The notes below the pieces were generated by a model that saw only the letters and a program-made list of their open reading frames with translations, had not been told where the DNA came from and searched no databases. The position numbers and the translations under genes are program-made. From Bacillota bacterium (GTDB taxonomy: Bacteria; Bacillota; UBA4882; UBA10575): DNA of 64,000 nucleotides. Positions 1 to 64,000 of this stretch are shown piece by piece. The stretch is taken from the NCBI GenBank assembly GCA_012838955.1, contig DUOH01000026.1:1-64000 (forward strand), given 5' to 3'. Position 1 is the stretch's first letter. Each line of letters begins with the position of its first letter.

Positions 1-613
1 AGCCTTTACGTCCTCCACCAAAAATATAGACCAACCCTCTGGTACGCTCAATTACCCCGCTCATGCTATTACCGTCGCGAGGATCTGAGAGCAAAATCAC
101 TTCGGACGAGTACGGTTCGACATTTAATAACCTGCCTACCACTCCGTCTTTAGTGATGACCGGCATATTCTTGGCCAAACCGCTTTTACTTCCTTTGTTG
201 ATGATGACCGTATCCGTCCAATGACTGGGGTTTCTGGCGATCACCACCGTCGGTTCCAAATGGAAAGCAGAAGTCTTCTCAAACTCCAAAGCCTCTCTTA
301 AACGTTCATTCTCCGCCCGGAGCTGCCGTAGTTGAGTCAGTTCCATCTGTAATTCCAAGACTTCCTGCCGAAGCTGGTAATTTTCCCGGTTCAAAGCAGA
401 GAGAGCGGTCATCGTCTTCCAAGTGTTAGAGAAGAAGTTGGAAATATAATCAATAATTCTTTGAAAAGGATAGAGAATAATTTTGATCACAAATTCCAGC
501 CATGTCTGGTTCATCTCGTCTTGAGAAGTATAAAAGATCAACCAGGTAACAAAGAGGAAGATCAAGACCAGCACGACATAGAATACTTTCTTCCGCATCA
601 GGGCATGCAGCAC
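1..613 (-). CDS. mreC: Rod shape-determining protein MreC (partial, C-terminus beyond window)
   Basis: MreC is the bitopic scaffold that links cytoplasmic MreB filaments to the periplasmic wall-elongation machinery. The visible protein has a short cytoplasmic start, one transmembrane helix (residues with VVLVLIFLFVTWLIF), then a coiled coil rich in Leu/Glu (LRQEVLELQMELTQLRQ) and the start of the beta-domain (PTVVIARNPSHW). I chose a GTG start at 613: the SD AGAGGTGAGG sits just upstream at proper spacing, whereas the ATG at 598 is about 20 bases from it. The gene lies 112 bp downstream of mreB, the usual mreBC order. The reading frame runs off the left edge of the window, so only about 204 residues are present. 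Confidence 0.9.
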   Translation of the reverse strand, partial: MLHALMRKKVFYVVLVLIFLFVTWLIFYTSQDEMNQTWLEFVIKIILYPFQRIIDYISNFFSNTWKTMTALSALNRENYQLRQEVLELQMELTQLRQLRAENERLREALEFEKTSAFHLEPTVVIARNPSHWTDTVIINKGSKSGLAKNMPVITKDGVVGRLLNVEPYSSEVILLSDPRDGNSMSGVIERTRGLVYIFGGGRKG

Positions 614-725
614 CAAGCCTCACCTCTGATTCTTACACACTACCTTCCTTGACGTGTGCCTTACTTCCGCGTAATCAGGATCAATTCCGCGGTATTGCAA
701 AGTAAAAAAGCGTTCTGTTTTCGGG

Positions 726-1766
726 TTAACTTACTCTTCGACTGGAAGCGGCAGATCTATTAATTAGGTTCAACGTTTCCAGCGCCATTCCTGTTCCCCG
801 GACCACACAGGTCAACGGATCCTCCGCCACATGCACGGGCATCTCCGTCTCATCGGAGAGCAACTGGTCCAAGCCCTTCAGCAGCGCGCCACCACCGGTC
901 ATGATAATTCCCCGGTCGAGAATGTCCGCGGCCAGTTCCGGAGGGGTCTTCTCCAAAGTCATCTTTACAGCTTCCACGATTGCGCCTACGGGTTCGGTCA
1001 ACGCCTCCATTACTTCACGGGAAGACAAGGAAATGACCTTCGGCAAACCGGTCACCAGATCCCTGCCGCGTACGTCAATAAAACTTTCCATGGGTTGCGG
1101 GTAAGCGGAGCCTTCTTTCTTCTTGATTTCTTCTGCTGTTTGTTCTCCTACCATTAAGTTGTAATTCTTCTTAATATACTGCCCGATGGCTTCATTCATC
1201 TCATCCCCGGCCACTCTTAAGGAACGACTGGTCACAATCCCGCCCAAGGAGATCACTGCCACCTCCGTAGTGCCTCCCCCGATATCCACGATGAGATTAC
1301 CGGTAGGTTCCTGTACGGGTAGACCGGCCCCAATGGCGGCCGCCATCGGTTCTTCCAGTAAAAAAACTTCCCTGGCGCCCGCTTCCCGCGCCGCATCCGT
1401 AACCGCGCGTCTTTCAACATCAGTCACACCAGTGGGGATGCCCACCACCACCCGGGGAGCTAAAAATCCGATATAACGGCGGCATTTATTGATGAAGTAA
1501 TTCACCATCTTCTCCGTGACGTCAAAGTCGGCGATTACCCCGTCCTTCATGGGTCTAATCGCGGCAATATTTCCCGGTGTCCGCCCCAGCATCAATTTGG
1601 CTTCATTTCCTACAGCCAAAATTTGCTCCTGATCACGGTCGAAAGCGACCACAGTAGGCTCCTGACATACTAAACCATGGCCTTTTATGAAAACGAGGGT
1701 ATTAGCGGTTCCAAGATCAATTCCGATGTCTCGTGCAAAACGGCGCAGAAAAAAGTTGAACATCAA
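726..1766 (-). CDS. mreB: Cell shape-determining actin homologue MreB/Mbl
   Basis: MreB is a bacterial actin that polymerises on the inner membrane face and positions the elongasome. All actin-fold nucleotide motifs are visible: phosphate-1 [10 protein letters not shown] near the N-terminus, phosphate-2 [12 protein letters not shown] in the middle and the adenosine motif [12 protein letters not shown] near residue 290. An amphipathic start ([10 protein letters not shown]) fits membrane binding. At 346 aa it has the family's normal length. mreC follows downstream and radC precedes it, the conserved Firmicute maf-radC-mreBC neighbourhood. Mbl or MreBH would look alike at this level, but the linkage to mreC favours MreB. 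Confidence 0.96.
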
Positions 1767-1885
1767 TTATTCCCTCCGATGCAACAAATTATAACTAATC
1801 ACTACCAATCCAACCTTGATTTCCGGGCATGAATAGGTTTATTCTTTACTAATAATCTGTTCAGATTATTTTATAATCTATTATT

Positions 1886-2569
1886 TTAGAAGAAACCCTC
1901 TTCGCGAAGGCTGACATATCTATTATCACCAATAATAACATGATCAAGAATTTGAATTCCTAGGATTTCACCTCCTTCTCTCAATCTTCTTGTTAAAGTC
2001 AGATCCTCCCTGCTGGGATACGGATCCCCGCTGGGATGATTATGCGCCAAGATCAGAGCGGCGCTACTGTTTTTAATCGCTGTCTTAAACAACTCCCTAG
2101 GGTGCACCAGGGAAGAATCAAGCGTTCCTATGGAGATCGTTTCTATGGATAAAACCTTATTCTTTGTATTTAGGTGTACTGCCAAAAATCTTTCGTGTTT
2201 CAAAAAGCGCAGCCTGGCCATGACCAAATCTGCTACATCTTTCGGTGATTTGATGCCCATCTTGACCTCAGGTTTAGCGGAATAGAGCCGCCGTCCCAGT
2301 TCAAAAGCTGCCAAGAGCTGCACTGCTTTACTGCTGCCAATGCCCTTAACCGCGCATAGTTCTTTCACGCTGGTGGCCGATAATTCCGTCAACGTTCTAA
2401 ACTCCGCCAGTAAAACCTCTGCTAAGTCCAGAGCCGACAAATCTTTGGCGCCGGTTCGTAATAAAATGGCTAATAGTTCGGCATTAGATAGATACTCTGC
2501 TCCAAATCTCTCCAACCGTTCCCTGGGCCGCTCCTCAACAGGAAGGTTTTTAATGGAGGGACCGGACAA
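1886..2569 (-). CDS. radC: RadC family protein (JAB/MPN domain)
   Basis: RadC proteins carry a JAMM-type metallo-domain; despite the name, a DNA repair role is not established. A helix-hairpin-helix lies at about residues 74-85 (VKGIGSSKAVQL). The metal motif HNHPSGDPYPSRED follows at about 176-189, giving the two His and the Asp of the zinc site. The preceding segment RFLAVHLNTKN is the typical JAB core strand. Full length at 227 aa. It starts 2 bp after the maf stop codon, so the two are co-transcribed; mreB follows after about 120 bp. The function of the JAB domain here is unknown; identity as RadC is clear. Confidence 0.95.
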   Translation of the reverse strand: MSGPSIKNLPVEERPRERLERFGAEYLSNAELLAILLRTGAKDLSALDLAEVLLAEFRTLTELSATSVKELCAVKGIGSSKAVQLLAAFELGRRLYSAKPEVKMGIKSPKDVADLVMARLRFLKHERFLAVHLNTKNKVLSIETISIGTLDSSLVHPRELFKTAIKNSSAALILAHNHPSGDPYPSREDLTLTRRLREGGEILGIQILDHVIIGDNRYVSLREEGFF

Positions 2570-2571
2570 AG

Positions 2572-3213
2572 TTATTCACCTCCTAAAAGATGAATTCCAA
2601 ACTCTTTTAGTAATAAGGTCAATCTGGCAAGGGGAAGCCCCATCACATTAAAGAAGCAGCCCTCAATCCGGTCTACCAGTACGGCGCCTAAACCCTGAAT
2701 ACCATAGGCGCCGGCCTTATCCATGGGTTCCCCGGATTTAACGTAAAAAACAATCTCTTCCTCGGACAACTCCCGAAAATGCACCATTGTGGTCTCCACC
2801 GCCAAGGCTTCGCGTTGTGCCGCGCGATGGCAAAGGGCCAACCCGGTATGGACCTGATGCCATTTTCCTGATAAGAAACGCAACATCTCCCCGGCTTCTT
2901 GTTGGTCCCGGGGTTTACCCAGGATCCGCCCGGCAGCCGTCACCACGGTATCGGCGGCGATGACCAAGAAATCCGGATTTTGACTGGCAACATCACGGGC
3001 TTTACCTTCCGCCATGCTTCCCGCCAGATTCTCCGGACTAAGACGGGCTGCGCCGGAGAGATCCGCCCTTTCCTCAAAGGAACTGGTCTGGACCTGAAAA
3101 TTCAGTCCTAATCCCTGGAGGAGTTGTTGGCGACGGGGAGAGGCGGAAGCCAAGATTATTCCGGAAATCAGCTTCACCCCCAAAGCATCCGGAGGCAGAT
3201 CGACACAGCCCAT
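2572..3213 (-). CDS. maf: Maf family nucleoside triphosphate pyrophosphatase
   Basis: Maf proteins hydrolyse canonical and modified nucleoside triphosphates to monophosphates (dTTP/UTP or m7GTP type) and are linked to septum control. The signature ILASASPRRQQLL is near the N-terminus, followed by VIAADTVV and ILGKPRDQQEA and the DKAGAYGIQG loop, all catalytic or nucleotide-contacting segments of the family. Length 213 aa. The annotated ATG (3213) lacks a strong SD and leaves about 18 extra residues before the usual family start; an internal GTG or TTG could be the real start. It is first gene of the maf-radC-mreBC run. Confidence 0.93.
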   Translation of the reverse strand: MGCVDLPPDALGVKLISGIILASASPRRQQLLQGLGLNFQVQTSSFEERADLSGAARLSPENLAGSMAEGKARDVASQNPDFLVIAADTVVTAAGRILGKPRDQQEAGEMLRFLSGKWHQVHTGLALCHRAAQREALAVETTMVHFRELSEEEIVFYVKSGEPMDKAGAYGIQGLGAVLVDRIEGCFFNVMGLPLARLTLLLKEFGIHLLGGE

Positions 3214-3393
3214 AAACGGCAGTCTTTTATTTACGACGCTTCCGGATCAAAACAACAAGTATCCTTTAAAAATTCCACGGTTCTTACGGAAATCCTCTTT
3301 CTATATTCTGGTCCGTACCAGTCTGGAAGATACGCTGGCAAGCCAAGGTCGGTGCTTTTTTAAGAAAGTCTCCGGTCGTCACCGGAAAATAAC

Positions 3394-3437
3394 AAAAAAA
3401 CGGGAAGCAGCGGTGATCCACTCACCACATACTCCCC
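3394..3437 (-). terminator. Intrinsic terminator, second in tandem after rnfB
   Basis: On the minus strand a nested hairpin (outer GGGGAG with CTTCCC at 3432-3437/3402-3407, inner GGTGA with TCACC) is followed by seven T residues (3400-3394). It lies downstream of rnfB and upstream of maf. It probably backs up the longer hairpin at 3498-3548 and insulates the Rnf operon from maf-mreB. Confidence 0.7.
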
Positions 3438-3441
3438 ACTT

Positions 3442-3471
3442 ATTATAAGATATGATTACAGACCCGTGCAA
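3442..3471 (-). promoter_or_regulatory. Candidate sigma-A promoter between two terminators
   Basis: TTGCAC (3471-3466) and TATAAT (3447-3442) are separated by 18 bp on the minus strand, a good vegetative promoter. The predicted start point (about 3435) falls inside the stem of the terminator at 3402-3437, so a transcript would begin within that hairpin and largely lose its 5' arm. It may therefore drive maf-radC-mreBC without attenuation. Experimental start mapping is needed to decide. Confidence 0.5.
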
Positions 3472-3494
3472 AGAGAGGAGATTAAAATTTGTTT

Positions 3495-3548
3495 AAAACT
3501 ATCTCGTGGTCAGCCGCTGTGTGCAAACTCCTCTGCAAGCGAGATAGT
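3495..3548 (-). terminator. Intrinsic terminator of the rnf operon
   Basis: A 9-bp stem (ACTATCTCG with CGAGATAGT) closes a long loop of about 33 nt and runs into four T residues on the minus strand. It lies about 40 bp after the rnfB stop and is the first of two tandem terminators. Confidence 0.65.
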
Positions 3549-3585
3549 CAAGCCCGGCTCCGGCTATACACAATCTAAACTAGCT

Positions 3586-4404
3586 TCAGCTTACTGCTTT
3601 GCCGAGCTCTTCTACTTTACCCTTAATGGCCTTCGTTGGGCACTTAGTGATGCAAGCGCCGCAAGCCGTGCATAATTCCGGATCAATGGAAGCCAAATAA
3701 TCAGTAACGGTAATCGCATTCTGCTGGCACTGCTTCACACAGATCCCACAGCCGATACACCCAACCTGGCAAGCCTGACGAACCTCCGGTCCCTTATTCT
3801 TATTCAGGCAAAGTACAGTGACGGGATCCCCGGCTGGAAGCAAGGCAATTAACTGCCGGGGGCAGGATTTTACACAGATCCCGCAGGCTGTGCACTTCTC
3901 TTCCTCCACTACCGGTAGGCCGTTTTCACTCATGGTAATCGCGTCAAAAGGACAGACTGAGGCGCAGGTTCCCTCACCCAAACAGCCGAACTCACAAACC
4001 TTCGGCCCGCCAAGTAGCTGCTGAGCGGCTGCACAATCCCGCACACCGGCATAGGTAAAGCGTTCTTTGGCTTCGGCCTTTCCTCCGCCGCATCTGACTT
4101 TGGCCACTAACCGTTTTTGCGGAGCGGCAAATTCCACCCCCATCACTTTGGCAATGGGAGTAGCGTCTTTATTGACCGGACAGCCGTTCACAGCAGCCGT
4201 GCCATTCACAATGGCTTCGGCCATGCCCCGGCAACCCGGGTATCCACAGGCGCCGCAATTCGCCCCAGGCAGTAAGGCCTCGACTTCATCTATACGCGGA
4301 TCCTCTTCTACCGCCAGTTTACGGGCGGCCAGCGCCAGTCCAAGACCAAAGATTACTCCCAGGACAGCCAGTAAAGAAACTGCTGAAACAAGTGTATTCA
4401 TCAT
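3586..4404 (-). CDS. rnfB: Rnf complex subunit RnfB (polyferredoxin)
   Basis: RnfB is the membrane-anchored iron-sulfur subunit that takes electrons from reduced ferredoxin into the Rnf complex. One N-terminal TM helix (SLLAVLGVIFGLGLALA) is followed by the Fe-S domain CGACGYPGC...C, then several ferredoxin-type CxxCxxCxxxCP motifs (for example CTACGICVKSCP, CIGCGICVKQC, CTACGACITKCP). The cluster-rich form is typical of clostridial RnfB. Two adjacent ATG codons follow the SD AAAGGAG; the second (4401) has the better spacing. It is the last gene of rnfCDGEAB, and tandem terminators follow. Confidence 0.96.
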   Translation of the reverse strand: MMNTLVSAVSLLAVLGVIFGLGLALAARKLAVEEDPRIDEVEALLPGANCGACGYPGCRGMAEAIVNGTAAVNGCPVNKDATPIAKVMGVEFAAPQKRLVAKVRCGGGKAEAKERFTYAGVRDCAAAQQLLGGPKVCEFGCLGEGTCASVCPFDAITMSENGLPVVEEEKCTACGICVKSCPRQLIALLPAGDPVTVLCLNKNKGPEVRQACQVGCIGCGICVKQCQQNAITVTDYLASIDPELCTACGACITKCPTKAIKGKVEELGKAVS

Positions 4405-4424
4405 CTTTCTCCTTTCCGCCCGAG

Positions 4425-5018
4425 CTATAATCCAAAGAGAGCCCGCAGGTTAAACCCGGAAAAGCCCAGAAAGGCCATGGAGAGTAATCCGGCCAGAATC
4501 AGAGCGATGGGGAAGCCCTGTAGAGATTTGGGCACTGGAGAATAAGCCAACCTCTCCCGTAATCCAGCAAACAGGACAATAGCAAGGACAAAACTGAGTC
4601 CGCCGGAGAACCCGTTAATCACCGCTTCCAGAAAACTGTAGGCCTCCTGAACATTAATCAAGGCCACACCCAATACTGCGCAGTTCGTAGTGATGAGTGG
4701 CAGATAGATCCCTAAGGCTTGATAAAGCACAGGGCTGCTTTTTTTGATCACCATCTCCACCAGCTGAACCAAGACGGCGATGACCAAGATGAAGGCGATG
4801 GTTTGCAGGTATTCGATATTATAAACGACTAATAACTGTTGAATCCAGTAGGTAAAGGCTGAAGCCATAGTCATTACGAAGGTCACAGCCACGCCCATTC
4901 CTACCGCGGTCTCCACCTGGCGGGAAACGCCAAGAAACGGACAGATCCCTAAGAATCTGGCGAGCACAAAGTTGTTGATCAGAATCGTACCAAAGGCCAG
5001 AACCAGCAATTCCGCCAT
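4425..5018 (-). CDS. rnfA: Rnf complex subunit RnfA
   Basis: RnfA is one of the two homologous integral membrane subunits (with RnfE) that form the central part of the ion-translocating ferredoxin:NAD+ oxidoreductase. The 197-aa protein is almost all hydrophobic, with about six TM segments. It has the conserved half-membrane motif NNFVLARFLGICPFLGVS, containing the Cys that helps bind the intramembrane Fe-S cluster, and its partner GIYLPLITTNCAVLGVAL. The ATG follows the rnfE stop codon directly behind a GGAGG, so the two are translationally coupled. Confidence 0.96.
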   Translation of the reverse strand: MAELLVLAFGTILINNFVLARFLGICPFLGVSRQVETAVGMGVAVTFVMTMASAFTYWIQQLLVVYNIEYLQTIAFILVIAVLVQLVEMVIKKSSPVLYQALGIYLPLITTNCAVLGVALINVQEAYSFLEAVINGFSGGLSFVLAIVLFAGLRERLAYSPVPKSLQGFPIALILAGLLSMAFLGFSGFNLRALFGL

Positions 5019-5639
5019 TTATTTCGCCTCCTTTTTCCGGGAAAGCCAATTGATGCCACCCAGGAGTAAACCTAGGGTAACAAAGGCCCCGGGCGCCAGG
5101 ATCATGAACAAAGCGCCCTTCTCTTGGGGAAAGAGTTCTATGCCGGAAAAACCGAAATCTTTAGCCACAAATAAGGTTCCGGTACCCAGAACTTCTCTGA
5201 CCGCGCCCACCAACATCAGAGCCAGGGTGAAGCCGAGCCCGATCCCTAAGCCATCCATGATGGAGTCGCCGATGGAATTCTTAGAGGCAAAAGCTTCAGC
5301 CCGCGCCAGAATAATACAGTTCACCACGATCAGAGGGATAAAAATACCCAAGACTTCATGCAAGCCAGGTGTATAGGCTGCCATTACCTTGTCTATGATC
5401 GTGACAAAAGTGGCGATTACTACTACATAACAGGGAATTCTGACTTCATTTGGTATAACATTGCGCAACAGGGAGATCATAAGATTAGAACCGATTAGAA
5501 CCACGGTCGCGGCTAAGCCCATGCCTAAGCCGTTGACTACCGCCGAAGTCACCGCCAGGGTAGGACACATCCCTAAAACCAAGCGAAAAGTGGGATTTTC
5601 ATTTAAAATACCATTCTTAAAGATGCTCCATTTATGCAT
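5019..5639 (-). CDS. rnfE: Rnf complex subunit RnfE
   Basis: RnfE is the RnfA paralogue in the membrane core of Rnf. Visible are about six TM helices and the paired motifs NPTFRLVLGMCPTLAVT and GIFIPLIVVNCIILARAEAFA, which carry the Cys residues of the shared Fe-S site. I place the start at the ATG at 5639 because GGAGG lies 7 bp upstream; the in-frame GTG at 5648 is part of that SD. This leaves about 5 bp to the rnfG stop. The rnfA start abuts its stop. Confidence 0.95.
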   Translation of the reverse strand: MHKWSIFKNGILNENPTFRLVLGMCPTLAVTSAVVNGLGMGLAATVVLIGSNLMISLLRNVIPNEVRIPCYVVVIATFVTIIDKVMAAYTPGLHEVLGIFIPLIVVNCIILARAEAFASKNSIGDSIMDGLGIGLGFTLALMLVGAVREVLGTGTLFVAKDFGFSGIELFPQEKGALFMILAPGAFVTLGLLLGGINWLSRKKEAK

Positions 5640-5644
5640 CGGGT

Positions 5645-6232
5645 TCACCTCCGTTCATCATTCAACACTGTACGGGCGGCAGCTAAGCCTCGGTTCACTC
5701 CGCGAACTACCGCACGGGAGGAGATCGTGGCCCCTGCCACCGCCTGTACCTTTCCATGATCTTTACTAATCGCCAGAGTATCTTCGAACGTAACACCGGT
5801 CAAAGCTTCCTGCTTCAGGAAGTCGTCCTCACTTATTTTCGCGCCTAATCCCACTGTTTCCGAATGCCCCAAAACGCTGATCCCGGTGACCCGTCCATTC
5901 TGGGCAACTCCCACCATCAGTTGAATAGGGCCGCCATACCCCCGGCTTTCCACGGTCAGCACGATGCCGACTGGCGCGCCTTGATCGTCAAAGCCCAGGT
6001 ATAAATCGCAGATCTCCGGTCCGATCGTCTCGCGTGCCCGCTGGAGTAAGGTGGCGTCTGTTCGAAAATCAACAGCAGCCGGTAAACTCTCCTGCAGCAT
6101 TCTTTGCTTCTTTAGTTCCTTTACCGCTTCAATTCTGGGTTCAGTTAAACCGTTCACCCAAGCCAGCACTGCGCCGGCCGCCACGCAAATCACAGTTAAA
6201 ACCAGTATTAAGCGAAGTTGTTGTTTATCCAT
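5645..6232 (-). CDS. rnfG: Rnf complex subunit RnfG (covalent FMN subunit)
   Basis: RnfG has one N-terminal TM helix (LILVLTVICVAAGAVLAWV) and an extracytoplasmic FMN-binding domain. The domain ends with GATISSRAV, where Thr of the (S/A)GAT motif carries FMN by a phosphodiester bond. The residue before GAT is Ala rather than the common Ser, a tolerated variant. The middle segment GYGGPIQLMVGV and VLGHSETVGLGAK are family signatures. Its ATG overlaps the end of rnfD by 8 bp, so expression is coupled. Confidence 0.95.
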   Translation of the reverse strand: MDKQQLRLILVLTVICVAAGAVLAWVNGLTEPRIEAVKELKKQRMLQESLPAAVDFRTDATLLQRARETIGPEICDLYLGFDDQGAPVGIVLTVESRGYGGPIQLMVGVAQNGRVTGISVLGHSETVGLGAKISEDDFLKQEALTGVTFEDTLAISKDHGKVQAVAGATISSRAVVRGVNRGLAAARTVLNDERR

Positions 6233-7196
6233 CCTTTTTTACCTCCCCAAACCGTTTAGGAACGGTCAATCGATCAAGCAAGGGAGTAATGGCGTTCATA
6301 ATCAAGATCGAATAGCAAACGCCTTCCGGATACCCGCCGAATCTTCTGATTAAGGCCGTCAAAAGACCGCACCCGATCCCAAAGATCACCCGTCCGCCGG
6401 AGGTGACCGGAGTGGTCACATAATCGGTAGCCATGAAGAAAGCGCCTAAAATCAAGCCGCCGGCCAAAAGGTGAAAGAGGGGATCCTGCCCCCATAATGT
6501 GGTTAATACCAACACGGTTCCCAGATACGCAAGGGGAATTCGCCAATCAATAATCTTATAAACCAAGAGAAAAACTGCGCCCAACAATAACGCTAATCCG
6601 GAGGTTTCCCCCAGGGAACCGGAGATGTTACCGTAAAACATTTGCAGATAAGGGAGGGAGAGAGAATTGTTGCTAAAGAATCCTTCCTTCAATAAACCTA
6701 AGGCAGTGGCGCCGGAGACCGCATCCATCTGCGTCCCGGCCCAGGAAAGAGAGGAAGTCGGCCACTGCCAGGTGGTCATCAAAAGCGGCCAAGAAAGAAC
6801 CAAGAAAGCCCTACCGATTAAGGCCGGGTTAAACAGATTGTGACCCAACCCGCCGAATACTTGTTTTCCCACGGCAATGGCAAAAGCCGAACCCAGGGCC
6901 GGAATCCACCAAGGCACGGTCGGGGGGAGCGTCAAAGCCAAGAGCAGTCCGGTCACAAACGCGCTCCCGTCGCTAACGGTCAGTGGACGCTTCATCATTA
7001 GTTCACAGAGCGCCTCTGTTAGTAAAGCGGAAAAAACGGAGATCCCGATGATAACCAAAGCCCGCCAACTAAAGAAGAGGAGACTGGCAACCGCGGCCGG
7101 GGTCAGAGCGGCGGCCACCATCCACATAATATTCTTGGTTCCCAGTTCCGATTGGATATGAGGTGGAGCTGAGACGAGAATCTTTGAATCTGACAT
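6225..7196 (-). CDS. rnfD: Rnf complex subunit RnfD
   Basis: RnfD is the multispanning subunit that binds FMN covalently at a Thr and is thought to take part in ion translocation. The sequence has about nine to ten TM helices and the FMN motif DAVSGATAL. Also present are GLGHNLFNPALIGRAFL and FFMATDYVTTPVT, both conserved in RnfD/NqrB. I use the ATG at 7196 because AAAGGAG precedes it by 8 bp, not the in-frame ATG at 7235, which would overlap rnfC. The gene overlaps rnfG by 8 bp. Confidence 0.95.
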   Translation of the reverse strand: MSDSKILVSAPPHIQSELGTKNIMWMVAAALTPAAVASLLFFSWRALVIIGISVFSALLTEALCELMMKRPLTVSDGSAFVTGLLLALTLPPTVPWWIPALGSAFAIAVGKQVFGGLGHNLFNPALIGRAFLVLSWPLLMTTWQWPTSSLSWAGTQMDAVSGATALGLLKEGFFSNNSLSLPYLQMFYGNISGSLGETSGLALLLGAVFLLVYKIIDWRIPLAYLGTVLVLTTLWGQDPLFHLLAGGLILGAFFMATDYVTTPVTSGGRVIFGIGCGLLTALIRRFGGYPEGVCYSILIMNAITPLLDRLTVPKRFGEVKKDG

Positions 7197-7209
7197 GAGA
7201 TCAACTCCT

Positions 7210-8535
7210 TTAACTCGTTTTCCGTTTGGCTGCAATAATCTTATTCTTAGTGTTCTTGAACATTTGGGTCAAAGGCCGCCGCGCCGGACAAACATAAGCG
7301 CATGATCCACACTCGCGACAATCCAAGACCCCATATGCTTCCGCCTTGTCAATTTGATCGTGCTCACAATAGAGTCCCAAAAAATTGGGGAGTAAATTAA
7401 AAGGACAGGCATCTACACATTTACCGCATCTAATACAGACAGAGGGAGCGGTCTTTGGCGTCTCCGCTTCCGTTTGCACTAAAATACCGGAGGTTCCTTT
7501 CATAATCGGCAGATCCAGGCGGTACTGTGCCGAACCGGTCAGGGGACCACCCAGAATAATCCGGCCCGGATTTCCTTTGAAACCGCCGCAATAATTAAGC
7601 ACATCCTCTAATAAAGTTCCGATCCTGACTTCCAGATTCTTTGGTTGGTTAATACCATTGCCCGTAACAGTAATAATTCTGGAAATTAAGGGCCTGCCGG
7701 ATTGAATAAACTCAGCCAAAGCAAAAGCGGTGGCTACGTTATTCACGATTACACCCACTGCGGCCGGTAAAGCGCCGACCGGTACCACCCGCCTGGTGGC
7801 CGCGTAAATAATCATCCGTTCTTCACCCTGAGGATATTTGGCTTTCACCGGAACCACCTCAATGGGGTAACCCTGCACGGCCCGGTTCAGAGCGGCGATG
7901 GCATCAGGTTTGTTCTCTTCGATTACAATATAGCCCTTCGAGGCGCCTGCGGCCCTCAGCATTACCCGTAAACCAAAGACGATCCGGTCCGGCTTCTCCA
8001 CCATTAACCGGTGATCACAAGTAAGAAAAGGCTCACATTCGGCGCCGTTCAAGATCACATAATCAATGGGTTGATCCGGAGACAGATTATACTTAACATG
8101 AGTAGGGAAGGCTGCTCCGCCCATGCCGACCAAACCGGCTTCTTTCATTATTTCTCTTACTTCATCACTCTCTGCCCTCTCCGGGTCAAGGTGGCGGGGG
8201 AATATTTCCGGCGCCCACTCATCTGTCCTGTTATTCTCTATAACAATCGCGGTTACCATTTTTCCACAAACATGCGGTCTGGGTTCTATAGCAATGATCT
8301 TCCCGGCCACACTGGCATGGAGAGGAGCGGAGACCATCCCTTGAGCCTCGGCGATCTTCTGGCCCAATAATACCTGATCACCCACTGAAACGAGGGGTTC
8401 GGCCGGAGCCCCTATATGTTGACTTAAGGGCAAAACCACCTGCTGAGGCGAGGGAAGGATCTCTATCGGTAAAGAACTGGTTAAACCTTTATGCCCAGGA
8501 AGATGGATTCCTTTTCGGAAAGTCTTCAGAAACAT
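7210..8535 (-). CDS. rnfC: Rnf complex subunit RnfC (NADH-binding)
   Basis: RnfC is the peripheral subunit that reduces NAD+ with electrons delivered through Rnf. It has an N-terminal barrel-sandwich region, the NADH/FMN-type segment GLVGMGGAAFPTHVKY, and two C-terminal [4Fe-4S] motifs, CIRCGKCVDACP and CRECGSCAYVCP. Length 441 aa is normal for clostridial RnfC. It is the first gene of rnfCDGEAB, the classic clostridial order. The 90 bp to the preceding pdp gene could hold a promoter, but I see only weak candidates. Whether the complex pumps Na+ or H+ cannot be told by eye. Confidence 0.96.
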   Translation of the reverse strand: MFLKTFRKGIHLPGHKGLTSSLPIEILPSPQQVVLPLSQHIGAPAEPLVSVGDQVLLGQKIAEAQGMVSAPLHASVAGKIIAIEPRPHVCGKMVTAIVIENNRTDEWAPEIFPRHLDPERAESDEVREIMKEAGLVGMGGAAFPTHVKYNLSPDQPIDYVILNGAECEPFLTCDHRLMVEKPDRIVFGLRVMLRAAGASKGYIVIEENKPDAIAALNRAVQGYPIEVVPVKAKYPQGEERMIIYAATRRVVPVGALPAAVGVIVNNVATAFALAEFIQSGRPLISRIITVTGNGINQPKNLEVRIGTLLEDVLNYCGGFKGNPGRIILGGPLTGSAQYRLDLPIMKGTSGILVQTEAETPKTAPSVCIRCGKCVDACPFNLLPNFLGLYCEHDQIDKAEAYGVLDCRECGSCAYVCPARRPLTQMFKNTKNKIIAAKRKTS

Positions 8536-8625
8536 CTGATCACTCCATTCCTGAATTTATAAATAATAAGATTGGCTAACACCATTACTGTTCATAACGC
8601 AAAACTCAATATCGGGCAAGGAAAA

Positions 8626-9939
8626 TCAGATAATATACCCGTAGATCAAAGGAGGCGCCGGTTGATGAATGGCGGAGACGATTACCAGGTTATACAAGCT
8701 CTCTGCTGCGGCTTGCGCTTCCTGCATCGTCCTGGCGTGGACCTCGGCCAGGACCTCGCCTTCCTTGACCGGATCACCAAGTTTCTTCCGGATAATCAGT
8801 CCGACCCGGTGGTCAATGCAATCATCTTTACTGGCCCGGCCAGCCCCCAAACGCCCGGCAAGCATCCCCAGGCCTTCCGTGTCAAGATACGCGACATAAC
8901 CGGCATTTCTACTCACTACAGGTAACTGAATGGGAGCGGTCGGCAAAAGGGCTTCATCTCTGATCGCGCTTACTTCACCGCCTTGCGCGCTTACCCATTT
9001 TTCAAAAGTCCGCCACGCGGCGCCGTCAGCAATCATCTGCTCCAACCTGTTTCTGGCTGCCGCCTCTTCCTCTTCAATTCCAGCCAGGATCAACATTTGC
9101 GCGCCAAGAGTCAAAGAGACTTCCATCAAATCCCCAGGCCCCTGGCCCTTTAGAGCGGCAATGGCTTCTTGGACCTCCAGAGCATTGCCGATGGCATGGC
9201 CCAGAGGTTGATCCATTCCGGTTAAAACCGCCATACATTTCTTCCCTGCTCCTTTTCCAATAGAGACCATCAGCTCCGCCAGGGACTTGGCTTCCTCCAG
9301 ATCCTTCATGAACGCGCCGTTTCCTACCTTGACATCAAGAACATAACCATCGGCGCCGCCAGCCAGTTTCTTACTCATAATACTGGCGGCGATCAGAGGA
9401 ATACTCTCTACCGTACAGGTGACATCCCTTAACGCATACAAGTATTTATCGGCAGGAACCAAATTCCCGGTCTGTCCCACCAAACCGATTCCTACCTCTT
9501 TGACTTGCCGAAACAAATCTTCCTTGGGGATCTCGGTTTTAAATCCAGGGATTGATTCCAGTTTATCAATGGTTCCGCCGGTGTGTCCCAATCCCCGTCC
9601 AGACATCTTGCAAACCGGCGCTCCGGCGGCGGCCACCAACGGGGCCAGCACCAAAGATACCTTGTCCCCCACGCCGCCGGTGGAGTGTTTATCAATCTTC
9701 ACCCCTGGGATAGCTGATAAATCCACTGTCTCTCCGGAAACGGACATCTCAATAGCCAGATTTCGCGCTTCCCGGGGAGACATTCCTTGGAAGTAAACTG
9801 CCATGCACCAAGCGGCTAATTGATAATCGGGGATGCTTTTTTCCGCGATCCCATTGACTATAAACCTGATCTCTTCCGGAGAGTGTTCTGCTCCGTTACG
9901 CTTCTTGTAGATTAAATCAATCATCCGCATTACTGACAC
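8626..9939 (-). CDS. pdp: Pyrimidine-nucleoside (thymidine) phosphorylase
   Basis: The enzyme splits thymidine, deoxyuridine or uridine with phosphate to the base and (deoxy)ribose-1-phosphate. The family signature SGRGLGHTGGTIDKLES, the phosphate-site KIDKHSTGGVGDK and the C-terminal hammerhead domain are all visible. Length 437 aa. The start is a GTG at 9939 behind AGAGGAGG at good spacing; the ATG nine bases further in is less well placed. It sits directly downstream of deoB, so sugar phosphate made here can be converted by phosphopentomutase. Whether it prefers thymidine only (DeoA) or both uridine and thymidine (Pdp) is not settled by motif; Pdp is usual in Firmicutes. Confidence 0.93.
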   Translation of the reverse strand: MSVMRMIDLIYKKRNGAEHSPEEIRFIVNGIAEKSIPDYQLAAWCMAVYFQGMSPREARNLAIEMSVSGETVDLSAIPGVKIDKHSTGGVGDKVSLVLAPLVAAAGAPVCKMSGRGLGHTGGTIDKLESIPGFKTEIPKEDLFRQVKEVGIGLVGQTGNLVPADKYLYALRDVTCTVESIPLIAASIMSKKLAGGADGYVLDVKVGNGAFMKDLEEAKSLAELMVSIGKGAGKKCMAVLTGMDQPLGHAIGNALEVQEAIAALKGQGPGDLMEVSLTLGAQMLILAGIEEEEAAARNRLEQMIADGAAWRTFEKWVSAQGGEVSAIRDEALLPTAPIQLPVVSRNAGYVAYLDTEGLGMLAGRLGAGRASKDDCIDHRVGLIIRKKLGDPVKEGEVLAEVHARTMQEAQAAAESLYNLVIVSAIHQPAPPLIYGYII

Positions 9940-9978
9940 CTCTTTTCCTCCTCTCTGCTTACAATCATACCCCTAATA

Positions 9979-11151
9979 TTAGAGTATTTCTTTATAAAAA
10001 CTGCTACCCCTTGTCCATCCCGTAATTCCAAAAATTTCAGCCACCGTAGCGCTGACGTCGGCAAAGGTCTTTCTGATCCCCAGATTTACTTCCTGGCGTA
10101 CCTGCGCCCCGGCCACCAGCAACGGAACATACTCTCTGGAATGGTCGGTACTAGGTGTGGTTGGGTCGCAGCCATGGTCCCCGGTGACAATGACCACATC
10201 TTCCGCGCTGAGCGAGGAAAGTAGCTGCCCCAAGAAAGCATCAGCCTCCTCCAAAGCCCGCGCGTATCCGGCCACATCATTACGGTGACCGTAAACCATA
10301 TCAAAATCAATACAGTTTATAAAAGCGAAAACCTCTGTCTGAGCGGGTTCTTTTGCCAATTCAAGGGTTTTTCCCATAGTCTCCTGGTTATTGACCGTAT
10401 GATAACTCTCGGCCAGTCCACGGTGGCTGAAGATATCATCGATCTTACCGACCCCGATGGTTCGTACCCTTTTTTGGGCCAAACGATCAAGAATGGTCTC
10501 TTCCGGTGGGGCTAAGGAAAAATCCTTCCGGCGGCTGGTTCTCGCAAATGAGCCGGGGACGCCCAGGAAGGGGCGGGCTATTACCCGGGCGACATTATGC
10601 TCACCTTGGAGTAGTTCCCGGGCAATCCGGCAATACCTATAGAGCTCCTCCGGAAGGATTACTTCTTCATGCGCAGCGATCTGAAATACACTGTCGGCGG
10701 AGGTATACACAATGGGGTACCCGGTGCGCATATGCTCGGCGCCAAGTTTTTTGATGATTTCCGTGCCGGAGGCGGCTATATTACCCAGTACACGGCAGCC
10801 GATTCTCTGCTCAAAGTCTGCCAGCACCTCCCTGGGAAAACCCTGGGGATATACTGGAAAAGGCCGGTCTAAAATAATCCCACTCATCTCCCAGTGGCCG
10901 GTGATTGTGTCTTTACCGGGTGAGGCTTCGGCCATCTTGCCGTAAGCCCCTGTGGCCTGTTTGACCGGTTCCACCCCGGGAATCGTTATGATCTTACCCA
11001 GGCCAAGACTCTCCATGACCGGTAAGGCCAACCCGTTTACGGCTTTTGCCGTATTGACCAGAGAGTTGCTACCTTCATCCCCATAAGCGGCGGCATCTGG
11101 TAATTCTCCGATTCCTACTCCGTCAAGTACAATTAAGAAGACTCTCTTCAT
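9979..11151 (-). CDS. deoB: Phosphopentomutase
   Basis: DeoB interconverts (deoxy)ribose-1-phosphate and -5-phosphate in the cytoplasm. It belongs to the alkaline-phosphatase superfamily: FLIVLDGVGIGELPDA at the N-terminus gives the first metal Asp, and DTITGHWEMSG carries the phosphorylated Thr. The segments FINCIDFDMVYGHRND and VTGDHGCDPTTPSTDHSRE supply the remaining metal ligands. Length 390 aa is standard. Forty bp separate it from pdp, so the two form a nucleoside salvage operon. Confidence 0.96.
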   Translation of the reverse strand: MKRVFLIVLDGVGIGELPDAAAYGDEGSNSLVNTAKAVNGLALPVMESLGLGKIITIPGVEPVKQATGAYGKMAEASPGKDTITGHWEMSGIILDRPFPVYPQGFPREVLADFEQRIGCRVLGNIAASGTEIIKKLGAEHMRTGYPIVYTSADSVFQIAAHEEVILPEELYRYCRIARELLQGEHNVARVIARPFLGVPGSFARTSRRKDFSLAPPEETILDRLAQKRVRTIGVGKIDDIFSHRGLAESYHTVNNQETMGKTLELAKEPAQTEVFAFINCIDFDMVYGHRNDVAGYARALEEADAFLGQLLSSLSAEDVVIVTGDHGCDPTTPSTDHSREYVPLLVAGAQVRQEVNLGIRKTFADVSATVAEIFGITGWTRGSSFYKEIL

Positions 11152-11479
11152 TTGTCACCACACCTCTCGTTGGGCTTTTCTATGCGTTCGTCTCTAAACC
11201 GCGCTAAGGTGAGGCCCACGTCGTTCGTACGGGTGTGCCGTCTTCACTCTCCAGCCGGTCACTAGGTGTATACTTTAAGCGCTGAGTAAAAAGGATAGCC
11301 GTTTATAAGTATTTATATAAAACCTCCTATATTCCTTCGCCCTGAGACAAAAAAACCACCATTCGGTGGTTTTATCTAACTAACGCGTCAAGGAAAGGGG
11401 GTATCTTGGATGATCAATAGGCATCCAGTGCTATACAAAATTACCGACAGATCTTAAATTTCATAGAGATGAATAGTTG
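11152..11479. other. Intergenic region between lepB and deoB
   Basis: No gene is seen in these 328 bp. They hold the bidirectional hairpin at 11350-11373 and, next to it, an AT-rich imperfect inverted repeat (about 11295-11335). The latter could be part of the deoB leader on the minus strand. I looked for a purine riboswitch in front of deoB and did not find its conserved core. Confidence 0.5.
11350..11373 (-). terminator. Bidirectional intrinsic terminator after lepB
   Basis: Arms AAACCACC and GGTGGTTT with a 4-base loop are flanked by an A-run on the left and T-run on the right, so a U-tract follows the hairpin in both directions. On the minus strand it ends the lepB transcript before deoB. 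Confidence 0.8.
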
Positions 11480-12073
11480 CTAATACTCGTCAACTGACAC
11501 GCTATACTTACCATATCCCTCAAACTCATATACCTTATTGTAATCGGGTTTTCTCAACACCTTGATGGCTTTGGGCGGCCAGTAAACAACAAACGCTTTC
11601 CCGACGATATTTTCCATGGGTATACATCCGACATTCCTGGTGTCCCGACTATCCATACTGTGGTTTCTATTGTCTCCCAGGACAAAGAGGGTATCATCCG
11701 GGACTCTGGTCCATTCAATCCCATCCTCCGTGGGTTCGTTGATGTATGGTTCATCCAACGTGATCCCATTTACCTGAACCTTGCTGTCGTTAATGTAGAC
11801 ATAATCTCCTTCAGTGGCAATGACCCGTTTAATAAATTTTTTCCTTGGATCACGCGGATATTTAAAGACAACGATCTCACCGGCCTGGGGGGGCCGGACT
11901 CGATAAGTGATCTTGTCCACTAAGAGTCTTTGCCCTTCATAGAAAGTGGGCTCCATGGAACTCCCTTTCACCATAAAAGATTGGCCCAGAAAGACCATGA
12001 TAAAAAGGATGATAATCACTGAACCCGCTATTGATTCTATTAAATCCTGCAACTCTGACTTCTTAAATTCCAC
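11480..12073 (-). CDS. lepB: Type I signal peptidase
   Basis: This membrane serine protease removes signal peptides from exported proteins. A single N-terminal TM anchor (SVIIILFIMVFLG) precedes the catalytic Ser39 in GSSMEPT and the general-base Lys82 in KKFIKRVIA. The box GDNRNHSMDSR is the conserved C-terminal motif. At 197 aa it is the short Gram-positive SipS/P type. The start is GTG at 12073 behind a GGGGGAGAG. It lies at the end of the ribosomal rpsP-trmD-rplS cluster but is separated by a strong terminator, so it probably has its own promoter. Confidence 0.95.
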   Translation of the reverse strand: MEFKKSELQDLIESIAGSVIIILFIMVFLGQSFMVKGSSMEPTFYEGQRLLVDKITYRVRPPQAGEIVVFKYPRDPRKKFIKRVIATEGDYVYINDSKVQVNGITLDEPYINEPTEDGIEWTRVPDDTLFVLGDNRNHSMDSRDTRNVGCIPMENIVGKAFVVYWPPKAIKVLRKPDYNKVYEFEGYGKYSVSVDEY

Positions 12074-12095
12074 AAACTCTCCCCCTACCTTTCAA

Positions 12096-12151
12096 AATGA
12101 GATGTGAGAAAAACAAAGGCTACGTACTGCTCTTCCTTCTCACACCTCATT
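12096..12151 (-). terminator. Intrinsic terminator after rplS
   Basis: A 15-bp stem with one G-U pair (arms 12096-12110 and 12137-12151) closes a loop of 26 nt. On the minus strand it is followed by TTTTG. It separates the rplS operon from lepB. Confidence 0.7.
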
Positions 12152-12273
12152 ATGAACCACCTCGTCCCAGCCCAAACTAGAGAACCAGATCGCTTTTCTT
12201 CTAAGATAAGTGAGGAACAAGCAAAATCTGATGTCTGGATCCAGGACCAACCTTAAAACGATTTATCAAAAAA

Positions 12274-12612
12274 CTACCTTTCGGCAATACGCGCAGCTTT
12301 ACCGGAACGTTTCCGGAGATAGAAGAGTTTCGCCCGCCGCACGCGTCCCCTACGCACCACCTCGATCTTGGCGATCATCGGCGAGTGTAAGGGAAAGATC
12401 CTTTCCACCCCAATTCCACCGGAGACCTTACGCACAGTAAAGGTTTCCTTTAGCCCGCCGTTGGCCCGGGCAATCACTACTCCTTCAAATACCTGGATCC
12501 GCTCTCTTTCACCCTCAACTACCTTCAAATGCACACGTACGGTATCACCTGGGCCGAAGCGAGGCAAATCTTTTTTTATTTGTTCTTGCTCAATCAGGTC
12601 AATCAAGTTCAT
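12274..12612 (-). CDS. rplS: 50S ribosomal protein L19
   Basis: L19 sits at the 30S-50S interface. The core [26 protein letters not shown] is a near-perfect family match (segments [10 protein letters not shown] and RIQVFEG), and the C-terminal [15 protein letters not shown] is typical. I use the ATG at 12612 behind GGAAGGAGG, giving 112 aa, the normal length; the longer upstream reading has no family similarity. It follows trmD by about 130 bp in the conserved rpsP-rimM-trmD-rplS order. Confidence 0.96.
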
Positions 12613-12741
12613 TATTGTTCCCTCCTTCCAAATGAGATCAGTGACTCCTGAAATTAAAATCCCTAAAAAGCGGTTGCTTGTTCTCTGCGGAAACAAGCTA
12701 TCAGCAGAGGCGAACCGAGCTTACTTCGGAAAAACGGTGTA

Positions 12742-13515
12742 TTATTTAATTTTCTCGTCCATTTCAGGGCAATGGAATCCATTCTTACGTAGAAACTCCA
12801 GATCTTCAGGGGATAATTCCGCCTTACGCAGCAGATCCGGGCGTCTCTGCGCTGTGCGCAATAATGATTGTTCCCGGCGCCAAGCCCTGATCCGGGCATG
12901 GTGACCGGAGAGTAATACTTCAGGAACAGCCATTCCCCGGTAGACAGATGGTTTTGTATACTGCGGGTAATCAAGCAAACCATGGGCAAAAGAATCATTA
13001 TCAGCGGCTTCCGCAGCGCCCAATACCCCGGGGAGGAGACGGACGATGGCATCGACCATGACCATGGCAGGTAATTCTCCTCCGGTCAGGACAAAATCTC
13101 CGATAGAGTATTCTTTATGAGCTAAGGCGCGAATCCTTTCATCAAAGCCTTCGTAATGCCCGCAGATGAATACCAACTGTTTTTTCCGGCTTAATTCCAC
13201 TGCTGTCTCCTGACGAAAGCTCTCCCCCTGAGGAGTAGTGAGGATAATACATGTTTCCTCCGCCTCTTGGTCATTGGAGTCTCTCCGCTGCTCAACCAGA
13301 TCCTCAACGGCCAGATAGAGAGGTTCCGGTTTGAGCACCATCCCCGGCCCGCCGCCGTAGGGCGTGTCATCTACTGTCCGATGACGATCATAGGCATAAT
13401 CCCTGAAATTAATAACCTCAATCCGGACCAATCCTTTTTCTACTGCACGCTTAATTATGCTGCTGGAAAATGGAGCGAACATCTCCGGGAATAGGGTCAG
13501 AATCTGAATCAGCAA
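12742..13515 (-). CDS. trmD: tRNA (guanine37-N1)-methyltransferase TrmD
   Basis: TrmD methylates G37 next to the anticodon with SAM and prevents +1 frameshifting. It is a SPOUT methyltransferase with the trefoil-knot signatures DDTPYGGGPGMVLKPEP, FICGHYEGFDERI and SIGDFVLTGGELPAMV. The C-terminal domain includes YTKPSVYRGM. Length 257 aa is normal. The start is a TTG at 13515 that follows the rimM stop by one base, with AAGGAG about 9 bp upstream, so it is coupled to rimM. Confidence 0.96.
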   Translation of the reverse strand: MLIQILTLFPEMFAPFSSSIIKRAVEKGLVRIEVINFRDYAYDRHRTVDDTPYGGGPGMVLKPEPLYLAVEDLVEQRRDSNDQEAEETCIILTTPQGESFRQETAVELSRKKQLVFICGHYEGFDERIRALAHKEYSIGDFVLTGGELPAMVMVDAIVRLLPGVLGAAEAADNDSFAHGLLDYPQYTKPSVYRGMAVPEVLLSGHHARIRAWRREQSLLRTAQRRPDLLRKAELSPEDLEFLRKNGFHCPEMDEKIK

Positions 13516-13516
13516 C

Positions 13517-14062
13517 CTATTCCACTCCTTCCACCAATCCGGCGGGTAATTTTACTACCATTCTGCCAGTAGCAAGATCTACCGATAGAACCACGGATTT
13601 GAGGGCTGGAAGCAGGATCTCGCCATAAGGACCGCCGCGCAACACATAGACATCATTTGCTCCTGTGGGGATGACTTCGGTCACCGTGCCAAGGTATTCT
13701 TGGGATTCCCCGTAAACCCGTATACCCTCAAGTTCATCAAGGTAGTAACTACCCTCGGGTAAGGGCGGCCTCTCCTCTTTGGGAATCCACAAAAATAACC
13801 CTTTTAACTGCTCTGCCTCTTCTACCGTCCGGATTTCGCAGAACTTGATGAGGACAAATTGCCGAAAAAACCGGGCGTTCTCAATGGTGAGTTCGATTTG
13901 CTCCCGTTCCGAACAGGCAAGAACTCTTTTCAGTTCATGCCAGCGTCCATCATAGGCGGTCAAGGGTGCCACCTTGACCTCCCCCTTAACTCCTCGAGTG
14001 GTTAACACTTCACCTACGGCGATCAGCCCAGCCGGTGGGTTTTGCCAAGGAGTGGGAATCAC
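13517..14062 (-). CDS. rimM: 16S rRNA processing protein RimM
   Basis: RimM helps mature the 30S head by binding S19. The N-terminal domain (GLIAVGEVLTTRGVKGEVKV) and the PRC-barrel (YYLDELEGIRVYG, ending with MVVKLPAGLVE) are both present. Length 181 aa. The GTG start overlaps the khpA stop (GTGA) and the trmD start follows its stop by one base. The gene is in its canonical cluster. Confidence 0.94.
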   Translation of the reverse strand: MIPTPWQNPPAGLIAVGEVLTTRGVKGEVKVAPLTAYDGRWHELKRVLACSEREQIELTIENARFFRQFVLIKFCEIRTVEEAEQLKGLFLWIPKEERPPLPEGSYYLDELEGIRVYGESQEYLGTVTEVIPTGANDVYVLRGGPYGEILLPALKSVVLSVDLATGRMVVKLPAGLVEGVE

Positions 14063-14289
14063 TCTTCAGCCAACTCCACGGCGACCTTTTTATCAGGGGG
14101 CGCGCAGGAGCGAACTAAGGTTCTAATGGCTTTGATGATCCTACCTTGCCTGCCGATGATCTTGCCGATTTCATCCGGGGCTACGGTAATCTCAAGTAAA
14201 ATGGAGTTAGCAGTCTCGGTTTTATCCACACGCACTGCTTCGGTCTGATCAACCAGGGACTTGGCGAGTAACTCCACTAATTCCTGCAC
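14059..14289 (-). CDS. khpA: KH-domain RNA-binding protein KhpA
   Basis: KhpA is a small KH protein that, with KhpB/Jag, binds RNA and affects cell elongation in Firmicutes. The 76-aa sequence contains a single KH motif with the GxxG loop in IGKIIGRQGRIIKAIRTLVR. The GTG start at 14289 has AAAGGAG at good spacing. It sits between rpsP and rimM, as in most Firmicutes (ylqC position). Confidence 0.94.
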   Translation of the reverse strand: MQELVELLAKSLVDQTEAVRVDKTETANSILLEITVAPDEIGKIIGRQGRIIKAIRTLVRSCAPPDKKVAVELAEE

Positions 14290-14304
14290 GGTGGATCACT
14301 CCTT

Positions 14305-14571
14305 TCATTCCCCGGCCGCTTTTTCTCCAGGAAGAACACCGGCCTTTTTGAATAACCTCTTTACCGGCTCGGAAGGTTGAGCGCCCTTTGCTAACCAGTC
14401 TAAGGCCTTTTCTTTATCAACCTTAAGTTCAACAGGATTGGCAACCGGGTTATAATGACCAAGAATTTCGATGAACCTTCCATCTCTGGGAGCTTTGGAG
14501 TCCGCCACGACAAAACGGTAAAACGGACGTTTTTTAGCACCCATTCTGGTTAATCTGATACGAACTGCCAT
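14305..14571 (-). CDS. rpsP: 30S ribosomal protein S16
   Basis: S16 is a small primary-binding 30S protein. The start [19 protein letters not shown] and the following [15 protein letters not shown] are diagnostic. Length 88 aa is normal. It leads the rpsP-khpA-rimM-trmD-rplS run. The 190 bp up to ffh have GC-rich inverted repeats but no clear U-tract, so it may be partly co-transcribed with ylxM-ffh. Confidence 0.97.
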
Positions 14572-14762
14572 CCTTATTCTTCACCTCCTTATGCGATGTG
14601 TCCATTGTAAGGCACTAATTAATGGTAGCCGCCGCTTAATTCTGCCAGATTATGCGCTTAGCTTGACAGAATTAACCGTTGACCCCAAAGAGTAAACACT
14701 TTTGCCAAGGAACAACCCCTCCGTTAGGGGCGGAGCTCTATAATGATCAGGGCGGGAAAGCC

Positions 14763-16088
14763 TTAGAAAGGAAACCGCGGTTTTAGGCCACCCTTTCCCA
14801 GATTAGCAAGTTGCTTCATCATCTTTTTACTCTGTTCAAACTGATTAAGGAGGCGATTTACCTCCTGAACACTAACGCCTGAGCCCCGGGCGATCCGTCG
14901 ACGCCGACTGGCGTTGATGATCTGCGGTTCCCTGCGTTCTTGCGGTGTCATCGATTGAATAATCGCCTCAATGTGTTTCATCTCTTTTTCATCGATTTGT
15001 ACTCCTTTAAGTTGTTGAGGCTTAATCCCAGGCAGCATCGACAATAGCTGGTCAAGAGGACCCAGTTTCTTCATTTGTCGCAGCTGACCCAGGAAATCTT
15101 CCAAGGTAAACTGGTCTTTTTGAATCCTCTTCATCATCTCCAAGGCCTGATCCTCTTTGATTGAAGACTCTACCTTCTCAATGAAGGAGAGGATATCCCC
15201 CATCCCCAGGATCCTGGAGGCCAAACGTTCAGGATGAAAAACCTCGATATTCTCCATTTTTTCGCCAACGCCAACGAATTTAATAGGCTGACCAGTGGCT
15301 TCTCTAATGGAAAGAGCGGCGCCGCCCCGTGTATCGCTGTCCAGTTTGGTCAGGATTAAACCGGTCAAGGCCAATTGCTCATGAAAACTCTGCGCCACAT
15401 TGACCGCGTCCTGCCCGGTCATGGCGTCCACTACCAATAAGATTTCGTCGGGGTTCACTGCCTGCCGGATCTCTTCCAACTCTCCCATGAGCTCTTCATT
15501 GATGTGCAGACGCCCGGCTGTATCAATCAACACATAATCCCGGTTGGTCTCTCTCGCCCTTGCTACTGCCCCAACGGCGATCTCCACCGGATTCTTTCCC
15601 TCCGCGCTATAAACCGGAAGGCCTGCCTTTTCTCCCAAGATCTGCAATTGACGGATCGCGGCTGGACGATAAATATCCGCCGCCACCAACAAGGGTCGAC
15701 GGCCTTCTTTTTTCAGCAAGCCGCCTAATTTCCCAACCGTACTGGTCTTTCCGGCGCCTTGCAAGCCTACAATTAAAACCACGGTGGGAGGTTGAGCGGA
15801 AACAGCCAGCTTTTCTGCTTTTTCCCCCATCAACCTGGTGAGTTCTTCATGCACAATCTTTACTACCATTTGTCCGGGGGTCAGACTCCTAACCACATCT
15901 TGCCCGACTGCCCGTTCCTTCACCCGGTTGATGAAGATGCGGACCACCTTAAAATTGACATCCGCTTCTAGCAAGGCCAGTTTTACCTCGCGCAAAGCTT
16001 CATCCACGTCTTTTTCTGTTAGTCTTCCCTTCCCGCGCAACCGGCGCAGAGTATCCTGTAACCTCTCGGACAGGTTGGAAAAGAGCAT
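14763..16088 (-). CDS. ffh: Signal recognition particle GTPase Ffh (SRP54)
   Basis: Ffh binds SRP RNA and the signal sequences of nascent membrane proteins and docks with FtsY. The N domain (LSERLQDTLRRLRGKGRLTE) leads into the G domain with G1 GLQGAGKTSTVGKL, DTAGRLHIN and TKLDSDTRGG. The methionine-rich M domain follows (MKKLGPLDQLLSMLPG, SRRRRIARGSG). I use the ATG at 16088 behind GGAGG, giving 441 aa; upstream in-frame codons are not family-like. ylxM lies directly upstream, as usual. Confidence 0.96.
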   Translation of the reverse strand: MLFSNLSERLQDTLRRLRGKGRLTEKDVDEALREVKLALLEADVNFKVVRIFINRVKERAVGQDVVRSLTPGQMVVKIVHEELTRLMGEKAEKLAVSAQPPTVVLIVGLQGAGKTSTVGKLGGLLKKEGRRPLLVAADIYRPAAIRQLQILGEKAGLPVYSAEGKNPVEIAVGAVARARETNRDYVLIDTAGRLHINEELMGELEEIRQAVNPDEILLVVDAMTGQDAVNVAQSFHEQLALTGLILTKLDSDTRGGAALSIREATGQPIKFVGVGEKMENIEVFHPERLASRILGMGDILSFIEKVESSIKEDQALEMMKRIQKDQFTLEDFLGQLRQMKKLGPLDQLLSMLPGIKPQQLKGVQIDEKEMKHIEAIIQSMTPQERREPQIINASRRRRIARGSGVSVQEVNRLLNQFEQSKKMMKQLANLGKGGLKPRFPF

Positions 16089-16201
16089 CAAACAAACCTC
16101 CAGTAGACTTTGATCAACACCTGCTGGAACGCCTAAACAAACCAGGCTTACCTGCAGAAAAAGCACAGACCCTTTACTGTTCCGGCCAGACAATATCTTT
16201 C

Positions 16202-16567
16202 TTAAATACTCAAGAACGTCTCCAACTCTTTTAGATTCTCAGTAAACTCCCTATATTGCTTGGTAGCGCGCTGCTGCTCGGGAATGGCCTCCGCCAATTT
16301 AGCGAAGGAGTTCAGCACGGCTTGCAACAAATTTTGCCCTTGTAAGAAGCGGTTCAACAATAACAATTTCTCCTCCCAGTTCTCCAAGAGCTTCTCCGTG
16401 CGTTGCAGCAGATCATGCACTGCCTGTCTGGTCGTGCCTTCCTCCTCCGCGATCTCCGCCAGAGATAAATTATGCATATAATACAGACTGAAGACCCTTT
16501 TCTGTTTGGAGGTGAGCAGTTCTCCATAAAAGTCAAATAATAGGCCCATCCGGACTAAATGTTCCAT
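16202..16567 (-). CDS. ylxM: YlxM/UPF0122 helix-turn-helix protein
   Basis: YlxM is a small sigma-region-4-like protein co-encoded with ffh and thought to modulate SRP. The sequence has the typical LTSKQKRVFSLYYMHNLSLAEIAEE block, where a helix-turn-helix (SLAEIAEEEGTTRQAVHDLL) is followed by a charged coiled-coil segment. I use the ATG at 16567 with GGGAGG 8 bp upstream, giving 121 aa. It is the first gene of ylxM-ffh. Confidence 0.9.
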   Translation of the reverse strand: MEHLVRMGLLFDFYGELLTSKQKRVFSLYYMHNLSLAEIAEEEGTTRQAVHDLLQRTEKLLENWEEKLLLLNRFLQGQNLLQAVLNSFAKLAEAIPEQQRATKQYREFTENLKELETFLSI

Positions 16568-16880
16568 ACGGCAGGCCTCCCTTACTGACAAGGAAAAATA
16601 CTTTACAGCACGCACATTTCAGTATAATCAGATCGCAATAAAAAGTCAAGTTTTTTTTGAATACCCTACGCCGGACTGAGAAAAGGCCAGCCCCTCTCAT
16701 GAGCAAGTATTTTCCTCCTCCGGTGCCAGGGGGGAGGGTAGCCGGTCCCGGAGATCCCTCCTCCCCCATTTGAGTAAGGACCAAACCGGTGTAGAAAAAC
16801 GCGCACCTGTACAGAGCCGGTGCGCGAGACGAAGTCCAAGAACCCGCCAACGCCATTAAAAACTCCCTGGCAACCGGCGG
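16568..16880. other. Intergenic region between valS and ylxM
   Basis: About 310 bp without a gene. It contains the valS terminator (16795-16826) and a second GC-rich hairpin (about 16728-16768, GGGGGGAGGG against CCCTCCTCCCCC). The ylxM promoter presumably lies in the AT-rich stretch near 16620-16660. Confidence 0.5.
16795..16826 (-). terminator. Intrinsic terminator of valS
   Basis: On the minus strand CGCGCACC pairs with GGTGCGCG (8 bp, 11-base loop) and is followed by five T residues. It begins about 55 bp after the valS stop. Confidence 0.85.
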
Positions 16881-19550
16881 CTACAGTAAATCCTCCAGTC
16901 TGGCTTTGATCTTCTCATAATTGGTCTCCACTTCAGCCAGTTTAGCCCGTTCCTTCTCCACCACCGCCGCCGGGGCTTTCGCCACAAACTGCTTATTTTC
17001 GAGTTTTCCGGTCAATCGCTTTTGTTCTGCGGCCAATACGGCCAGTTCCTTCTCTAGCCTTTGCTTCTCCAGATCCAGATCTACCATTCCGGCGAGAGGA
17101 AGAAAGATCTCGACTCCGCTGACTACCGCAGTCATGGCTTTACCAGGTTTTTCACTCTTCTCCGGTTGCAGTGTGCTCTTATTCAGGCCGGCCAGATTCT
17201 CCAGATAGACTATGTTTTCCTTAATTATCCGAGCTTTTTCTTCGGTCGCCATGAATATGGCTTCCACTTTTCGCCCGGGATCCACCCCGACCTCGGCGCG
17301 GATGTTCCGGATGGCTTTGACGATCCCCATCAGCATATTCATCTCTTCCTCGGCGGATTCGTCCTGCCAAGCGGAGTCGGCCAGCGGCCAAGGAGTCAAC
17401 ATCAAGGTCTCCCCCTCATGCGGCAGGGTTTGCCAGATCTCCTCGGTAATAAAGGGCATATACGGATGGAGCAACTGCAAAATCCGCCTAAAGGTATGCA
17501 CCAATACTTCTTGGGTAAGTCGACGCGCGCGCCCTCCAACCTTAAGGTTGGTCTTGGCCAGTTCAATATACCAGTCGCAGAACTCGCTCCAGATAAAATC
17601 ATATAAGAGATTGGCGGCGCCGCCCAGGTCATACCGGTTAATCATCTCCTCAACCTCTGTAGTGATCTTCTGCAGACGGGACAGGATATACCGCTCGGGA
17701 AGAACCAGATTGACTTTTTCCCGTTTTATTTCTGCGGCAGACGCTTCTTCAGAGTAATCCGGCGCCGTATAATCTTCCAGGTTCATCAAGATAAAGCGGG
17801 CTGCATTCCAGATTTTATTGGCGAAATTACGCACTCCCTCAATCTTTTCCATCTGAAAACGCTGGTCCTGACCGAGGGTGGTTCCTGTGGCCAAAGTAAA
17901 CCGGAGAGTGTCAGTGCCATACTTCTCGATCACTTCCAGAGGATCGATATTCGTCTCCGGCCGTGATTTGCTCATCTTCTTTCCATATTTATCCAAAACC
18001 AAACCATGAATGAGTACTTCTCTGAAGGGTGGCTCCTGCATAAATTCCAGACCCATAAAGATCATTCTGGCCACCCAGAAGAAGATGATATCCCTGGCGG
18101 TAACCAAAACAGAAGTGGGATAGTAATGTTTTAATTCCGGGGTCTGCTCCGGCCAGCCCAAGGTGGAAAAGGGCCACAGCGCCGAGGAGAACCAGGTGTC
18201 CAGGACATCCGGGTCTTGCTCCAGATCCTTACTACCGCACTCCGGACAGGCCTCTGGCTCAGTAACAGCCGCGAGCTCCCCACCGCAAGCTTGGCAATAC
18301 CAAACAGGAATCCGGTGCCCCCACCATAATTGCCGGGAGATACACCAATCCCTGATATTCTCCAACCAATTCAAATAGATCTTGGTAAAGCGCTCCGGCA
18401 CAAAACGGATGGCTCCGTCTTTCACTACTTTGATGGCTGGGGCGGCCAAAGGCTGCATCCGGACAAACCATTGCTTGGAGATTAATGGCTCGATTATTGT
18501 ATCGCACCGGTAACAGACGCCGACCGCATGGTGGTGAACCTCCTCTCCCACCAAATATCCTCCGGCTTTCAGATCTGCCAGAATCTTCTCTCTGCACTCA
18601 TATCGGTCGAGTCCGGCGTATACTCCAGCCGCCTCCGTCATCTTCGCGTCAAAACCGATGACAGTAATCTGTGGCAGATTATGACGCATCCCTACCTCAA
18701 AGTCGTTAATGTCATGGGCCGGGGTAACCTTGACTGCGCCTGTTCCAAACTGCCGGTCTACCATTTCATCAGCGACGATCGGAATCTCTCTGTTCATCAA
18801 GGGCAGGATGACCTTCTTTCCAACCAGATCCTTATATCGCTCATCATCAGGATGTACGGCCACGGCTGTATCACCCAGCATCGTCTCCGGACGGGTGGTG
18901 GCCACTTGCACATATCCGTCGCCCTCGGCCAACGGGTAACGTATATGCCAGAGGCGTCCTTCCCGTTCTTCATGTTCCACCTCAATATCGGAGATGGTGG
19001 TGGCGCACTTCGGACACCAGTTAACCAGGTAACTGCCACGATAAATCAAGCCTTTCTTGTAAAGACGGACAAAGACCTCCCGCACTGCTCTGGAACAGCC
19101 TTCGTCCATGGTGAATCTTTCCCGGTCCCAGTCACAGGAAGCGCCAAGTTTTTTTAGTTGTTTGATAATGGCGTCGCCATATTCTTCCTTCCACGCCCAG
19201 ACTCTCTCCAAGAACTCTTCACGACTTAGATCATGCCTGGCAAGACCCTGCTTGGCCAATTCTTCCTCCACCCTCACCTGGGTGGCGATACCGGCGTGAT
19301 CCGTCCCCGGAACCCATAAGGTATCATCACCTTTCATCCGGTGATAACGGACTAAAATGTCCTGCAGGGTATTGTTTAACGCATGGCCCAGATGGAGTCT
19401 TCCGGTGACATTGGGGGGAGGAATGACTATACAATACGGCTGCTTTTCTTGAACAACCTCGGCCCGGAAATACTTATGCTCCATCCAATAAACATACCAT
19501 TTCTCCTCGACTGCTTGCGGGTTGTATACCTTTGATAATTGTTGACCCAT
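16881..19550 (-). CDS. valS: Valyl-tRNA synthetase
   Basis: ValS charges tRNA-Val and edits mischarged Thr. Class I motifs are clear: PPPNVTGRLHLGHALN (HIGH-type HLGH) near residue 45 and KMSKS (GKKMSKSRPETN) near 525. The CP1 editing domain lies between (ATTRPETMLGD) and the C-terminal coiled coil (LEKQRLEKELAVLAAEQ) matches ValS rather than IleS. I use the ATG at 19550 because GGAGG lies 7 bp before it, giving 889 aa. It is controlled by a T-box leader immediately upstream. Confidence 0.97.
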   Translation of the reverse strand: MGQQLSKVYNPQAVEEKWYVYWMEHKYFRAEVVQEKQPYCIVIPPPNVTGRLHLGHALNNTLQDILVRYHRMKGDDTLWVPGTDHAGIATQVRVEEELAKQGLARHDLSREEFLERVWAWKEEYGDAIIKQLKKLGASCDWDRERFTMDEGCSRAVREVFVRLYKKGLIYRGSYLVNWCPKCATTISDIEVEHEEREGRLWHIRYPLAEGDGYVQVATTRPETMLGDTAVAVHPDDERYKDLVGKKVILPLMNREIPIVADEMVDRQFGTGAVKVTPAHDINDFEVGMRHNLPQITVIGFDAKMTEAAGVYAGLDRYECREKILADLKAGGYLVGEEVHHHAVGVCYRCDTIIEPLISKQWFVRMQPLAAPAIKVVKDGAIRFVPERFTKIYLNWLENIRDWCISRQLWWGHRIPVWYCQACGGELAAVTEPEACPECGSKDLEQDPDVLDTWFSSALWPFSTLGWPEQTPELKHYYPTSVLVTARDIIFFWVARMIFMGLEFMQEPPFREVLIHGLVLDKYGKKMSKSRPETNIDPLEVIEKYGTDTLRFTLATGTTLGQDQRFQMEKIEGVRNFANKIWNAARFILMNLEDYTAPDYSEEASAAEIKREKVNLVLPERYILSRLQKITTEVEEMINRYDLGGAANLLYDFIWSEFCDWYIELAKTNLKVGGRARRLTQEVLVHTFRRILQLLHPYMPFITEEIWQTLPHEGETLMLTPWPLADSAWQDESAEEEMNMLMGIVKAIRNIRAEVGVDPGRKVEAIFMATEEKARIIKENIVYLENLAGLNKSTLQPEKSEKPGKAMTAVVSGVEIFLPLAGMVDLDLEKQRLEKELAVLAAEQKRLTGKLENKQFVAKAPAAVVEKERAKLAEVETNYEKIKARLEDLL

Positions 19551-19591
19551 AACCCTACCTCCTATTTGTATAAATCTATAAACTGTTTTAC

Positions 19592-19990
19592 AAAAAAAGT
19601 CTTTCATCCTTAAAGGACGAAAGACTTTTCGCGGTACCACCTTTATTCCCCTCTAAATCTCAGATCAATCGGTATCCGTCACTGATCATCAACGAGAGAT
19701 TACCGGTTGTCAAAACCTCCACACTACATACGAGCGTAGATTGGCAGAGGGCACTCATCGCGTTAACGGGCTAACCGCTCCGATCTACCACATATCCGAA
19801 TGCGTCTGAGTATGCTTCAACCGGAGAACTCCCGGACGACTTCACCTCGGCGCCGACTTCGGGATCTTTCAGCCAGGGATCCCTTCTCTACAAGCGGTCT
19901 TGGAGGTTACTCCTTCCGTTCATCGTTTTTCGCCAGACACAGGTTCACACCAAGTGAAATCTTCTACACAAACCTGTGCGCTTACTTATT
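19592..19990 (-). promoter_or_regulatory. T-box riboswitch leader of valS (specifier GUC, Val)
   Basis: The minus-strand leader ends with the T-box sequence AAGGTGGTACCGCG followed at once by an intrinsic terminator (about 17-bp stem AAAAGTCTTTC... with AAGACTTTT, then seven T). Upstream, Stem I can be read: an AG-bulge/terminal loop region with AGAGAAGGGATC and GGCTGAAAGATCCC. Its specifier loop has AGTA on the 5' side and GAA-GTC-G on the 3' side. The triplet GTC at 19840-19838 is a valine codon, matching the downstream gene. Uncharged tRNA-Val would favour the antiterminator. An additional hairpin (CACAGGTT/AACCTGTG, about 19939-19978) precedes Stem I. Confidence 0.92.
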
Positions 19991-19997
19991 CTATATT

Positions 19998-20027
19998 AAT
20001 ATACCCTTTTCTTTTTTATCTTGTCAA
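19998..20027 (-). promoter_or_regulatory. Sigma-A promoter of the valS T-box transcript
   Basis: TTGACA (20027-20022) and TATATT (20003-19998) are 18 bp apart on the minus strand. The predicted start near 19990 places the whole T-box Stem I in the transcript. Confidence 0.8.
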
Positions 20028-20306
20028 GAGTTTCCCGCTGATTGATCGGGTCAAGACACTGTAGAATTTTTTGAACCTGACGGAAAACACTTACCGTTAC
20101 ACAGCGTTTTGTCTGTCTAAACCTTTCAAAGCCATTCTTGTCAGGTTCCTACCACTACCGAAAAATGGAATATTATTGTGATCTTCTTTCCCCAAAAATT
20201 TAGTTTGCCTTAACGTTTTACCTCACAGGCGTATAAATAAAAACGCCCTCGCCAGCAAAGAAACCGGCTGAGGACGTATCTCTTGGCTTCGAGAAAACTC
20301 AGGGCT
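20028..20306. other. Intergenic region between valS leader and barrel-like protein
   Basis: About 280 bp with no gene. It holds the valS promoter edge and the terminator at 20237-20276. An inverted copy of TGACAAGAATGG/TTTGAACCTGACGG-like sequence in the middle looks unremarkable. Confidence 0.4.
20237..20276 (-). terminator. Intrinsic terminator after the barrel-like gene
   Basis: On the minus strand CGTCCTCAGCCGG... pairs with GCTGGCGAGGGCG around a short loop and runs into TTTTTATTTAT. It lies about 30 bp after the stop of the gene at 20307-20801. Confidence 0.85.
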
Positions 20307-20801
20307 TTAGAAGCGATAGCCCAGGCCAAGCTGGAAGTGGAGATCACTGTTGTTCCCGCCTAAAAAGCCTAATATGCCTCCACGTATATCAATACTCTTG
20401 GCCAAATTCAATTTTACGCCCAACTCATACATGGCCTTAAAATCTCCGCTCTCCATATACAAGTCAGCCTCATATAGCCCCTGAAAATTCTGGTTAATAC
20501 CAAAGGAACCGTTTACTCCCAAATAAGGATCTTCGTCAAAAATTCCGCCAACGACGGCCAGGTTAGGGTTGAGTTCATATTTTACCCCGATTTTCCACGC
20601 GTCTTCCCAAATTCGCAGAAGAGCTGCTAATTCCTGGGTGAAGCCATATTCCGCTCCAAGGCTCAATCCAATGTCACTAATGAACATTCCCGTGACTACC
20701 CCGTGGTTGGCGCTGACCGTTGGAGAGTTAATTCCCAAAGCAGTAGCAGGTAAAAGCAGGAGTATACAAACTACTGATAGGATTAAGGACACTTTCTTCA
20801 C
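20307..20801 (-). CDS. Secreted protein resembling a small outer-membrane beta-barrel
   Basis: No family is recognised with confidence. A clear signal peptide (MKKVSLILSVVCILLLLPATALG, cleavage near residue 23) is followed by about 140 residues of alternating polar/hydrophobic short strands (for example DIGLSLGAEYGF, WKIGVKYEL, LAVVGGIFD, FKAMYELGVKLNL). The chain ends with LHFQLGLGYRF. A terminal Phe after an alternating strand is the BamA-type sorting signal of outer-membrane barrels. The GTG start at 20801 has AGGAGG at 7 bp. It stands alone with its own terminator. If the organism has no outer membrane, it could be a secreted or spore-surface beta protein instead. Confidence 0.6.
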   Translation of the reverse strand: MKKVSLILSVVCILLLLPATALGINSPTVSANHGVVTGMFISDIGLSLGAEYGFTQELAALLRIWEDAWKIGVKYELNPNLAVVGGIFDEDPYLGVNGSFGINQNFQGLYEADLYMESGDFKAMYELGVKLNLAKSIDIRGGILGFLGGNNSDLHFQLGLGYRF

Positions 20802-20950
20802 TTAATAACCTCCTTACGGATTGTTTTCTGCTAATGCTTTTTTCTATATCCTGAGTAGTTTCCCTTCTTTTTTTGAAAACTATCTATTTTTATTCATATA
20901 TATTTAACATTCTTCTCAGGAAGTACAGAAATAAACAACATACCACAGAC

Positions 20951-21026
20951 CTTACGGCAATTCCCGGAGAAGCGCAAGCAGCCATCGATCGGTGGCTGCT
21001 TGCAAAGACACAATTTCGGCCGTAAG
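20951..21026. repeat. Two-level inverted repeat downstream of fba
   Basis: An outer pair CTTACGGC/GCCGTAAG (20951-20958, 21019-21026) encloses an inner 11-bp pair GCAAGCAGCCA/TGGCTGCTTGC (20974-20984, 20993-21003). There is no U-tract on either strand after the inner hairpin. It could be an RNA-stabilising 3' structure of fba or a weak terminator. The rest of 20802-21062 shows no gene. Confidence 0.6.
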
Positions 21027-21062
21027 TTATTTAAACAATGGTAGATTTGGGTTCACCCACCA

Positions 21063-22064
21063 TTAATATCTGGCTTTCATCTCTTCCAAACCCCAATTGG
21101 GGACATCGGTAATGTGACCGCCGGTGCCGAAAGCATCCATCCGTTTTTTAATTTCATTGGCAATAGCTTCTCTGGAAACTTTCAAGTATTCGCGGGGGTC
21201 AAATTTCTCCGGATGCTCCACTAGGAATTGGCGTACCGCGGCGGTGGCAGCCAGACGAATGTCGGTGTCAACATTGATCTTGTTGATTCCGTAAGCGATG
21301 GCCTTCTTTAAGGCCTCCAGGGGCACCCCTTGGGCATGCTCTAATTTACCGCCGTATTTGTTGATCTGATCAACTAATTCTGCTGGAACACTGGAAGAAC
21401 CATGAGATACCAAATAGGTGTCAGGTAGCAGTTTGCGAATTTTTTCAATGATGTCATAAGCCAGTTTGGCTTCGCCTTTAAACTTGAAAGCCCCGTGGGA
21501 GGTACCGATGGAGATCGCTAAAGCGTCAACACCGGTTCTCTCCACAAACTCCACAGCTTCGTCCGGATCGGTTAAGTGGGTTTGTCCGGAACCTACTCCG
21601 TCCTCAATTCCGCCTAGAGTGCCCAGTTCGCCTTCGACGGTCACCCCCCGGTCGTGGGCGTATTTTACAACTTCGCTGGTGACCTTGACATTATACTCAA
21701 AGGTTGACGGGGTTTTGGAGTCTTCCATCAAAGAACCGTCGATCATTACTGAGGTACAGCCCAAATCAATGGCACGCTTCACTGTTTCAAAACTGTTACC
21801 GTGATCCAAATGAATGGCCACGGGAACCTCCGGAGCAAGCTCGGCAGCGGACTTGATAATATTAATCAAATACTTGTCTTGCGCATACTTTAGCGCTCCC
21901 CGGCTGACTTGGGCAATGATGGGCGCCTTTTTTTCTTGAGCGGCCATCATAATCCCCTGCATCTGTTCCATATTATTCACGTTATACGCCCCAATGGCGA
22001 AGGGTTGACCCTTTTTATACGCCTGAAGGCTGGCCTCTAAAATAGCTTTCGATGTAACTAACAC
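21063..22064 (-). CDS. fba: Class II fructose-bisphosphate aldolase
   Basis: This zinc enzyme cleaves fructose-1,6-bisphosphate to DHAP and glyceraldehyde-3-phosphate. Zn ligands and catalytic residues are in VAIHLDHGNSF, VEGELGTLGGIEDGVG, LVSHGSSSVP and GINKINVDTDIRLA. I use the GTG at 22064 because GAGGAGGAG precedes it by 8 bp; the upstream in-frame TTG (22097) has no SD and its 11 extra residues include the SD itself. That gives 333 aa, normal for class II. The PPi-type pfk lies 210 bp upstream on the same strand, so the pair covers two successive glycolytic steps. Confidence 0.96.
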   Translation of the reverse strand: MLVTSKAILEASLQAYKKGQPFAIGAYNVNNMEQMQGIMMAAQEKKAPIIAQVSRGALKYAQDKYLINIIKSAAELAPEVPVAIHLDHGNSFETVKRAIDLGCTSVMIDGSLMEDSKTPSTFEYNVKVTSEVVKYAHDRGVTVEGELGTLGGIEDGVGSGQTHLTDPDEAVEFVERTGVDALAISIGTSHGAFKFKGEAKLAYDIIEKIRKLLPDTYLVSHGSSSVPAELVDQINKYGGKLEHAQGVPLEALKKAIAYGINKINVDTDIRLAATAAVRQFLVEHPEKFDPREYLKVSREAIANEIKKRMDAFGTGGHITDVPNWGLEEMKARY

Positions 22065-22273
22065 GACGATCTCCTCCTCAATTAACTTTCTCTTCAACTT
22101 AATAAGATCTTAACCCTGAACCAACTCAGGCTTCAGACTAATTCCCGGCCAATAAGTCTTCAGCCGGAGTAACAGCTCCACACGGATTATTGCCTTGTCC
22201 GCGCAATTAGTATGGCTTGAACGGTCATTTAAGGATTGGGTATCTCTTCCCAAACAGTAGCCTCCGCCATATA

Positions 22274-23386
22274 CTAGCTGAAGAAGACGCCCACACTGCT
22301 CAGGTCTTCATCGGACCAATTTACAGTCTTTTGAGCCAAGGCTTCTTTAAAGGGCACCGGAACAATTTGTGTTCCTTGCAACCCCACCATCTTTCCGGTT
22401 TCACCGGAGAACAAAAGGTCAACAGCTTTTGTTCCGAACCTGGTCCCCAAGGTTATATCATCGGCCGTAGGCGGTAGTCCACGCAGAGTAAACCCGAGGT
22501 CGGTCGCTCTAACATCTTCTAATTTTTTCAGAGACAACTGATAACGGATAATTCGACGTAAAATCTGTCCCACGCCGCCTAATTTCGGATTACCATGGGC
22601 ATCCCAGCCTAAATCCTCTTCTACCATAGCGGCCACCACCGGACTTTGTTTTTTGACGCTTTCTAAGACCGGATCATCATTTCGGAGCCTTACTCCCTCG
22701 GCCACAGCAATATTCACATAACTCTGCCTGGCAAAAACCTCTCCGATCCTCTCACACAGTTTCTTTAAGTCAACGGGTTTTTCCGGAATCAAGATCAGGT
22801 CGGCTCCGCCGGCAATCCCGATCTCTAAACTCAGCCAACCGGCGTCCCTTCCCATAATCTCCACCAAAGAAATTCTCCGGTGAGTACGGGCGGACTCTAC
22901 CGTACTCCGAAAAGCCTGGCTACCAAAGGCCACCGCAGTTTTAAAGCCAAGCATGGTATCGGTGCCGGAGACATCATTGTCGATACTTTTAGGGGCGGCA
23001 ATCACTGGAAAACCCAGCTCGGCCAAGCCCATAGCGGACTTAATCGTATCATTTCCCCCAGTCGCCAGGACGCCATCAATCCCCAGACGTTTCAGGTTGG
23101 CCGTTATCTTCTCGGGATATCCCTTTTCCTTATTCTCCGGCGAGAATGGGTTAAAACGGGAAGAAGCCAGGATGGTACTGGGTTTCACTTCCAACCCCAG
23201 CACTTCCGGTAAACCTAAGGGAAGCAAGTGTTCTTCAATGTTATCAGCAGCCGCGCCTTCAAAGGCCTTTTTTATACCCACAAATTCCGCGCCGTATTTT
23301 TGGGAACCGTGCCTAACCGCAGAGGCGATAAAAGAATTGATGCCTGCGCAGTCTCCTCCGCCGGTCATAAAGGCGATCTTTTTCAC
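22274..23386 (-). CDS. pfp: Phosphofructokinase, PPi-type active site
   Basis: The protein phosphorylates fructose-6-phosphate to fructose-1,6-bisphosphate. Two residues that decide the phosphoryl donor can be read. The loop GGNDT (residues 110-114) has Asp where ATP enzymes have Gly. The segment PKSIDND (132-138) has the Lys typical of pyrophosphate-dependent enzymes (PKTIDND), whereas ATP enzymes have PGT or PAT. The catalytic Asp pair is in SIDND, and EIMGRDAGWL and VAEGVRLR are substrate-site segments. Length 370 aa. The GGN rather than GGD form is less common. A second, ATP-type pfkA is at 36099-37100. Donor assignment is by inference; symbol is given on that basis. Confidence 0.85.
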   Translation of the reverse strand: MKKIAFMTGGGDCAGINSFIASAVRHGSQKYGAEFVGIKKAFEGAAADNIEEHLLPLGLPEVLGLEVKPSTILASSRFNPFSPENKEKGYPEKITANLKRLGIDGVLATGGNDTIKSAMGLAELGFPVIAAPKSIDNDVSGTDTMLGFKTAVAFGSQAFRSTVESARTHRRISLVEIMGRDAGWLSLEIGIAGGADLILIPEKPVDLKKLCERIGEVFARQSYVNIAVAEGVRLRNDDPVLESVKKQSPVVAAMVEEDLGWDAHGNPKLGGVGQILRRIIRYQLSLKKLEDVRATDLGFTLRGLPPTADDITLGTRFGTKAVDLLFSGETGKMVGLQGTQIVPVPFKEALAQKTVNWSDEDLSSVGVFFS

Positions 23387-23570
23387 AGTATCATCTTCCT
23401 TTCGTTGGTTTTAGCAAATCTCTCTGATGATCATATGATGAACTATGAGTCCGCAACAGTCGTACTTGCCCATTCCATGCACGAGAAACCATTTTTTTCT
23501 TCGCCTTTTATTCCTTAATATCCTTGCGTTTTTTTCGTTCTTACCTAATGTTTACGGCATGTTTACATAT

Positions 23571-23993
23571 TTACTCTTCTCCTTTATCCCCTTGCTCAAC
23601 TATCTCATCTTGGATGGCGGGCGCTTTCTCCAGATCCGTAGTTTCTCCCCATAACTCCTGAAATAATTCTCCAACGCCCGGTCGCTCAGTCTGCGAACTA
23701 TCACCATTCTCTTCCGGAGCATACCTTTCGCCCGGCGCCAAGTCTGTACTTAACTCCTTCACTCTGGCAGCCAGCTGGGTGACTTCTTCTTCCAGGTTTT
23801 TCAGGCGAAACTCTGTGTCACTTCTGAACAGTAAGATGTATCCGCAACCATAAATCAAAAAGTAGACCAGAAAATCCCCGGGGTCGAAGGCCTCCCGCCA
23901 GATCGCCCAGACTAAAGTGAGCGAAGCTCCGATCAGCAGAACCAAACCAAAATAGTAATTAGTGTCTCGATCCGGATCCCATATGCGTCGCAA
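23571..23993 (-). CDS. Hypothetical membrane protein, two TM helices plus coiled coil
   Basis: Not recognised. Two adjacent TM segments (YYFGLVLLIGASLTLVWAIW and FLVYFLIYGCGYILLF) are followed by a predicted coiled coil (FRLKNLEEEVTQLAARVKEL) and a polar acidic tail. The start is a TTG at 23993 behind GGGGGATC. It follows scpA-scpB in the same direction after about 40 bp that contain a small hairpin, so it may be transcribed with them. Composition is like its neighbours. Confidence 0.65.
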   Translation of the reverse strand: MRRIWDPDRDTNYYFGLVLLIGASLTLVWAIWREAFDPGDFLVYFLIYGCGYILLFRSDTEFRLKNLEEEVTQLAARVKELSTDLAPGERYAPEENGDSSQTERPGVGELFQELWGETTDLEKAPAIQDEIVEQGDKGEE

Positions 23994-24035
23994 CTATGAT
24001 CCCCCTTCATCTGCGCGTGTAGTCTATACACGCAA

Positions 24036-24587
24036 CTAGTCTGAGTTCATCACTAAATCCAAGAGTGTTTCGTCGGTCCATTCCTCGATCTTAGGTAGAG
24101 CGTCCAACGTATTTAAACCGAAATACTCTAAAAACCGGGTAGTGGTGGTATATAAAATAGGACGTCCGGGTGTGTCTTTTCTGCCGGCCTCTTGAATCAA
24201 GTCTCTCTCCAAGAGAGTAGCCAGTGAACTTTCGACCCTTACCCCTCTTAAAGCCTCAATCTCCGCCCGTGTGATCGGTTGTTTGTAAGCAATGATGGCT
24301 AGAGTCTCCAAAGCCGCTTGCGACAGGGGGTTGGGGCGTGGCACCTTTTTTAACTTTTCTACATAATCCGCGCACTCCGCGTCTGTAACGAATTGGTATC
24401 CACCGGCAATCTCCTTTATTCGAATTCCCCGTTGCCCATCTTTATATTCTGCGATTAGGTCGTAGATTAATTGTTTCACCGTATGTTCATGCAGTTGTAA
24501 AATTTCCGCCAGATCTTTCAGGGAAACAGGTACGGACGAAGCAAAAACCAAAGCCTCTATAATGGCTTTGACTTTTGTCAAATTCAT
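24036..24587 (-). CDS. scpB: Segregation and condensation protein ScpB
   Basis: ScpB is a dimeric winged-helix kleisin-interacting subunit of the SMC condensin. Typical segments are VKAIIEALVFASSVPVSLKDLAEIL at the N-terminus, PNPLSQAALETLAIIAYKQPITRAEIEALRGV in the middle and LITEAGR-like LIQEAGRKDTPGRPILY. Length 183 aa. The ATG overlaps the scpA stop by 4 bp. Confidence 0.95.
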   Translation of the reverse strand: MNLTKVKAIIEALVFASSVPVSLKDLAEILQLHEHTVKQLIYDLIAEYKDGQRGIRIKEIAGGYQFVTDAECADYVEKLKKVPRPNPLSQAALETLAIIAYKQPITRAEIEALRGVRVESSLATLLERDLIQEAGRKDTPGRPILYTTTTRFLEYFGLNTLDALPKIEEWTDETLLDLVMNSD

Positions 24588-25357
24588 CTCTTGTTATCCT
24601 CCCACTTGGTGATTTCAATATCGGCAAACTCTCCGTTCTGGAAGACCTTCACCCTTTTTAGACGGATCAACTCCAACAGGGCCAGAAAAGCGGTGACAAT
24701 GGCTTTTCTGGAAGGCAACCCGGTAAATACGGAACTGAAAAAGAACTCATGCTTCCGGCTTAATTTTTCTTCGATCTCACGCATCAGATCTGAGATTGAA
24801 TACTGTTCATCCGGCATTCCCTCTAATTCCAGAGTCGGCGTCAGACTTTCCAACAGGTTCTTGAAAGCCTGTACCAGATCCCAGAGGGTAACCTCTCCCC
24901 CCATGTCCAGAGCAGCCGCTACTTCCTGGTCGGGGAAGTACCCGCCGGAACGCCTAAAATAACGGCTTCCTTCTTCTTCCCATGAACGTAAGGTTTTACT
25001 AACTTCCTTAATCTTTCTGTACTCCAACAGCCTCTCCACCAACTCCAAACGGGGATCTTCCTCTTCTTCCAAGAGTTCATCCTCGTCCGGCACTGGTTTG
25101 GGCAAAAGCATCCGTACTTTAATCTGCATCAAGGTGGCGGCCATGACCAAAAATTCACCGGCCGCCTGTAAATCCAAGAGTTCAATATCTTTAAGATACT
25201 CCAAGAATTCATCCGTGATCCGGGCGATTGGTATGTTATAAATATCCAATTCCGCTTTTTCAATTAAATGAAGAAGGAGATCGAGCGGCCCTTCGAAATT
25301 ATCCAGTTTAATTCGGTATGTACCGTGATCAGAATGGTCGGTTGTGCTGATCATCAT
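24584..25357 (-). CDS. scpA: Segregation and condensation protein ScpA (kleisin)
   Basis: ScpA bridges SMC heads. The N-terminal YRIKLDNFEGPLDLLLHLIEKAELDIYNIPIA is diagnostic (motif FEGPLDLLLHLI), and the C-terminal winged helix (SRKAIVTAFLALLELIRLKRV) binds the SMC cap. I start at an ATG pair at 25357/25354 behind GAGGAAAG, which avoids most overlap with the HD-domain gene; the ATG at 25381 has no SD. It overlaps scpB by 4 bp. Confidence 0.95.
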   Translation of the reverse strand: MMISTTDHSDHGTYRIKLDNFEGPLDLLLHLIEKAELDIYNIPIARITDEFLEYLKDIELLDLQAAGEFLVMAATLMQIKVRMLLPKPVPDEDELLEEEEDPRLELVERLLEYRKIKEVSKTLRSWEEEGSRYFRRSGGYFPDQEVAAALDMGGEVTLWDLVQAFKNLLESLTPTLELEGMPDEQYSISDLMREIEEKLSRKHEFFFSSVFTGLPSRKAIVTAFLALLELIRLKRVKVFQNGEFADIEITKWEDNKR

Positions 25358-25367
25358 CTTTCCTCGG

Positions 25368-25883
25368 CTAACTCTTGGCATCCGCCAGTTTCAGCAGGCT
25401 CAATTCAAGTGTGTCATCTGCGGCCGAATCCGGATCATGATGCTTTTTGATCAAAGTCACCACTTGCGGATCAATTCCCATACTCTCTGCCATATACCCC
25501 CCACGTGACGGATGAATGGCATCAACATATAGCGCATAACGAAACGCTGAGGTCTTGTCTCTACGCGCCCATTGATCACGTTTTCGCGGAAAGAAACGAC
25601 GGATGATTCCCACCACAATCCGGTTAATTCTGCCGATCTCTCCCTTAACCTTTCCCACATCATGCAAGAGAGCGGCCTGCACCAGACAGTCCAGGTTTAA
25701 ATCCTTCCCGGCGGCCCTCTCTTCAATTATATATCTGGCAACTCTTACGGAATGCGCTTGGTCGGCAACGGACATTTGATTGAATAAAAACAGGCCGGCC
25801 TCATTTAAGTAGCTTTTGACAAACATTTGATCATGCCGAGGAAGTCTGAATCTCAGCAGATCACCTAGGCGTAGCCACCACAT
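25368..25883 (-). CDS. HD-domain metal-dependent phosphohydrolase
   Basis: The HD superfamily comprises divalent-metal phosphohydrolases of nucleotides. The metal ligands are visible: His in DQAHSVRVARYI, the HD pair in AALLHDVGKVKGE, then AIHPSRGGYMAES and IKKHHDP, with an Asp in LLKLADAKS near the end. A short hydrophobic start (MWWLRLGDLL) could attach it to the membrane. Length 171 aa. The gene lies between the M50 protease and scpA and is in the same transcription direction. The substrate is unknown; HDIG-type proteins at this locus are common in Clostridia. Confidence 0.85.
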   Translation of the reverse strand: MWWLRLGDLLRFRLPRHDQMFVKSYLNEAGLFLFNQMSVADQAHSVRVARYIIEERAAGKDLNLDCLVQAALLHDVGKVKGEIGRINRIVVGIIRRFFPRKRDQWARRDKTSAFRYALYVDAIHPSRGGYMAESMGIDPQVVTLIKKHHDPDSAADDTLELSLLKLADAKS

Positions 25884-25950
25884 GCGCCTCCCCCCTCAAA
25901 TCTACTTTTAATTAATCTTATACGCCAACACGAGGTTGGCGTAGATAAAC

Positions 25951-26598
25951 TTATACTCCAATAATCATCTGTAAAAGATGATTACTGATATAAATGATCA
26001 GAAAACTTAATGGTCGACTAAAGATGATAATTACAAGTATAACCAGGAGAAAACCGTACTTTTCCAATCCGGTGAAAAACGCCAGGGCTTTGCCTTTTAA
26101 AGAAAACCGTAGAATTTTAGAACCATCCAAAGGAGGCACAGGCAGTAAATTAAAGACTGCCAAACTAATATTCAGCTTAAAACCGGTAATCAAAAAAAGC
26201 ACAATTAATTCAGCAAGCTTCCGGTCGAGTAGATAATTGAGTAAATCTTGGAAGAATACAATACGTAAGATGATCGCAAAAAATATGGCCAATAAGATAT
26301 TAGCCAACGGTCCGGCCAAGGCAACCAGCAGGCTGTCACGGGAGGGATGCTTATAATACCTGGGGTCGATCTGTACCGGTTTAGCCCAACCAAAACCGAC
26401 CCCATTGACGAGGGTAAAAACAATCATTAAAGCACCGAACGGATCCAGATGCGCCAAGGGGTTCAGACTGATCCGGCCTTGTCTCGCGGGGGTGGGATCT
26501 CCCAAGCGAGCTGAAACAACGGCGTGAGCAAATTCATGAAAAACCAAGGCAAAGAGTAAGATCGGGGTAATCAGGATCAATTGGGTATAATCAACCAT
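25951..26598 (-). CDS. Site-2 protease-type M50 membrane metallopeptidase
   Basis: The zinc motif HEFAHA (HExxH) lies in the first TM helix (LLFALVFHEFAHAVVSA). The third ligand is in NLLPVPPLDGSKIL, both signatures of the YwhC-like S2P subfamily without PDZ domain. Six hydrophobic segments fit the 215-aa length. Such proteases cut within the membrane, but the substrate here cannot be read. The ATG follows GGAGGCGAATTC. An extended -10 promoter is about 55 bp upstream. Confidence 0.9.
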   Translation of the reverse strand: MVDYTQLILITPILLFALVFHEFAHAVVSARLGDPTPARQGRISLNPLAHLDPFGALMIVFTLVNGVGFGWAKPVQIDPRYYKHPSRDSLLVALAGPLANILLAIFFAIILRIVFFQDLLNYLLDRKLAELIVLFLITGFKLNISLAVFNLLPVPPLDGSKILRFSLKGKALAFFTGLEKYGFLLVILVIIIFSRPLSFLIIYISNHLLQMIIGV

Positions 26599-26651
26599 GA
26601 ATTCGCCTCCGTTGTTCCGGTGTGAGCAGGTGATAGATACATACCTTAAAT

Positions 26652-26660
26652 ATTATATCA
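26652..26660 (-). promoter_or_regulatory. Extended -10 promoter element before the M50 protease gene
   Basis: The minus strand reads TGATATAAT, an extended -10 (TGnTATAAT), about 55 bp before the start codon. No good -35 is seen. Confidence 0.45.
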
Positions 26661-26729
26661 CACTCTTCCTATGGGTTCCAGATAATCAAGATGGACCATC
26701 CGGTTAAGTATCCTGCTTTACTTCCGAAT

Positions 26730-28385
26730 CTAACAGTGAAAACAACTTTCCCCAATAAACTCCCGTAAGATTGAGTTTAGGGGGACTTCCGCAGTTTCCA
26801 TCGGGATAAAGTAGTTCAAGAACTTCAGTAAGCGATGAGACTCGGAGAACTCCGGGTGTTCCGGACCGATCTTCGCCAATAAAGGAACAATATACGGCTT
26901 TAAAACCGCCAATTCGTATTCAAGGGCGGAATTAAACATGACATCCGCCTCTTCTTGAAAGGGAAAGATATTACGCTCCTCGCCTCTACGTACTGCCGGC
27001 CAAAGCTTTATTGTGGTCAGAGCATCATGGTTCCGGAATTTACTGTCCCGCACAATCCTGCGGATTAAACGATTGTCCGTAGTGGGAATGCGATTGTGGT
27101 CATCCAAATTAAGTTGGGTCAAGGCGCTAAGGTAGATCTTGAATTTCCGGTCTTTCGGCACTGCTTCAGTCAACCGTTCATTCAGACCATGAATCCCTTC
27201 GATCAGGATCGGCTGCTCCGCCAAAATTCTCAACTTTTCGCCTCGATACTCCCGCTTCCCGGTGATAAAATTGTACCGCGGCAGTTCCACCTCTTCCCCC
27301 AGGATTAAGGAGGTCAGTTGGGAGTTGAAAAGTTCCAAATCTATGGCCTCCAAGGCCTCAAAATCCGGTTCTCCCTTCTCGTCCAGCGGAGTATTCACTC
27401 GATCGACAAAATAATCATCTAAAGAAATGGAAATGGGCTTAACTCCATTGACCTGTAGCTGGATGGCCAGTCTCTGCGTAAAAGTGGTCTTTCCCGAGGA
27501 AGAGGGGCCGGCGATCAATACTATCCGTATTCTTCCGAGTTCTTTAGTAATCATATCCGCTATATTGGCGATTCTCTTCTCATGGTAAGCTTCGGTTATT
27601 CTAATCAAGTCTCCGCCTTTATCCATACTGATCAGCTTATTCAAAGAGGCCACATCACTGACTTGCAGAATGTTGCCCCACTTTTCATGTTCGTAGAAGA
27701 CATGGGCTAATTTGGGATGATCGAAAAACTCCGGAATCTCCCAAGGCTGATCCAGGGTGGGAAATCGAAGGATGAAACCTGGGAGATAGAAACGAAGCTC
27801 GAACTTTTTCAGATAACCGGTACTAGGTAGCATATATCCGTAGAAATAACTGTGCAACCATCCGCATTGATAAATAGTGGTCTGCGGAGCCTTTCTATAT
27901 TCAAGCAGTCTGACCTTGTCTTCCTGGCCATCCTCGGCAAAGATCTTAATGGCTTCTTCCACAGGCAAGCTTCGTTTTTCAATGGGTTCGTCGGCCTCAA
28001 TAATCTCCCGCATCCGGGCGGCGATTACTTTCAAGTCCCGCTCAGTCAGGGACCTGCCCAGATGAATCTCGCCATACAATCCTTTACACAAGGAGTAATG
28101 AATTTTTACCTGGGCAGTGGGGAAGATCTCGCGGACTGCCCGGATTAGCACCATCTTTAAACTACGGCTATAAATCCTTATTCCATCCTGGGATGACAAG
28201 TCAACAGGGGTCACCGTCGCATCCTCGGTCAAAACATAAGTGAGTTCCCGTAAACGATTGCCTACTCTGGCGGCAACCACCGGAGGCCGGTCTGTGGTGG
28301 GGTAGGCTTTTAAGAATTCCAACAGGGTGGTGCCTTTCGGAATCTTCTTCACTTTTCCTGACATAGTTATTTTAATGGTTTCCAC
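26730..28385 (-). CDS. Nucleoside kinase with TGS and ThrRS-like domains (uridine kinase family)
   Basis: Domain order can be read: a TGS-like ubiquitin-fold N-terminus (about 1-75, IKITMSGKVKKIPKGTTLLEFL), a region like the second additional domain of threonyl-tRNA synthetase (about 80-230), then a uridine-kinase-type P-loop domain. The P-loop GPSSSGKTT is at 293-301, followed by SISLDDYFVDR and the ILIEGIHGLNERL strand. The family probably phosphorylates a nucleoside, but the role of the tRNA-synthetase-like front end is not known. Length 551 aa is normal. The start is GTG at 28385 behind GGAGGAGATGCA. Confidence 0.88.
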   Translation of the reverse strand: METIKITMSGKVKKIPKGTTLLEFLKAYPTTDRPPVVAARVGNRLRELTYVLTEDATVTPVDLSSQDGIRIYSRSLKMVLIRAVREIFPTAQVKIHYSLCKGLYGEIHLGRSLTERDLKVIAARMREIIEADEPIEKRSLPVEEAIKIFAEDGQEDKVRLLEYRKAPQTTIYQCGWLHSYFYGYMLPSTGYLKKFELRFYLPGFILRFPTLDQPWEIPEFFDHPKLAHVFYEHEKWGNILQVSDVASLNKLISMDKGGDLIRITEAYHEKRIANIADMITKELGRIRIVLIAGPSSSGKTTFTQRLAIQLQVNGVKPISISLDDYFVDRVNTPLDEKGEPDFEALEAIDLELFNSQLTSLILGEEVELPRYNFITGKREYRGEKLRILAEQPILIEGIHGLNERLTEAVPKDRKFKIYLSALTQLNLDDHNRIPTTDNRLIRRIVRDSKFRNHDALTTIKLWPAVRRGEERNIFPFQEEADVMFNSALEYELAVLKPYIVPLLAKIGPEHPEFSESHRLLKFLNYFIPMETAEVPLNSILREFIGESCFHC

Positions 28386-28615
28386 TGCATCTCCTCCTTA
28401 CGACAACTTCCAAAGCGGGCGTGTAGAAGTTTATCTCTTGCCAAAAGAGATCTATACCAGCACAACCGGTAGATCCGATAGCGGCGAAATTTCTTGTCAG
28501 CGCCGGTAATATCGGCCATATAACATATTTGCCAGGGTAGATGATAATTCCTGTCAGTTTTCTTAAAAAACTTCCATCTCCTGCGCTATTGTAAGTCAGG
28601 TATTGACGCTCCCGG
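28386..28615. other. Intergenic region upstream of the nucleoside kinase
   Basis: About 230 bp. An 86-codon open frame crosses this region on the minus strand but has no SD and odd composition. I see no terminator or riboswitch. Confidence 0.4.
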
Positions 28616-29350
28616 CTAAAACCAGTACTCAACCGGACCGGCGAAATCCTTTTGCAAAGATGATGAACTCTCCACCGGGTCTTCTCCTAGAAAGTTCAGT
28701 AACCATTCTCCCCATGCGGTCAGTCCGAAACCGCTGCGACAAGATACCCCGATTACCTGAGCATTGCTTTGCGCTTGGCGCAGATTACGGTGAAAGCGTT
28801 TCCAGGTAAAGTCGGTAAAGGGTAGTAAGTCAAGTTTATTGACTACGATCAAATGTACTCCCCTGTACAATCCAGGATACTTGATGGGTTGATCGTGACC
28901 TTCCGGAATGCTATGCACCAGTACCCGACAGGTTTCACCCAAATCTGCCCCCCACGGAGAAAAAGGGTTCCCCGGATGCTCGATGAATATTAAGGCGCCA
29001 GGACCGATCTCTAATTTTCCCACCGCTTCACCGATGGTCTTTGCCTTCAAAGCGCCGTAGGCATCACTACAGACCTGGTACGCGGGGATACCCAAAGCCG
29101 AGAGCCTTTCCTGATCAACTTCTGAAGTGATTAGCGCTTCCAACTGCAGACGGCCTTTTAAAATCTCATGGGTCCGCCGGAGAAGTTCCGTCTTGCCTGC
29201 TCCGGAAGTTCCGATCAAACTCACCACATTAATTCTTCTCAGTGCGAAATCGAGTCTATTCTCCGAGGCGACTTTACGGTTATCCCCGACAGACTTAAAG
29301 CCGGCCCCCTTCCCTCCTCCGCCTCGTCTGTAGGTATTTATCTGGGTCAT
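28616..29350 (-). CDS. HypB-like GTPase lacking the nickel-binding residues
   Basis: The sequence is a SIMIBI GTPase of the HypB/UreG group. The P-loop GTSGAGKT is at 47-54, followed by the switch segment LITSEVDQERL, LGIPAYQV, the DLGE motif, EGHDQPIKYP and the G4 motif NKLDLLPF (171 on). True HypB has Cys-His (GCHLDA) and Cys (GNLVCPA) in the G domain to bind Ni/Zn. Here the matching segments read SDAYGA (about 95-100) and GNPFSPW (127-133), so these ligands are missing. The N-terminus is Gly/Arg-rich without a His-stretch. I start at the ATG at 29350 behind GGGGAGGG. No hydrogenase or urease gene is in the window. Function is unknown. Confidence 0.8.
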   Translation of the reverse strand: MTQINTYRRGGGGKGAGFKSVGDNRKVASENRLDFALRRINVVSLIGTSGAGKTELLRRTHEILKGRLQLEALITSEVDQERLSALGIPAYQVCSDAYGALKAKTIGEAVGKLEIGPGALIFIEHPGNPFSPWGADLGETCRVLVHSIPEGHDQPIKYPGLYRGVHLIVVNKLDLLPFTDFTWKRFHRNLRQAQSNAQVIGVSCRSGFGLTAWGEWLLNFLGEDPVESSSSLQKDFAGPVEYWF

Positions 29351-29510
29351 TCTTCGCCCTCCCCTCACTCTGGTGTTACCATTAACAAGCCCTGATGTTA
29401 ACTTTTACTTATCTTATATTATTGACCGGACGTTATTCACTTATCTAACAATTCCGTATTTTCGCGCTCAATCTTCATACCTTCACTACCACGGGTAGGC
29501 GTGGCGTGCT

Positions 29511-29553
29511 CCTTAAAGAAAGCAGCCACCCATGGTGGCTGCTTTCTTTAAGG
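29511..29553. terminator. Bidirectional terminator: 20-bp perfect inverted repeat
   Basis: Arms 29511-29530 and 29534-29553 are perfect complements with a 3-base loop. The inner GC-rich part (AGCAGCCACC/GGTGGCTGCT) is followed by TTCTTTAA on both strands, so termination is possible both ways. It lies downstream of prmC on the minus strand and upstream of the HypB-like gene. Confidence 0.8.
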
Positions 29554-29615
29554 GCAGAATACACTATATTCAACCCAATCGATTATGCTAATTAATTAGT
29601 CAAATAAATAGTTAA

Positions 29616-30527
29616 TCAGGTTATCGCCGATCTACTACAGATGAGAACCCGATCGTAACCGGCCGCATCTTTATAGCTGTTAATTTTGTCATATCCGGCT
29701 TGTTTGGCCAGGTCGGATATGAAGGCCGCTTGATCATAGCCATGTTCGAAGGCTAAGAAGCCGTCCGCACCCAGATACTCTCCAGCGGAAACAATGATTC
29801 TCCGGTAAAAATCCAAACCGTCGGCACCCCCGTCTAAAGCAATCACCGGTTCGGCCCGTACTTCCTTGGATAAGGTAGCCAACTCGGCAGTGGGAATATA
29901 GGGGGGATTCGAGACGATCCCCATGTACCTCTCGGTCGTGGGAAGCGGTGCAAAGAGATCGCCTGTATAAAAGGTAATCCGCTCCGCCACACCAAGCCGC
30001 CGGGCATTCTCCATGGCCACAGTGACAGCTTGAGGCGAAATATCCACCGCATCGATCCGGACCTCCGGGAGATATAAGGCAAGAGAGATGGCGATGACGC
30101 CACTGCCGGTACCCAGCTCCAACAGGCGTTTCTCGTCCCTCTCCCCGGTGGCGGATGTCGCCTCTGCGGGCGCTTCCGTCTGTTGCCTCGTACGCACAAG
30201 CGCACACGTCCTCTCCACCAACAGTTCAGTTTCGGGCCGCGGGATCAACACTGAGGAGTTTACTGAAAAATCCCACTTCAGAAAGGATTTCTTTCCCGTA
30301 ATAAAGGCCAAGGGTTCACCGGAAAGTCGTCTCTTGATGACGGATTTATAATCCGTAGTTTCTTGGGGAGTCAAAGGACGATCAAATTGAAGATATAATT
30401 GGAGCCTGTCCAAGCCTAAAACAAACGCCAATAATAATTCCGCCTCCAACCGGGCGGAGGGAAGGCCCTTTTGCCCCAGGAAGGCAGCGGTGGAACGAAG
30501 GACAAAATCAACGGTTAAAGATCTCAT
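29616..30527 (-). CDS. prmC: Release factor glutamine methyltransferase PrmC
   Basis: PrmC methylates the Gln of the GGQ motif in release factors. The SAM site LLELGTGSGVIAISLAL and the catalytic motif NPPYIP are visible. A five-helix N-terminal domain (SARLEAELLLAFVLGLDR) precedes them. Length 303 aa. The ATG directly abuts the prfA stop codon, the common prfA-prmC pair. Confidence 0.95.
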   Translation of the reverse strand: MRSLTVDFVLRSTAAFLGQKGLPSARLEAELLLAFVLGLDRLQLYLQFDRPLTPQETTDYKSVIKRRLSGEPLAFITGKKSFLKWDFSVNSSVLIPRPETELLVERTCALVRTRQQTEAPAEATSATGERDEKRLLELGTGSGVIAISLALYLPEVRIDAVDISPQAVTVAMENARRLGVAERITFYTGDLFAPLPTTERYMGIVSNPPYIPTAELATLSKEVRAEPVIALDGGADGLDFYRRIIVSAGEYLGADGFLAFEHGYDQAAFISDLAKQAGYDKINSYKDAAGYDRVLICSRSAIT

Positions 30528-31595
30528 CTACTCACCCTCTTTGAGCCTTTGGGCCTGTTCCGAAAGGATCAAAGAGGAGATGAGCTCCTCCAAATCCCCG
30601 GCGATGATGGCGTCCAGCCGGTGCAAGGTTAAACCAATTCTATGATCCGTCACCCGGTTTTGCGGATAATTATAGGTCCGAATCCGCTCACTGCGGTCAC
30701 CGGATTTAACCATACTTCGTCTGGTGTCAGCCAATTCGTCCTGCTGTTCTTGGATGATCCGATCCAACAAGCGGGCCCGTAAGATCTTCAGCCCCTTCTC
30801 TTTATTCTTCAACTGAGATTTTTCATCCTGGCAGGTTACCACCATCCCGGTGGGTAAGTGGGTGATGCGCACGGCCGAATCAGTGGTATTCACACTCTGC
30901 CCGCCGTGGCCGGATGATCTGTAAACATCAATCCGTAAATCATTAGGGTTAATCTCCAACTCAACTTCTTCCGCTTCAGGAAGGACCACAACGGTAGCGG
31001 CTGAAGTGTGAATCCGTCCACCCGTCTCCGTAGTGGGGATTCTTTGCACTCGGTGGACACCGCTCTCAAACTTCAACCTGCTGTAAGCCCCTTTCCCTTC
31101 CACCATGAAGATGATTTCTTTAAAACCTCCTAATTCAGTCGGATTGGCGTTCATAATCTCTGTCTTCCAACCGAGGTTCTCTCCATAGCGAGTGTACATA
31201 CGGAAAAGATCCGCCGCGAAAAGCGCGGCTTCTTCTCCACCGGTTCCGGCACGGATCTCCACGATCACATTTTTTTCATCATTGGGGTCCTTAGGTAACA
31301 ATAAAATGCGTAGTTCCTCCCTGAGGTTTTCCTGCTTGGTTTCTAACTCGGATATTTCCGCCCTTAAAAGCTGCGCCTCTTCTTCCGAGGGTTTTTCCGC
31401 TAAAAGCTCTGCTGCGGTTTGCAGGTCGGACTCCACTTGCTTGTATTGGCGGTAAAGATTGACCACTTCTTCCAATTCGGAGTGGGCTTTGGCAATCTTC
31501 CGCATCTCTTCGGGATTAGCCAAGACTTCGGGATCAGCCAGTTTCTTTCCTAACTCATCGTATCTATCATTGATGGCGGCTAACTTTTCAAACAT
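30528..31595 (-). CDS. prfA: Peptide chain release factor 1
   Basis: RF1 ends translation at UAA and UAG. The GGQ motif is in [17 protein letters not shown] and the codon-recognition segment PxT appears as [14 protein letters not shown]. Length 355 aa from the ATG at 31595; an in-frame GTG at 31610 overlaps the SD GTGAGG. The gene lies between the DUF1385 gene and prmC. Confidence 0.96.
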
Positions 31596-31606
31596 TGTAT
31601 AATACC

Positions 31607-32539
31607 TCACTCATTAACCGGCAGGTTCTGTCCGGACTTCAGCTGTCTAACCGGTATGGGGTCCTTCTCTTTTTCAATGGCCAATACTTCCTGCAAAGCG
31701 GCTATAGCCACTTGTAGTTGACTGTCATCAGGTTCTCTGGTGGTAAGCTTTTGTAACATTAACCCGGGCCAACTCAGCCACTTCCAGAAGAAGACCGAAT
31801 GCTTCTTACCGGCCAACCTAATAATTTCATACGAGATTCCGGCCACCACCGGAAGCAGTAATAATCTGGAGAAGAAGCGGGTGATTAAAGTCTGTTCGCC
31901 CAAGAAAGAAAAGACGATGGCGCTAGTGATCACGACAAAAAGCAGGAAACTCGTACCGCACCGCGGATGGACAGTAGATTTTCCCCTGGCGTTTTCTACC
32001 GTTAATTCCTCGCCAGCCTCATAGGTGTGGATTGTTTTATGCTCTGCGCCATGATACATAAAGACCCGCTTGATGTCTTTCATTAGTGAAACTAAAGAAA
32101 TATAGGCGACCAAGATTACGGCCCGGATCAAGCCCTCAACTAAATTGCGCCAGAACAGACCCGGTACATAAGGAGCAATCACTCCTCTAACCAAGAGGGG
32201 CAAGACGATAAAGAGCAGTACAGTCATGCCGAGCGCCAGGGTAATCATGACCGTCATCTCCCAGGGAGTAAGCTCTGCTTCGCCTTCTTCCTCCATGAAT
32301 TGGTTGGCCGAAAACTGCAAGGCTTTTAAGCCTAGGGCAAAGGATTCGCCCAGAGCGATGATGCCGCGGATAAACGGCCATCTTAAAAAGGATAATCTTT
32401 TTGTATATGAACCCAAAGGTTGGTTGTTGATTACCAAATCACCGGTATTTTTGCGGACAGCAACGGCATAGTTGTAACGACCGCGCATCATTACCCCTTC
32501 GAGCACAGCCTGCCCGCCATACTGAAATTTACTGGACAA
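31607..32539 (-). CDS. DUF1385 membrane protein (YqhQ-like)
   Basis: The N-terminal signature [15 protein letters not shown] and the middle motif [18 protein letters not shown] identify the DUF1385/YqhQ family. There are about four TM segments (for example [23 protein letters not shown]). Function is unknown. Position between rpmE and prfA-prmC is conserved across Clostridia. Length 310 aa. Confidence 0.92.
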
Positions 32540-32588
32540 CCTTTCACCTTCTTTACTATACGTCTAAATATACCAGACGGAAACAATG

Positions 32589-32616
32589 TGCGCATTATGG
32601 AAATAATGCGCATTTT
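32589..32616 (-). terminator. Hairpin with GNRA-like loop upstream of the DUF1385 gene
   Basis: A perfect 10-bp stem TGCGCATTAT/ATAATGCGCA (32589-32598, 32603-32612) has a 4-base loop and TTTT after it on the plus strand. On the minus strand it would be a weak second terminator after rpmE or a leader structure of the DUF1385 gene. Confidence 0.5.
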
Positions 32617-32653
32617 ACCTGTGCGTTCTTTCCTAATCTGCAGGCAAATAGTG

Positions 32654-32679
32654 AAAACAGAGCATCTAAGCTCTGTTTT
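32654..32679 (-). terminator. Intrinsic terminator of rpmE
   Basis: AAAACAGAGC pairs with GCTCTGTTTT around a 6-base loop. It begins within the rpmE stop codon on the minus strand and ends in TTTT. Confidence 0.8.
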
Positions 32680-32890
32680 AACTTAACTTCTCTGTTTTTT
32701 TCATGCGCTTCTGGAATTTCTCAACTTGCCCTCCGGAATCTACTATCCGCTGTTTACCAGTGAAGAACGGATGACACTTTGAGCAAATCTCCACACGGAT
32801 CTCTTTCTTAGTGGAGCCCGTAACAAAACTCTCTCCGCAAGCGCAGGTTACCTGAGCCTGATGGTATTGAGGATGAATTCCTTCTTTCAC
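32678..32890 (-). CDS. rpmE: 50S ribosomal protein L31 (zinc-binding form)
   Basis: L31 is a small 50S protein that bridges the subunits. The true start is a GTG at 32890 (SD AAGGTGAG about 5 bp upstream), giving 70 aa beginning [10 protein letters not shown]. Zinc ligands Cys16, Cys18, Cys36 and Cys39 (CAC and CSKC) are all present, so this is the C+ form used when zinc is plentiful. The longer upstream reading has no L31 similarity. A terminator follows immediately. Confidence 0.95.
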
Positions 32891-32961
32891 AGTTCTCACC
32901 TTGCTTTCTCCGGTTTTTAACTTTTTTATTATAGCATAGGTCAGATGTTTGCGCAAGAAAT

Positions 32962-34158
32962 TCACTTGCCGCTGGCCGCTTGCTGAAGCTCTTCAACTTT
33001 ATCCAAGGCTTCCCAAGGCAGATCCAGATCAACACGGCCGAAATGTCCGTAGCAAGCCGTCTGTTTATAGATGGGCCTTCTCAGATTTAAGTCTCTAATG
33101 ATGGCCCCCGGACGTAGATCAAAGACTTTCTCTACGAGCTGGACAAGCTCTGTTGAAGAGATCCGGCCAGTGCCGAAAGTATCAATCATAATGGAGACCG
33201 GCCGGGCTACTCCGATGGCGTAGGCGATTTGGATCTCGCATTTTCCAGCCAGTCCGGCTGCGACAATGTTCTTGGCTACATAACGGGCAGCGTAGGCGCC
33301 GGAACGATCCACTTTCGTCGGATCTTTACCGGAGAAGGCTCCGCCACCATGCCGCGCCATTCCTCCATATGTGTCCACAATAATCTTCCGCCCGGTGAGA
33401 CCGGAATCCCCATGTGGACCGCCAACGACAAAGCGTCCGGTAGGATTGATATAGTACTTGGTTTGCGCGTCAAGGTATTTTTCGGGTATGACCGGACCAA
33501 TCACTTTTTCCTTAATGTCCTGTCGAAGCTGTTCCATATCAATGTCGGGATGATGTTGAGTGGAAACCACCACAGTATCAATACGGACCGGTTGATCAGC
33601 TTCATACTCTACAGTAACTTGCGTCTTGCCGTCCGGGCGAAGATAAGGCAAGACCTTCTCTTTTCTCACCTGCGTCAGGCGCCTAGCCAACCGATGGGCC
33701 AAGGCGATCGGCATCGGCATGTACTCTTCTGTTTCGTTGGTGGCGTACCCAAAAACCATACCTTGATCGCCAGCCCCGAGCTGCGCAATAGCGTCCGCCT
33801 CCAGCCCGCTCTTCACCTCCCAAGCGGAGTTCACCCCCAGCGCGATATCAGGCGACTGTTCATCAATAGCTGTTAAGACGGCGCAGGTATCTCCATCAAA
33901 ACCGTACTTGGCTCTGGTATATCCAATCTCTCTTACTGTCTCCCGGACAATTTTGGGGATGTCCACATAACAGTTGGTGGTGATTTCTCCCATCACCAGT
34001 ACAAGACCGGTAGTTACCGATGTCTCACACGCCACCCTAGCTTGGGGGTCTTCAGCCAAAATAGCGTCCAGCACAGCATCGGAGATCTGATCACAGACCT
34101 TATCCGGATGCCCTTCCGTCACCGATTCGGATGTAAATAACTGACGTTTCTTTTCCAT
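32962..34158 (-). CDS. metK: S-adenosylmethionine synthetase
   Basis: MetK makes SAM from methionine and ATP. Diagnostic motifs are [21 protein letters not shown] at the N-terminus, [12 protein letters not shown] in the middle and the phosphate loop [16 protein letters not shown]. Length 398 aa. The ATG follows AAGGAGG. An S-box riboswitch and terminator lie upstream, so the gene is shut off by its own product. Confidence 0.97.
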
Positions 34159-34230
34159 TATATATCCTCCTTCATCTTACGTTTTCCAATGCCAAACCAT
34201 ACTACTCACGAGGGCCGGTTACTTGAGATC

Positions 34231-34260
34231 AAAAAACCCTCTTCCGGAATGGTCGAGGGA
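34231..34260 (-). terminator. Intrinsic terminator of the metK S-box leader
   Basis: On the minus strand CCCTC and GAGGG enclose an inner palindrome TTCCGGAA, followed by six T. It sits between the SAM aptamer and metK, as expected for a transcription-off switch. Confidence 0.8.
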
Positions 34261-34334
34261 GGAAACGCAATTCTTTATTGCCTGCCATGAACATCTGTTC
34301 ATGCTGTCACATCTCTTTAAAGAGAGCCTTTAAT

Positions 34335-34450
34335 ACCTCGTCCTCATCTTCCAGAATAAACTTCTGGCGGAGTTGGCACCGTTTTAGGGACGGATCCCTA
34401 ATGGTTGCCGGGTTTCATTGGGCCGTCTCCCTCCACCCTCTGGATGAGTT
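34335..34450 (-). promoter_or_regulatory. SAM-I (S-box) riboswitch of metK
   Basis: The minus-strand leader contains the S-box core: AGAGGGTGGAGGGA, then GGCCCAATGAAACCCGGCAACC (read as GGCCC..TGAAACCC..GGCAACC), the P3/P4 arms GGGATCC...TCCC, GGTGCCAA and the closing GATGAGGA. These are the invariant K-turn, pseudoknot and SAM-pocket segments. Promoter features lie in 34500-34560 but none is clear enough to mark. A small hairpin (CTTCGTG/CACGAAG, about 34478-34497) precedes the aptamer. Confidence 0.9.
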
Positions 34451-34574
34451 CACGCGCTTCGTGCCAGATTATTCTTCGTGTTTCACACGAAGTACGCGTT
34501 CATATAACTGTCATCTATACTTGGATATATCTATTACACGTGTATTATGTATTAAGGTCGGATGATATAGATAC

Positions 34575-36023
34575 CTACACTTCTTGGACCTGTAATAAAT
34601 TGGTAGTTCCCGGGATACCCGTCCGGACACCGGCGGTCACCACCACTAAATCGCCTTTTTTAACCAAACCGCTGGCCAGGGCGGCTTGTATACTCTGGTC
34701 CAATGTTTCATCAGTAGTTTTCGCCCCCGGAACCACCATGGAAGTTACTCCCCAAATGATCGAGAGTTCCCTGGCCACCTCAGGATTGGGGGTAGTGGCT
34801 AAAATCGCAGTGTTCGGCCGATACTTTGAAACCATCCGCGCCGTGCTCCCGGATTGAGTTGCCGTGATAATGGCCCGGACCTTAAGGTCCGCGGCTATTT
34901 GACAAGTGCCGTGGCTAACGGCGTCCCCTATGGTTATACTTTTTTCCCGCGCGTAGTCTTCTCTTTTCTCCAGTGTATGAGGCCCCTCATATTCCAAAGT
35001 AGCTTCAATCCTCCGCGCTACCCTGCTCATGACTTCTACAGCCTGGACAGGATACCTTCCGATTGCGGTTTCACCGGATAGCATCACTGCGTCCGTTCCG
35101 TCCAAAATCGCATGCGCCACGTCCGTTGCTTCAGCCCTGGTCGGACGCGAATTCCTAATCATTGACTCCAACATTTCCGTAGCGGTAATTACCGGTTTGC
35201 CGTGTCGATTAGCAGCGCGAATCAGGGTTCTTTGAATAATCGGCACATCCTCCAAGGGTAATTCCGTGCCCAGATCCCCCCGAGCTACCATCAACCCGTC
35301 CGCTGCCGACAGAATAGCCTCCCTGTTGTCGTAACCCTCTTGGTTTTCGATCTTCGCGATGATCTGAGCCTTTCGCCCGTAGCTTTGCAGAGCGCGGCGA
35401 ACTTCTTCAATGTGACTTGCCCGTCTGGCGAAAGACAGAGCGATAAAATCTACGCCGCTCTCCGCAGCGAACTTCAGATCCCGCAGATCTTTTTCGGTCA
35501 AAGCAGGCAACCTCACTGAAACTCCGGGGAGGGAAAGACCTTTTTTGGAATCCAATTCTCCGCCTTCCAGCACCCGGCAGAGCAAAGAGTTTTCTCCGAC
35601 TTTTTCCACGCAGAGTTTGATTAAACCATCATGAAGATAGATGATATTACCGATTCTGGAGTCTTCCACCAAGTATTCATAGTCTGCTGTAATCAGCGGA
35701 TAATTATTACCGACGGAAGGTAAAGGCTTATGCTCACTGGCCAGACACACCAAAGTATTGTCTTTCAGCAATATTTTTTCCTGTAAAACCCCTGTCCGGA
35801 TCTTCGGCCCTTGAATATCAATGAGGATGCCTACTACTGTTTGTAGTTCCCGGGCAGCGGCGCGAACCAGCTCAATTCGCTCCCGGTGCTCGGCGTGGGT
35901 TCCGTGAGACATGTTGATTCTCGCCACATTCATCCCGGCCTTGATTAACTCCTTGATTACCGGAAGCGTTGACGAACTCGGACCAAGCGTACAGACGATC
36001 TTGGTCCTTTTGACAATACTCAA
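34575..36023 (-). CDS. pyk: Pyruvate kinase
   Basis: Pyk makes pyruvate and ATP from PEP. Visible are RTKIVCTLGPSS at the start, GMNVARINMSHG, the metal/Lys segment IIAKIENQEG and MVARGDLGTELP with the active-site ETAT-like ITATEMLESM. Length 482 aa, so it lacks the PEP-utiliser C-terminal extension of Bacillus Pyk. The start is a TTG at 36023. It follows pfkA by 75 bp in an accD-accA-pfkA-pyk run that is widespread in Firmicutes. Confidence 0.96.
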   Translation of the reverse strand: MSIVKRTKIVCTLGPSSSTLPVIKELIKAGMNVARINMSHGTHAEHRERIELVRAAARELQTVVGILIDIQGPKIRTGVLQEKILLKDNTLVCLASEHKPLPSVGNNYPLITADYEYLVEDSRIGNIIYLHDGLIKLCVEKVGENSLLCRVLEGGELDSKKGLSLPGVSVRLPALTEKDLRDLKFAAESGVDFIALSFARRASHIEEVRRALQSYGRKAQIIAKIENQEGYDNREAILSAADGLMVARGDLGTELPLEDVPIIQRTLIRAANRHGKPVITATEMLESMIRNSRPTRAEATDVAHAILDGTDAVMLSGETAIGRYPVQAVEVMSRVARRIEATLEYEGPHTLEKREDYAREKSITIGDAVSHGTCQIAADLKVRAIITATQSGSTARMVSKYRPNTAILATTPNPEVARELSIIWGVTSMVVPGAKTTDETLDQSIQAALASGLVKKGDLVVVTAGVRTGIPGTTNLLQVQEV

Positions 36024-36098
36024 ACCACCTCACCTCACAAATGGCCACGAAATTATGGCGATGATCTTTACTTCACACACTTGGCAACCATTCCACTC

Positions 36099-37100
36099 TC
36101 AGTAGGTGGTGGCTAATAGATCGGCAAGTTCCAATAGGCTTAAATCAACTTTATTTCCGGAAGCGATCGATTCATCCATGGTGGACACAGTAATTTCGCT
36201 CTTATTCCAACCAACCATCTTCTCTGTTTCCCCCGCTAGCAGGAGTTCGGTTGCAGTGGCGCCAAACTGAGTGCCCAAAAGTCGATCTACCGCTGAAGGA
36301 GATCCTCCTCTTTGAATATGACCTAAAATCGTGATTCTTGTATCCTTACCGGTTTTTTCCCGGATATGAGTCGCCACTAGCATTGCGCTGCTCTCTGAGA
36401 GCGCTCGTCCACTAATGGGATCACCGAAGACGCCTTCCGCCACTACTACGATACTATGGCTTCTGCCCCGCACATCATTGGCTTTGACCCGCTTAACGAC
36501 TTCATCCAGATCCGGTTCTACCTCAGGAATGAGTATGGCCTCGGCGGCGCCGGCCAATCCGGCGTTCAACGCAATAAACCCGGCGTTTCTCCCCATCACC
36601 TCCACCACATAAACCCGGTCATGGGAAGCGGCTGTATCCCTAATCTTGTTGATGGCGTCCAATGCGGTGTTCACCGCCGTATCAAAGCCCAAAGCCGTTT
36701 CCGTACAGCCGATGTCATTATCGATTGTAGCGGGGATCCCGATGGTGGTGAAACCCATTTTATTTAATTCTTTGGCGCCTAGAAAGGAACCATTGCCACC
36801 GATGACGACTAATCCGTCAATTTTAAAAATCTCCAGATTGGCCAGGGCTTTTTCTTGTCCTTCCTTGGTTTTGAACTCAGGGCACCTGGCGGAATGCAGG
36901 ATGGTTCCTCCCAGGTGCAGGATACCGGAGACGGCCATGGAGTTTAACTCCACAATCTCCCCGGTAATTAAGCCTTGATAGCCACGTTTCACTCCAAAAA
37001 CCTTACAACCGGCATTAATAGCCTTTAGCGTTGCGGCTCTCACTGCAGCGTTCATTCCCGGCGCGTCGCCACCGCTAGTGACAATAGCTATGCGTTTCAA
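36099..37100 (-). CDS. pfkA: ATP-dependent 6-phosphofructokinase
   Basis: Donor-site residues read GGNGS (101-105) and PATIDND (123-129), the ATP-type pattern, in contrast to the paralogue at 22274-23386. The N-terminal SGGDAPGMNAAVR loop and VVEVMGRNAGFIAL, GHIQRGGSPSAVDR are typical of PfkA. Length 333 aa is normal. The start is TTG at 37100 behind GGGGGAATTTAA. Its neighbour pyk completes the pair of regulated glycolytic kinases. Confidence 0.95.
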   Translation of the reverse strand: MKRIAIVTSGGDAPGMNAAVRAATLKAINAGCKVFGVKRGYQGLITGEIVELNSMAVSGILHLGGTILHSARCPEFKTKEGQEKALANLEIFKIDGLVVIGGNGSFLGAKELNKMGFTTIGIPATIDNDIGCTETALGFDTAVNTALDAINKIRDTAASHDRVYVVEVMGRNAGFIALNAGLAGAAEAILIPEVEPDLDEVVKRVKANDVRGRSHSIVVVAEGVFGDPISGRALSESSAMLVATHIREKTGKDTRITILGHIQRGGSPSAVDRLLGTQFGATATELLLAGETEKMVGWNKSEITVSTMDESIASGNKVDLSLLELADLLATTY

Positions 37101-37188
37101 TTAAATTCCCCCATTCAGTTAACTAGGTTGTTCGTTGCTAATCTCTTAAGTTAAATACATACTGAATTAAGCGAAAATATTTTATCAC

Positions 37189-37212
37189 AAAAAAGCCAGC
37201 TCCATAAGGCTT
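37189..37212 (-). terminator. Intrinsic terminator after accA
   Basis: AAAGCC...GGCTTT with a 10-base loop, followed by six T on the minus strand. About 125 bp after accA; pfkA-pyk may then use their own promoter in the AT-rich 37100-37190. Confidence 0.65.
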
Positions 37213-37337
37213 TCTTTTTATACGAGCTTTTCTGGGCTGATGTAAATCTGTTTGGATAAAAATATTACCCTGGATCCCACAGAACAATAGGCGCCTCTTA
37301 AAAAGCATGTATAATAAAGGATTGGTAATTTTCAATG

Positions 37338-38300
37338 TTAGCTATAGGCCCCGATCTTTTTAAATTTGTCATACCGTAATTTTAAAAGATCCTGGCCGGG
37401 AACTTCCAATATCTCTTGCAAGTTGCGAACCAGTGCCTCTTTTAGTAGTTTAGCGCCTGCAACTTTATCCCGGTGAATCCCACCCAAGGGTTCGGGGATG
37501 ATCTCATCAATTACCTTCATTTCTTTCAGATTCTCGGCGGTTAAGCGGAGAACCTCCGCAGCCTTTGGCGCCTCGTTCGCATCCTTCCACAAAATGGAGG
37601 CGCATCCTTCAGGGGTAATCACTGAGTAATAGGCGTGTTCAAGCATTAAGATCCGGTCGCCTACAGCAATCGCCAGGGCGCCGCCGCTCCCGCCTTCTCC
37701 GGTAATTACCACGATAATCGGAGTCTTTAAACCGGCCATCGCCATAATGGAATGGGCCACCGCTTCTCCTTGCCCGCGCTCTTCAGCTTCAATTCCTGGA
37801 TAAGCGCCGGCTACATCAACCAGGGTGATCACCGGCCGTCCAAACCTTTCCGCCTGTTTCATCAGGCGCATGGCTTTTCTGTATCCCTCCGGATGCGGAC
37901 TACCGAAGTTTCTGGCAATATTCTCCTTGGTATCCCTCCCCTTTTGCTGGCCGAGCACTGTGACGGGAATACCGTTTAAGGAGGCTAGTCCCCCTACTAA
38001 CGCCGGATCGTCCTTAAAGAGCCTGTCTCCATGCAATTCGATGAAGTCGTCAAAAATAAGCTCCACATACTCCAGGAAAGTAGGACGTTTGGGATGACGG
38101 GCGACCTGTACCTTTTGGAGAGGGGTTAGATTCCTATAGATCCTTTCCTTCAGAACATCCGCTTTGGCCTGCAGACGCTGAATCTCCTCACTCATGTCGA
38201 TGTTTTTTTCCGAACTAAAAACCCTTATTTCTTCAATCTTCTTTTCCAATTCAATTAAGGATTTTTCAAATTGCATAGTAAAGCCATTCTCATTACCCAT
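37338..38300 (-). CDS. accA: Acetyl-CoA carboxylase carboxyltransferase alpha subunit
   Basis: AccA with AccD transfers the carboxyl group from biotin to acetyl-CoA. Family segments are LERKIE-like FEKSLIELEKKIEEI, PTFLEYVELIFDDFIELHGDR and the oxyanion site GEGGSGGALAI, with YYSVITPEGCASILWKD. Length 320 aa. The ATG overlaps the accD stop (8 bp), so the subunits are made in step. Confidence 0.96.
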   Translation of the reverse strand: MGNENGFTMQFEKSLIELEKKIEEIRVFSSEKNIDMSEEIQRLQAKADVLKERIYRNLTPLQKVQVARHPKRPTFLEYVELIFDDFIELHGDRLFKDDPALVGGLASLNGIPVTVLGQQKGRDTKENIARNFGSPHPEGYRKAMRLMKQAERFGRPVITLVDVAGAYPGIEAEERGQGEAVAHSIMAMAGLKTPIIVVITGEGGSGGALAIAVGDRILMLEHAYYSVITPEGCASILWKDANEAPKAAEVLRLTAENLKEMKVIDEIIPEPLGGIHRDKVAGAKLLKEALVRNLQEILEVPGQDLLKLRYDKFKKIGAYS

Positions 38301-39195
38301 TTGCTTCAGCCCTTTCCGTACTTTGATGGAAACGTAATAAACGGGCTAGGGTTTTACGAACTTCTTTTCTATGAACAATCAGATCGAGGACGCCGTGTTG
38401 CAGAAGGAATTCCGACTTCTGAAAACCCTCCGGTAAGGTTTGACGGATCGTCTGTTCAATGACGCGTGTTCCGGCAAAACCTATGTATGCTCCCGGCTCC
38501 GCCAGGTTTATATCTCCCTGTGAGGCAAAGCTGGCATAGACCCCCCCAGAGGTTGGATCCGTTAAAACCGAGATATAGACTAAACCTTGTTCCGCCAAAA
38601 GGTTACGAGCCTGACAAGTCTTGGCCATCTGCATCAACGACAGGATTCCCTCCTGCATACGGGCGCCACCGGAGGCGGAGACTGTAATCATAGGCAGATG
38701 GTTGGCGGCAGCGTATTCAAAAGTATTGGAGATCTTTTCGCCAACCACCGAACCCATGGAACCTCCTAAAAAGAAAAAGTCCATGACAGCGATGGCGACA
38801 GGAATCTCTTCGATCTTCCCTACTCCGGTAAGGACACCCTCTTTTAACCCTGTTTCCTTCTGATACTTGCTTAATCTCTTCTCATAATTAGGGAAGTTCA
38901 ATGGATTCGTGGGGGAAAGATCGGCAAAAAGCTCCTCAAAACTACTCTCATCCAACAGTTGTCGTAGCCGCTCTTTCGCCCCGATCCGGAAATGATAATC
39001 ACACTTTGGGCAGACCTGTAGGTTTTGCTCCAGGTCTTTATGGTAAATAATCTGATGACAATTTTCACATTTTATCCACAAACCATCGGGTAAATCCTTT
39101 TTTGCTCTTTCATCCCGCTCTTGCCTGGCAGTCTCTTCCCGGTAATTGCGGACTGTTACATACTTTGGTTTTGTGCGAAAGAGGTCTTTTAACAA
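38293..39195 (-). CDS. accD: Acetyl-CoA carboxylase carboxyltransferase beta subunit
   Basis: AccD has an N-terminal zinc ribbon (CENCHQIIYHKDLEQNLQVCPKC) and the crotonase-fold core with MDFFFLGGSMGSVVGEKI and SGGARMQEGILSLMQMAKT. Length 300 aa. It is the first gene of accD-accA(-pfkA-pyk). A strong promoter lies about 110 bp upstream. Confidence 0.96.
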   Translation of the reverse strand: MLKDLFRTKPKYVTVRNYREETARQERDERAKKDLPDGLWIKCENCHQIIYHKDLEQNLQVCPKCDYHFRIGAKERLRQLLDESSFEELFADLSPTNPLNFPNYEKRLSKYQKETGLKEGVLTGVGKIEEIPVAIAVMDFFFLGGSMGSVVGEKISNTFEYAAANHLPMITVSASGGARMQEGILSLMQMAKTCQARNLLAEQGLVYISVLTDPTSGGVYASFASQGDINLAEPGAYIGFAGTRVIEQTIRQTLPEGFQKSEFLLQHGVLDLIVHRKEVRKTLARLLRFHQSTERAEANG

Positions 39196-39313
39196 TGATC
39201 AAATCCACCTCTCTTCCTAGGATACACTCTCCTGTCCGGCAAGGATTTTTGTACCCTAAAGAAGTAAATTGAGGAATATGCAAACTCTACTTTGAACAAG
39301 CAAATTTACAAAG

Positions 39314-39342
39314 AATATAAAATTAAATCCGCGATTTGTCAA
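39314..39342 (-). promoter_or_regulatory. Sigma-A promoter of accDA
   Basis: TTGACA (39342-39337) and TATATT (39319-39314) are 17 bp apart on the minus strand, close to consensus. The predicted leader to accD is about 110 nt. I did not find a FapR-like operator. Confidence 0.8.
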
Positions 39343-39407
39343 GGAAAATCTTTCCTGCTTCGCCTATTAAGTATAGCCGTTGAACCATGACAGCGGATTA
39401 GAATTTA

Positions 39408-39629
39408 TCATCTGATCTCCCGATACTCTTTGACTTGGAGCGCTTGATTCAACACTTCTTGGGCCTCCTCTAATTCAGCTTCCGTAACTAAAACTTCAAA
39501 ATTGGCATTGTTTTCTTTAACTTTGATCCCTAAGGGATTGAGGCGCACTAAAATCCCTTCGGCTTCCATGTAATCCTTAATCCGCTGCGCCACAGATCGA
39601 CTGGTGGCAATATATAGCACTGTCCACAA
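39408..39629 (-). CDS. Small DUF2007-like protein
   Basis: This 73-aa protein has an alpha-beta pattern (WTVLYIATSRSVAQRIKDYMEAEGILVRL... and EVLVTEAELEEAQEVLNQAL) like the small signal-transduction-type DUF2007 fold. It starts with TTG behind GGAGG. It lies 14 bp after murD and upstream of the accD promoter. Function is unknown and the family match is by eye. Confidence 0.65.
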   Translation of the reverse strand: MWTVLYIATSRSVAQRIKDYMEAEGILVRLNPLGIKVKENNANFEVLVTEAELEEAQEVLNQALQVKEYREIR

Positions 39630-39642
39630 AACGAGTCCTCCT

Positions 39643-41046
39643 TTATGGCTGAAGTTCCAAGACTAACTTCTTGAAGAGCCTGCCTCTTTCTTCAAAACTC
39701 CGGAACATATCATAACTGGCGCAAGCCGGTGATAAAAGAACCACATCGCCGGGGAGCGCCAAACTCTTAGCTGCATACACAGCTTCCTCCAGATCAGATA
39801 CTCTTTTAATGACCGGAAAATTCTTGCTGGCTTTTCTCGTCAGCCGGAGACGGTTGAAGGCTTCTTCAATCTGTTCCGTAGTTGCGCCCAGCAGATAAAC
39901 GACCCGGCATTTCTCTGCCGCCACCTCTGCAAATTCTTCAAAAGGTAAACGCTTATCATATCCACCGGCAATCAGAATGACCGGAGCTTTCATGGCCAAC
40001 AATCCTGCAATCGCCCGGGTAGGCGTGGTGGAGATGGAATCATTGATGAACCTTACGCCATTCAGTTCCCGGACGAACTCCAACCGGTGTTCAACCCCTT
40101 TGAATTCCCTGATTACTTTGGTAATAGCCTTCATAGGAACACCGGCCAGGCGAGCGGCGAGGGCCGCAGCCAGTACATTTTCTACATTATGTTCACCCGG
40201 CAAAGTCAGGTCACTCCGCTCGCAGATTAGCTCCTCACCACCCCGGCTCCCCTGGGTACAAAGGGAAAGGTATAACCGGTCTTCTTTTACATAGGCGCCG
40301 TATTCCAATGGAGACTGGCGGGAAAAATAGTAGCATTCTCCTTTCACCAGTCTACCCAGGTTTCTGGTAATTTCATTATCCCAGTTTAAGACGGCTACGT
40401 CATTATAATTCTGGTACAGCAGCGCTTCACTCTTGGCGGCGATATATTCCTCCATCGAGGAATGAATATCCAAATGGTTAGGGGTAATATTCGTCACAAT
40501 CGCAATATGCGGACTATACCCCAGATCTTGCAACTGAAAGCTGCTTAATTCCAGCACCACCCAGGAACCAGCGGATAACTCGGACAAAAAGGAGAGGGGC
40601 GGGCGCCCGATATTCCCACCGATCTTCGTCGGGTATACCCCGGTCAACATCTCCCCAAGCAAACTAGTGGTGGTAGTCTTACCGCTGCTGCCGGTCACCC
40701 CGATGACTGGCGCGTGATTCAGGGAGAAAAAGAGCTGTAATTCACTGCTAAATCTAACTCCGGCTTTCTTCGCCTCTTGGATCTCTGGTAGGTTTTTGGG
40801 GATCCCCGGTGACAGGAAGACTATTTCTTGTTCACTCAAGTGTTTAAGATACCCCGGTCCGAGCTGGTACTGTATATCGCACCGACTCTGTAGATCAGCC
40901 AGTTCCCGCAGGAATTCTGCTAATTCATCGGGAGTCTTGCGATCCATGACCGTGACTACGGCGCCCTCCCGGGCTAGGTATTTAATTAACGGTGTATTAT
41001 TCACCGCCAAACCCACGACAGCTACTTTCTTCCCGAAAAACGACAT
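39643..41046 (-). CDS. murD: UDP-N-acetylmuramoylalanine-D-glutamate ligase
   Basis: MurD adds D-Glu to UDP-MurNAc-L-Ala in the cytoplasm. Visible are the N-terminal Rossmann segment KVAVVGLAVNNTPLIKYL, the ATP P-loop GVTGSSGKTTTT, ITPNHLDIHSSMEEYIAAK and the C-terminal ISTTPTRAIAGL. The N-terminal VNNTPLI form is the one found in clostridial MurD. Length 467 aa is slightly long. It is not in the usual mur/fts cluster here but next to tldE and a small unknown gene. Confidence 0.94.
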   Translation of the reverse strand: MSFFGKKVAVVGLAVNNTPLIKYLAREGAVVTVMDRKTPDELAEFLRELADLQSRCDIQYQLGPGYLKHLSEQEIVFLSPGIPKNLPEIQEAKKAGVRFSSELQLFFSLNHAPVIGVTGSSGKTTTTSLLGEMLTGVYPTKIGGNIGRPPLSFLSELSAGSWVVLELSSFQLQDLGYSPHIAIVTNITPNHLDIHSSMEEYIAAKSEALLYQNYNDVAVLNWDNEITRNLGRLVKGECYYFSRQSPLEYGAYVKEDRLYLSLCTQGSRGGEELICERSDLTLPGEHNVENVLAAALAARLAGVPMKAITKVIREFKGVEHRLEFVRELNGVRFINDSISTTPTRAIAGLLAMKAPVILIAGGYDKRLPFEEFAEVAAEKCRVVYLLGATTEQIEEAFNRLRLTRKASKNFPVIKRVSDLEEAVYAAKSLALPGDVVLLSPACASYDMFRSFEERGRLFKKLVLELQP

Positions 41047-41192
41047 CTGCTTGACCCCACTTCATAAAACCTCACCGCCAATGTGGCAGGTATACACGTG
41101 CACGTGCACGCGCTTACTCATTTCTATAAATTGTCTGAAGTTCCTGCCATCGAAGTCAAAATATGATCCCTTCGCTCCGCGACTTATCCCTA

Positions 41193-42539
41193 CTAAGCTG
41201 GGCAGGTGACGTAAGCTCTGAAGCAACAAGCGGGATTTTCTTCATGGGGATAGGTGACAAAAACAGTATCCTTCGCCCTTAAAGCACCCATAAAATCACC
41301 TGCGATTACTGTGCGTGTCTTCCCCTTCACTTCACCGTTTTTCACCAATAAGCACTGGTCCGCAGTTAAAGAAAATCTTCCAGAGGAATAATCCTGGGTA
41401 TGCAGTCCTAAAATAGAATGGACAATCAGAACCTCCCCCATGGTCCGTAGTGTTTCATCCAAACCGCCCTGTAAGTTTGCTTCTATGATCAACCCGCCGG
41501 CTCCCCCTACCGGAATGGGAGTAGGCTTCATCTCCATCCGCTTGGCATACTTTAGGTTGAGAATGGGAGTGATCAGTTTTCCTTCTTTAACGTACTCCAC
41601 CTCCCCGGTGGGTACACCTTCCCCTGTACACCGGTAGGAACTGGACCGGTAAGGCCTGGCGCCATTCGCCCTGATGGTCAGGTCTGCGCGGAACAACTGC
41701 TGTTGCCGGAGGAAATCCTCCTTGCTGAAAGCGCTCTGTCTGTTAGCCACCAAACCGCCGCTGAGATTGGTGACCACGTAATGGCCGAGGAAAGCGGCAA
41801 AAACCTTAGGCGGCAGGAGGATATACATTTCTTTTTCTGCCGTGAACGGCGCTTCCTGTTTTAGCTGTCTTACAGTTTCTCCTGTATAGCTAAGGAGCGC
41901 ATTATACTCCTCTTCTGTAGGCAAACGTTTTTCCCCGAAAGAGTCGCCGAAGGTATCCTCCCCTTCAAAAAAGATACTCACCGGGGTTTGTTCATAAGTC
42001 ACCCATAAACCTTTAGAGTTGGCCACCAGCCTCCGGTCTACGGTAATACGGATCATGCCGTCCACTTTAACCAGACCATACTCCCTGCTCAATGTCTCTT
42101 GACCTTTCCGCAAAAGCTGGAAAGGATAAGAAAAGGCACCCTCTACAATCGCCCCGGCTTGTTCATGAGCCAAAGGGACGGCCGGTGGTTCATAAGGTTC
42201 CACTAAATCAACGCCGTATTCGTCCCGGTAAGCGGTCTTCTCCCACAACTCTAAACTCTCGGTAAACGACTCTAAGGTCGACAAGTCTATTTTACCTGAA
42301 GTATAAGCCCGGGCGCCTGTCTCGTCTACCCAGATTAGAAAGATCTCGCCTTCCGTCATCCGTTTGACGGAGGGGGCGGTGTACGGCCCACCCAGCCTAC
42401 TGTTTTTTAAACCGACCTCCAAGACCTTTGTATCGTGCAGATCATATCTCCACCCCTGCAAAGTCAAGCCTAAAGGCATGGTTTTTCCGATATACTCATT
42501 CAAACGCTGTTTTAAGGTTTCACCGAACCGTTCACTCAC
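41193..42539 (-). CDS. tldE: TldE/PmbA family protein
   Basis: TldE pairs with TldD in a heterodimeric zinc protease that trims peptides (known for microcin B17 and antitoxin CcdA). The C-terminal half is typical: GLHTQDYSSGRFSLTADQCLLVKNGE and GEVLIVHSILGLHTQ. It lacks the HExxxH motif, as expected for the non-catalytic partner. I start at the GTG at 42539 (GGAGG 8 bp upstream), which overlaps the tldD stop by 8 bp; the GTG at 42548 is less likely. Length 448 aa. Confidence 0.9.
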   Translation of the reverse strand: MSERFGETLKQRLNEYIGKTMPLGLTLQGWRYDLHDTKVLEVGLKNSRLGGPYTAPSVKRMTEGEIFLIWVDETGARAYTSGKIDLSTLESFTESLELWEKTAYRDEYGVDLVEPYEPPAVPLAHEQAGAIVEGAFSYPFQLLRKGQETLSREYGLVKVDGMIRITVDRRLVANSKGLWVTYEQTPVSIFFEGEDTFGDSFGEKRLPTEEEYNALLSYTGETVRQLKQEAPFTAEKEMYILLPPKVFAAFLGHYVVTNLSGGLVANRQSAFSKEDFLRQQQLFRADLTIRANGARPYRSSSYRCTGEGVPTGEVEYVKEGKLITPILNLKYAKRMEMKPTPIPVGGAGGLIIEANLQGGLDETLRTMGEVLIVHSILGLHTQDYSSGRFSLTADQCLLVKNGEVKGKTRTVIAGDFMGALRAKDTVFVTYPHEENPACCFRAYVTCPA

Positions 42540-44037
42540 CCGCCTCACCTCCGATGGTTATTTCCGGATTCCGATCAAGTAAGAGAAAATAGTGAGATCC
42601 ACCGCTGGAGGGGACCCCTTGCATCATTTTTCCACAGGTTCCCATGGCATCGATCTTAAGGGGACCAATCCCGGCCCGTACTGATTTCAGGGCGGTCAAA
42701 ATTCCCCCGGAAAAAATAGCCGGTCGATATAAGATCGGCTCCGGTCCCAACTTATATATACCCGAGCAGTTGAAGACAAAATTGCCAAAAGCCGGGTTGA
42801 CCTGTCCTCCCTGAAAACCGGTGAGATACAAGACTTCCTCATCTTCTTGGATTAACTCATTTTCGATTAGTATCTGATAGAGTTTCTCCGGTGTAATATC
42901 TTCGAAATCCTCATCCACCGCGATAAAATCATCTAGTTCAATACGGATATTCGTCATCCTGGCTAAAGGGAGATGGTGACAGCTTTCCACGCGGCCGGCC
43001 CCGGTCACCTCTACCCCGGCGTCAGCGGCGGAGAATAGATCGGCCAGTCCGGCCCGGAGACGACCACCGTCTACAATCCGCACTTCCTGTCGGATGATGC
43101 CATTGGCGCTGATTGGTTGGAAAGAGTAGTCTCCTTCTACCGGCCCGTCAATAATGGAAAGAAAGTCGGCAGCTACTTCCATCCCCAAGCGCATTTGACC
43201 GTTCAGGCCCAGGATAGAGCTTTCCATGCCATCGGTCTCCGCAGCGTGCCCGAAGGCTTCATGGGCCAGCCCCTTGGCCAAAGCATAATCAATTACCAAC
43301 TTATATGATCCGCTCTTCACCGTGCCAGCGTTGAGCAGAGCCAAAGCTAACTTGGCGGCTTGTACTGATTTCTTCATCAGTTTGGCGGAATTGTCCTCAT
43401 CCACCAAAACAGAGAGGTCGGAGCCTGGAAGGTTACTGTAGGTGGTAGTGGTCTTTCCTCCCTCCTTCGCCGCAAAAGAGTTAAAAATGAACGAGCGCGG
43501 AGTCATAAAAGAGGTGTCTGTTCCGTCCTGCCGGGCGATCCTCCATTCTTCATCCACCACTCTAAAGACGGTCCGTACGGAAAGCCTGGGATCAATGGCG
43601 GATAACTCTTTATTCATTCTGATCAATCTCTCTTCTATTGTGTTCAAGGATAAGCTGCCGTATGGATGCTTCAGACTGAGCAACCGCCGCTCCTGATGGG
43701 GTGAGAGGCCGAATACCGCTCGGTTCTTCTCACCGGCCACCTCTTTTACTTTATCCGCTAAGCACACGGCTTGGCGCAGCAAGGTCCGGACCTCTTCCGG
43801 ATTAACCCGGTCCGAGGAGGCAAACCCGCTATACCCGTCGGCGCTGAACACCTGAATCCCCATCCCCCGCAAGGAGGTAGTGGCGATCTCTTCGGTTACA
43901 CCGTTGTTGATATTTACCATGGCTTCTTTTTTATCCTGAATGCGTAAGATAAAACCGATTCCCATCTGTTCAGCCAGATCCTTGGCTGCCTCTACCACGC
44001 TTTGAAGAGCGTCGACCCGTAGTTTTCCCTCTGTCAT
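42532..44037 (-). CDS. tldD: Metalloprotease TldD
   Basis: TldD is the catalytic subunit. The zinc motif HEAFGHAAETD (HExxxH) is visible near the middle, with GTCGKMMQGVPSSGGSHYFLL-like residues at the C-terminus (segments TCGKMMQGVP and ITIGGEAGE). Length 501 aa, a little longer than E. coli TldD. The ATG at 44037 has AAAGGAG at 7 bp; the ORF's TTG codon just before it is not needed. Transcribed divergently from the flippase gene. Confidence 0.93.
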   Translation of the reverse strand: MTEGKLRVDALQSVVEAAKDLAEQMGIGFILRIQDKKEAMVNINNGVTEEIATTSLRGMGIQVFSADGYSGFASSDRVNPEEVRTLLRQAVCLADKVKEVAGEKNRAVFGLSPHQERRLLSLKHPYGSLSLNTIEERLIRMNKELSAIDPRLSVRTVFRVVDEEWRIARQDGTDTSFMTPRSFIFNSFAAKEGGKTTTTYSNLPGSDLSVLVDEDNSAKLMKKSVQAAKLALALLNAGTVKSGSYKLVIDYALAKGLAHEAFGHAAETDGMESSILGLNGQMRLGMEVAADFLSIIDGPVEGDYSFQPISANGIIRQEVRIVDGGRLRAGLADLFSAADAGVEVTGAGRVESCHHLPLARMTNIRIELDDFIAVDEDFEDITPEKLYQILIENELIQEDEEVLYLTGFQGGQVNPAFGNFVFNCSGIYKLGPEPILYRPAIFSGGILTALKSVRAGIGPLKIDAMGTCGKMMQGVPSSGGSHYFLLLDRNPEITIGGEAGE

Positions 44038-44404
44038 CAACCTACTCCTTTCTGCTCACCTTGATTGCACTATTGAACGCTTTGCTACTTTGATCCCGTC
44101 CCTCCGTATCTTGTTTTTATTTTGAAAAAGATCTAAAATTAAGGCGCTGATCGTTTATTCTACCCAAAAAATTCCGGATAAAATATCCTGCCTTCTCCTC
44201 TGCTCCGGACAACCGGAACCACGGCAAGACAGTCTTACCCTTCCTGCCCTGTTCAACTGGAGAATTTACTTTTACTGTCAGGCTTTACTAATGTTACTGG
44301 CAGGAAAGTATAATTAGCTTCGAGAATATGTTGTAGAGAAGTATGTGGTTGAGAAATAATAGACTTAATTCGATAAAACCGCTATTTTACGGGGGTTCTA
44401 TTTT
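44038..44404. other. Divergent promoter region tldD / flippase gene
   Basis: About 365 bp with no gene. It must hold promoters for both directions. GGCAGGA occurs on both strands (minus at 44192-44186, plus at 44299-44305); see findings. A plus-strand promoter is given separately. Confidence 0.5.
44349..44377 (+). promoter_or_regulatory. Candidate promoter of the flippase-like gene
   Basis: TTGAGA (44349-44354) and GATAAA (44372-44377) are 17 bp apart, about 28 bp before the ATG. Moderate match only. Confidence 0.45.
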
Positions 44405-45499
44405 ATGAGTTCAGTAAACCAAGCAAAACTGCAGAAAAAGACCCTTCCGGTCTTGGTGAAGAAGGGCTTAGCTCTGACCGCAACTATCAGTCTATTAACT
44501 ATGGTTTGCTTGTTTCTCTTCTCCTCTTCCTCTGATACGACAAATACCTGGAAGAGTTTGCTTTCCTTCCGCAAAGAACATTTACTTTTACTGATGGCTA
44601 TTACTATTCTATCCTGGTTGATTGAAGGCTTGCGGATTAAAATGATCACTAAGGTTCTGGAGGAAGACATCCGCCTCATTGATATACTCCGCATCAACCT
44701 GGCTACCTTGTTTTCAGGCAATGTGACGCCATTTACTTCCGGAGGCTTGCCCACCCAGGTCTATCTTCTTCACCAAAAAGGCATGTCTGTAGGGAAGGCT
44801 ACGGCGGTAGCTACCATCCGTATTACCTTCTCCAATCTTTTCTTCGCCATTGGCGGTCCTTTGCTCCTTTTCTTTTTTCGTCATCAGATCCTGAATAGAT
44901 TAGAGTTGACTTATTTATCCGGAATAATTAATTATATTCTTTTTCTCGCCGCCTTCTTCTCCCTATTACTGATTTTATTTCTTTGGAAACCAACAAAAGG
45001 CGGAATCATCGTGCATAAGTTCTTTCAGTTAACCTCCATCCGGAGAATACTTGGTGGAAAAACGGACGCCATCTGTCAAAGAGTCCTGCAGGAACTGGAG
45101 GAGTTCCATTCCTGTCTGACCATTTTAAGAAAGAATATTCCGCACATGATCATGATTATCAGTCTAACCGTCCTGTACTGGGCTGCTTTCTTCTGTATTG
45201 CCCCGGCGGTGCTGATGGGTTATGGTGTACGGATCATCCTGGGAAATGTGATCCAAATTGTGCTTCTCCAATTTATCATCATCTTCCTCATTTCCTTCCT
45301 CCCCATCCCCGGAGGAAGCGGCCTCGCCGAGATGGGCCTGTATTCGGTTTTCGCCATCTATTTACCAAAACACCTCCTGGCCATCGCCGTTATGATCTGG
45401 CGCTTTATTAGTTATCATCTTAATACGTTAGTGGGAGGAGTCTTCTTTCTACGGATGCTGTTCAGCAAGGAAAAGAAAGAGGCGGATCTTCCAGGGTAA
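44405..45499 (+). CDS. Flippase-like integral membrane protein (UPF0104/LPG_synthase_TM)
   Basis: The 364-aa protein has about eight TM helices and the family motifs NVTPFTSGGLPTQVYLLHQKG (first half) and FLPIPGGSGLAEMGLYSVFAIY (second half). The family includes the flippase part of MprF and proteins that move lipid-linked sugars or dolichol-type carriers; the soluble synthase domain of MprF is absent. It is one of few plus-strand genes. Its start has GGGGG at 9 bp. The last 38 bp overlap the 3' end of rbgA on the opposite strand. Substrate unknown. Confidence 0.88.
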   Translation: MSSVNQAKLQKKTLPVLVKKGLALTATISLLTMVCLFLFSSSSDTTNTWKSLLSFRKEHLLLLMAITILSWLIEGLRIKMITKVLEEDIRLIDILRINLATLFSGNVTPFTSGGLPTQVYLLHQKGMSVGKATAVATIRITFSNLFFAIGGPLLLFFFRHQILNRLELTYLSGIINYILFLAAFFSLLLILFLWKPTKGGIIVHKFFQLTSIRRILGGKTDAICQRVLQELEEFHSCLTILRKNIPHMIMIISLTVLYWAAFFCIAPAVLMGYGVRIILGNVIQIVLLQFIIIFLISFLPIPGGSGLAEMGLYSVFAIYLPKHLLAIAVMIWRFISYHLNTLVGGVFFLRMLFSKEKKEADLPG

Positions 45500-46307
45500 A
45501 GCGGCCCAGGGCCCCGGAACGAAAATCATTCCATAGCAGATTGGCTGCGCGCAACGAATCTACTTGTCCGCCCTTTACTAAACAACCTCTTTTTCTGCCA
45601 ATCGCCTCCAGAACCTGTTCTGCCCGGTCCAAGTCGCTTAGGCCATATACCTCCTTTAGACGGGATGGATACTCCTCCGTCAGCATCTGAATCAATCTGA
45701 GGGCCAACTCTTCCGGCTGGAGGATCTCCGGCTTGATCGTTCCGGTAAAGGCCAAAAGCCAACCGGTCATGTCATCCTCAATCTTAGGCCACAGGAGCCC
45801 GGGGGTATCCAAAACCTCCCAGCGTCCTTTCTTCACCCATTGCCGTCCTTTAGTCACACCGGGTTTATTCCCGACCTGAGCCGCGTTTCTCCTCACTAAT
45901 CTGTTGAGCACAGAAGACTTTCCGACATTCGGTACACCCACTACGCAGATCCGTAGCTGCCGACTTTTCCGCCCGCGCATCCGGCCCAAGGCGGCAGCGA
46001 CTTCCTCAAAGACCTGATACAACTGGGATAGTCCCTCCCCGGTCTTGGCGTTAAAAGGTAAAACTCTTTGCTGCCGTGAACTGTAATAAGTAACCCAAGC
46101 CGCAACCTTTTCCGTCTCTGCCAGATCCGCCTTGTTCAGCAGCAAGACCCGGGGCTTATCTCCTAAAACTTTGTCTAAATCCGGATTCCGGCTGCTCTTA
46201 GGGAGACGGGCGTCGGCTACTTCTACCGCTAAATTGATTAAGGGCAGGATCTCCTTTAACTCCCGCCTACTCTTTGCCATATGTCCGGGATACCATTGAA
46301 TCTCCAT
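45462..46307 (-). CDS. rbgA: Ribosome biogenesis GTPase RbgA (YlqF)
   Basis: RbgA is a circularly permuted GTPase needed for late 50S assembly. The G4 motif NKAD (58-61) comes before the P-loop GVPNVGKSS (124-132), the expected permuted order. The N-terminus IQWYPGHMAKSRRELKE is diagnostic. I use the ATG at 46307 behind GGAGGTAAGC, giving 281 aa; the 75 in-frame codons before it are not protein-like. The C-terminus overlaps the convergent flippase gene. Confidence 0.94.
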   Translation of the reverse strand: MEIQWYPGHMAKSRRELKEILPLINLAVEVADARLPKSSRNPDLDKVLGDKPRVLLLNKADLAETEKVAAWVTYYSSRQQRVLPFNAKTGEGLSQLYQVFEEVAAALGRMRGRKSRQLRICVVGVPNVGKSSVLNRLVRRNAAQVGNKPGVTKGRQWVKKGRWEVLDTPGLLWPKIEDDMTGWLLAFTGTIKPEILQPEELALRLIQMLTEEYPSRLKEVYGLSDLDRAEQVLEAIGRKRGCLVKGGQVDSLRAANLLWNDFRSGALGRFTLEDPPLSFPC

Positions 46308-46428
46308 GCTTACCTCCAGATTACATCCTTCCACACTGTGGTTTGTTAGAATTTGTTTCCCTATTAGTCTGCTCATTCCTGCCAAGAACGACAATTTACA
46401 GAACACAAATGATCTTCTATATAAATAA

Positions 46429-46477
46429 AGTTCCTCCCGACATGCGTAGAGAAACGTTAAGCGGGAGGACTTTTTTT
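46429..46477. terminator. Bidirectional intrinsic terminator between xerD and rbgA
   Basis: Arms TTCCTCCCG and CGGGAGGA (about 46431-46439 and 46462-46469) enclose 22 bases. T7 follows on the plus strand, and on the minus strand CTTTATTTATA follows. It ends the xerD transcript before rbgA. Confidence 0.7.
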
Positions 46478-46506
46478 CATCGCCAAAGGACCACTCTATT
46501 TTACCA

Positions 46507-47406
46507 TTAAGCCCGGGGATGAGCTTTATCATAGACTTCCTTCAATCTACCCCTGGTCAGATGGGTATAAATCTGAGTAGTAGAAATATCAACATGACCG
46601 AGCATCTCTTGGACCGCACGCAGGTCGGCGCCGTTCTCCAGCAGATGGGTGGCGAAAGAATGCCGTAGCGTATGAGGGGTGATCCGGTCGGCAATGCCAA
46701 GCTTTTCCGCGTATTTCTTAATAATCTTCCAAAATCCCTGCCTGGTTAGGCCACGGCCATGGTGATTTAAGAAGAGGGTTTCTTCACCGGGTGTTGCCGC
46801 CAGAAATTTACGGGCGTGATTCAAATAAAACTGTAGATATTTTACGGCTACAGAACCTAAGGGGATGATCCGTTCCTTGGATCCTTTCCCCAGACAGCGT
46901 ATATATCCTTCTTCCAAATTCAAATCAGTCAACCGCAAAGAAACCAGCTCAGAGACGCGTAAACCGGTGGCGTATAGCACTTCCAACATGGCGCGATCCC
47001 GAATCCCGGCCGGAGTCTTTAAATCCGGCTGTTCCAATAGTTTAAGGACGCTTTCTACAGAAAGAACCTTCGGCAACCTTTTTTCTTGTTTCGGCGCCTC
47101 CAGGTTGGCAGTGGGGTCTTTCGGAATAATCATTTCCCTGGCTAAAAAATGATAAAAGCTTTTAATGGCCGCCAAGGAACGGGAGATCGTGGAAGTGGCC
47201 CGTCCTTTTGCTTGCAGGTTTAGAAGATATCCGGCCACCGTCGCCTGAGTGGTGGTGCTCAACTCTTCAGCGTTTTTCAGGCCCTTTTTCTCTTTGAGAT
47301 AGGTTAGGTATTGGTTTAGATCTCTACCGTAGGATTCCAGGGTATTAGGAGCTAGTCCCCGTTCTACTGATAAATAGTTGATAAAATTCTGTAAATAACT
47401 GTACAA
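46507..47406 (-). CDS. xerD: Tyrosine recombinase XerD/XerC type
   Basis: This site-specific recombinase resolves chromosome dimers at dif. The N-terminal SAM-like domain (LQNFINYLSVERGLAPNTLESYGRDL) is followed by the catalytic set: Arg in ATGLRVSELVSL, His-x-x-Arg in HTLRHSFATHLL, then His in LGHVDIST and Tyr in QIYTHL. Length 299 aa. The start is TTG at 47406. Linkage spoIIM-xerD is the B. subtilis (spoIIM/ripX) neighbourhood, so XerD is the better call than a mobile integrase. Confidence 0.93.
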   Translation of the reverse strand: MYSYLQNFINYLSVERGLAPNTLESYGRDLNQYLTYLKEKKGLKNAEELSTTTQATVAGYLLNLQAKGRATSTISRSLAAIKSFYHFLAREMIIPKDPTANLEAPKQEKRLPKVLSVESVLKLLEQPDLKTPAGIRDRAMLEVLYATGLRVSELVSLRLTDLNLEEGYIRCLGKGSKERIIPLGSVAVKYLQFYLNHARKFLAATPGEETLFLNHHGRGLTRQGFWKIIKKYAEKLGIADRITPHTLRHSFATHLLENGADLRAVQEMLGHVDISTTQIYTHLTRGRLKEVYDKAHPRA

Positions 47407-47524
47407 AATGTGGTCAACTCCTCTTCCCTTTCTCTCATTTCAAGTAAATTTCGACACTTGTCTTTCAGATCCCTCTTTTCAAATGACGAGAAAGATTACC
47501 AATTCCGTATATGGCTGGTCTTTA

Positions 47525-48163
47525 CTAAAATAACCTGGCCACCCAATAAATGAAGAGCGGAGAAATAATTCCCTCCACCAATCCAGAGATCGTTAAGGTA
47601 AACAAGACGATCCCATTCAAGCCTAAACAACGGAAGAAATCCACTGAAATAGGCTGGGAAAGTTTACCCCAGCGGTTTTTGAGTAATTCTCCGGCAAAAT
47701 CCATATTCGCTACGGCCCCCAAGATGATGGCCGGCACAAACAGAAGATAATGGGGTAAAATTGAGGTAATGCTGAATAAGAAACCTTTTCCTGCCAGTTG
47801 TTGGAGGATAAATCCAACGGTAAATCCGAGAATATATCCTTTAGTAAAAATTAGAAAGAGAATAAGCGGTACCCCGATGACACTGATACCCAGAATTAAA
47901 AGGAAAAAAACGGTTTTTATATGTCCAAAGATGGCGTCTTTAGCCAGGGAGAGGTCGGAGATGGGACGTGTCTCTTGCTTGATTCCGGTAAAAAACACCT
48001 GCAAGTACTGGGTTAACTCCATCTTTTGCCCAGTGCCCAGACTATTCACAGACAGCGCGCCAAAGACTATGCCCATAATAAAGAGTAAGACCACTAATAG
48101 AAATAGGAAGAACCTTTCCTGAATGTATTCGTAGACCAGATCACGCCAGTTCTGCCAGAACAA
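47525..48163 (-). CDS. spoIIM: Stage II sporulation protein M
   Basis: SpoIIM is the membrane scaffold of the DMP complex (with SpoIID and SpoIIP) that dissolves septal peptidoglycan during engulfment. It has five to six TM segments, the family start FWQNWRDLVYEYIQERFFLF and the end GLVEGIISPLFIYWVARLF. Length 212 aa is typical. The start is TTG at 48163 behind GGGGGTGG. Its presence shows the organism can form endospores or recently could. A sigma-E-like promoter lies upstream. Confidence 0.92.
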   Translation of the reverse strand: MFWQNWRDLVYEYIQERFFLFLLVVLLFIMGIVFGALSVNSLGTGQKMELTQYLQVFFTGIKQETRPISDLSLAKDAIFGHIKTVFFLLILGISVIGVPLILFLIFTKGYILGFTVGFILQQLAGKGFLFSITSILPHYLLFVPAIILGAVANMDFAGELLKNRWGKLSQPISVDFFRCLGLNGIVLFTLTISGLVEGIISPLFIYWVARLF

Positions 48164-48186
48164 AAAACCACCCCCTTGTCCTTAAC

Positions 48187-48217
48187 ATAAATATGTTTTC
48201 CCAGGGGATGGTATGAC
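48187..48217 (-). promoter_or_regulatory. Possible sigma-E promoter of spoIIM
   Basis: On the minus strand GTCATAC (48217-48211) and CATATTTAT (48195-48187) are 15 bp apart. This resembles sigma-E promoters (ATA-type -35, CATAnnnT -10), and spoIIM is sigma-E dependent in B. subtilis. The match is only partial. Confidence 0.4.
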
Positions 48218-48296
48218 AGGATTCTTGACCCTCGCGTGTGTGGCTCATTGTGCCCTTATGCCTCGTAATTCGGGTGGATGACGGTCCCCTATAACC

Positions 48297-48842
48297 CTAT
48301 AACAAGCCCAGTTTTTCCGCTTTTAATATTGAAATGATGGTCTTCGCGTCCATAATCCTTCCCTGCGCAATCAAGGCCAGAAGCTCGGCCACGGAAAAAG
48401 TTTGAGTATTGATAAATTCATCTTCATCCGTACTGGCGGAACCCGCTTGCAGATCCTTGGCGACAAACAGATGAATAACTTCATTGGTAAAAGCCGGAGT
48501 AGTATTAAACGCCCCGATTGGGATGAATTCTCCGCCAAAATAACCGGTTTCCTCCCGGAGCTCCCTCCGGGCACACTCCAGCGGGGTTTCTCCGGGATCG
48601 AGCTTTCCGGCGGGTATCTCCAGAGTCTCGCGGCCAATGGGGTACCTATACTGTTTAACCATGATTATTCGCTGTTCTTCACCGGAGTCAAGCAAAGGGA
48701 GGACAGCTGCGGCGCCCGGGTGAAGAATCCACTCTCTGATACTCTCTTTCCCGTTAGGCAGGATTACCTCATCTTGGTATAGTTTTAGAAGGTTTCCGTC
48801 ATAGACCAGACTGCTTGATCGCTTTCTTTCTAATAAATTCAT
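48297..48842 (-). CDS. nudF: NUDIX hydrolase, ADP-ribose pyrophosphatase type
   Basis: The Nudix box G(x5)E(x7)REUxEE is visible as GKLDPGETPLECARRELREETGY. The N-terminal part (SLVYDGNLLKLYQDEVILPNGK) and VVKQYRYPIGRETLEIPAG are typical of NudF/YqkG, which hydrolyses ADP-ribose. Length 181 aa. It lies next to spoIIM as in B. subtilis. Substrate is inferred. Confidence 0.9.
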   Translation of the reverse strand: MNLLERKRSSSLVYDGNLLKLYQDEVILPNGKESIREWILHPGAAAVLPLLDSGEEQRIIMVKQYRYPIGRETLEIPAGKLDPGETPLECARRELREETGYFGGEFIPIGAFNTTPAFTNEVIHLFVAKDLQAGSASTDEDEFINTQTFSVAELLALIAQGRIMDAKTIISILKAEKLGLL

Positions 48843-48883
48843 TCTGATCCTCCTCTTGTAAATCGTTCGCTAGTGAAGGAGAC

Positions 48884-49996
48884 TCACCACCGGAGATATC
48901 TGCTCAAGTCTCCTCCGGCCAAGGCCGCGCTGATGGCACCGGCTACACCCGCAGTATCAAAAAAAGCGGGATCCTCCCGGTATGAACGGCCCATGGAAGT
49001 AACTTCCACTCCCCAACTGGTCAAGTACTCTGCCAACGGTAGGACCGGCGCTAAATAAAAACGATGCCGCCCCTTTATACCGTCCGCGTTTAGCTGGGAC
49101 CTTAAGACCTTAGTCTTTGCCTCATCCAATCTTGGTAAGGCCATCACCGTCCGGGCATGGGTCAGTTCTAAAACTGTCCTGGTCTGGTGACTGAGTCCCT
49201 GGTGCCGGGGACGGGGATCCCCAAAACTTATGCGGGGAACAGCTACGGGAATGCCACCCAATCTTTCCACGGCTTCCAAGATATATGCTTGTTCAATCCC
49301 GGTAAACCCGTATTTTGTTCCAGTACCGACAATACCCGGACCCATCGCCACTACAATCAGATCGGCGTCCCCTACAGCTTTCGCAGCCGCCAAAGCGGAG
49401 TACACATTTACCGCCTCCAAGTCGCCGCCGAAGGCATGACCGCAAGTAATGGTCAGGTCTAATAAGTCACGGGCTTTCAGTTCTTTCACCAACCGGCTGA
49501 AGGCGATGGGCAAAGCGGCTCCGTCCGTCATAATATAGACGACTTTCGGTCTTCGGTTGTTGGTGCGGGCCCACTCCGCCCGGAAAGCCATGACCACCGG
49601 GGCAACCATACTGTGTAGCGTACCGACCGTCACCGGCAGGCCTTCTAATGAAGAAAAATCCGCCAGCGCCCGATGGTGAGGTGAAGATTCCTCCTCTACA
49701 GAAAGGACTTTCAGTTGCCAAGGGGTGTATCGCAGCTTCATAATATGACCCGGGCTTTGCGGATCCCGTTCTTCCCGCCCGATAACACCCATCACAAAAT
49801 GATAACCTCCGGTCCCCAGCCCAAGGGAGACAGCTGTTGTATTCAACCACACCTCGTCATTCACCTCTGCCTTACCGCTTAAGGCCGGAAAAGAAAGGGC
49901 TTTTTCCTTTCTTCCCTCAACTAAAACAACCAGCTCTTGCAAGGCGGAGCAGTCCCTTGTGATCTCGATTATTCTTCCTTTACGTACTCTAACCAT
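48884..49996 (-). CDS. DUF3866 family protein
   Basis: The 370-aa sequence has the Gly-rich segments TAVSLGLGTGGYHFVM, GHAFGGDLEAVNVYSAL and VAMGPGIVGTGTKYGFTGIEQ of DUF3866, a family of unknown function common in Clostridia near nudF and spoIIM. No signal or TM segment is evident. The ATG follows AGGAGG. It is the first gene before nudF on the minus strand. Confidence 0.85.
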   Translation of the reverse strand: MVRVRKGRIIEITRDCSALQELVVLVEGRKEKALSFPALSGKAEVNDEVWLNTTAVSLGLGTGGYHFVMGVIGREERDPQSPGHIMKLRYTPWQLKVLSVEEESSPHHRALADFSSLEGLPVTVGTLHSMVAPVVMAFRAEWARTNNRRPKVVYIMTDGAALPIAFSRLVKELKARDLLDLTITCGHAFGGDLEAVNVYSALAAAKAVGDADLIVVAMGPGIVGTGTKYGFTGIEQAYILEAVERLGGIPVAVPRISFGDPRPRHQGLSHQTRTVLELTHARTVMALPRLDEAKTKVLRSQLNADGIKGRHRFYLAPVLPLAEYLTSWGVEVTSMGRSYREDPAFFDTAGVAGAISAALAGGDLSRYLRW

Positions 49997-50345
49997 CTTT
50001 TCCTCCTGTCCGCGTCGGTAAAATCAAGAGCACACGGCAGCCGAAGAGACTTATGCTCCACACGGGAGTCGACGCCGGACAGTATTATTCTTTATTTCTT
50101 CCAGAAAGCCTATACTCGAGTCTTTCCTTTCACCGGTCTCCACTTCGCAGGCGGATGCTCTTTTATTCTTCCTGCCGGAACCAAGCCATCCTCTCCGTCT
50201 CCATTCTCTTGGCGGCCTTGTTTCTTCTTCATTACAATCAAGTAATAATATACATTACGCTTATGAGACAGGTGCAACAAAATAGTAACATCTACCGTAC
50301 GGCTTTCATAAGATATACTAGAGCTCAGGAAGGGGGGTAATCACT
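49997..50345. other. Intergenic region between DUF3866 gene and small plus-strand gene
   Basis: About 350 bp, no gene. The DUF3866 promoter should be here but none is obvious; GGCAGGA appears on the minus strand near 50170. The right part carries the sigma-K-like promoter of the next gene. Confidence 0.45.
50287..50315 (+). promoter_or_regulatory. Possible sigma-K promoter of the small protein gene
   Basis: AACA (50287-50290), a 16-bp spacer and CATAAGATA (50307-50315) fit the sigma-K consensus (AC, 16-17 bp, CATAnnnTA). Short consensus, so chance is possible; a good sigma-A promoter is not seen. Confidence 0.35.
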
Positions 50346-50612
50346 ATAAAATTCCCACGACTGCCCGGATCCATCAGAGATGTCCTAAAACGCTTGGTTG
50401 ATGATCATATCACCATTGTGCTGGCTTCCGGCGAAAAAGAAAATGTAAAAGTCGCCGCTGTGGTTGGCGATCTCTTAATCGCCACCTGTGACGGAAATAG
50501 ACTAAAGTTTGTCGATATTAACTGTATCTGTGAAGTCTTGGCATCCTGCAGTGATTTTTTGGATGATGCTTTTGACGATATACGAGATTATATAGACGAC
50601 AGGAACTCCTAA
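50346..50612 (+). CDS. Small protein with apparent AUA start
   Basis: Reading from ATA at 50346 gives an 88-residue protein beginning (M)KFPRLPGSIRDVLKRLVDDH, then VTIVLAS-like ITIVLASGEKENVKVAAVVGDLLIATCDGN and an acidic tail DDAFDDIRDYIDD. A strong SD (GGAAGGGGGG) lies 8 bp before ATA. The next legal start, TTG at 50394, has no SD and removes the well-formed N-terminal helix. The beta-strand pattern in the middle resembles small Sm-like/DUF2642 spore proteins, but I do not recognise the family. Its putative promoter is sigma-K-like. Confidence 0.55.
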   Translation: MKFPRLPGSIRDVLKRLVDDHITIVLASGEKENVKVAAVVGDLLIATCDGNRLKFVDINCICEVLASCSDFLDDAFDDIRDYIDDRNS

Positions 50613-50792
50613 TGTAATTTTAGATAAGAAGCTACAGTAAATAAGAAATAAGGAGAGGTAGAGGCCAAGATATCCGGGGTAATTCATTTGAATGAAACAG
50701 TAATTCGGAACAAAGCGGCTATCAAAGGATAATAAGCGCAGATGCCATTCTTCTGACCTGCTTAAGCCGGAAGACCCCAACTTGACGGTGGA

Positions 50793-50829
50793 TAAAAAAG
50801 TAAGACTCCCGGTCCCGGGAGTCTTACTT
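50793..50829 (-). terminator. Intrinsic terminator of ppdK
   Basis: A perfect 15-bp stem (AAGTAAGACTCCCGG with its complement, 2-base loop, 50798-50829) is followed on the minus strand by TTTTTT-ATC. It begins about 70 bp after the ppdK stop. On the plus strand it may also end the small gene. Confidence 0.85.
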
Positions 50830-50897
50830 CTACAAGTTTCAACACTTCCACGCCAGGTGATTGGTTCACTTAAAACCTCCGAGGCGGTTGTCTTCCT

Positions 50898-53603
50898 TTA
50901 TTTTCTAGGGTGATTCACCTGAGCCTGAGCAGCGGCCAGCCTAGCGATGGGTACCCGATAGGGTGAACAGGAAACATAATCCATGCCTACCCGGTGACAA
51001 AACTCCACGGAGCTGGGATCCCCGCCATGCTCACCACAGATACCGATCTTCAGATCCTTCTTGGTCGAACGGCCTTTCTGCACACCGATCTCCACCAGTT
51101 GTCCAACGCCTTCTTGATCCAGAGTTTGGAAGACGTCAGCCGTTAAAATCTTCTGATCCACATAGGTGGGGAGGAAACGACCGGCGTCATCCCGACTGTA
51201 CCCAAAGGTCATCTGAGTCAAATCATTGGTACCGAAGGAGAAGAATTCAGCGTCTTCGGCAATTTTATCCGCAATCAACGCGGCTCTCGGTATCTCAATC
51301 ATGGTTCCGATCATGTACTCCAGTTTAGTCCCGTATTTACTCATCACTTCTTCAGCGACTTTAATGGAGTACTCTTTAATCATCTTCATCTCGCCGGTGG
51401 TGCCGATCAAGGGGATCATGACCTCAGGCACTACCTTCTGACCTTTCTTCTCTAATTCGCAAGCAGCCTCAAAGATCGCCTGGACCTGCATTTCGAAGAT
51501 TTCCGGATAGACCACGCCAAGGCGGCAGCCGCGGAAGCCCAACATGGGGTTGAACTCGGCCAGACTGTCTACTTTCTTCTTGATCTCTTCCACAGAGATT
51601 CCCAGTTCTTTACTGAGCTCAGCTTGGGATTTTTCATCATGCGGTAAGAACTCGTGCAGCGGCGGATCCAATAGTCGAATCGTTACCGGCAAGCCCTTCA
51701 TCGCCTCAAAGATCCCCATGAAGTCGGATTTTTGGTACGGAAGTAATTTAGCTAGCGCCTTCTTCCTGCTCTCTACGTCGTCGGCGAGGATCATTTCGCG
51801 GACCGCCTGAATCCGCTCTTTTTCCGGTCCAAAGAACATATGCTCCGTCCGGCATAGACCAATGCCCTCCGCTCCGAACTCTCTGGCCACTTTGGCATCG
51901 TGAGGAGTATCGGCATTAGTCCGGATCTTCAGCGCTCGGATTTGATCGGCCCAAGTCATCAGGGTGCTGAAGTCTCCTGAGATCTCTGGTTCGATGAGGG
52001 GCACTTGGCCCTGGATTACATCGCCGGTAGAACCGTTGATGGTCAGCCAATCTCCTTCTTTTAAGACAACACCCTTGATACTAACGGTCTTTTCTTGCAA
52101 GTTGATCACAGCATCACCACAGCCGGCCACACAACATTTACCCATACCCCGAGCGACCACTGCGGCGTGGGAAGTCATCCCGCCCCTGGCGGTGAGGATA
52201 CCCTGAGCAGCGTGCATACCGCCGATATCTTCCGGACTGGTCTCGGTTCTGGCCAGAATGACTTTCTTCCCGTCTGCAGCCCATTTTTCCGCATCTTCCG
52301 CTGTAAAAACAATCTGCCCGACTGCGGCCCCAGGAGAAGCCGGTAAACCCTGGGCGAGCTTATCCAGTTTGGCTTTGGGGTCGATCATCGGATGCAGCAA
52401 CTGATCCAATTGTTCGGGCGCTACCCGTAAAACAGCGGTCTGCTCGTCAATGAGACCTTCCTTCACCATCTCCACAGCAATCCGTACCGCGGCCGTACCG
52501 GTCCGTTTTCCACTGCGAGTCTGCAGCATATATAGTTTCTTGTCTTGGATGGTAAACTCAACATCCTGCATATCGTGATAATGATCTTCCAAGCGTTTGC
52601 GGATCTCCAGAAGCTGTTGATATGCTTCAGGCATTACCTCTTCAAGGGAGGGGTATTTAGCTTTTCGCTCATCCTCGGAGATCCCGTTGCTGGCCGCCCA
52701 TTCTCTGGAATCCTCCAACCCGATCTGTTGCGGAGTACGGATTCCGGCCACCACGTCTTCACCCTGGGCATTGATGAGGAATTCCCCGTAGAACTTATTC
52801 TCCCCGGTCGACGGGTTCCTGGTGAATGCCACCCCCGTCGCGGAAGTGTCACCCATATTTCCAAAGACCATGGCCTGCACATTAACGGCGGTACCCCAGT
52901 CTCCAGGAATTTTATTGAGTCTTCTGTAAGTAATGGCCCGAGGGTTCATCCAGGAACTAAAGACGGCGTTAATTGCGCCCTTCAACTGTTCCCAGGGATC
53001 GGCGGGGAAGTCAGTTCCCAGTTTGGATTTGACCAAGGCTTTATATTTAACCACCAGATCCTTCCAGTCCTCCGCAGTCAACTCCGTGTCGAGTTGTACC
53101 CCTTTTTCCTTCTTCTTTTCGTCAATCAGTTCTTCAAAGTTCTCATGGTCAAAGCCTAACACAACATTGGAATACATCTGAATAAACCTGCGGTAACTGT
53201 CATAAGCAAAGCGTTCATTACCGGATTTCTCGATCAGTCCCTGCACCGTGGTATCATTCAAGCCCAGATTTAAAATGGTGTCCATCATTCCCGGCATGGA
53301 AACCCTGGCGCCGGAACGTACGGAAAGTAACAACGGGTTGGTGGCATCACCGAATTTGGCGCCCATTACCTCTTCTACCTTTTTGAGGTTCTCCTTTACT
53401 TCATCCTCAAGCCCGGCAGGCCATTGCTGCTGGTTTTCATAGTAAATAGTGCAGACTTCCGTGGTAATAGTAAATCCGGCCGGAACAGGGATGCCAAGGT
53501 TAGTCATTTCCGCCAGATTTGCCCCTTTTCCGCCGAGTAAATTCTTCATCTCAGATTTCCCATCCGCTTTACCGGCTCCGAAAAAATAGACATACTTGGG
53601 CAT
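50898..53603 (-). CDS. ppdK: Pyruvate phosphate dikinase
   Basis: PPDK interconverts pyruvate + ATP + Pi and PEP + AMP + PPi. The nucleotide-binding N-domain ([25 protein letters not shown]), the swivelling His domain ([13 protein letters not shown], phospho-His near residue 455) and the C-terminal PEP domain ending in [15 protein letters not shown] (catalytic Cys) are all present. Length 901 aa is normal. It is alone with its own promoter region (53604 upward) and terminator. With the PPi-type PFK it suggests a PPi-linked glycolysis/gluconeogenesis. Confidence 0.97.
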
Positions 53604-54129
53604 AAAATAACCTCCTTATTTTTATTTATATATAAAATGATATTCATGAGAAAAGCGGGAGATTTGCTCTGCCGACCCGCTCCCGAATATCCAATATTTT
53701 TTTCGTTAGTTTTCCCAAATCTCCTTCTCCTATTACTGAAATTATCCTGAATTATGTGGTTTTTTCATAACTTTAACAGAATAGATCAGAATCTGTCTCA
53801 TAAATTTCAATTTACTTCCTCCAACTGGCCCTCCTCCACCATCCCCGCAACCCTTTGAGATGATCTGCGCCGCCAAATGCCCAACACCGTCAGCAGGAGC
53901 AGACCATGACGAACTTGAACGCGGCCTCTCGCACAGCAAAACGGGCAGGCGACAAAAAAGCAACAGGGGATCAGCCCGTTCAATCGGACACCGTCTTCCA
54001 AACATAATACATATATGCGCCCGGACGGGCTGATATGAATGGGACAAACAGATCTCTTCGATATAACCTTTCAGAAACGAGCGTCTTTGAAATTTTTCAA
54101 ATAAAATGCGGAAGAAAAATCAGTCCCAC
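53604..54129. other. 526-bp region between ppdK and degV, no certain gene
   Basis: The minus strand has a 64-codon frame from a TTG at 54001 to 53807 with a Cys-rich stretch (PCCFFVACPFCC) and a hydrophobic segment (LLLLTVLGIW) before an Arg cluster. There is no SD and no family match, so it is only a possible small or decayed gene. A different-frame 101-codon ORF at 53742-54047 looks spurious. A small inverted repeat GCCCGTCCGGGC lies near 54020. Confidence 0.3.
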
Positions 54130-54993
54130 TTAGTTCCCTGAAGCTAATGAAAACTTCGGTACCACACTTATAGCCAATGCCCCCGGGCCTACATGGGTCC
54201 CTAAAGCCGGGCCGGCTTCTCTAAGCAAGATCTCAGCCTGCTCAAAATCCCCTTGAATCCGGGATTTCAGGCGAAGGGCTTCTTCTTCAGCAGCCGTGTG
54301 CAAAACAGTAATGATCGCTTTCGTCTCCGTGGTGATCTCCTTTTTGAACTCAGCGAGGAGTAGTGAGATCATCTCCCGTCTGCTACGGGCTTTGGTAATG
54401 GGCTCCACCTCTCCATCGACCAGCCAGATCAAGGGTTTCACCCGCAGAACGGAACCTAGAAAAGCAGTAACTCTCCCAATCCGTCCCCCTCGTTTTAAGA
54501 ATTCCAACGTATCAAGGGTTACAAATAAACGGACCCGCTTGCGCAGGGATTCAAGGATCTTAACGACTTGATCAATACTAAACCCTTTCTGTAGAGCCCG
54601 GCACGCCTCGAGCACCAGCCCACCCTGGCCCATAGAGGCGGAGAGGGAATCAACCACCCGAATATCAGCGCCGGGAATCATCTCCCCGGCCATTTGCGCG
54701 GTATGGAAGGTGCCGGAGAGCTTCCCCGAGATATGAATAGAGAGCAGAGCGTCAAACTTCTGCAACAGCCGGCGGTAGGTATCAACAAAAAACCCCAAAG
54801 CAGGCTGGGAAGTCTTTGGCGTGAGTTTCTGCTCAACCAGTTTTCTGTAGAACTCTTGCCGGGTAATGTCGATTCCGTCACGGTACTCCTTGTTATTCAA
54901 ATTAACGTGAAAGGGGATAATTTCTATACCCAGTTCAGCAGCGAGTTCTCTTGGAAGATCGGATCCGCTGTCGGTTACAATTCCTACCTTCAT
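54130..54993 (-). CDS. DegV family fatty acid-binding protein
   Basis: DegV/FakB proteins bind a fatty acid and present it to FakA kinase. The start VGIVTDSGSDLPRELAAELGIEIIPFHVN, TSQPALGFFVDTYRRLL and ISGKLSGTFHTA are diagnostic. Length 287 aa. It stands alone; no fakA is in the window, so whether it acts in lipid uptake is an inference from the family. Confidence 0.9.
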   Translation of the reverse strand: MKVGIVTDSGSDLPRELAAELGIEIIPFHVNLNNKEYRDGIDITRQEFYRKLVEQKLTPKTSQPALGFFVDTYRRLLQKFDALLSIHISGKLSGTFHTAQMAGEMIPGADIRVVDSLSASMGQGGLVLEACRALQKGFSIDQVVKILESLRKRVRLFVTLDTLEFLKRGGRIGRVTAFLGSVLRVKPLIWLVDGEVEPITKARSRREMISLLLAEFKKEITTETKAIITVLHTAAEEEALRLKSRIQGDFEQAEILLREAGPALGTHVGPGALAISVVPKFSLASGN

Positions 54994-55093
54994 CCTATCA
55001 ACCTACTTTCTTTTATTTAGTATAACGATCATTAGACGGTACGCCGCCAGGAAAAGTGTCGCGATCATGCTTCTTTTACTATTTATTATTCTG

Positions 55094-55195
55094 TTACGAT
55101 ACCTCCATCAGGCGAATGGCCCATAGTGCAACCAAGGTAAGGATCGTAACTGGTGATCCGATTTCCAAAAACCGACTTAGCTCCTTCTGCGTCAG
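55094..55195 (-). CDS. Possible 33-aa single-TM membrane peptide
   Basis: In the 248-bp gap between folD and degV, one frame reads (M)TQKELSRFLEIGSPVTILTLVALWAIRLMEVS and stops. It has a polar amphipathic start and a clean TM helix. No ATG or GTG is in frame; CTG at 55195 is the most natural start, and a TTG at 55168 behind AAGGAG would give 24 aa. The frame is preceded by a stop a few codons upstream. Coding is plausible but unproven. Confidence 0.35.
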   Translation of the reverse strand: MTQKELSRFLEIGSPVTILTLVALWAIRLMEVS

Positions 55196-55241
55196 GGTGT
55201 TTTCTTCTACTTTACTTCTTCATTAGATAATGAATATTGTA

Positions 55242-56093
55242 TTATCTCATTACAAGCCGGGTAGCTTCTACTGTATTCTTCATCAACATAGCGATAGTCA
55301 TGGGACCCACTCCCCCGGGGACCGGAGTGATCGCCCCGGCTACCTGGGATACGGTGGCAAAATCCACATCACCTACTAATTTCCCGTCAGGCAAACGGTT
55401 GGTGCCCACGTCAATGACGACAGCGCCCGGCTTTACCATCTCCTTGGTGATCAGCCGCGCCTTACCTACGGCCACCACTAAGATGTCTGCTCGTTTTGTC
55501 ACCTCGCCCAGGTTTTTCGTACGGGAGTGACAAACCGTTACTGTTCCGTTTTGTTGCAATAAAAGAAGCGCCTGGGGCTTGCCGACGATATTGCTCCTCC
55601 CCACCACCACGCATTCACTGCCTTCAACCCGGACCCCGCTTTCCTTGATTAACTCCATAATGCCTGCCGGGGTACAGGGAACCAAGCCGGGGAGACCAGC
55701 CAAGAGCCTTCCCTGATTAACGGGGTGGAAACCGTCTACATCCTTCTCCGGGCGAATGGTCTCAATCACCGCCTCCGCATTCAAGTGCGGCGGAAGTGGC
55801 AGTTGGACCAGGATTCCGCTGACCTCCGCCTTGGTATTCAACGACTTAACCAGATCAACCAGTTCTTGCTGAGAAGTAGTAGCGGGCAGATTATATTGCC
55901 ATGATTTTATCCCCAATCCCTGACAAGCACGGTGTTTGTTCCGTACGTAGATTTGAGAGGCGGGATCCTCTCCCACCAAAATAACGGCTAGTCCCGGGTA
56001 AATTCCATCGGTATTAAGCTCTTGCACTTCCCGTTTGATCTCGTCTCTTATTTTAGCCGCCAAGGCTTTTCCGTCTATAATTTGCGCTGCCAC
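55242..56093 (-). CDS. folD: Methylenetetrahydrofolate dehydrogenase/cyclohydrolase FolD
   Basis: FolD oxidises methylene-THF to methenyl-THF and hydrolyses it to formyl-THF. Signatures are [10 protein letters not shown] with the catalytic Lys, [27 protein letters not shown] and [12 protein letters not shown]. Length 283 aa. Start GTG at 56093. It lies 65 bp after fhs, so the two act in succession on formyl-THF. Confidence 0.96.
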
Positions 56094-56157
56094 AAGAACA
56101 CCCCTTTCCCGCGCCCGTGCGCGGTATCTACTGTTTCATGATATTATCTAAAACAAT

Positions 56158-57831
56158 CTAGAAGAGACCGATGATGGTCCCGTCCGCCTTCAGATCCATT
56201 TTTTCCGCAGCCGGAACCGGTGGCAGCCCCGGCATAGTAAGGATATTTCCGGCCAAGGCCACAATAAAACCGGCGCCCGCTGCGATTCTCAGATCACGGA
56301 TAGTAAGGATCCACCCTTGCGGGGCTCCCTTACGGGCCGGATCATCCGACAAAGACATCTGGGTTTTGGCCACACAAACCGGAAACCTCTCCAGTCCCAG
56401 TTCTTTAATTTTTATTAAAGCCTTCTCTGCCTCTTTAGAGTAGACTACCCCGTCCGCCCCATAAATCTTAGTTGCTAAAATATGAATCTTTTCCTCAATT
56501 GACATCTCTGCGGAATACACCGGGGCAAACCGGTTTTGCGCTTCGTCAATCGTTTTCAGCACCGCCTCAGCCAGCTTCACCCCACCGGCCCCGCCTTCCG
56601 CCACCACTGTGGAGACTTCCGCAGGCACGCCCTTAGCCCGACAGAACTCCATAATTACCTCCAGTTCTTGGTCACTGTCAGTCGGGAATTTATTCACCGC
56701 CACCACGACCGGAAGCCCGAAGACACAGGTCAAATTATCGAGATGTTTCTCCAGGTTGGCCAGACCGGCGCTGACCGCTGATGGATTATCTTGGTCCAAC
56801 TTCTCTTTAGGCACGCCCCCATGACTCTTCAAAGCGCGGACCGAAGCCACCAGTACTGCCACAGCGGGTTTGACGCCGCTTTGGGGAGAGACAATATCAA
56901 AGAACTTCTCAGCGCCTAAGTCAGCAGCGAATCCCCCTTCCGTCACCACATAATCACCGAGTTTCAGCGCTAATTTGGTGGCGAGGATACTGTTGTTGCC
57001 ATGGGCAATATTGGCAAAAGGCCCGCCATGAATAAAGGTTGGTTGCCCCTCCAGAGTCTGAACAAGGTTTGGTTTGAGCGCTTCTTTTAACAGAATGGCC
57101 ATGGCGCCTACGGCATGTAAATCCCTGGCATAGACCGGATTACCCTGATGGGTATAACCCACCAGAATTGCCCCCAGTCTCTCCTTTAAATCTTCAATAC
57201 TCTCAGCCAAACAAAGGATGGCCATGATTTCAGAGGCCACAGAGATCTCAAAACCGCTTTCCCGTACGATCCCATCGCTTTTGCCCCCCAGGCCCACCAC
57301 GATCCTTCTTAATTGACGGTCTGAGATATCCATGACCCTCTTCCAAAGCAGCTGCTTGGGATCGATCCCCAAGTGATTTCCCTGGTAGATATGGTTCTCG
57401 ATCAGAGCGGAGAGTAAGTTATGAGCGGCGGTTACTGCGTGAATATCACCGGTAAAGTGTAGATTAATCTCATCCATAGGTAGGACTTGGGCATAACCGC
57501 CTCCGGCTGCTCCTCCTTTTACACCAAAAGTGGGGCCTAAGGACGGTTCTCTTAAAGCTAAAACCACTTTTTTCCCAAGTTTCCCTAAGGCCTGGGTCAA
57601 ACCTACGGCAGTGCAAGTCTTTCCTTCACCGGCCGGAGTAGGAGTAATGGCTGTGACATAGATTAGTTTCCCATCCGCTTCTTCTTTACGCGCTGTCAGC
57701 GCCTGCAGACTTACCTTGGCTTTATATCTACCATATTGTTCATACTCTTCTTCTCCCAGGCCAAGGTTGGCGGCTACTGTATTAATCGGCGCCAACCTTG
57801 CCTGTTGAGCGATTTCAATATCTGATAACAT
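56158..57831 (-). CDS. fhs: Formate-tetrahydrofolate ligase
   Basis: Fhs condenses formate and THF with ATP to 10-formyl-THF, the entry of the methyl branch of the Wood-Ljungdahl pathway or of one-carbon assimilation. The ATP site ITPTPAGEGKTC, GPTFGVKGGAAGGGYAQV and the C-terminal MPGLPPVPAAEKMD are all standard. Length 557 aa. It pairs with folD downstream. Presence of Rnf makes an energy link possible, but CODH/acetyl-CoA synthase is not in this window, so acetogenesis is not shown. Confidence 0.97.
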   Translation of the reverse strand: MLSDIEIAQQARLAPINTVAANLGLGEEEYEQYGRYKAKVSLQALTARKEEADGKLIYVTAITPTPAGEGKTCTAVGLTQALGKLGKKVVLALREPSLGPTFGVKGGAAGGGYAQVLPMDEINLHFTGDIHAVTAAHNLLSALIENHIYQGNHLGIDPKQLLWKRVMDISDRQLRRIVVGLGGKSDGIVRESGFEISVASEIMAILCLAESIEDLKERLGAILVGYTHQGNPVYARDLHAVGAMAILLKEALKPNLVQTLEGQPTFIHGGPFANIAHGNNSILATKLALKLGDYVVTEGGFAADLGAEKFFDIVSPQSGVKPAVAVLVASVRALKSHGGVPKEKLDQDNPSAVSAGLANLEKHLDNLTCVFGLPVVVAVNKFPTDSDQELEVIMEFCRAKGVPAEVSTVVAEGGAGGVKLAEAVLKTIDEAQNRFAPVYSAEMSIEEKIHILATKIYGADGVVYSKEAEKALIKIKELGLERFPVCVAKTQMSLSDDPARKGAPQGWILTIRDLRIAAGAGFIVALAGNILTMPGLPPVPAAEKMDLKADGTIIGLF

Positions 57832-57950
57832 GATGCAACCACTCTCCCCATTTTGCTTGAATTCCCCTGCTTTATCCGGAGAATAAACCAGAATACCAAA
57901 TCAATAAAGGTAATCTATTTTGATCTACTTGAGAAGCTACTGCCTAAAGA

Positions 57951-58000
57951 CTATAGTCTTTATAGAACTATAGAAACTATAGCAGCTATAGGGACTATAA
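57951..58000. repeat. 9-bp tandem repeat CTATAGnnn, about six copies
   Basis: CTATAG or a one-base variant starts at 57951, 57960 (TTATAG), 57968, 57977, 57986 and 57995 (CTATAA), so the period is 9 bp (one step of 8). The hexamer is itself palindromic. The last copy holds the murI stop codon. On the minus strand the repeat places in-frame TAG codons after murI, and it ends about 120 bp before fhs. Confidence 0.85.
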
Positions 58001-58798
58001 CAATTGTCCACTCACTCCTTCTCCCACTCCCCCCCACAACCGGTGGATCACCGGAGCCACTGCTTGCGGATGGCCGGAGGTGAAAAAGAATTCCCTACCA
58101 CCCTTGGTCCGCTGCGTTAAGAGGTTGTGTTCCCGCAAAACCCGCAGAGCCTGCCTGGCGACAGGCGCCCCGGTATCAATAATCTTGACCCCAGGACCGG
58201 CCTTCTTCTCTACCAGAGACCGGATGAAAGGATAATGAGTGCAGCCTAGGATAATGACGTCCACTCCACTCTCGATCAATGGCGCTGTGCACTCTCCAAC
58301 GATACGCTCGGTCTCGCCGCCCGCTTCAACCTCTCCGGCCTCAATCCGTTCTACCAGACCATGACAAGGCTGGGTAAAGATTAAAGTTTCCCCGGCATAG
58401 CGTTTCAATAAAGAGTAGAACCTTTCGCCGGAGAGTGTAACACCGGTAGCCAATACCCCCACTTTATGGTTTCTGGAATACAGCACTCCTTGTTTGATCG
58501 CTGGCTCTACCCCGACAAAATGCACGTCCGGGTATTTAGTCCGCAGATCCTCTAAGGCCGTAACAGAGGCGGTGTTACAGGCGACAATAATCAGTTTGGC
58601 TCCTTTGGTCAGTAGAAATTCCGTTAGTTTATAAGACCTCTCTTTAATAAAAGTCGGAGTCTTCGCCCCATAGGGACAGTACTTGGAATCGGCGAAGTAT
58701 AATAAATCTTCCTTCGGCAACAGGAGACGGACCTCTTTAAGAATGGATAATCCACCGACTCCGGAATCGAAAACACCAATCGGATCGGTTGCTGACAA
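57995..58798 (-). CDS. murI: Glutamate racemase
   Basis: MurI makes D-glutamate for peptidoglycan. The motifs FDSGVGGLSIL, VACNTASVTAL (first catalytic Cys) and ILGCTHYPFI (second catalytic Cys) are present. I use the TTG at 58798 because AAGGTGAG lies 4-5 bp upstream and the protein then starts SATDPIGVFDSG, as in the family; the ATG at 58864 has no SD. Length 267 aa is normal. Its stop lies inside the CTATAG repeat. Confidence 0.94.
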   Translation of the reverse strand: MSATDPIGVFDSGVGGLSILKEVRLLLPKEDLLYFADSKYCPYGAKTPTFIKERSYKLTEFLLTKGAKLIIVACNTASVTALEDLRTKYPDVHFVGVEPAIKQGVLYSRNHKVGVLATGVTLSGERFYSLLKRYAGETLIFTQPCHGLVERIEAGEVEAGGETERIVGECTAPLIESGVDVIILGCTHYPFIRSLVEKKAGPGVKIIDTGAPVARQALRVLREHNLLTQRTKGGREFFFTSGHPQAVAPVIHRLWGGVGEGVSGQLL

Positions 58799-59181
58799 GT
58801 AACTCACCTTCTTATTTGTGGCGAAACAATCTCTGCAAAGCTTCGCTTTACCTGGGTTATTCATACGCGCACTCGTGCACGAGAATCGCGCAAATTAAGA
58901 AAATATCCTTATTTTGTCAGATGTTAAGTTAATATATAATATGCCATTTTTCCGCAAACTCATGCGTGGGTTTCGTGGGTTTATAGTATCTTAATTTAGC
59001 TGTCACAAACTATATAGTATCTCATTTTTCCGGATCTGACAATCTTTTATGTTCATGGATTGCAGGTATTACCTTCTCCCAATTTTTACAGATTTTGATA
59101 TAATAGAATGGAATAAATAGAACCCAGTCAGAACCCATGTCATGTTTTTGTTTAATAAAACAATATAAAGGAGTTTATCGT
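58799..59181. other. Divergent promoter region murI / SpoIID-domain gene
   Basis: About 380 bp without a gene. It has a 12-bp palindrome CTCGTGCACGAG near 58870-58881 and an extended -10 for the plus-strand gene at 59096-59104. The murI promoter is not clear. Confidence 0.45.
59096..59104 (+). promoter_or_regulatory. Extended -10 promoter of the TPR-SpoIID gene
   Basis: TGATATAAT matches the extended -10 consensus TGnTATAAT. It lies about 78 bp before the ATG at 59182. No clear -35 at 17 bp. Confidence 0.55.
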
Positions 59182-61368
59182 ATGCTGATCCAAAATGGGA
59201 AGGGATGCGGTTTAAAACAACCTAAAAACGAACGGATGGCAAAGCTCTTCCTCATCCTCGTCTTACTCTTACTCACCGTTCTTTCCGCACCCGGCTTATC
59301 ACTGAAAAACAAGGAATTCACGGATCCGACAGGCAGCGACCTGGTGTATCCCGGGGTAGTCTGGGCCAATCCGACGCCGGATTCCGCTTCTTTTCTGTAT
59401 GAAAAAGCTATCAGCCTCTATTATCAGGGAAAGCCGACAGAGAGTATAAATATCCTCCGGCAGTATATCCTGGATTACCCGGAAGATAACCAAGCCCGCC
59501 TGGATCTGGTCGTTCTCCTGAGGGAAGCCGGTCGGCTGCCAGAAGCTTACACCCACCTGGATTTATTATCCAGAAAATATCCGCAAGAGCAAGAGTATGA
59601 AAGTGAAAGAGCGAAAACAGCGTATCTTCTCGGGCAGGCGGATCTGCTCCGGAAGCTGAAAGCTTATGGAGGCGCTGCGGAGGGTTTTCACTACTGGCGG
59701 AATATGGGATACTTGGATTTCGAGCATCAAGACAAGTTGAAAGCAGTTGAAGCCCTGCGGAGTTCGTCGGCGGCTGAGGCCAAAAGCGCCCTGACCTATT
59801 ATGCCTTAGGCCGGGCTTATCTGGAGCAAAGAGAGTATGCTGCAGCCGAAGTTCACTTAAGACAAGCTCTCCGTAAGGACGCGTATTTTAATACGGCTTT
59901 ATACCCGTTGGCCCAGGCTTATTTAGGCCAAGGAAAGATCAGAGCAGCCTATGACAGTTTAAGAAAACTCTGCCGACTGGCGCCTTGGGATCAAACGGCC
60001 AACACAGAATTGGCGCGCTTGGTGGCCAATCATCCGGAGCTCACCGCAGATGAGCAGAGGGCTAAAGCAGAAAAAGTCATCGTCACCTCCCCCATCCGGG
60101 TCACTCCCTTTCACAGTAAAGGGAGTACGGTTCCTGTCATCCGGGTGGGATTGGCAGAGAATATTCAAGATTTACAGATCAAAACCGGCGGCTCCTTTAT
60201 CCTGGTTGAAGAAGGCGGCTCGGCCAGAGTAAGCGGACCGGCGGAGATGATCTTATCCGTCCACGCCCAAGACGGAAAAACCAGAATCACTACAGGGGAT
60301 GGCAGGGTCCTATTAACCACCGGGTCCACAGTAACTTTGTCTTATGAAGATACAAATAATGCGCAGGCCTCCGCCAGCGGGACCAGGACCGTTCCCACGA
60401 CCGCCGTGTTTGACCTGGAATTTGGGAAAGGACAGTATTGGGCGGGAGAAGCGGACCGGTTTTACCGGGGAGAAATACAATTCCGGCCCGGTCAAAAAGG
60501 GATCACCGTCATTAATCGCCTGAGTCTGGAGGAGTACTTGTATTCGGTTCTTCCTGCGGAAATGCCGGCCAGTTGGCCGCAGGAAGCATTACGCGCTCAA
60601 GCCATTGCCGCCAGATCTTATGCCCTCGCCAATATGGGTGGCTTCGCCCAACGCGGTTTTGATGTCATGGGCTCGGTGCTCTCCGCCGCCTATAAAGGAG
60701 CAAAGAATGAAACAAAGAAGACCAATTGGGCGGTGGATACTACGAAAGGCCAAGTTATGACTTATAACGGCAAAGTAATCCCTGCTTTCTTCTCGGCAAA
60801 CTCCGGAGGTTATACGGAAAGCCAAAAGAGTGTCTGGGGGTCGGACAACCCTTATCTGCAGGCTGTCCCGGATATACTACTGTCGCAGAAAGGCGGCTGT
60901 TTTTCTCCATACCAGCTTTATCAATGGGTAAAAACCCGGCCACGAACCTATAGCGCCAATTCTACCAGTTCTTACCGGTGGCAGGTTTTAGTGCCTGCCG
61001 TGGACATTGAAAACCGGCTCGGGCAAGGGGATAAAGTGGGCAGAATCACTGCCATCACCACAGCAGGCCGGGGCATTAGCGGTCGCATAGAAAAGGTGGT
61101 TATCAAAGGGGAAAATGGTGATTATGAACTCACCGGTGACTTGAATATCCGGAATAAACTCGGCGGACTGCGCAGCACCCTCTTTGTGGTGGAGCCAAAA
61201 TACGGAGAATACGGTTTGCCTGAGTTCTTCCTCTTTACCGGGGCCGGTTGGGGCCATGGAGTGGGCATGTGCCAAACCGGTGCCTCCGGGATGGCCTCTG
61301 CCGGCTATAAAGGGGAGGAAATCTTAACCCATTACTATTCCGGAGTAGAAATTACCACGCTTTATTAG
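59182..61368 (+). CDS. Secreted TPR protein with SpoIID/LytB domain
   Basis: The 728-aa protein has a signal peptide/TM (about 20-37, LILVLLLLTVLSAPG), three or more TPR-like repeats (about 60-290, for example SALTYYALGRAYLEQREYAAAEVHLRQAL) and a middle beta domain. A SpoIID domain follows (about 440-728: LSLEEYLYSVLPAEMP, AIAARSYALAN, and WGHGVGMCQTGASGMA). SpoIID cleaves glycan strands; here the catalytic Glu region is intact in appearance. I use the ATG at 59182 behind AAAGGAG; the ORF upstream codons lack an SD. It is not SpoIID itself, which is shorter and lacks TPRs. Role is probably wall remodelling. Confidence 0.85.
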   Translation: MLIQNGKGCGLKQPKNERMAKLFLILVLLLLTVLSAPGLSLKNKEFTDPTGSDLVYPGVVWANPTPDSASFLYEKAISLYYQGKPTESINILRQYILDYPEDNQARLDLVVLLREAGRLPEAYTHLDLLSRKYPQEQEYESERAKTAYLLGQADLLRKLKAYGGAAEGFHYWRNMGYLDFEHQDKLKAVEALRSSSAAEAKSALTYYALGRAYLEQREYAAAEVHLRQALRKDAYFNTALYPLAQAYLGQGKIRAAYDSLRKLCRLAPWDQTANTELARLVANHPELTADEQRAKAEKVIVTSPIRVTPFHSKGSTVPVIRVGLAENIQDLQIKTGGSFILVEEGGSARVSGPAEMILSVHAQDGKTRITTGDGRVLLTTGSTVTLSYEDTNNAQASASGTRTVPTTAVFDLEFGKGQYWAGEADRFYRGEIQFRPGQKGITVINRLSLEEYLYSVLPAEMPASWPQEALRAQAIAARSYALANMGGFAQRGFDVMGSVLSAAYKGAKNETKKTNWAVDTTKGQVMTYNGKVIPAFFSANSGGYTESQKSVWGSDNPYLQAVPDILLSQKGGCFSPYQLYQWVKTRPRTYSANSTSSYRWQVLVPAVDIENRLGQGDKVGRITAITTAGRGISGRIEKVVIKGENGDYELTGDLNIRNKLGGLRSTLFVVEPKYGEYGLPEFFLFTGAGWGHGVGMCQTGASGMASAGYKGEEILTHYYSGVEITTLY

Positions 61369-61492
61369 AAGAATAAGTCAATTGAGTAGGAGGCTACCCA
61401 TTAATTGAGTTAATTGAGTAGCCGGTCTCCCACTGCCAGGGCGGACTACGGACTCACTGATTAGATCGCTCCCTGCTGGGCCCATGAATATT

Positions 61493-61528
61493 AAAAGCCC
61501 TCATCGCCATGGGCATGAGGGCCTTTAT
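61493..61528. terminator. Bidirectional terminator between convergent genes
   Basis: GCCCTCAT and ATGAGGGC form the stem (about 61497-61522), with AAAA before and TTTAT after, so U-rich sequence follows on either strand. It lies between the plus-strand SpoIID gene and the minus-strand lipoprotein gene. Direct repeats of AATTGAGT precede it (61380-61422). Confidence 0.75.
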
Positions 61529-61640
61529 CCTCCACAATATTTATCAAATGATCCTGCTTTTATGATCAAGAAGCTTACTCTATAACCGCTTGATTTATTA
61601 TTTGCTTTTCCGACAACCGGTTACACCCTTAGGAAAAACG

Positions 61641-62570
61641 TTATAATTTATTCTGGCTTAATACACCTCCTTCATCTATTCTTTCAATTGTTAAGACATA
61701 CTCCTCTCCCGTCTCCCCGGGAGCCAAGGTGATCATGTACTCCTTTTCCTTCTTTCCCCGGCCGATTTTGAAGTGTTCATTCAGGGGAAAGATCTGCTCA
61801 CCAATGCGTACTCGATCAGTATTGGTAAATACTCCGTCCAAATCCCAATCCAACACCTGTGCCTCAATGGGCTTTTTCCCCTTTAGCGGAAGTGTTCCCG
61901 CTAGATAATGGGGATTTCCAAGTTTGGCCTCGATCGATATTTTGATGGAGGCTGGAATCTCGTAGCCATCAATGTCATCTTCTTCATTTTTCATGGGAGT
62001 GCACTCTATATCATATTCAATATCAATCAAATACTTTCTATTGCTGATGGGCTCAGTAAAAGAAGCCAAACCATAACCATGATGGCGAGTGCCATAACCG
62101 TCTTTATGCAAATTAACCCTTTCCAACCCAGTCTTAGTATCATCTTCAAGTATGGTCAGGGGAACTTCTTCCCTTTGGTCGTTGAGTACCTGTAAGTAGT
62201 TGAATCTATACGGTGGATTCTCAATAAAATTAACTTTGAAGATATAATTGGCTTCACCTACCCTCGAAGCTTCCGCAAATTCTAATAGAACATATAGATC
62301 CGACAGATCAAAGACATATGTTTTGCTAGAAGTAAACATTTTTCTTAGTAGATCGGATACCGTCACCGAAGAAGATTTCGGTCCCGGTTTTAATTCCGAA
62401 AGATCCTTCCCTCTGTCTGTAAACTCATAAATCTTGAGGTAGGTGGAGCCATCAGTTTTTAGCTCCAATAAAATTTGGCTTGATAGATCGTGTTTGCTTA
62501 AATCATCACAACCTACCAAGGCCGAGAAGAAGATGGATAAAGCCAGTAAGAAACAGATTCGCTGTGTCAC
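61641..62570 (-). CDS. Hypothetical lipoprotein with an EF-hand-like loop
   Basis: Not recognised. A lipobox LVGC at 18-21 after a hydrophobic signal marks it as a lipoprotein on the outer face of the cytoplasmic membrane. The rest is mostly beta-strand-like. A DxDxDGxxxxxD segment, DWDLDGVFTNTD (241-252), matches a calcium-binding EF-hand/dockerin loop. The GTG start at 62570 has AAAGGAGG about 8 bp upstream. It is a single gene convergent with the SpoIID gene. Confidence 0.75.
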   Translation of the reverse strand: MTQRICFLLALSIFFSALVGCDDLSKHDLSSQILLELKTDGSTYLKIYEFTDRGKDLSELKPGPKSSSVTVSDLLRKMFTSSKTYVFDLSDLYVLLEFAEASRVGEANYIFKVNFIENPPYRFNYLQVLNDQREEVPLTILEDDTKTGLERVNLHKDGYGTRHHGYGLASFTEPISNRKYLIDIEYDIECTPMKNEEDDIDGYEIPASIKISIEAKLGNPHYLAGTLPLKGKKPIEAQVLDWDLDGVFTNTDRVRIGEQIFPLNEHFKIGRGKKEKEYMITLAPGETGEEYVLTIERIDEGGVLSQNKL

Positions 62571-62749
62571 CCTTTCGCCCTCCTTTGATCATCAGGAGTC
62601 TGTACGAGTATTCTCCGCTGCGATCAGGTATACACTATTTGCTATGGTCTTTTGTTCTTAAAACCATTATTACGGATTCTGCAACATCCAATATATTTTA
62701 CCCGCATAACTCCTAAATGATCTTAACATCCACACACAACTAAAATTTA

Positions 62750-63313
62750 TTAAGCAACTAGGGACTTTTGATCTTGTTTGAGGCAGAAGAAACGCTTTAG
62801 GCCTACCACTACCGCCGCTCCTACCCCAAAGCAAAAATGCGACCAGGAGGAATGGAAGATGCCTAAGAGAAAGGGCAAGAAAGAACAGGTCGCAATTGCG
62901 CTGCGGTTGTGTTCTCTGATAATCAAGTAGAGAATCCCCCAAACAACTAAGCCGATCAGGATCACCACCCAACTGGAGATGCAGAGCATTCCCCCGATTA
63001 AAGTAGCCAACCCTCCCCCGCCATGAAACCGTAACCAGACCGGCCAGTTATGACCAACGATCGCCAGAAGCAAAGCTAAAAACTCTCCCCTGGCGCCGAA
63101 AGCGCTACCCATCATTACGGCAAAGACTCCTTTGAGCCCATCTGTAACCGCGGTCAAGACCCCGGGCATAAATCCTATATGGCTGAGCACATTGGTGGTC
63201 CCGACATTCCCTGTACCAATCCGGCGGATATCTTTCCTCCGGTAAAACTTGGCGAATATATAGGCAAAAGGGATCGATCCCATCAGATAAGACTTGATCA
63301 ACATCCAGAACAT
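62750..63313 (-). CDS. plsY: Acyl-phosphate:glycerol-3-phosphate acyltransferase PlsY
   Basis: PlsY makes lysophosphatidic acid from acyl-phosphate, the first step of phospholipid synthesis in Firmicutes. The motifs YLMGSIPFAYI, RRIGTGNVGTTNV and RFHGGGGLATLIGGML are visible in a 187-aa protein with about five TM helices. The GSGN segment reads GTGN here. Start ATG behind AAGGGGG. Confidence 0.93.
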   Translation of the reverse strand: MFWMLIKSYLMGSIPFAYIFAKFYRRKDIRRIGTGNVGTTNVLSHIGFMPGVLTAVTDGLKGVFAVMMGSAFGARGEFLALLLAIVGHNWPVWLRFHGGGGLATLIGGMLCISSWVVILIGLVVWGILYLIIREHNRSAIATCSFLPFLLGIFHSSWSHFCFGVGAAVVVGLKRFFCLKQDQKSLVA

Positions 63314-63374
63314 TCCGGGGCCCCCTTTTTCAAATAATTAAGACAGATTTAATAGCATAATTTCACTTATTAAT

Positions 63375-63383
63375 ATTATAACA
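63375..63383 (-). promoter_or_regulatory. Extended -10 promoter of plsY
   Basis: The minus strand reads TGTTATAAT (63383-63375), an extended -10, about 60 bp before plsY. GGCAGGA lies upstream at 63402-63396 where a -35 would be. Confidence 0.55.
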
Positions 63384-63484
63384 AAATAGATATTTTCCTG
63401 CCTCCGGAAGAAAATACTTATCTGCTGCAATATTCCAGTCCACGTACGCAACTGAACGCAACTAGCCGGGACTTTTTCAACAAT

Positions 63485-63520
63485 AAAAAAACCACCTGGC
63501 GCCTGACGGGCTCAGGGGTT
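63485..63520 (-). terminator. Terminator after the right-edge membrane protein gene
   Basis: An imperfect hairpin ACCCCTG...CAGGTGGT followed by seven T on the minus strand, just after the stop at 63529. Confidence 0.6.
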
Positions 63521-63528
63521 ATCCTTCA

Positions 63529-64000
63529 TTATCTGATCATTGCTTGGTAAAGATAGGGTTGAACCAGGAGACTGCCGACACACCCGATCACCAGTACCAC
63601 CTGCTGCCAGCCCCATGGAATCTTCCCGGTGGAGACCAGTTCCTCTCGTAACTCAATTAAGACTCCTACGTCCACCTCGCACCAGGCGCTTTGCTTAGCT
63701 TCCATACCATGCAGGAAAGCTTCTATTTTTTCATCAACCAATAAAAGCTGGGGCGCGCTGGCTTCCTGTAACCGTCGTTCAAAGCGCGCGGCGGTTGTGA
63801 AGACAGCCGTCAACAACAAAAACGCTCCGCTGCGGCTGAAAAAAAACCAATTAAATAAATTGGCGGTATTCAGCAGATAGAGTCCTAAGATGAGTAAGGC
63901 CGTATAATATATCAGCACTCTGCCCAGCAGAAGCAGTGCCCTTTCCCTAGCCAGTAAACGCTGGGAAAAGAGGGAAAGTTGACAATTGAACGGCTTTTCC
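63529..64000 (-). CDS. Hypothetical membrane protein, open to the right window edge
   Basis: Not recognised. The C-terminal part has TM segments (YYTALLILGLYLLN, AFLLLTAVFTTA and VVLVIGCVGSLLVQ) and an Arg/Glu-rich stretch (RFERRLQ). The frame continues without a stop to base 64000 (…QRLLARERALLLLG), and the GTG at 63918 has no SD, so the true start probably lies beyond the window. At least 129 residues are certain. plsY lies downstream. Confidence 0.65.
   Translation of the reverse strand, partial: EKPFNCQLSLFSQRLLARERALLLLGRVLIYYTALLILGLYLLNTANLFNWFFFSRSGAFLLLTAVFTTAARFERRLQEASAPQLLLVDEKIEAFLHGMEAKQSAWCEVDVGVLIELREELVSTGKIPWGWQQVVLVIGCVGSLLVQPYLYQAMIR

Follow-up and report, generated by a model that had tools for sequence, protein, structure and literature searches.

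What does a small secreted protein that ends like an outer-membrane beta-barrel do in a member of the Bacillota? The question is raised by an open reading frame for 164 residues with a GTG start, at positions 20,307–20,801 (minus strand) of the 64,000-nucleotide stretch of contig DUOH01000026.1 (assembly GCA_012838955.1) that we analysed as a whole and refer to as the window. Our analysis leads us to regard its product as, in all likelihood, a small ten-strand outer-membrane barrel of an LPS-diderm, spore-forming member of the Bacillota, which would be inserted by BamA and would be structural and nearly closed.

The gene stands by itself. A ribosome binding site region (20,804–20,815, minus strand), in which AAGGAGG precedes the GTG by a few bases, can be read from the sequence; fba (21,063–22,097) lies upstream, and valS (16,881–19,640) with its T-box leader (19,610–19,932, minus strand; RF00230, 104.9 bits), given here for context only, lies downstream. 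At 20,238–20,280 (minus strand) the barrel gene has a Rho-independent terminator, made up of a strong hairpin and a T-run behind it (dG −24.2 kcal/mol, z −4.57), with none of 200 shuffled sequences folding equally well; the hairpin is absent from the list produced by a simple consensus terminator scan. The initial annotation, which had described a single gene with its own terminator, was correct on both counts. Another inverted repeat, at 20,965–21,020 between fba and the barrel gene (dG −21.2, z −3.6, without a T-run), may be the 3′ terminus of the fba transcript. Elsewhere in the window, a SAM riboswitch (34,341–34,450) is found directly upstream of a gene (32,962–34,158) that looks like an S-adenosylmethionine synthetase. 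The arrangement with valS directly downstream of the barrel gene (16,881–20,801 in the window) recurs in three genomes of another genus (L052, L053 and L054), and valS is the sole conserved neighbour, other relatives having different ones. We rejected an assignment of function from these neighbours because nothing evident connects a barrel with the synthesis of valyl-tRNA. An lpxB-like gene is also found a few kb from the barrel gene in the same three genomes.

The two ends of the protein resemble those of an exported barrel. Residues 1–23 (20,733–20,801, minus strand) have the layout of a signal peptide, K-K followed by a hydrophobic core and then A21-x-G23, which we judged by eye and by conservation; A21 and G23 are kept in at least 90% of the 23 homologues, and cleavage would be expected after G23. 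The C-terminus, FQLGLGYRF (20,310–20,336, minus strand), is a beta-signal of the type recognised by BamA, and the last residue is Phe or Tyr in 23 of 23 homologues. Across 235 kb of the source genome, only this protein and one Pfam OMP_b-brl protein pass the beta-signal pattern among 196 open reading frames of at least 100 residues.

To ask what lies between these ends, we used structure prediction. From a 23-row alignment, AlphaFold gave ten antiparallel strands over residues 34–163 (pLDDT 86.4, pTM 0.75), and this model together with the homologue alignment places the barrel at residues 34–164 (20,310–20,702, minus strand). Some genomes carry two paralogous subfamilies, one mostly F-terminal and the other Y-terminal; for a protein from the second subfamily that shares 39% identity with the window protein, AlphaFold again predicted ten strands (pLDDT 82.7), with the same borders except for a strand 8 that is two residues longer, the two alignments having rows in common, so that the models are not fully independent. 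When both models were compared with the PDB using Foldseek, all matches listed were transmembrane barrels, the best being OmpW, OmpA, OprF, Ail, Pla and designed transmembrane barrels, with moderate TM-scores of 0.4–0.6 to solved barrels. Among the listed matches, those nearest in strand number were the designed TMB10_163 (PDB 8uzl; rmsd ~5 Å to both models, TM-score 0.43–0.47) and the ten-strand Pla (TM 0.6). The prediction is all-beta in both cases, and the non-barrel fold that the initial annotation had named as evidence against its reading was not seen.

The sequence itself carries the alternation expected of such strands. Summed over the strands, the inside and outside faces differ in hydrophobicity by 21.3, where shuffled sequences average 9.0 (sd 2.1) and none of 20,000 reaches the observed value, although the strand borders derive from this family's own model, which makes the test not fully independent; in strand 1 the two faces scarcely differ. 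The turns of the window protein are 2–4 residues long, and long loops are absent. If both ends of the protein are periplasmic, all five would-be extracellular hairpins show length variation among the homologues, at the turn or adjacent to it, but only one of the four periplasmic turns does, through one deletion in three sister genomes; this pattern is as expected of an outer-membrane barrel. With inside and outside assigned by hydrophobicity, the invariant polar strand residues E51, K74, N97, D138 and R140 are predicted to face the lumen, and Y75 and F156 to point outwards. The initial description of a secreted, barrel-like protein, drawn from the signal peptide, the short alternating strands and the terminal Phe, is thus well founded.

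We then examined how widely this protein occurs. Homologues number 23 proteins in 18 genomes, plus one outlier in another class. Full-length homologues, with identities of 34–46%, are present in all 16 species examined of the source GTDB family and in two species of a second family in the class, two further genomes of which gave weak or partial matches; the source genome holds one copy. In a sample of 398 genomes from the phylum, matches were confined to these genomes of the class and the outlier, a single-copy homologue (L075:2574–3056) in genome G317, which reflects either old inheritance or lateral transfer. Sixteen positions are invariant: G34, E51, G53, K74, Y75, G86, G95, N97, G128, D138, R140, G141, G142, F156, G159 and G161. 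The Pfam profile OMP_b-brl (PF13505) aligns with the C-terminal 130 residues of the window protein at E 2.3e-5; the match scores 25.1 bits, short of the curated cut-off of 28.7. The profile matches 16 of the 23 members at E ≤ 1 (best 1e-7). The Pfam scan gave no SLH match to the window protein, NCBIfam gave no match, and a PDB sequence search gave none with either protein or profile queries. A scan of a contig collection found nothing with the single protein as query and six relatives, all in Bacillota MAGs, with a profile of the nearer subset; phage records held no relatives, and PHROG returned weak matches only, to families of unknown function. Because the window protein has no Pfam match above cut-off and no NCBIfam match, we call this a new, lineage-specific family within a known kind, the small outer-membrane barrels.

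The source genome assembly spans 67 contigs and 2.52 Mb at 98% completeness, and we examined it for the genes of a diderm envelope. The initial annotation had named the absence of BamA/Omp85 as a result that would speak against its reading; the genome has instead four Omp85 proteins above the Pfam cut-off, two of them POTRA-containing and BamA-type, one a short form and one a patatin-Omp85 fusion. The first BamA (L041:10767–12539), with POTRA and Omp85 domains, adjoins TamB and OmpH and matches the BamA model TIGR03303 (E 3.7e-60, 204 bits, under the curated cut-off of 297). This gene order is the BamA-TamB-Skp arrangement described for Negativicutes and Halanaerobiales (PMC5007114). Around it lie LptA-like, LptC-like, LptF/G, LpxD and SpoIVB-peptidase-like genes and, as the outcome of the search for LptD, a probable but weakly supported LptD. 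A second cluster (L046) encodes LpxC (297 bits), LpxA, LpxI, LptC, LptA, LptB (TIGR04406, 352 bits), LptF/G and a probable OmpM-like protein (L046:1462–2907) whose SLH and barrel matches are both weak. SLH proteins, for which a search had also been suggested, are present, as are OEP/TolC-type domains and two further OMP_b-brl proteins above cut-off.

The source genome offers several further observations on its envelope genes. Those for LPS export and lipid A are split over two stretches (L041:1–19999, in G000:C45, and L046, in G000:C14:30000–46104), each carrying LptA-, LptC- and LptF/G-type genes of its own, with one LptB across both. The second BamA-like POTRA-Omp85 protein (L043:803–2554, in G000:C62; 583 residues) is encoded away from the TamB cluster and has a weak ShlB match. 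At L044:8137–11014 (G000:C18), the gene for the short Omp85 (379 residues, POTRA not detected) shares a few bases with that of a secreted peptidase-MA/PD40 protein; the two proteins are possibly a surface-export pair. At L045:1655–3886 (G000:C66), a patatin-like phospholipase is fused to an Omp85 barrel (743 residues), which we take to be the PlpD-like type Vd secretion architecture.

Two Spo0A_C matches above cut-off agree with the suggestion of a spore-former, and the suggested diderm lineage is upheld by BamA/Omp85, LpxC and the lpt genes. Judged by its gene content, the source organism is very probably an LPS-diderm spore-former with two membranes; we rejected a monoderm reading on account of the outer-membrane gene content. 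Omp85 was found in 29 of 29 genomes of the class examined, so that a diderm state is borne out, by gene content, for the class as a whole. Among the Bacillota, diderm envelopes are already documented for Negativicutes, Halanaerobiia and Limnochordia (PMC11448272).

Taken together, these data suggest the following route and role, in which the localisation, BamA dependence, closed lumen and physiological role of the protein are what we infer. The precursor would be exported by Sec and cut after G23; the OmpH/Skp chaperone would escort it, and BamA would insert it by way of the C-terminal beta-signal. The product would fold into a compact barrel in which very short loops join ten antiparallel strands, with the lumen largely packed by the invariant E51, K74, N97, D138 and R140 and by glycines. 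Since these inward residues would pack the lumen, we favour a structural, nearly closed barrel that would let through at most very small solutes, very slowly. It would fill and stiffen the outer membrane, like barrels of the size of OmpA, OmpX and OmpW, leaving bulk uptake to other channels.

Might the lumen instead serve as a diffusion channel, with the protein acting as a small porin of the KdgM/NanC type for small metabolites? KdgM and NanC do appear among the Foldseek matches, and the window protein has a weak Pfam match to OprB (E 0.13). KdgM and NanC, however, are 12-strand barrels of about 200 residues, whereas the window protein has ten strands in 131 residues and no constriction loops. 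Its invariant charged residues face the lumen by prediction, and a ten-strand barrel of Veillonella proved a poor channel when tested, being nearly impermeable, with liposome swelling much slower than for OmpM1 and OmpF (PMC10628300). We consider a porin improbable on these grounds; the ten short strands, the lack of constriction and surface loops and the invariant lumen network argue for a narrow, mostly closed barrel.

An outer-membrane enzyme or lipid-modifying barrel of the PagP, PagL or omptin type is less probable again. The structural matches with the highest query TM-score include the ten-strand omptin Pla, but omptin catalysis relies on residues carried by long outer strands and loops, which the window protein lacks, and neither Ser nor His is among the 16 invariant positions. 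Equally remote is a soluble secreted beta-protein or spore-coat protein that merely happens to end in Phe: the host has the sporulation gene Spo0A, and the outer-membrane localisation is a prediction, yet such a protein would account poorly for a strand alternation far above that of shuffles, an aromatic C-terminus in every member, a barrel fold in both models and a genome equipped with outer-membrane machinery. The nearly closed structural barrel thus remains our preferred reading.

This barrel has relatives in kind. Like members of PF13505 (of OmpA/OmpX/OmpW/Opa size), it has a signal peptide, one barrel that runs to the C-terminus and an aromatic last residue; it differs in falling under the curated cut-off, in its predicted ten rather than eight strands and in its lack of long extracellular loops. 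Two ten-strand barrels of Veillonella parvula, judged too narrow for nutrient transport (PMC10628300), are likewise predicted, narrow-lumen barrels of a diderm Firmicute; one of them, FNLLGLLA_00518, is OmpA-like, whereas the window protein is a barrel only, of ~141 mature residues. The designed TMB10_163 also has ten strands in ~140 residues, but its sequence is artificial and shares no homology. OmpM, with SLH domain and a 16-strand porin, is a barrel of the same envelope type in diderm Firmicutes; compared with it and with general porins, the window protein is much smaller, lacks an SLH domain and has ten strands rather than 16. A bolder formulation, which we put forward tentatively and consider somewhat doubtful, is that this is a native, almost loop-free counterpart of the designed TMB10 barrels, possibly the smallest ten-strand barrel in nature, and a conserved envelope protein of an uncultured class of diderm, sporulating Bacillota. 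Should such an almost loop-free barrel of ten strands be borne out, it would provide a natural minimal barrel for studies of folding and design.

Diderm envelopes in a few Firmicute lineages and small barrels are both known already, and the present case is a good example of these. For a group of diderm spore-forming Bacillota, the family supplies a simple protein marker of lineage, and such groups bear on the origin of one-membrane bacteria from two-membrane ancestors.
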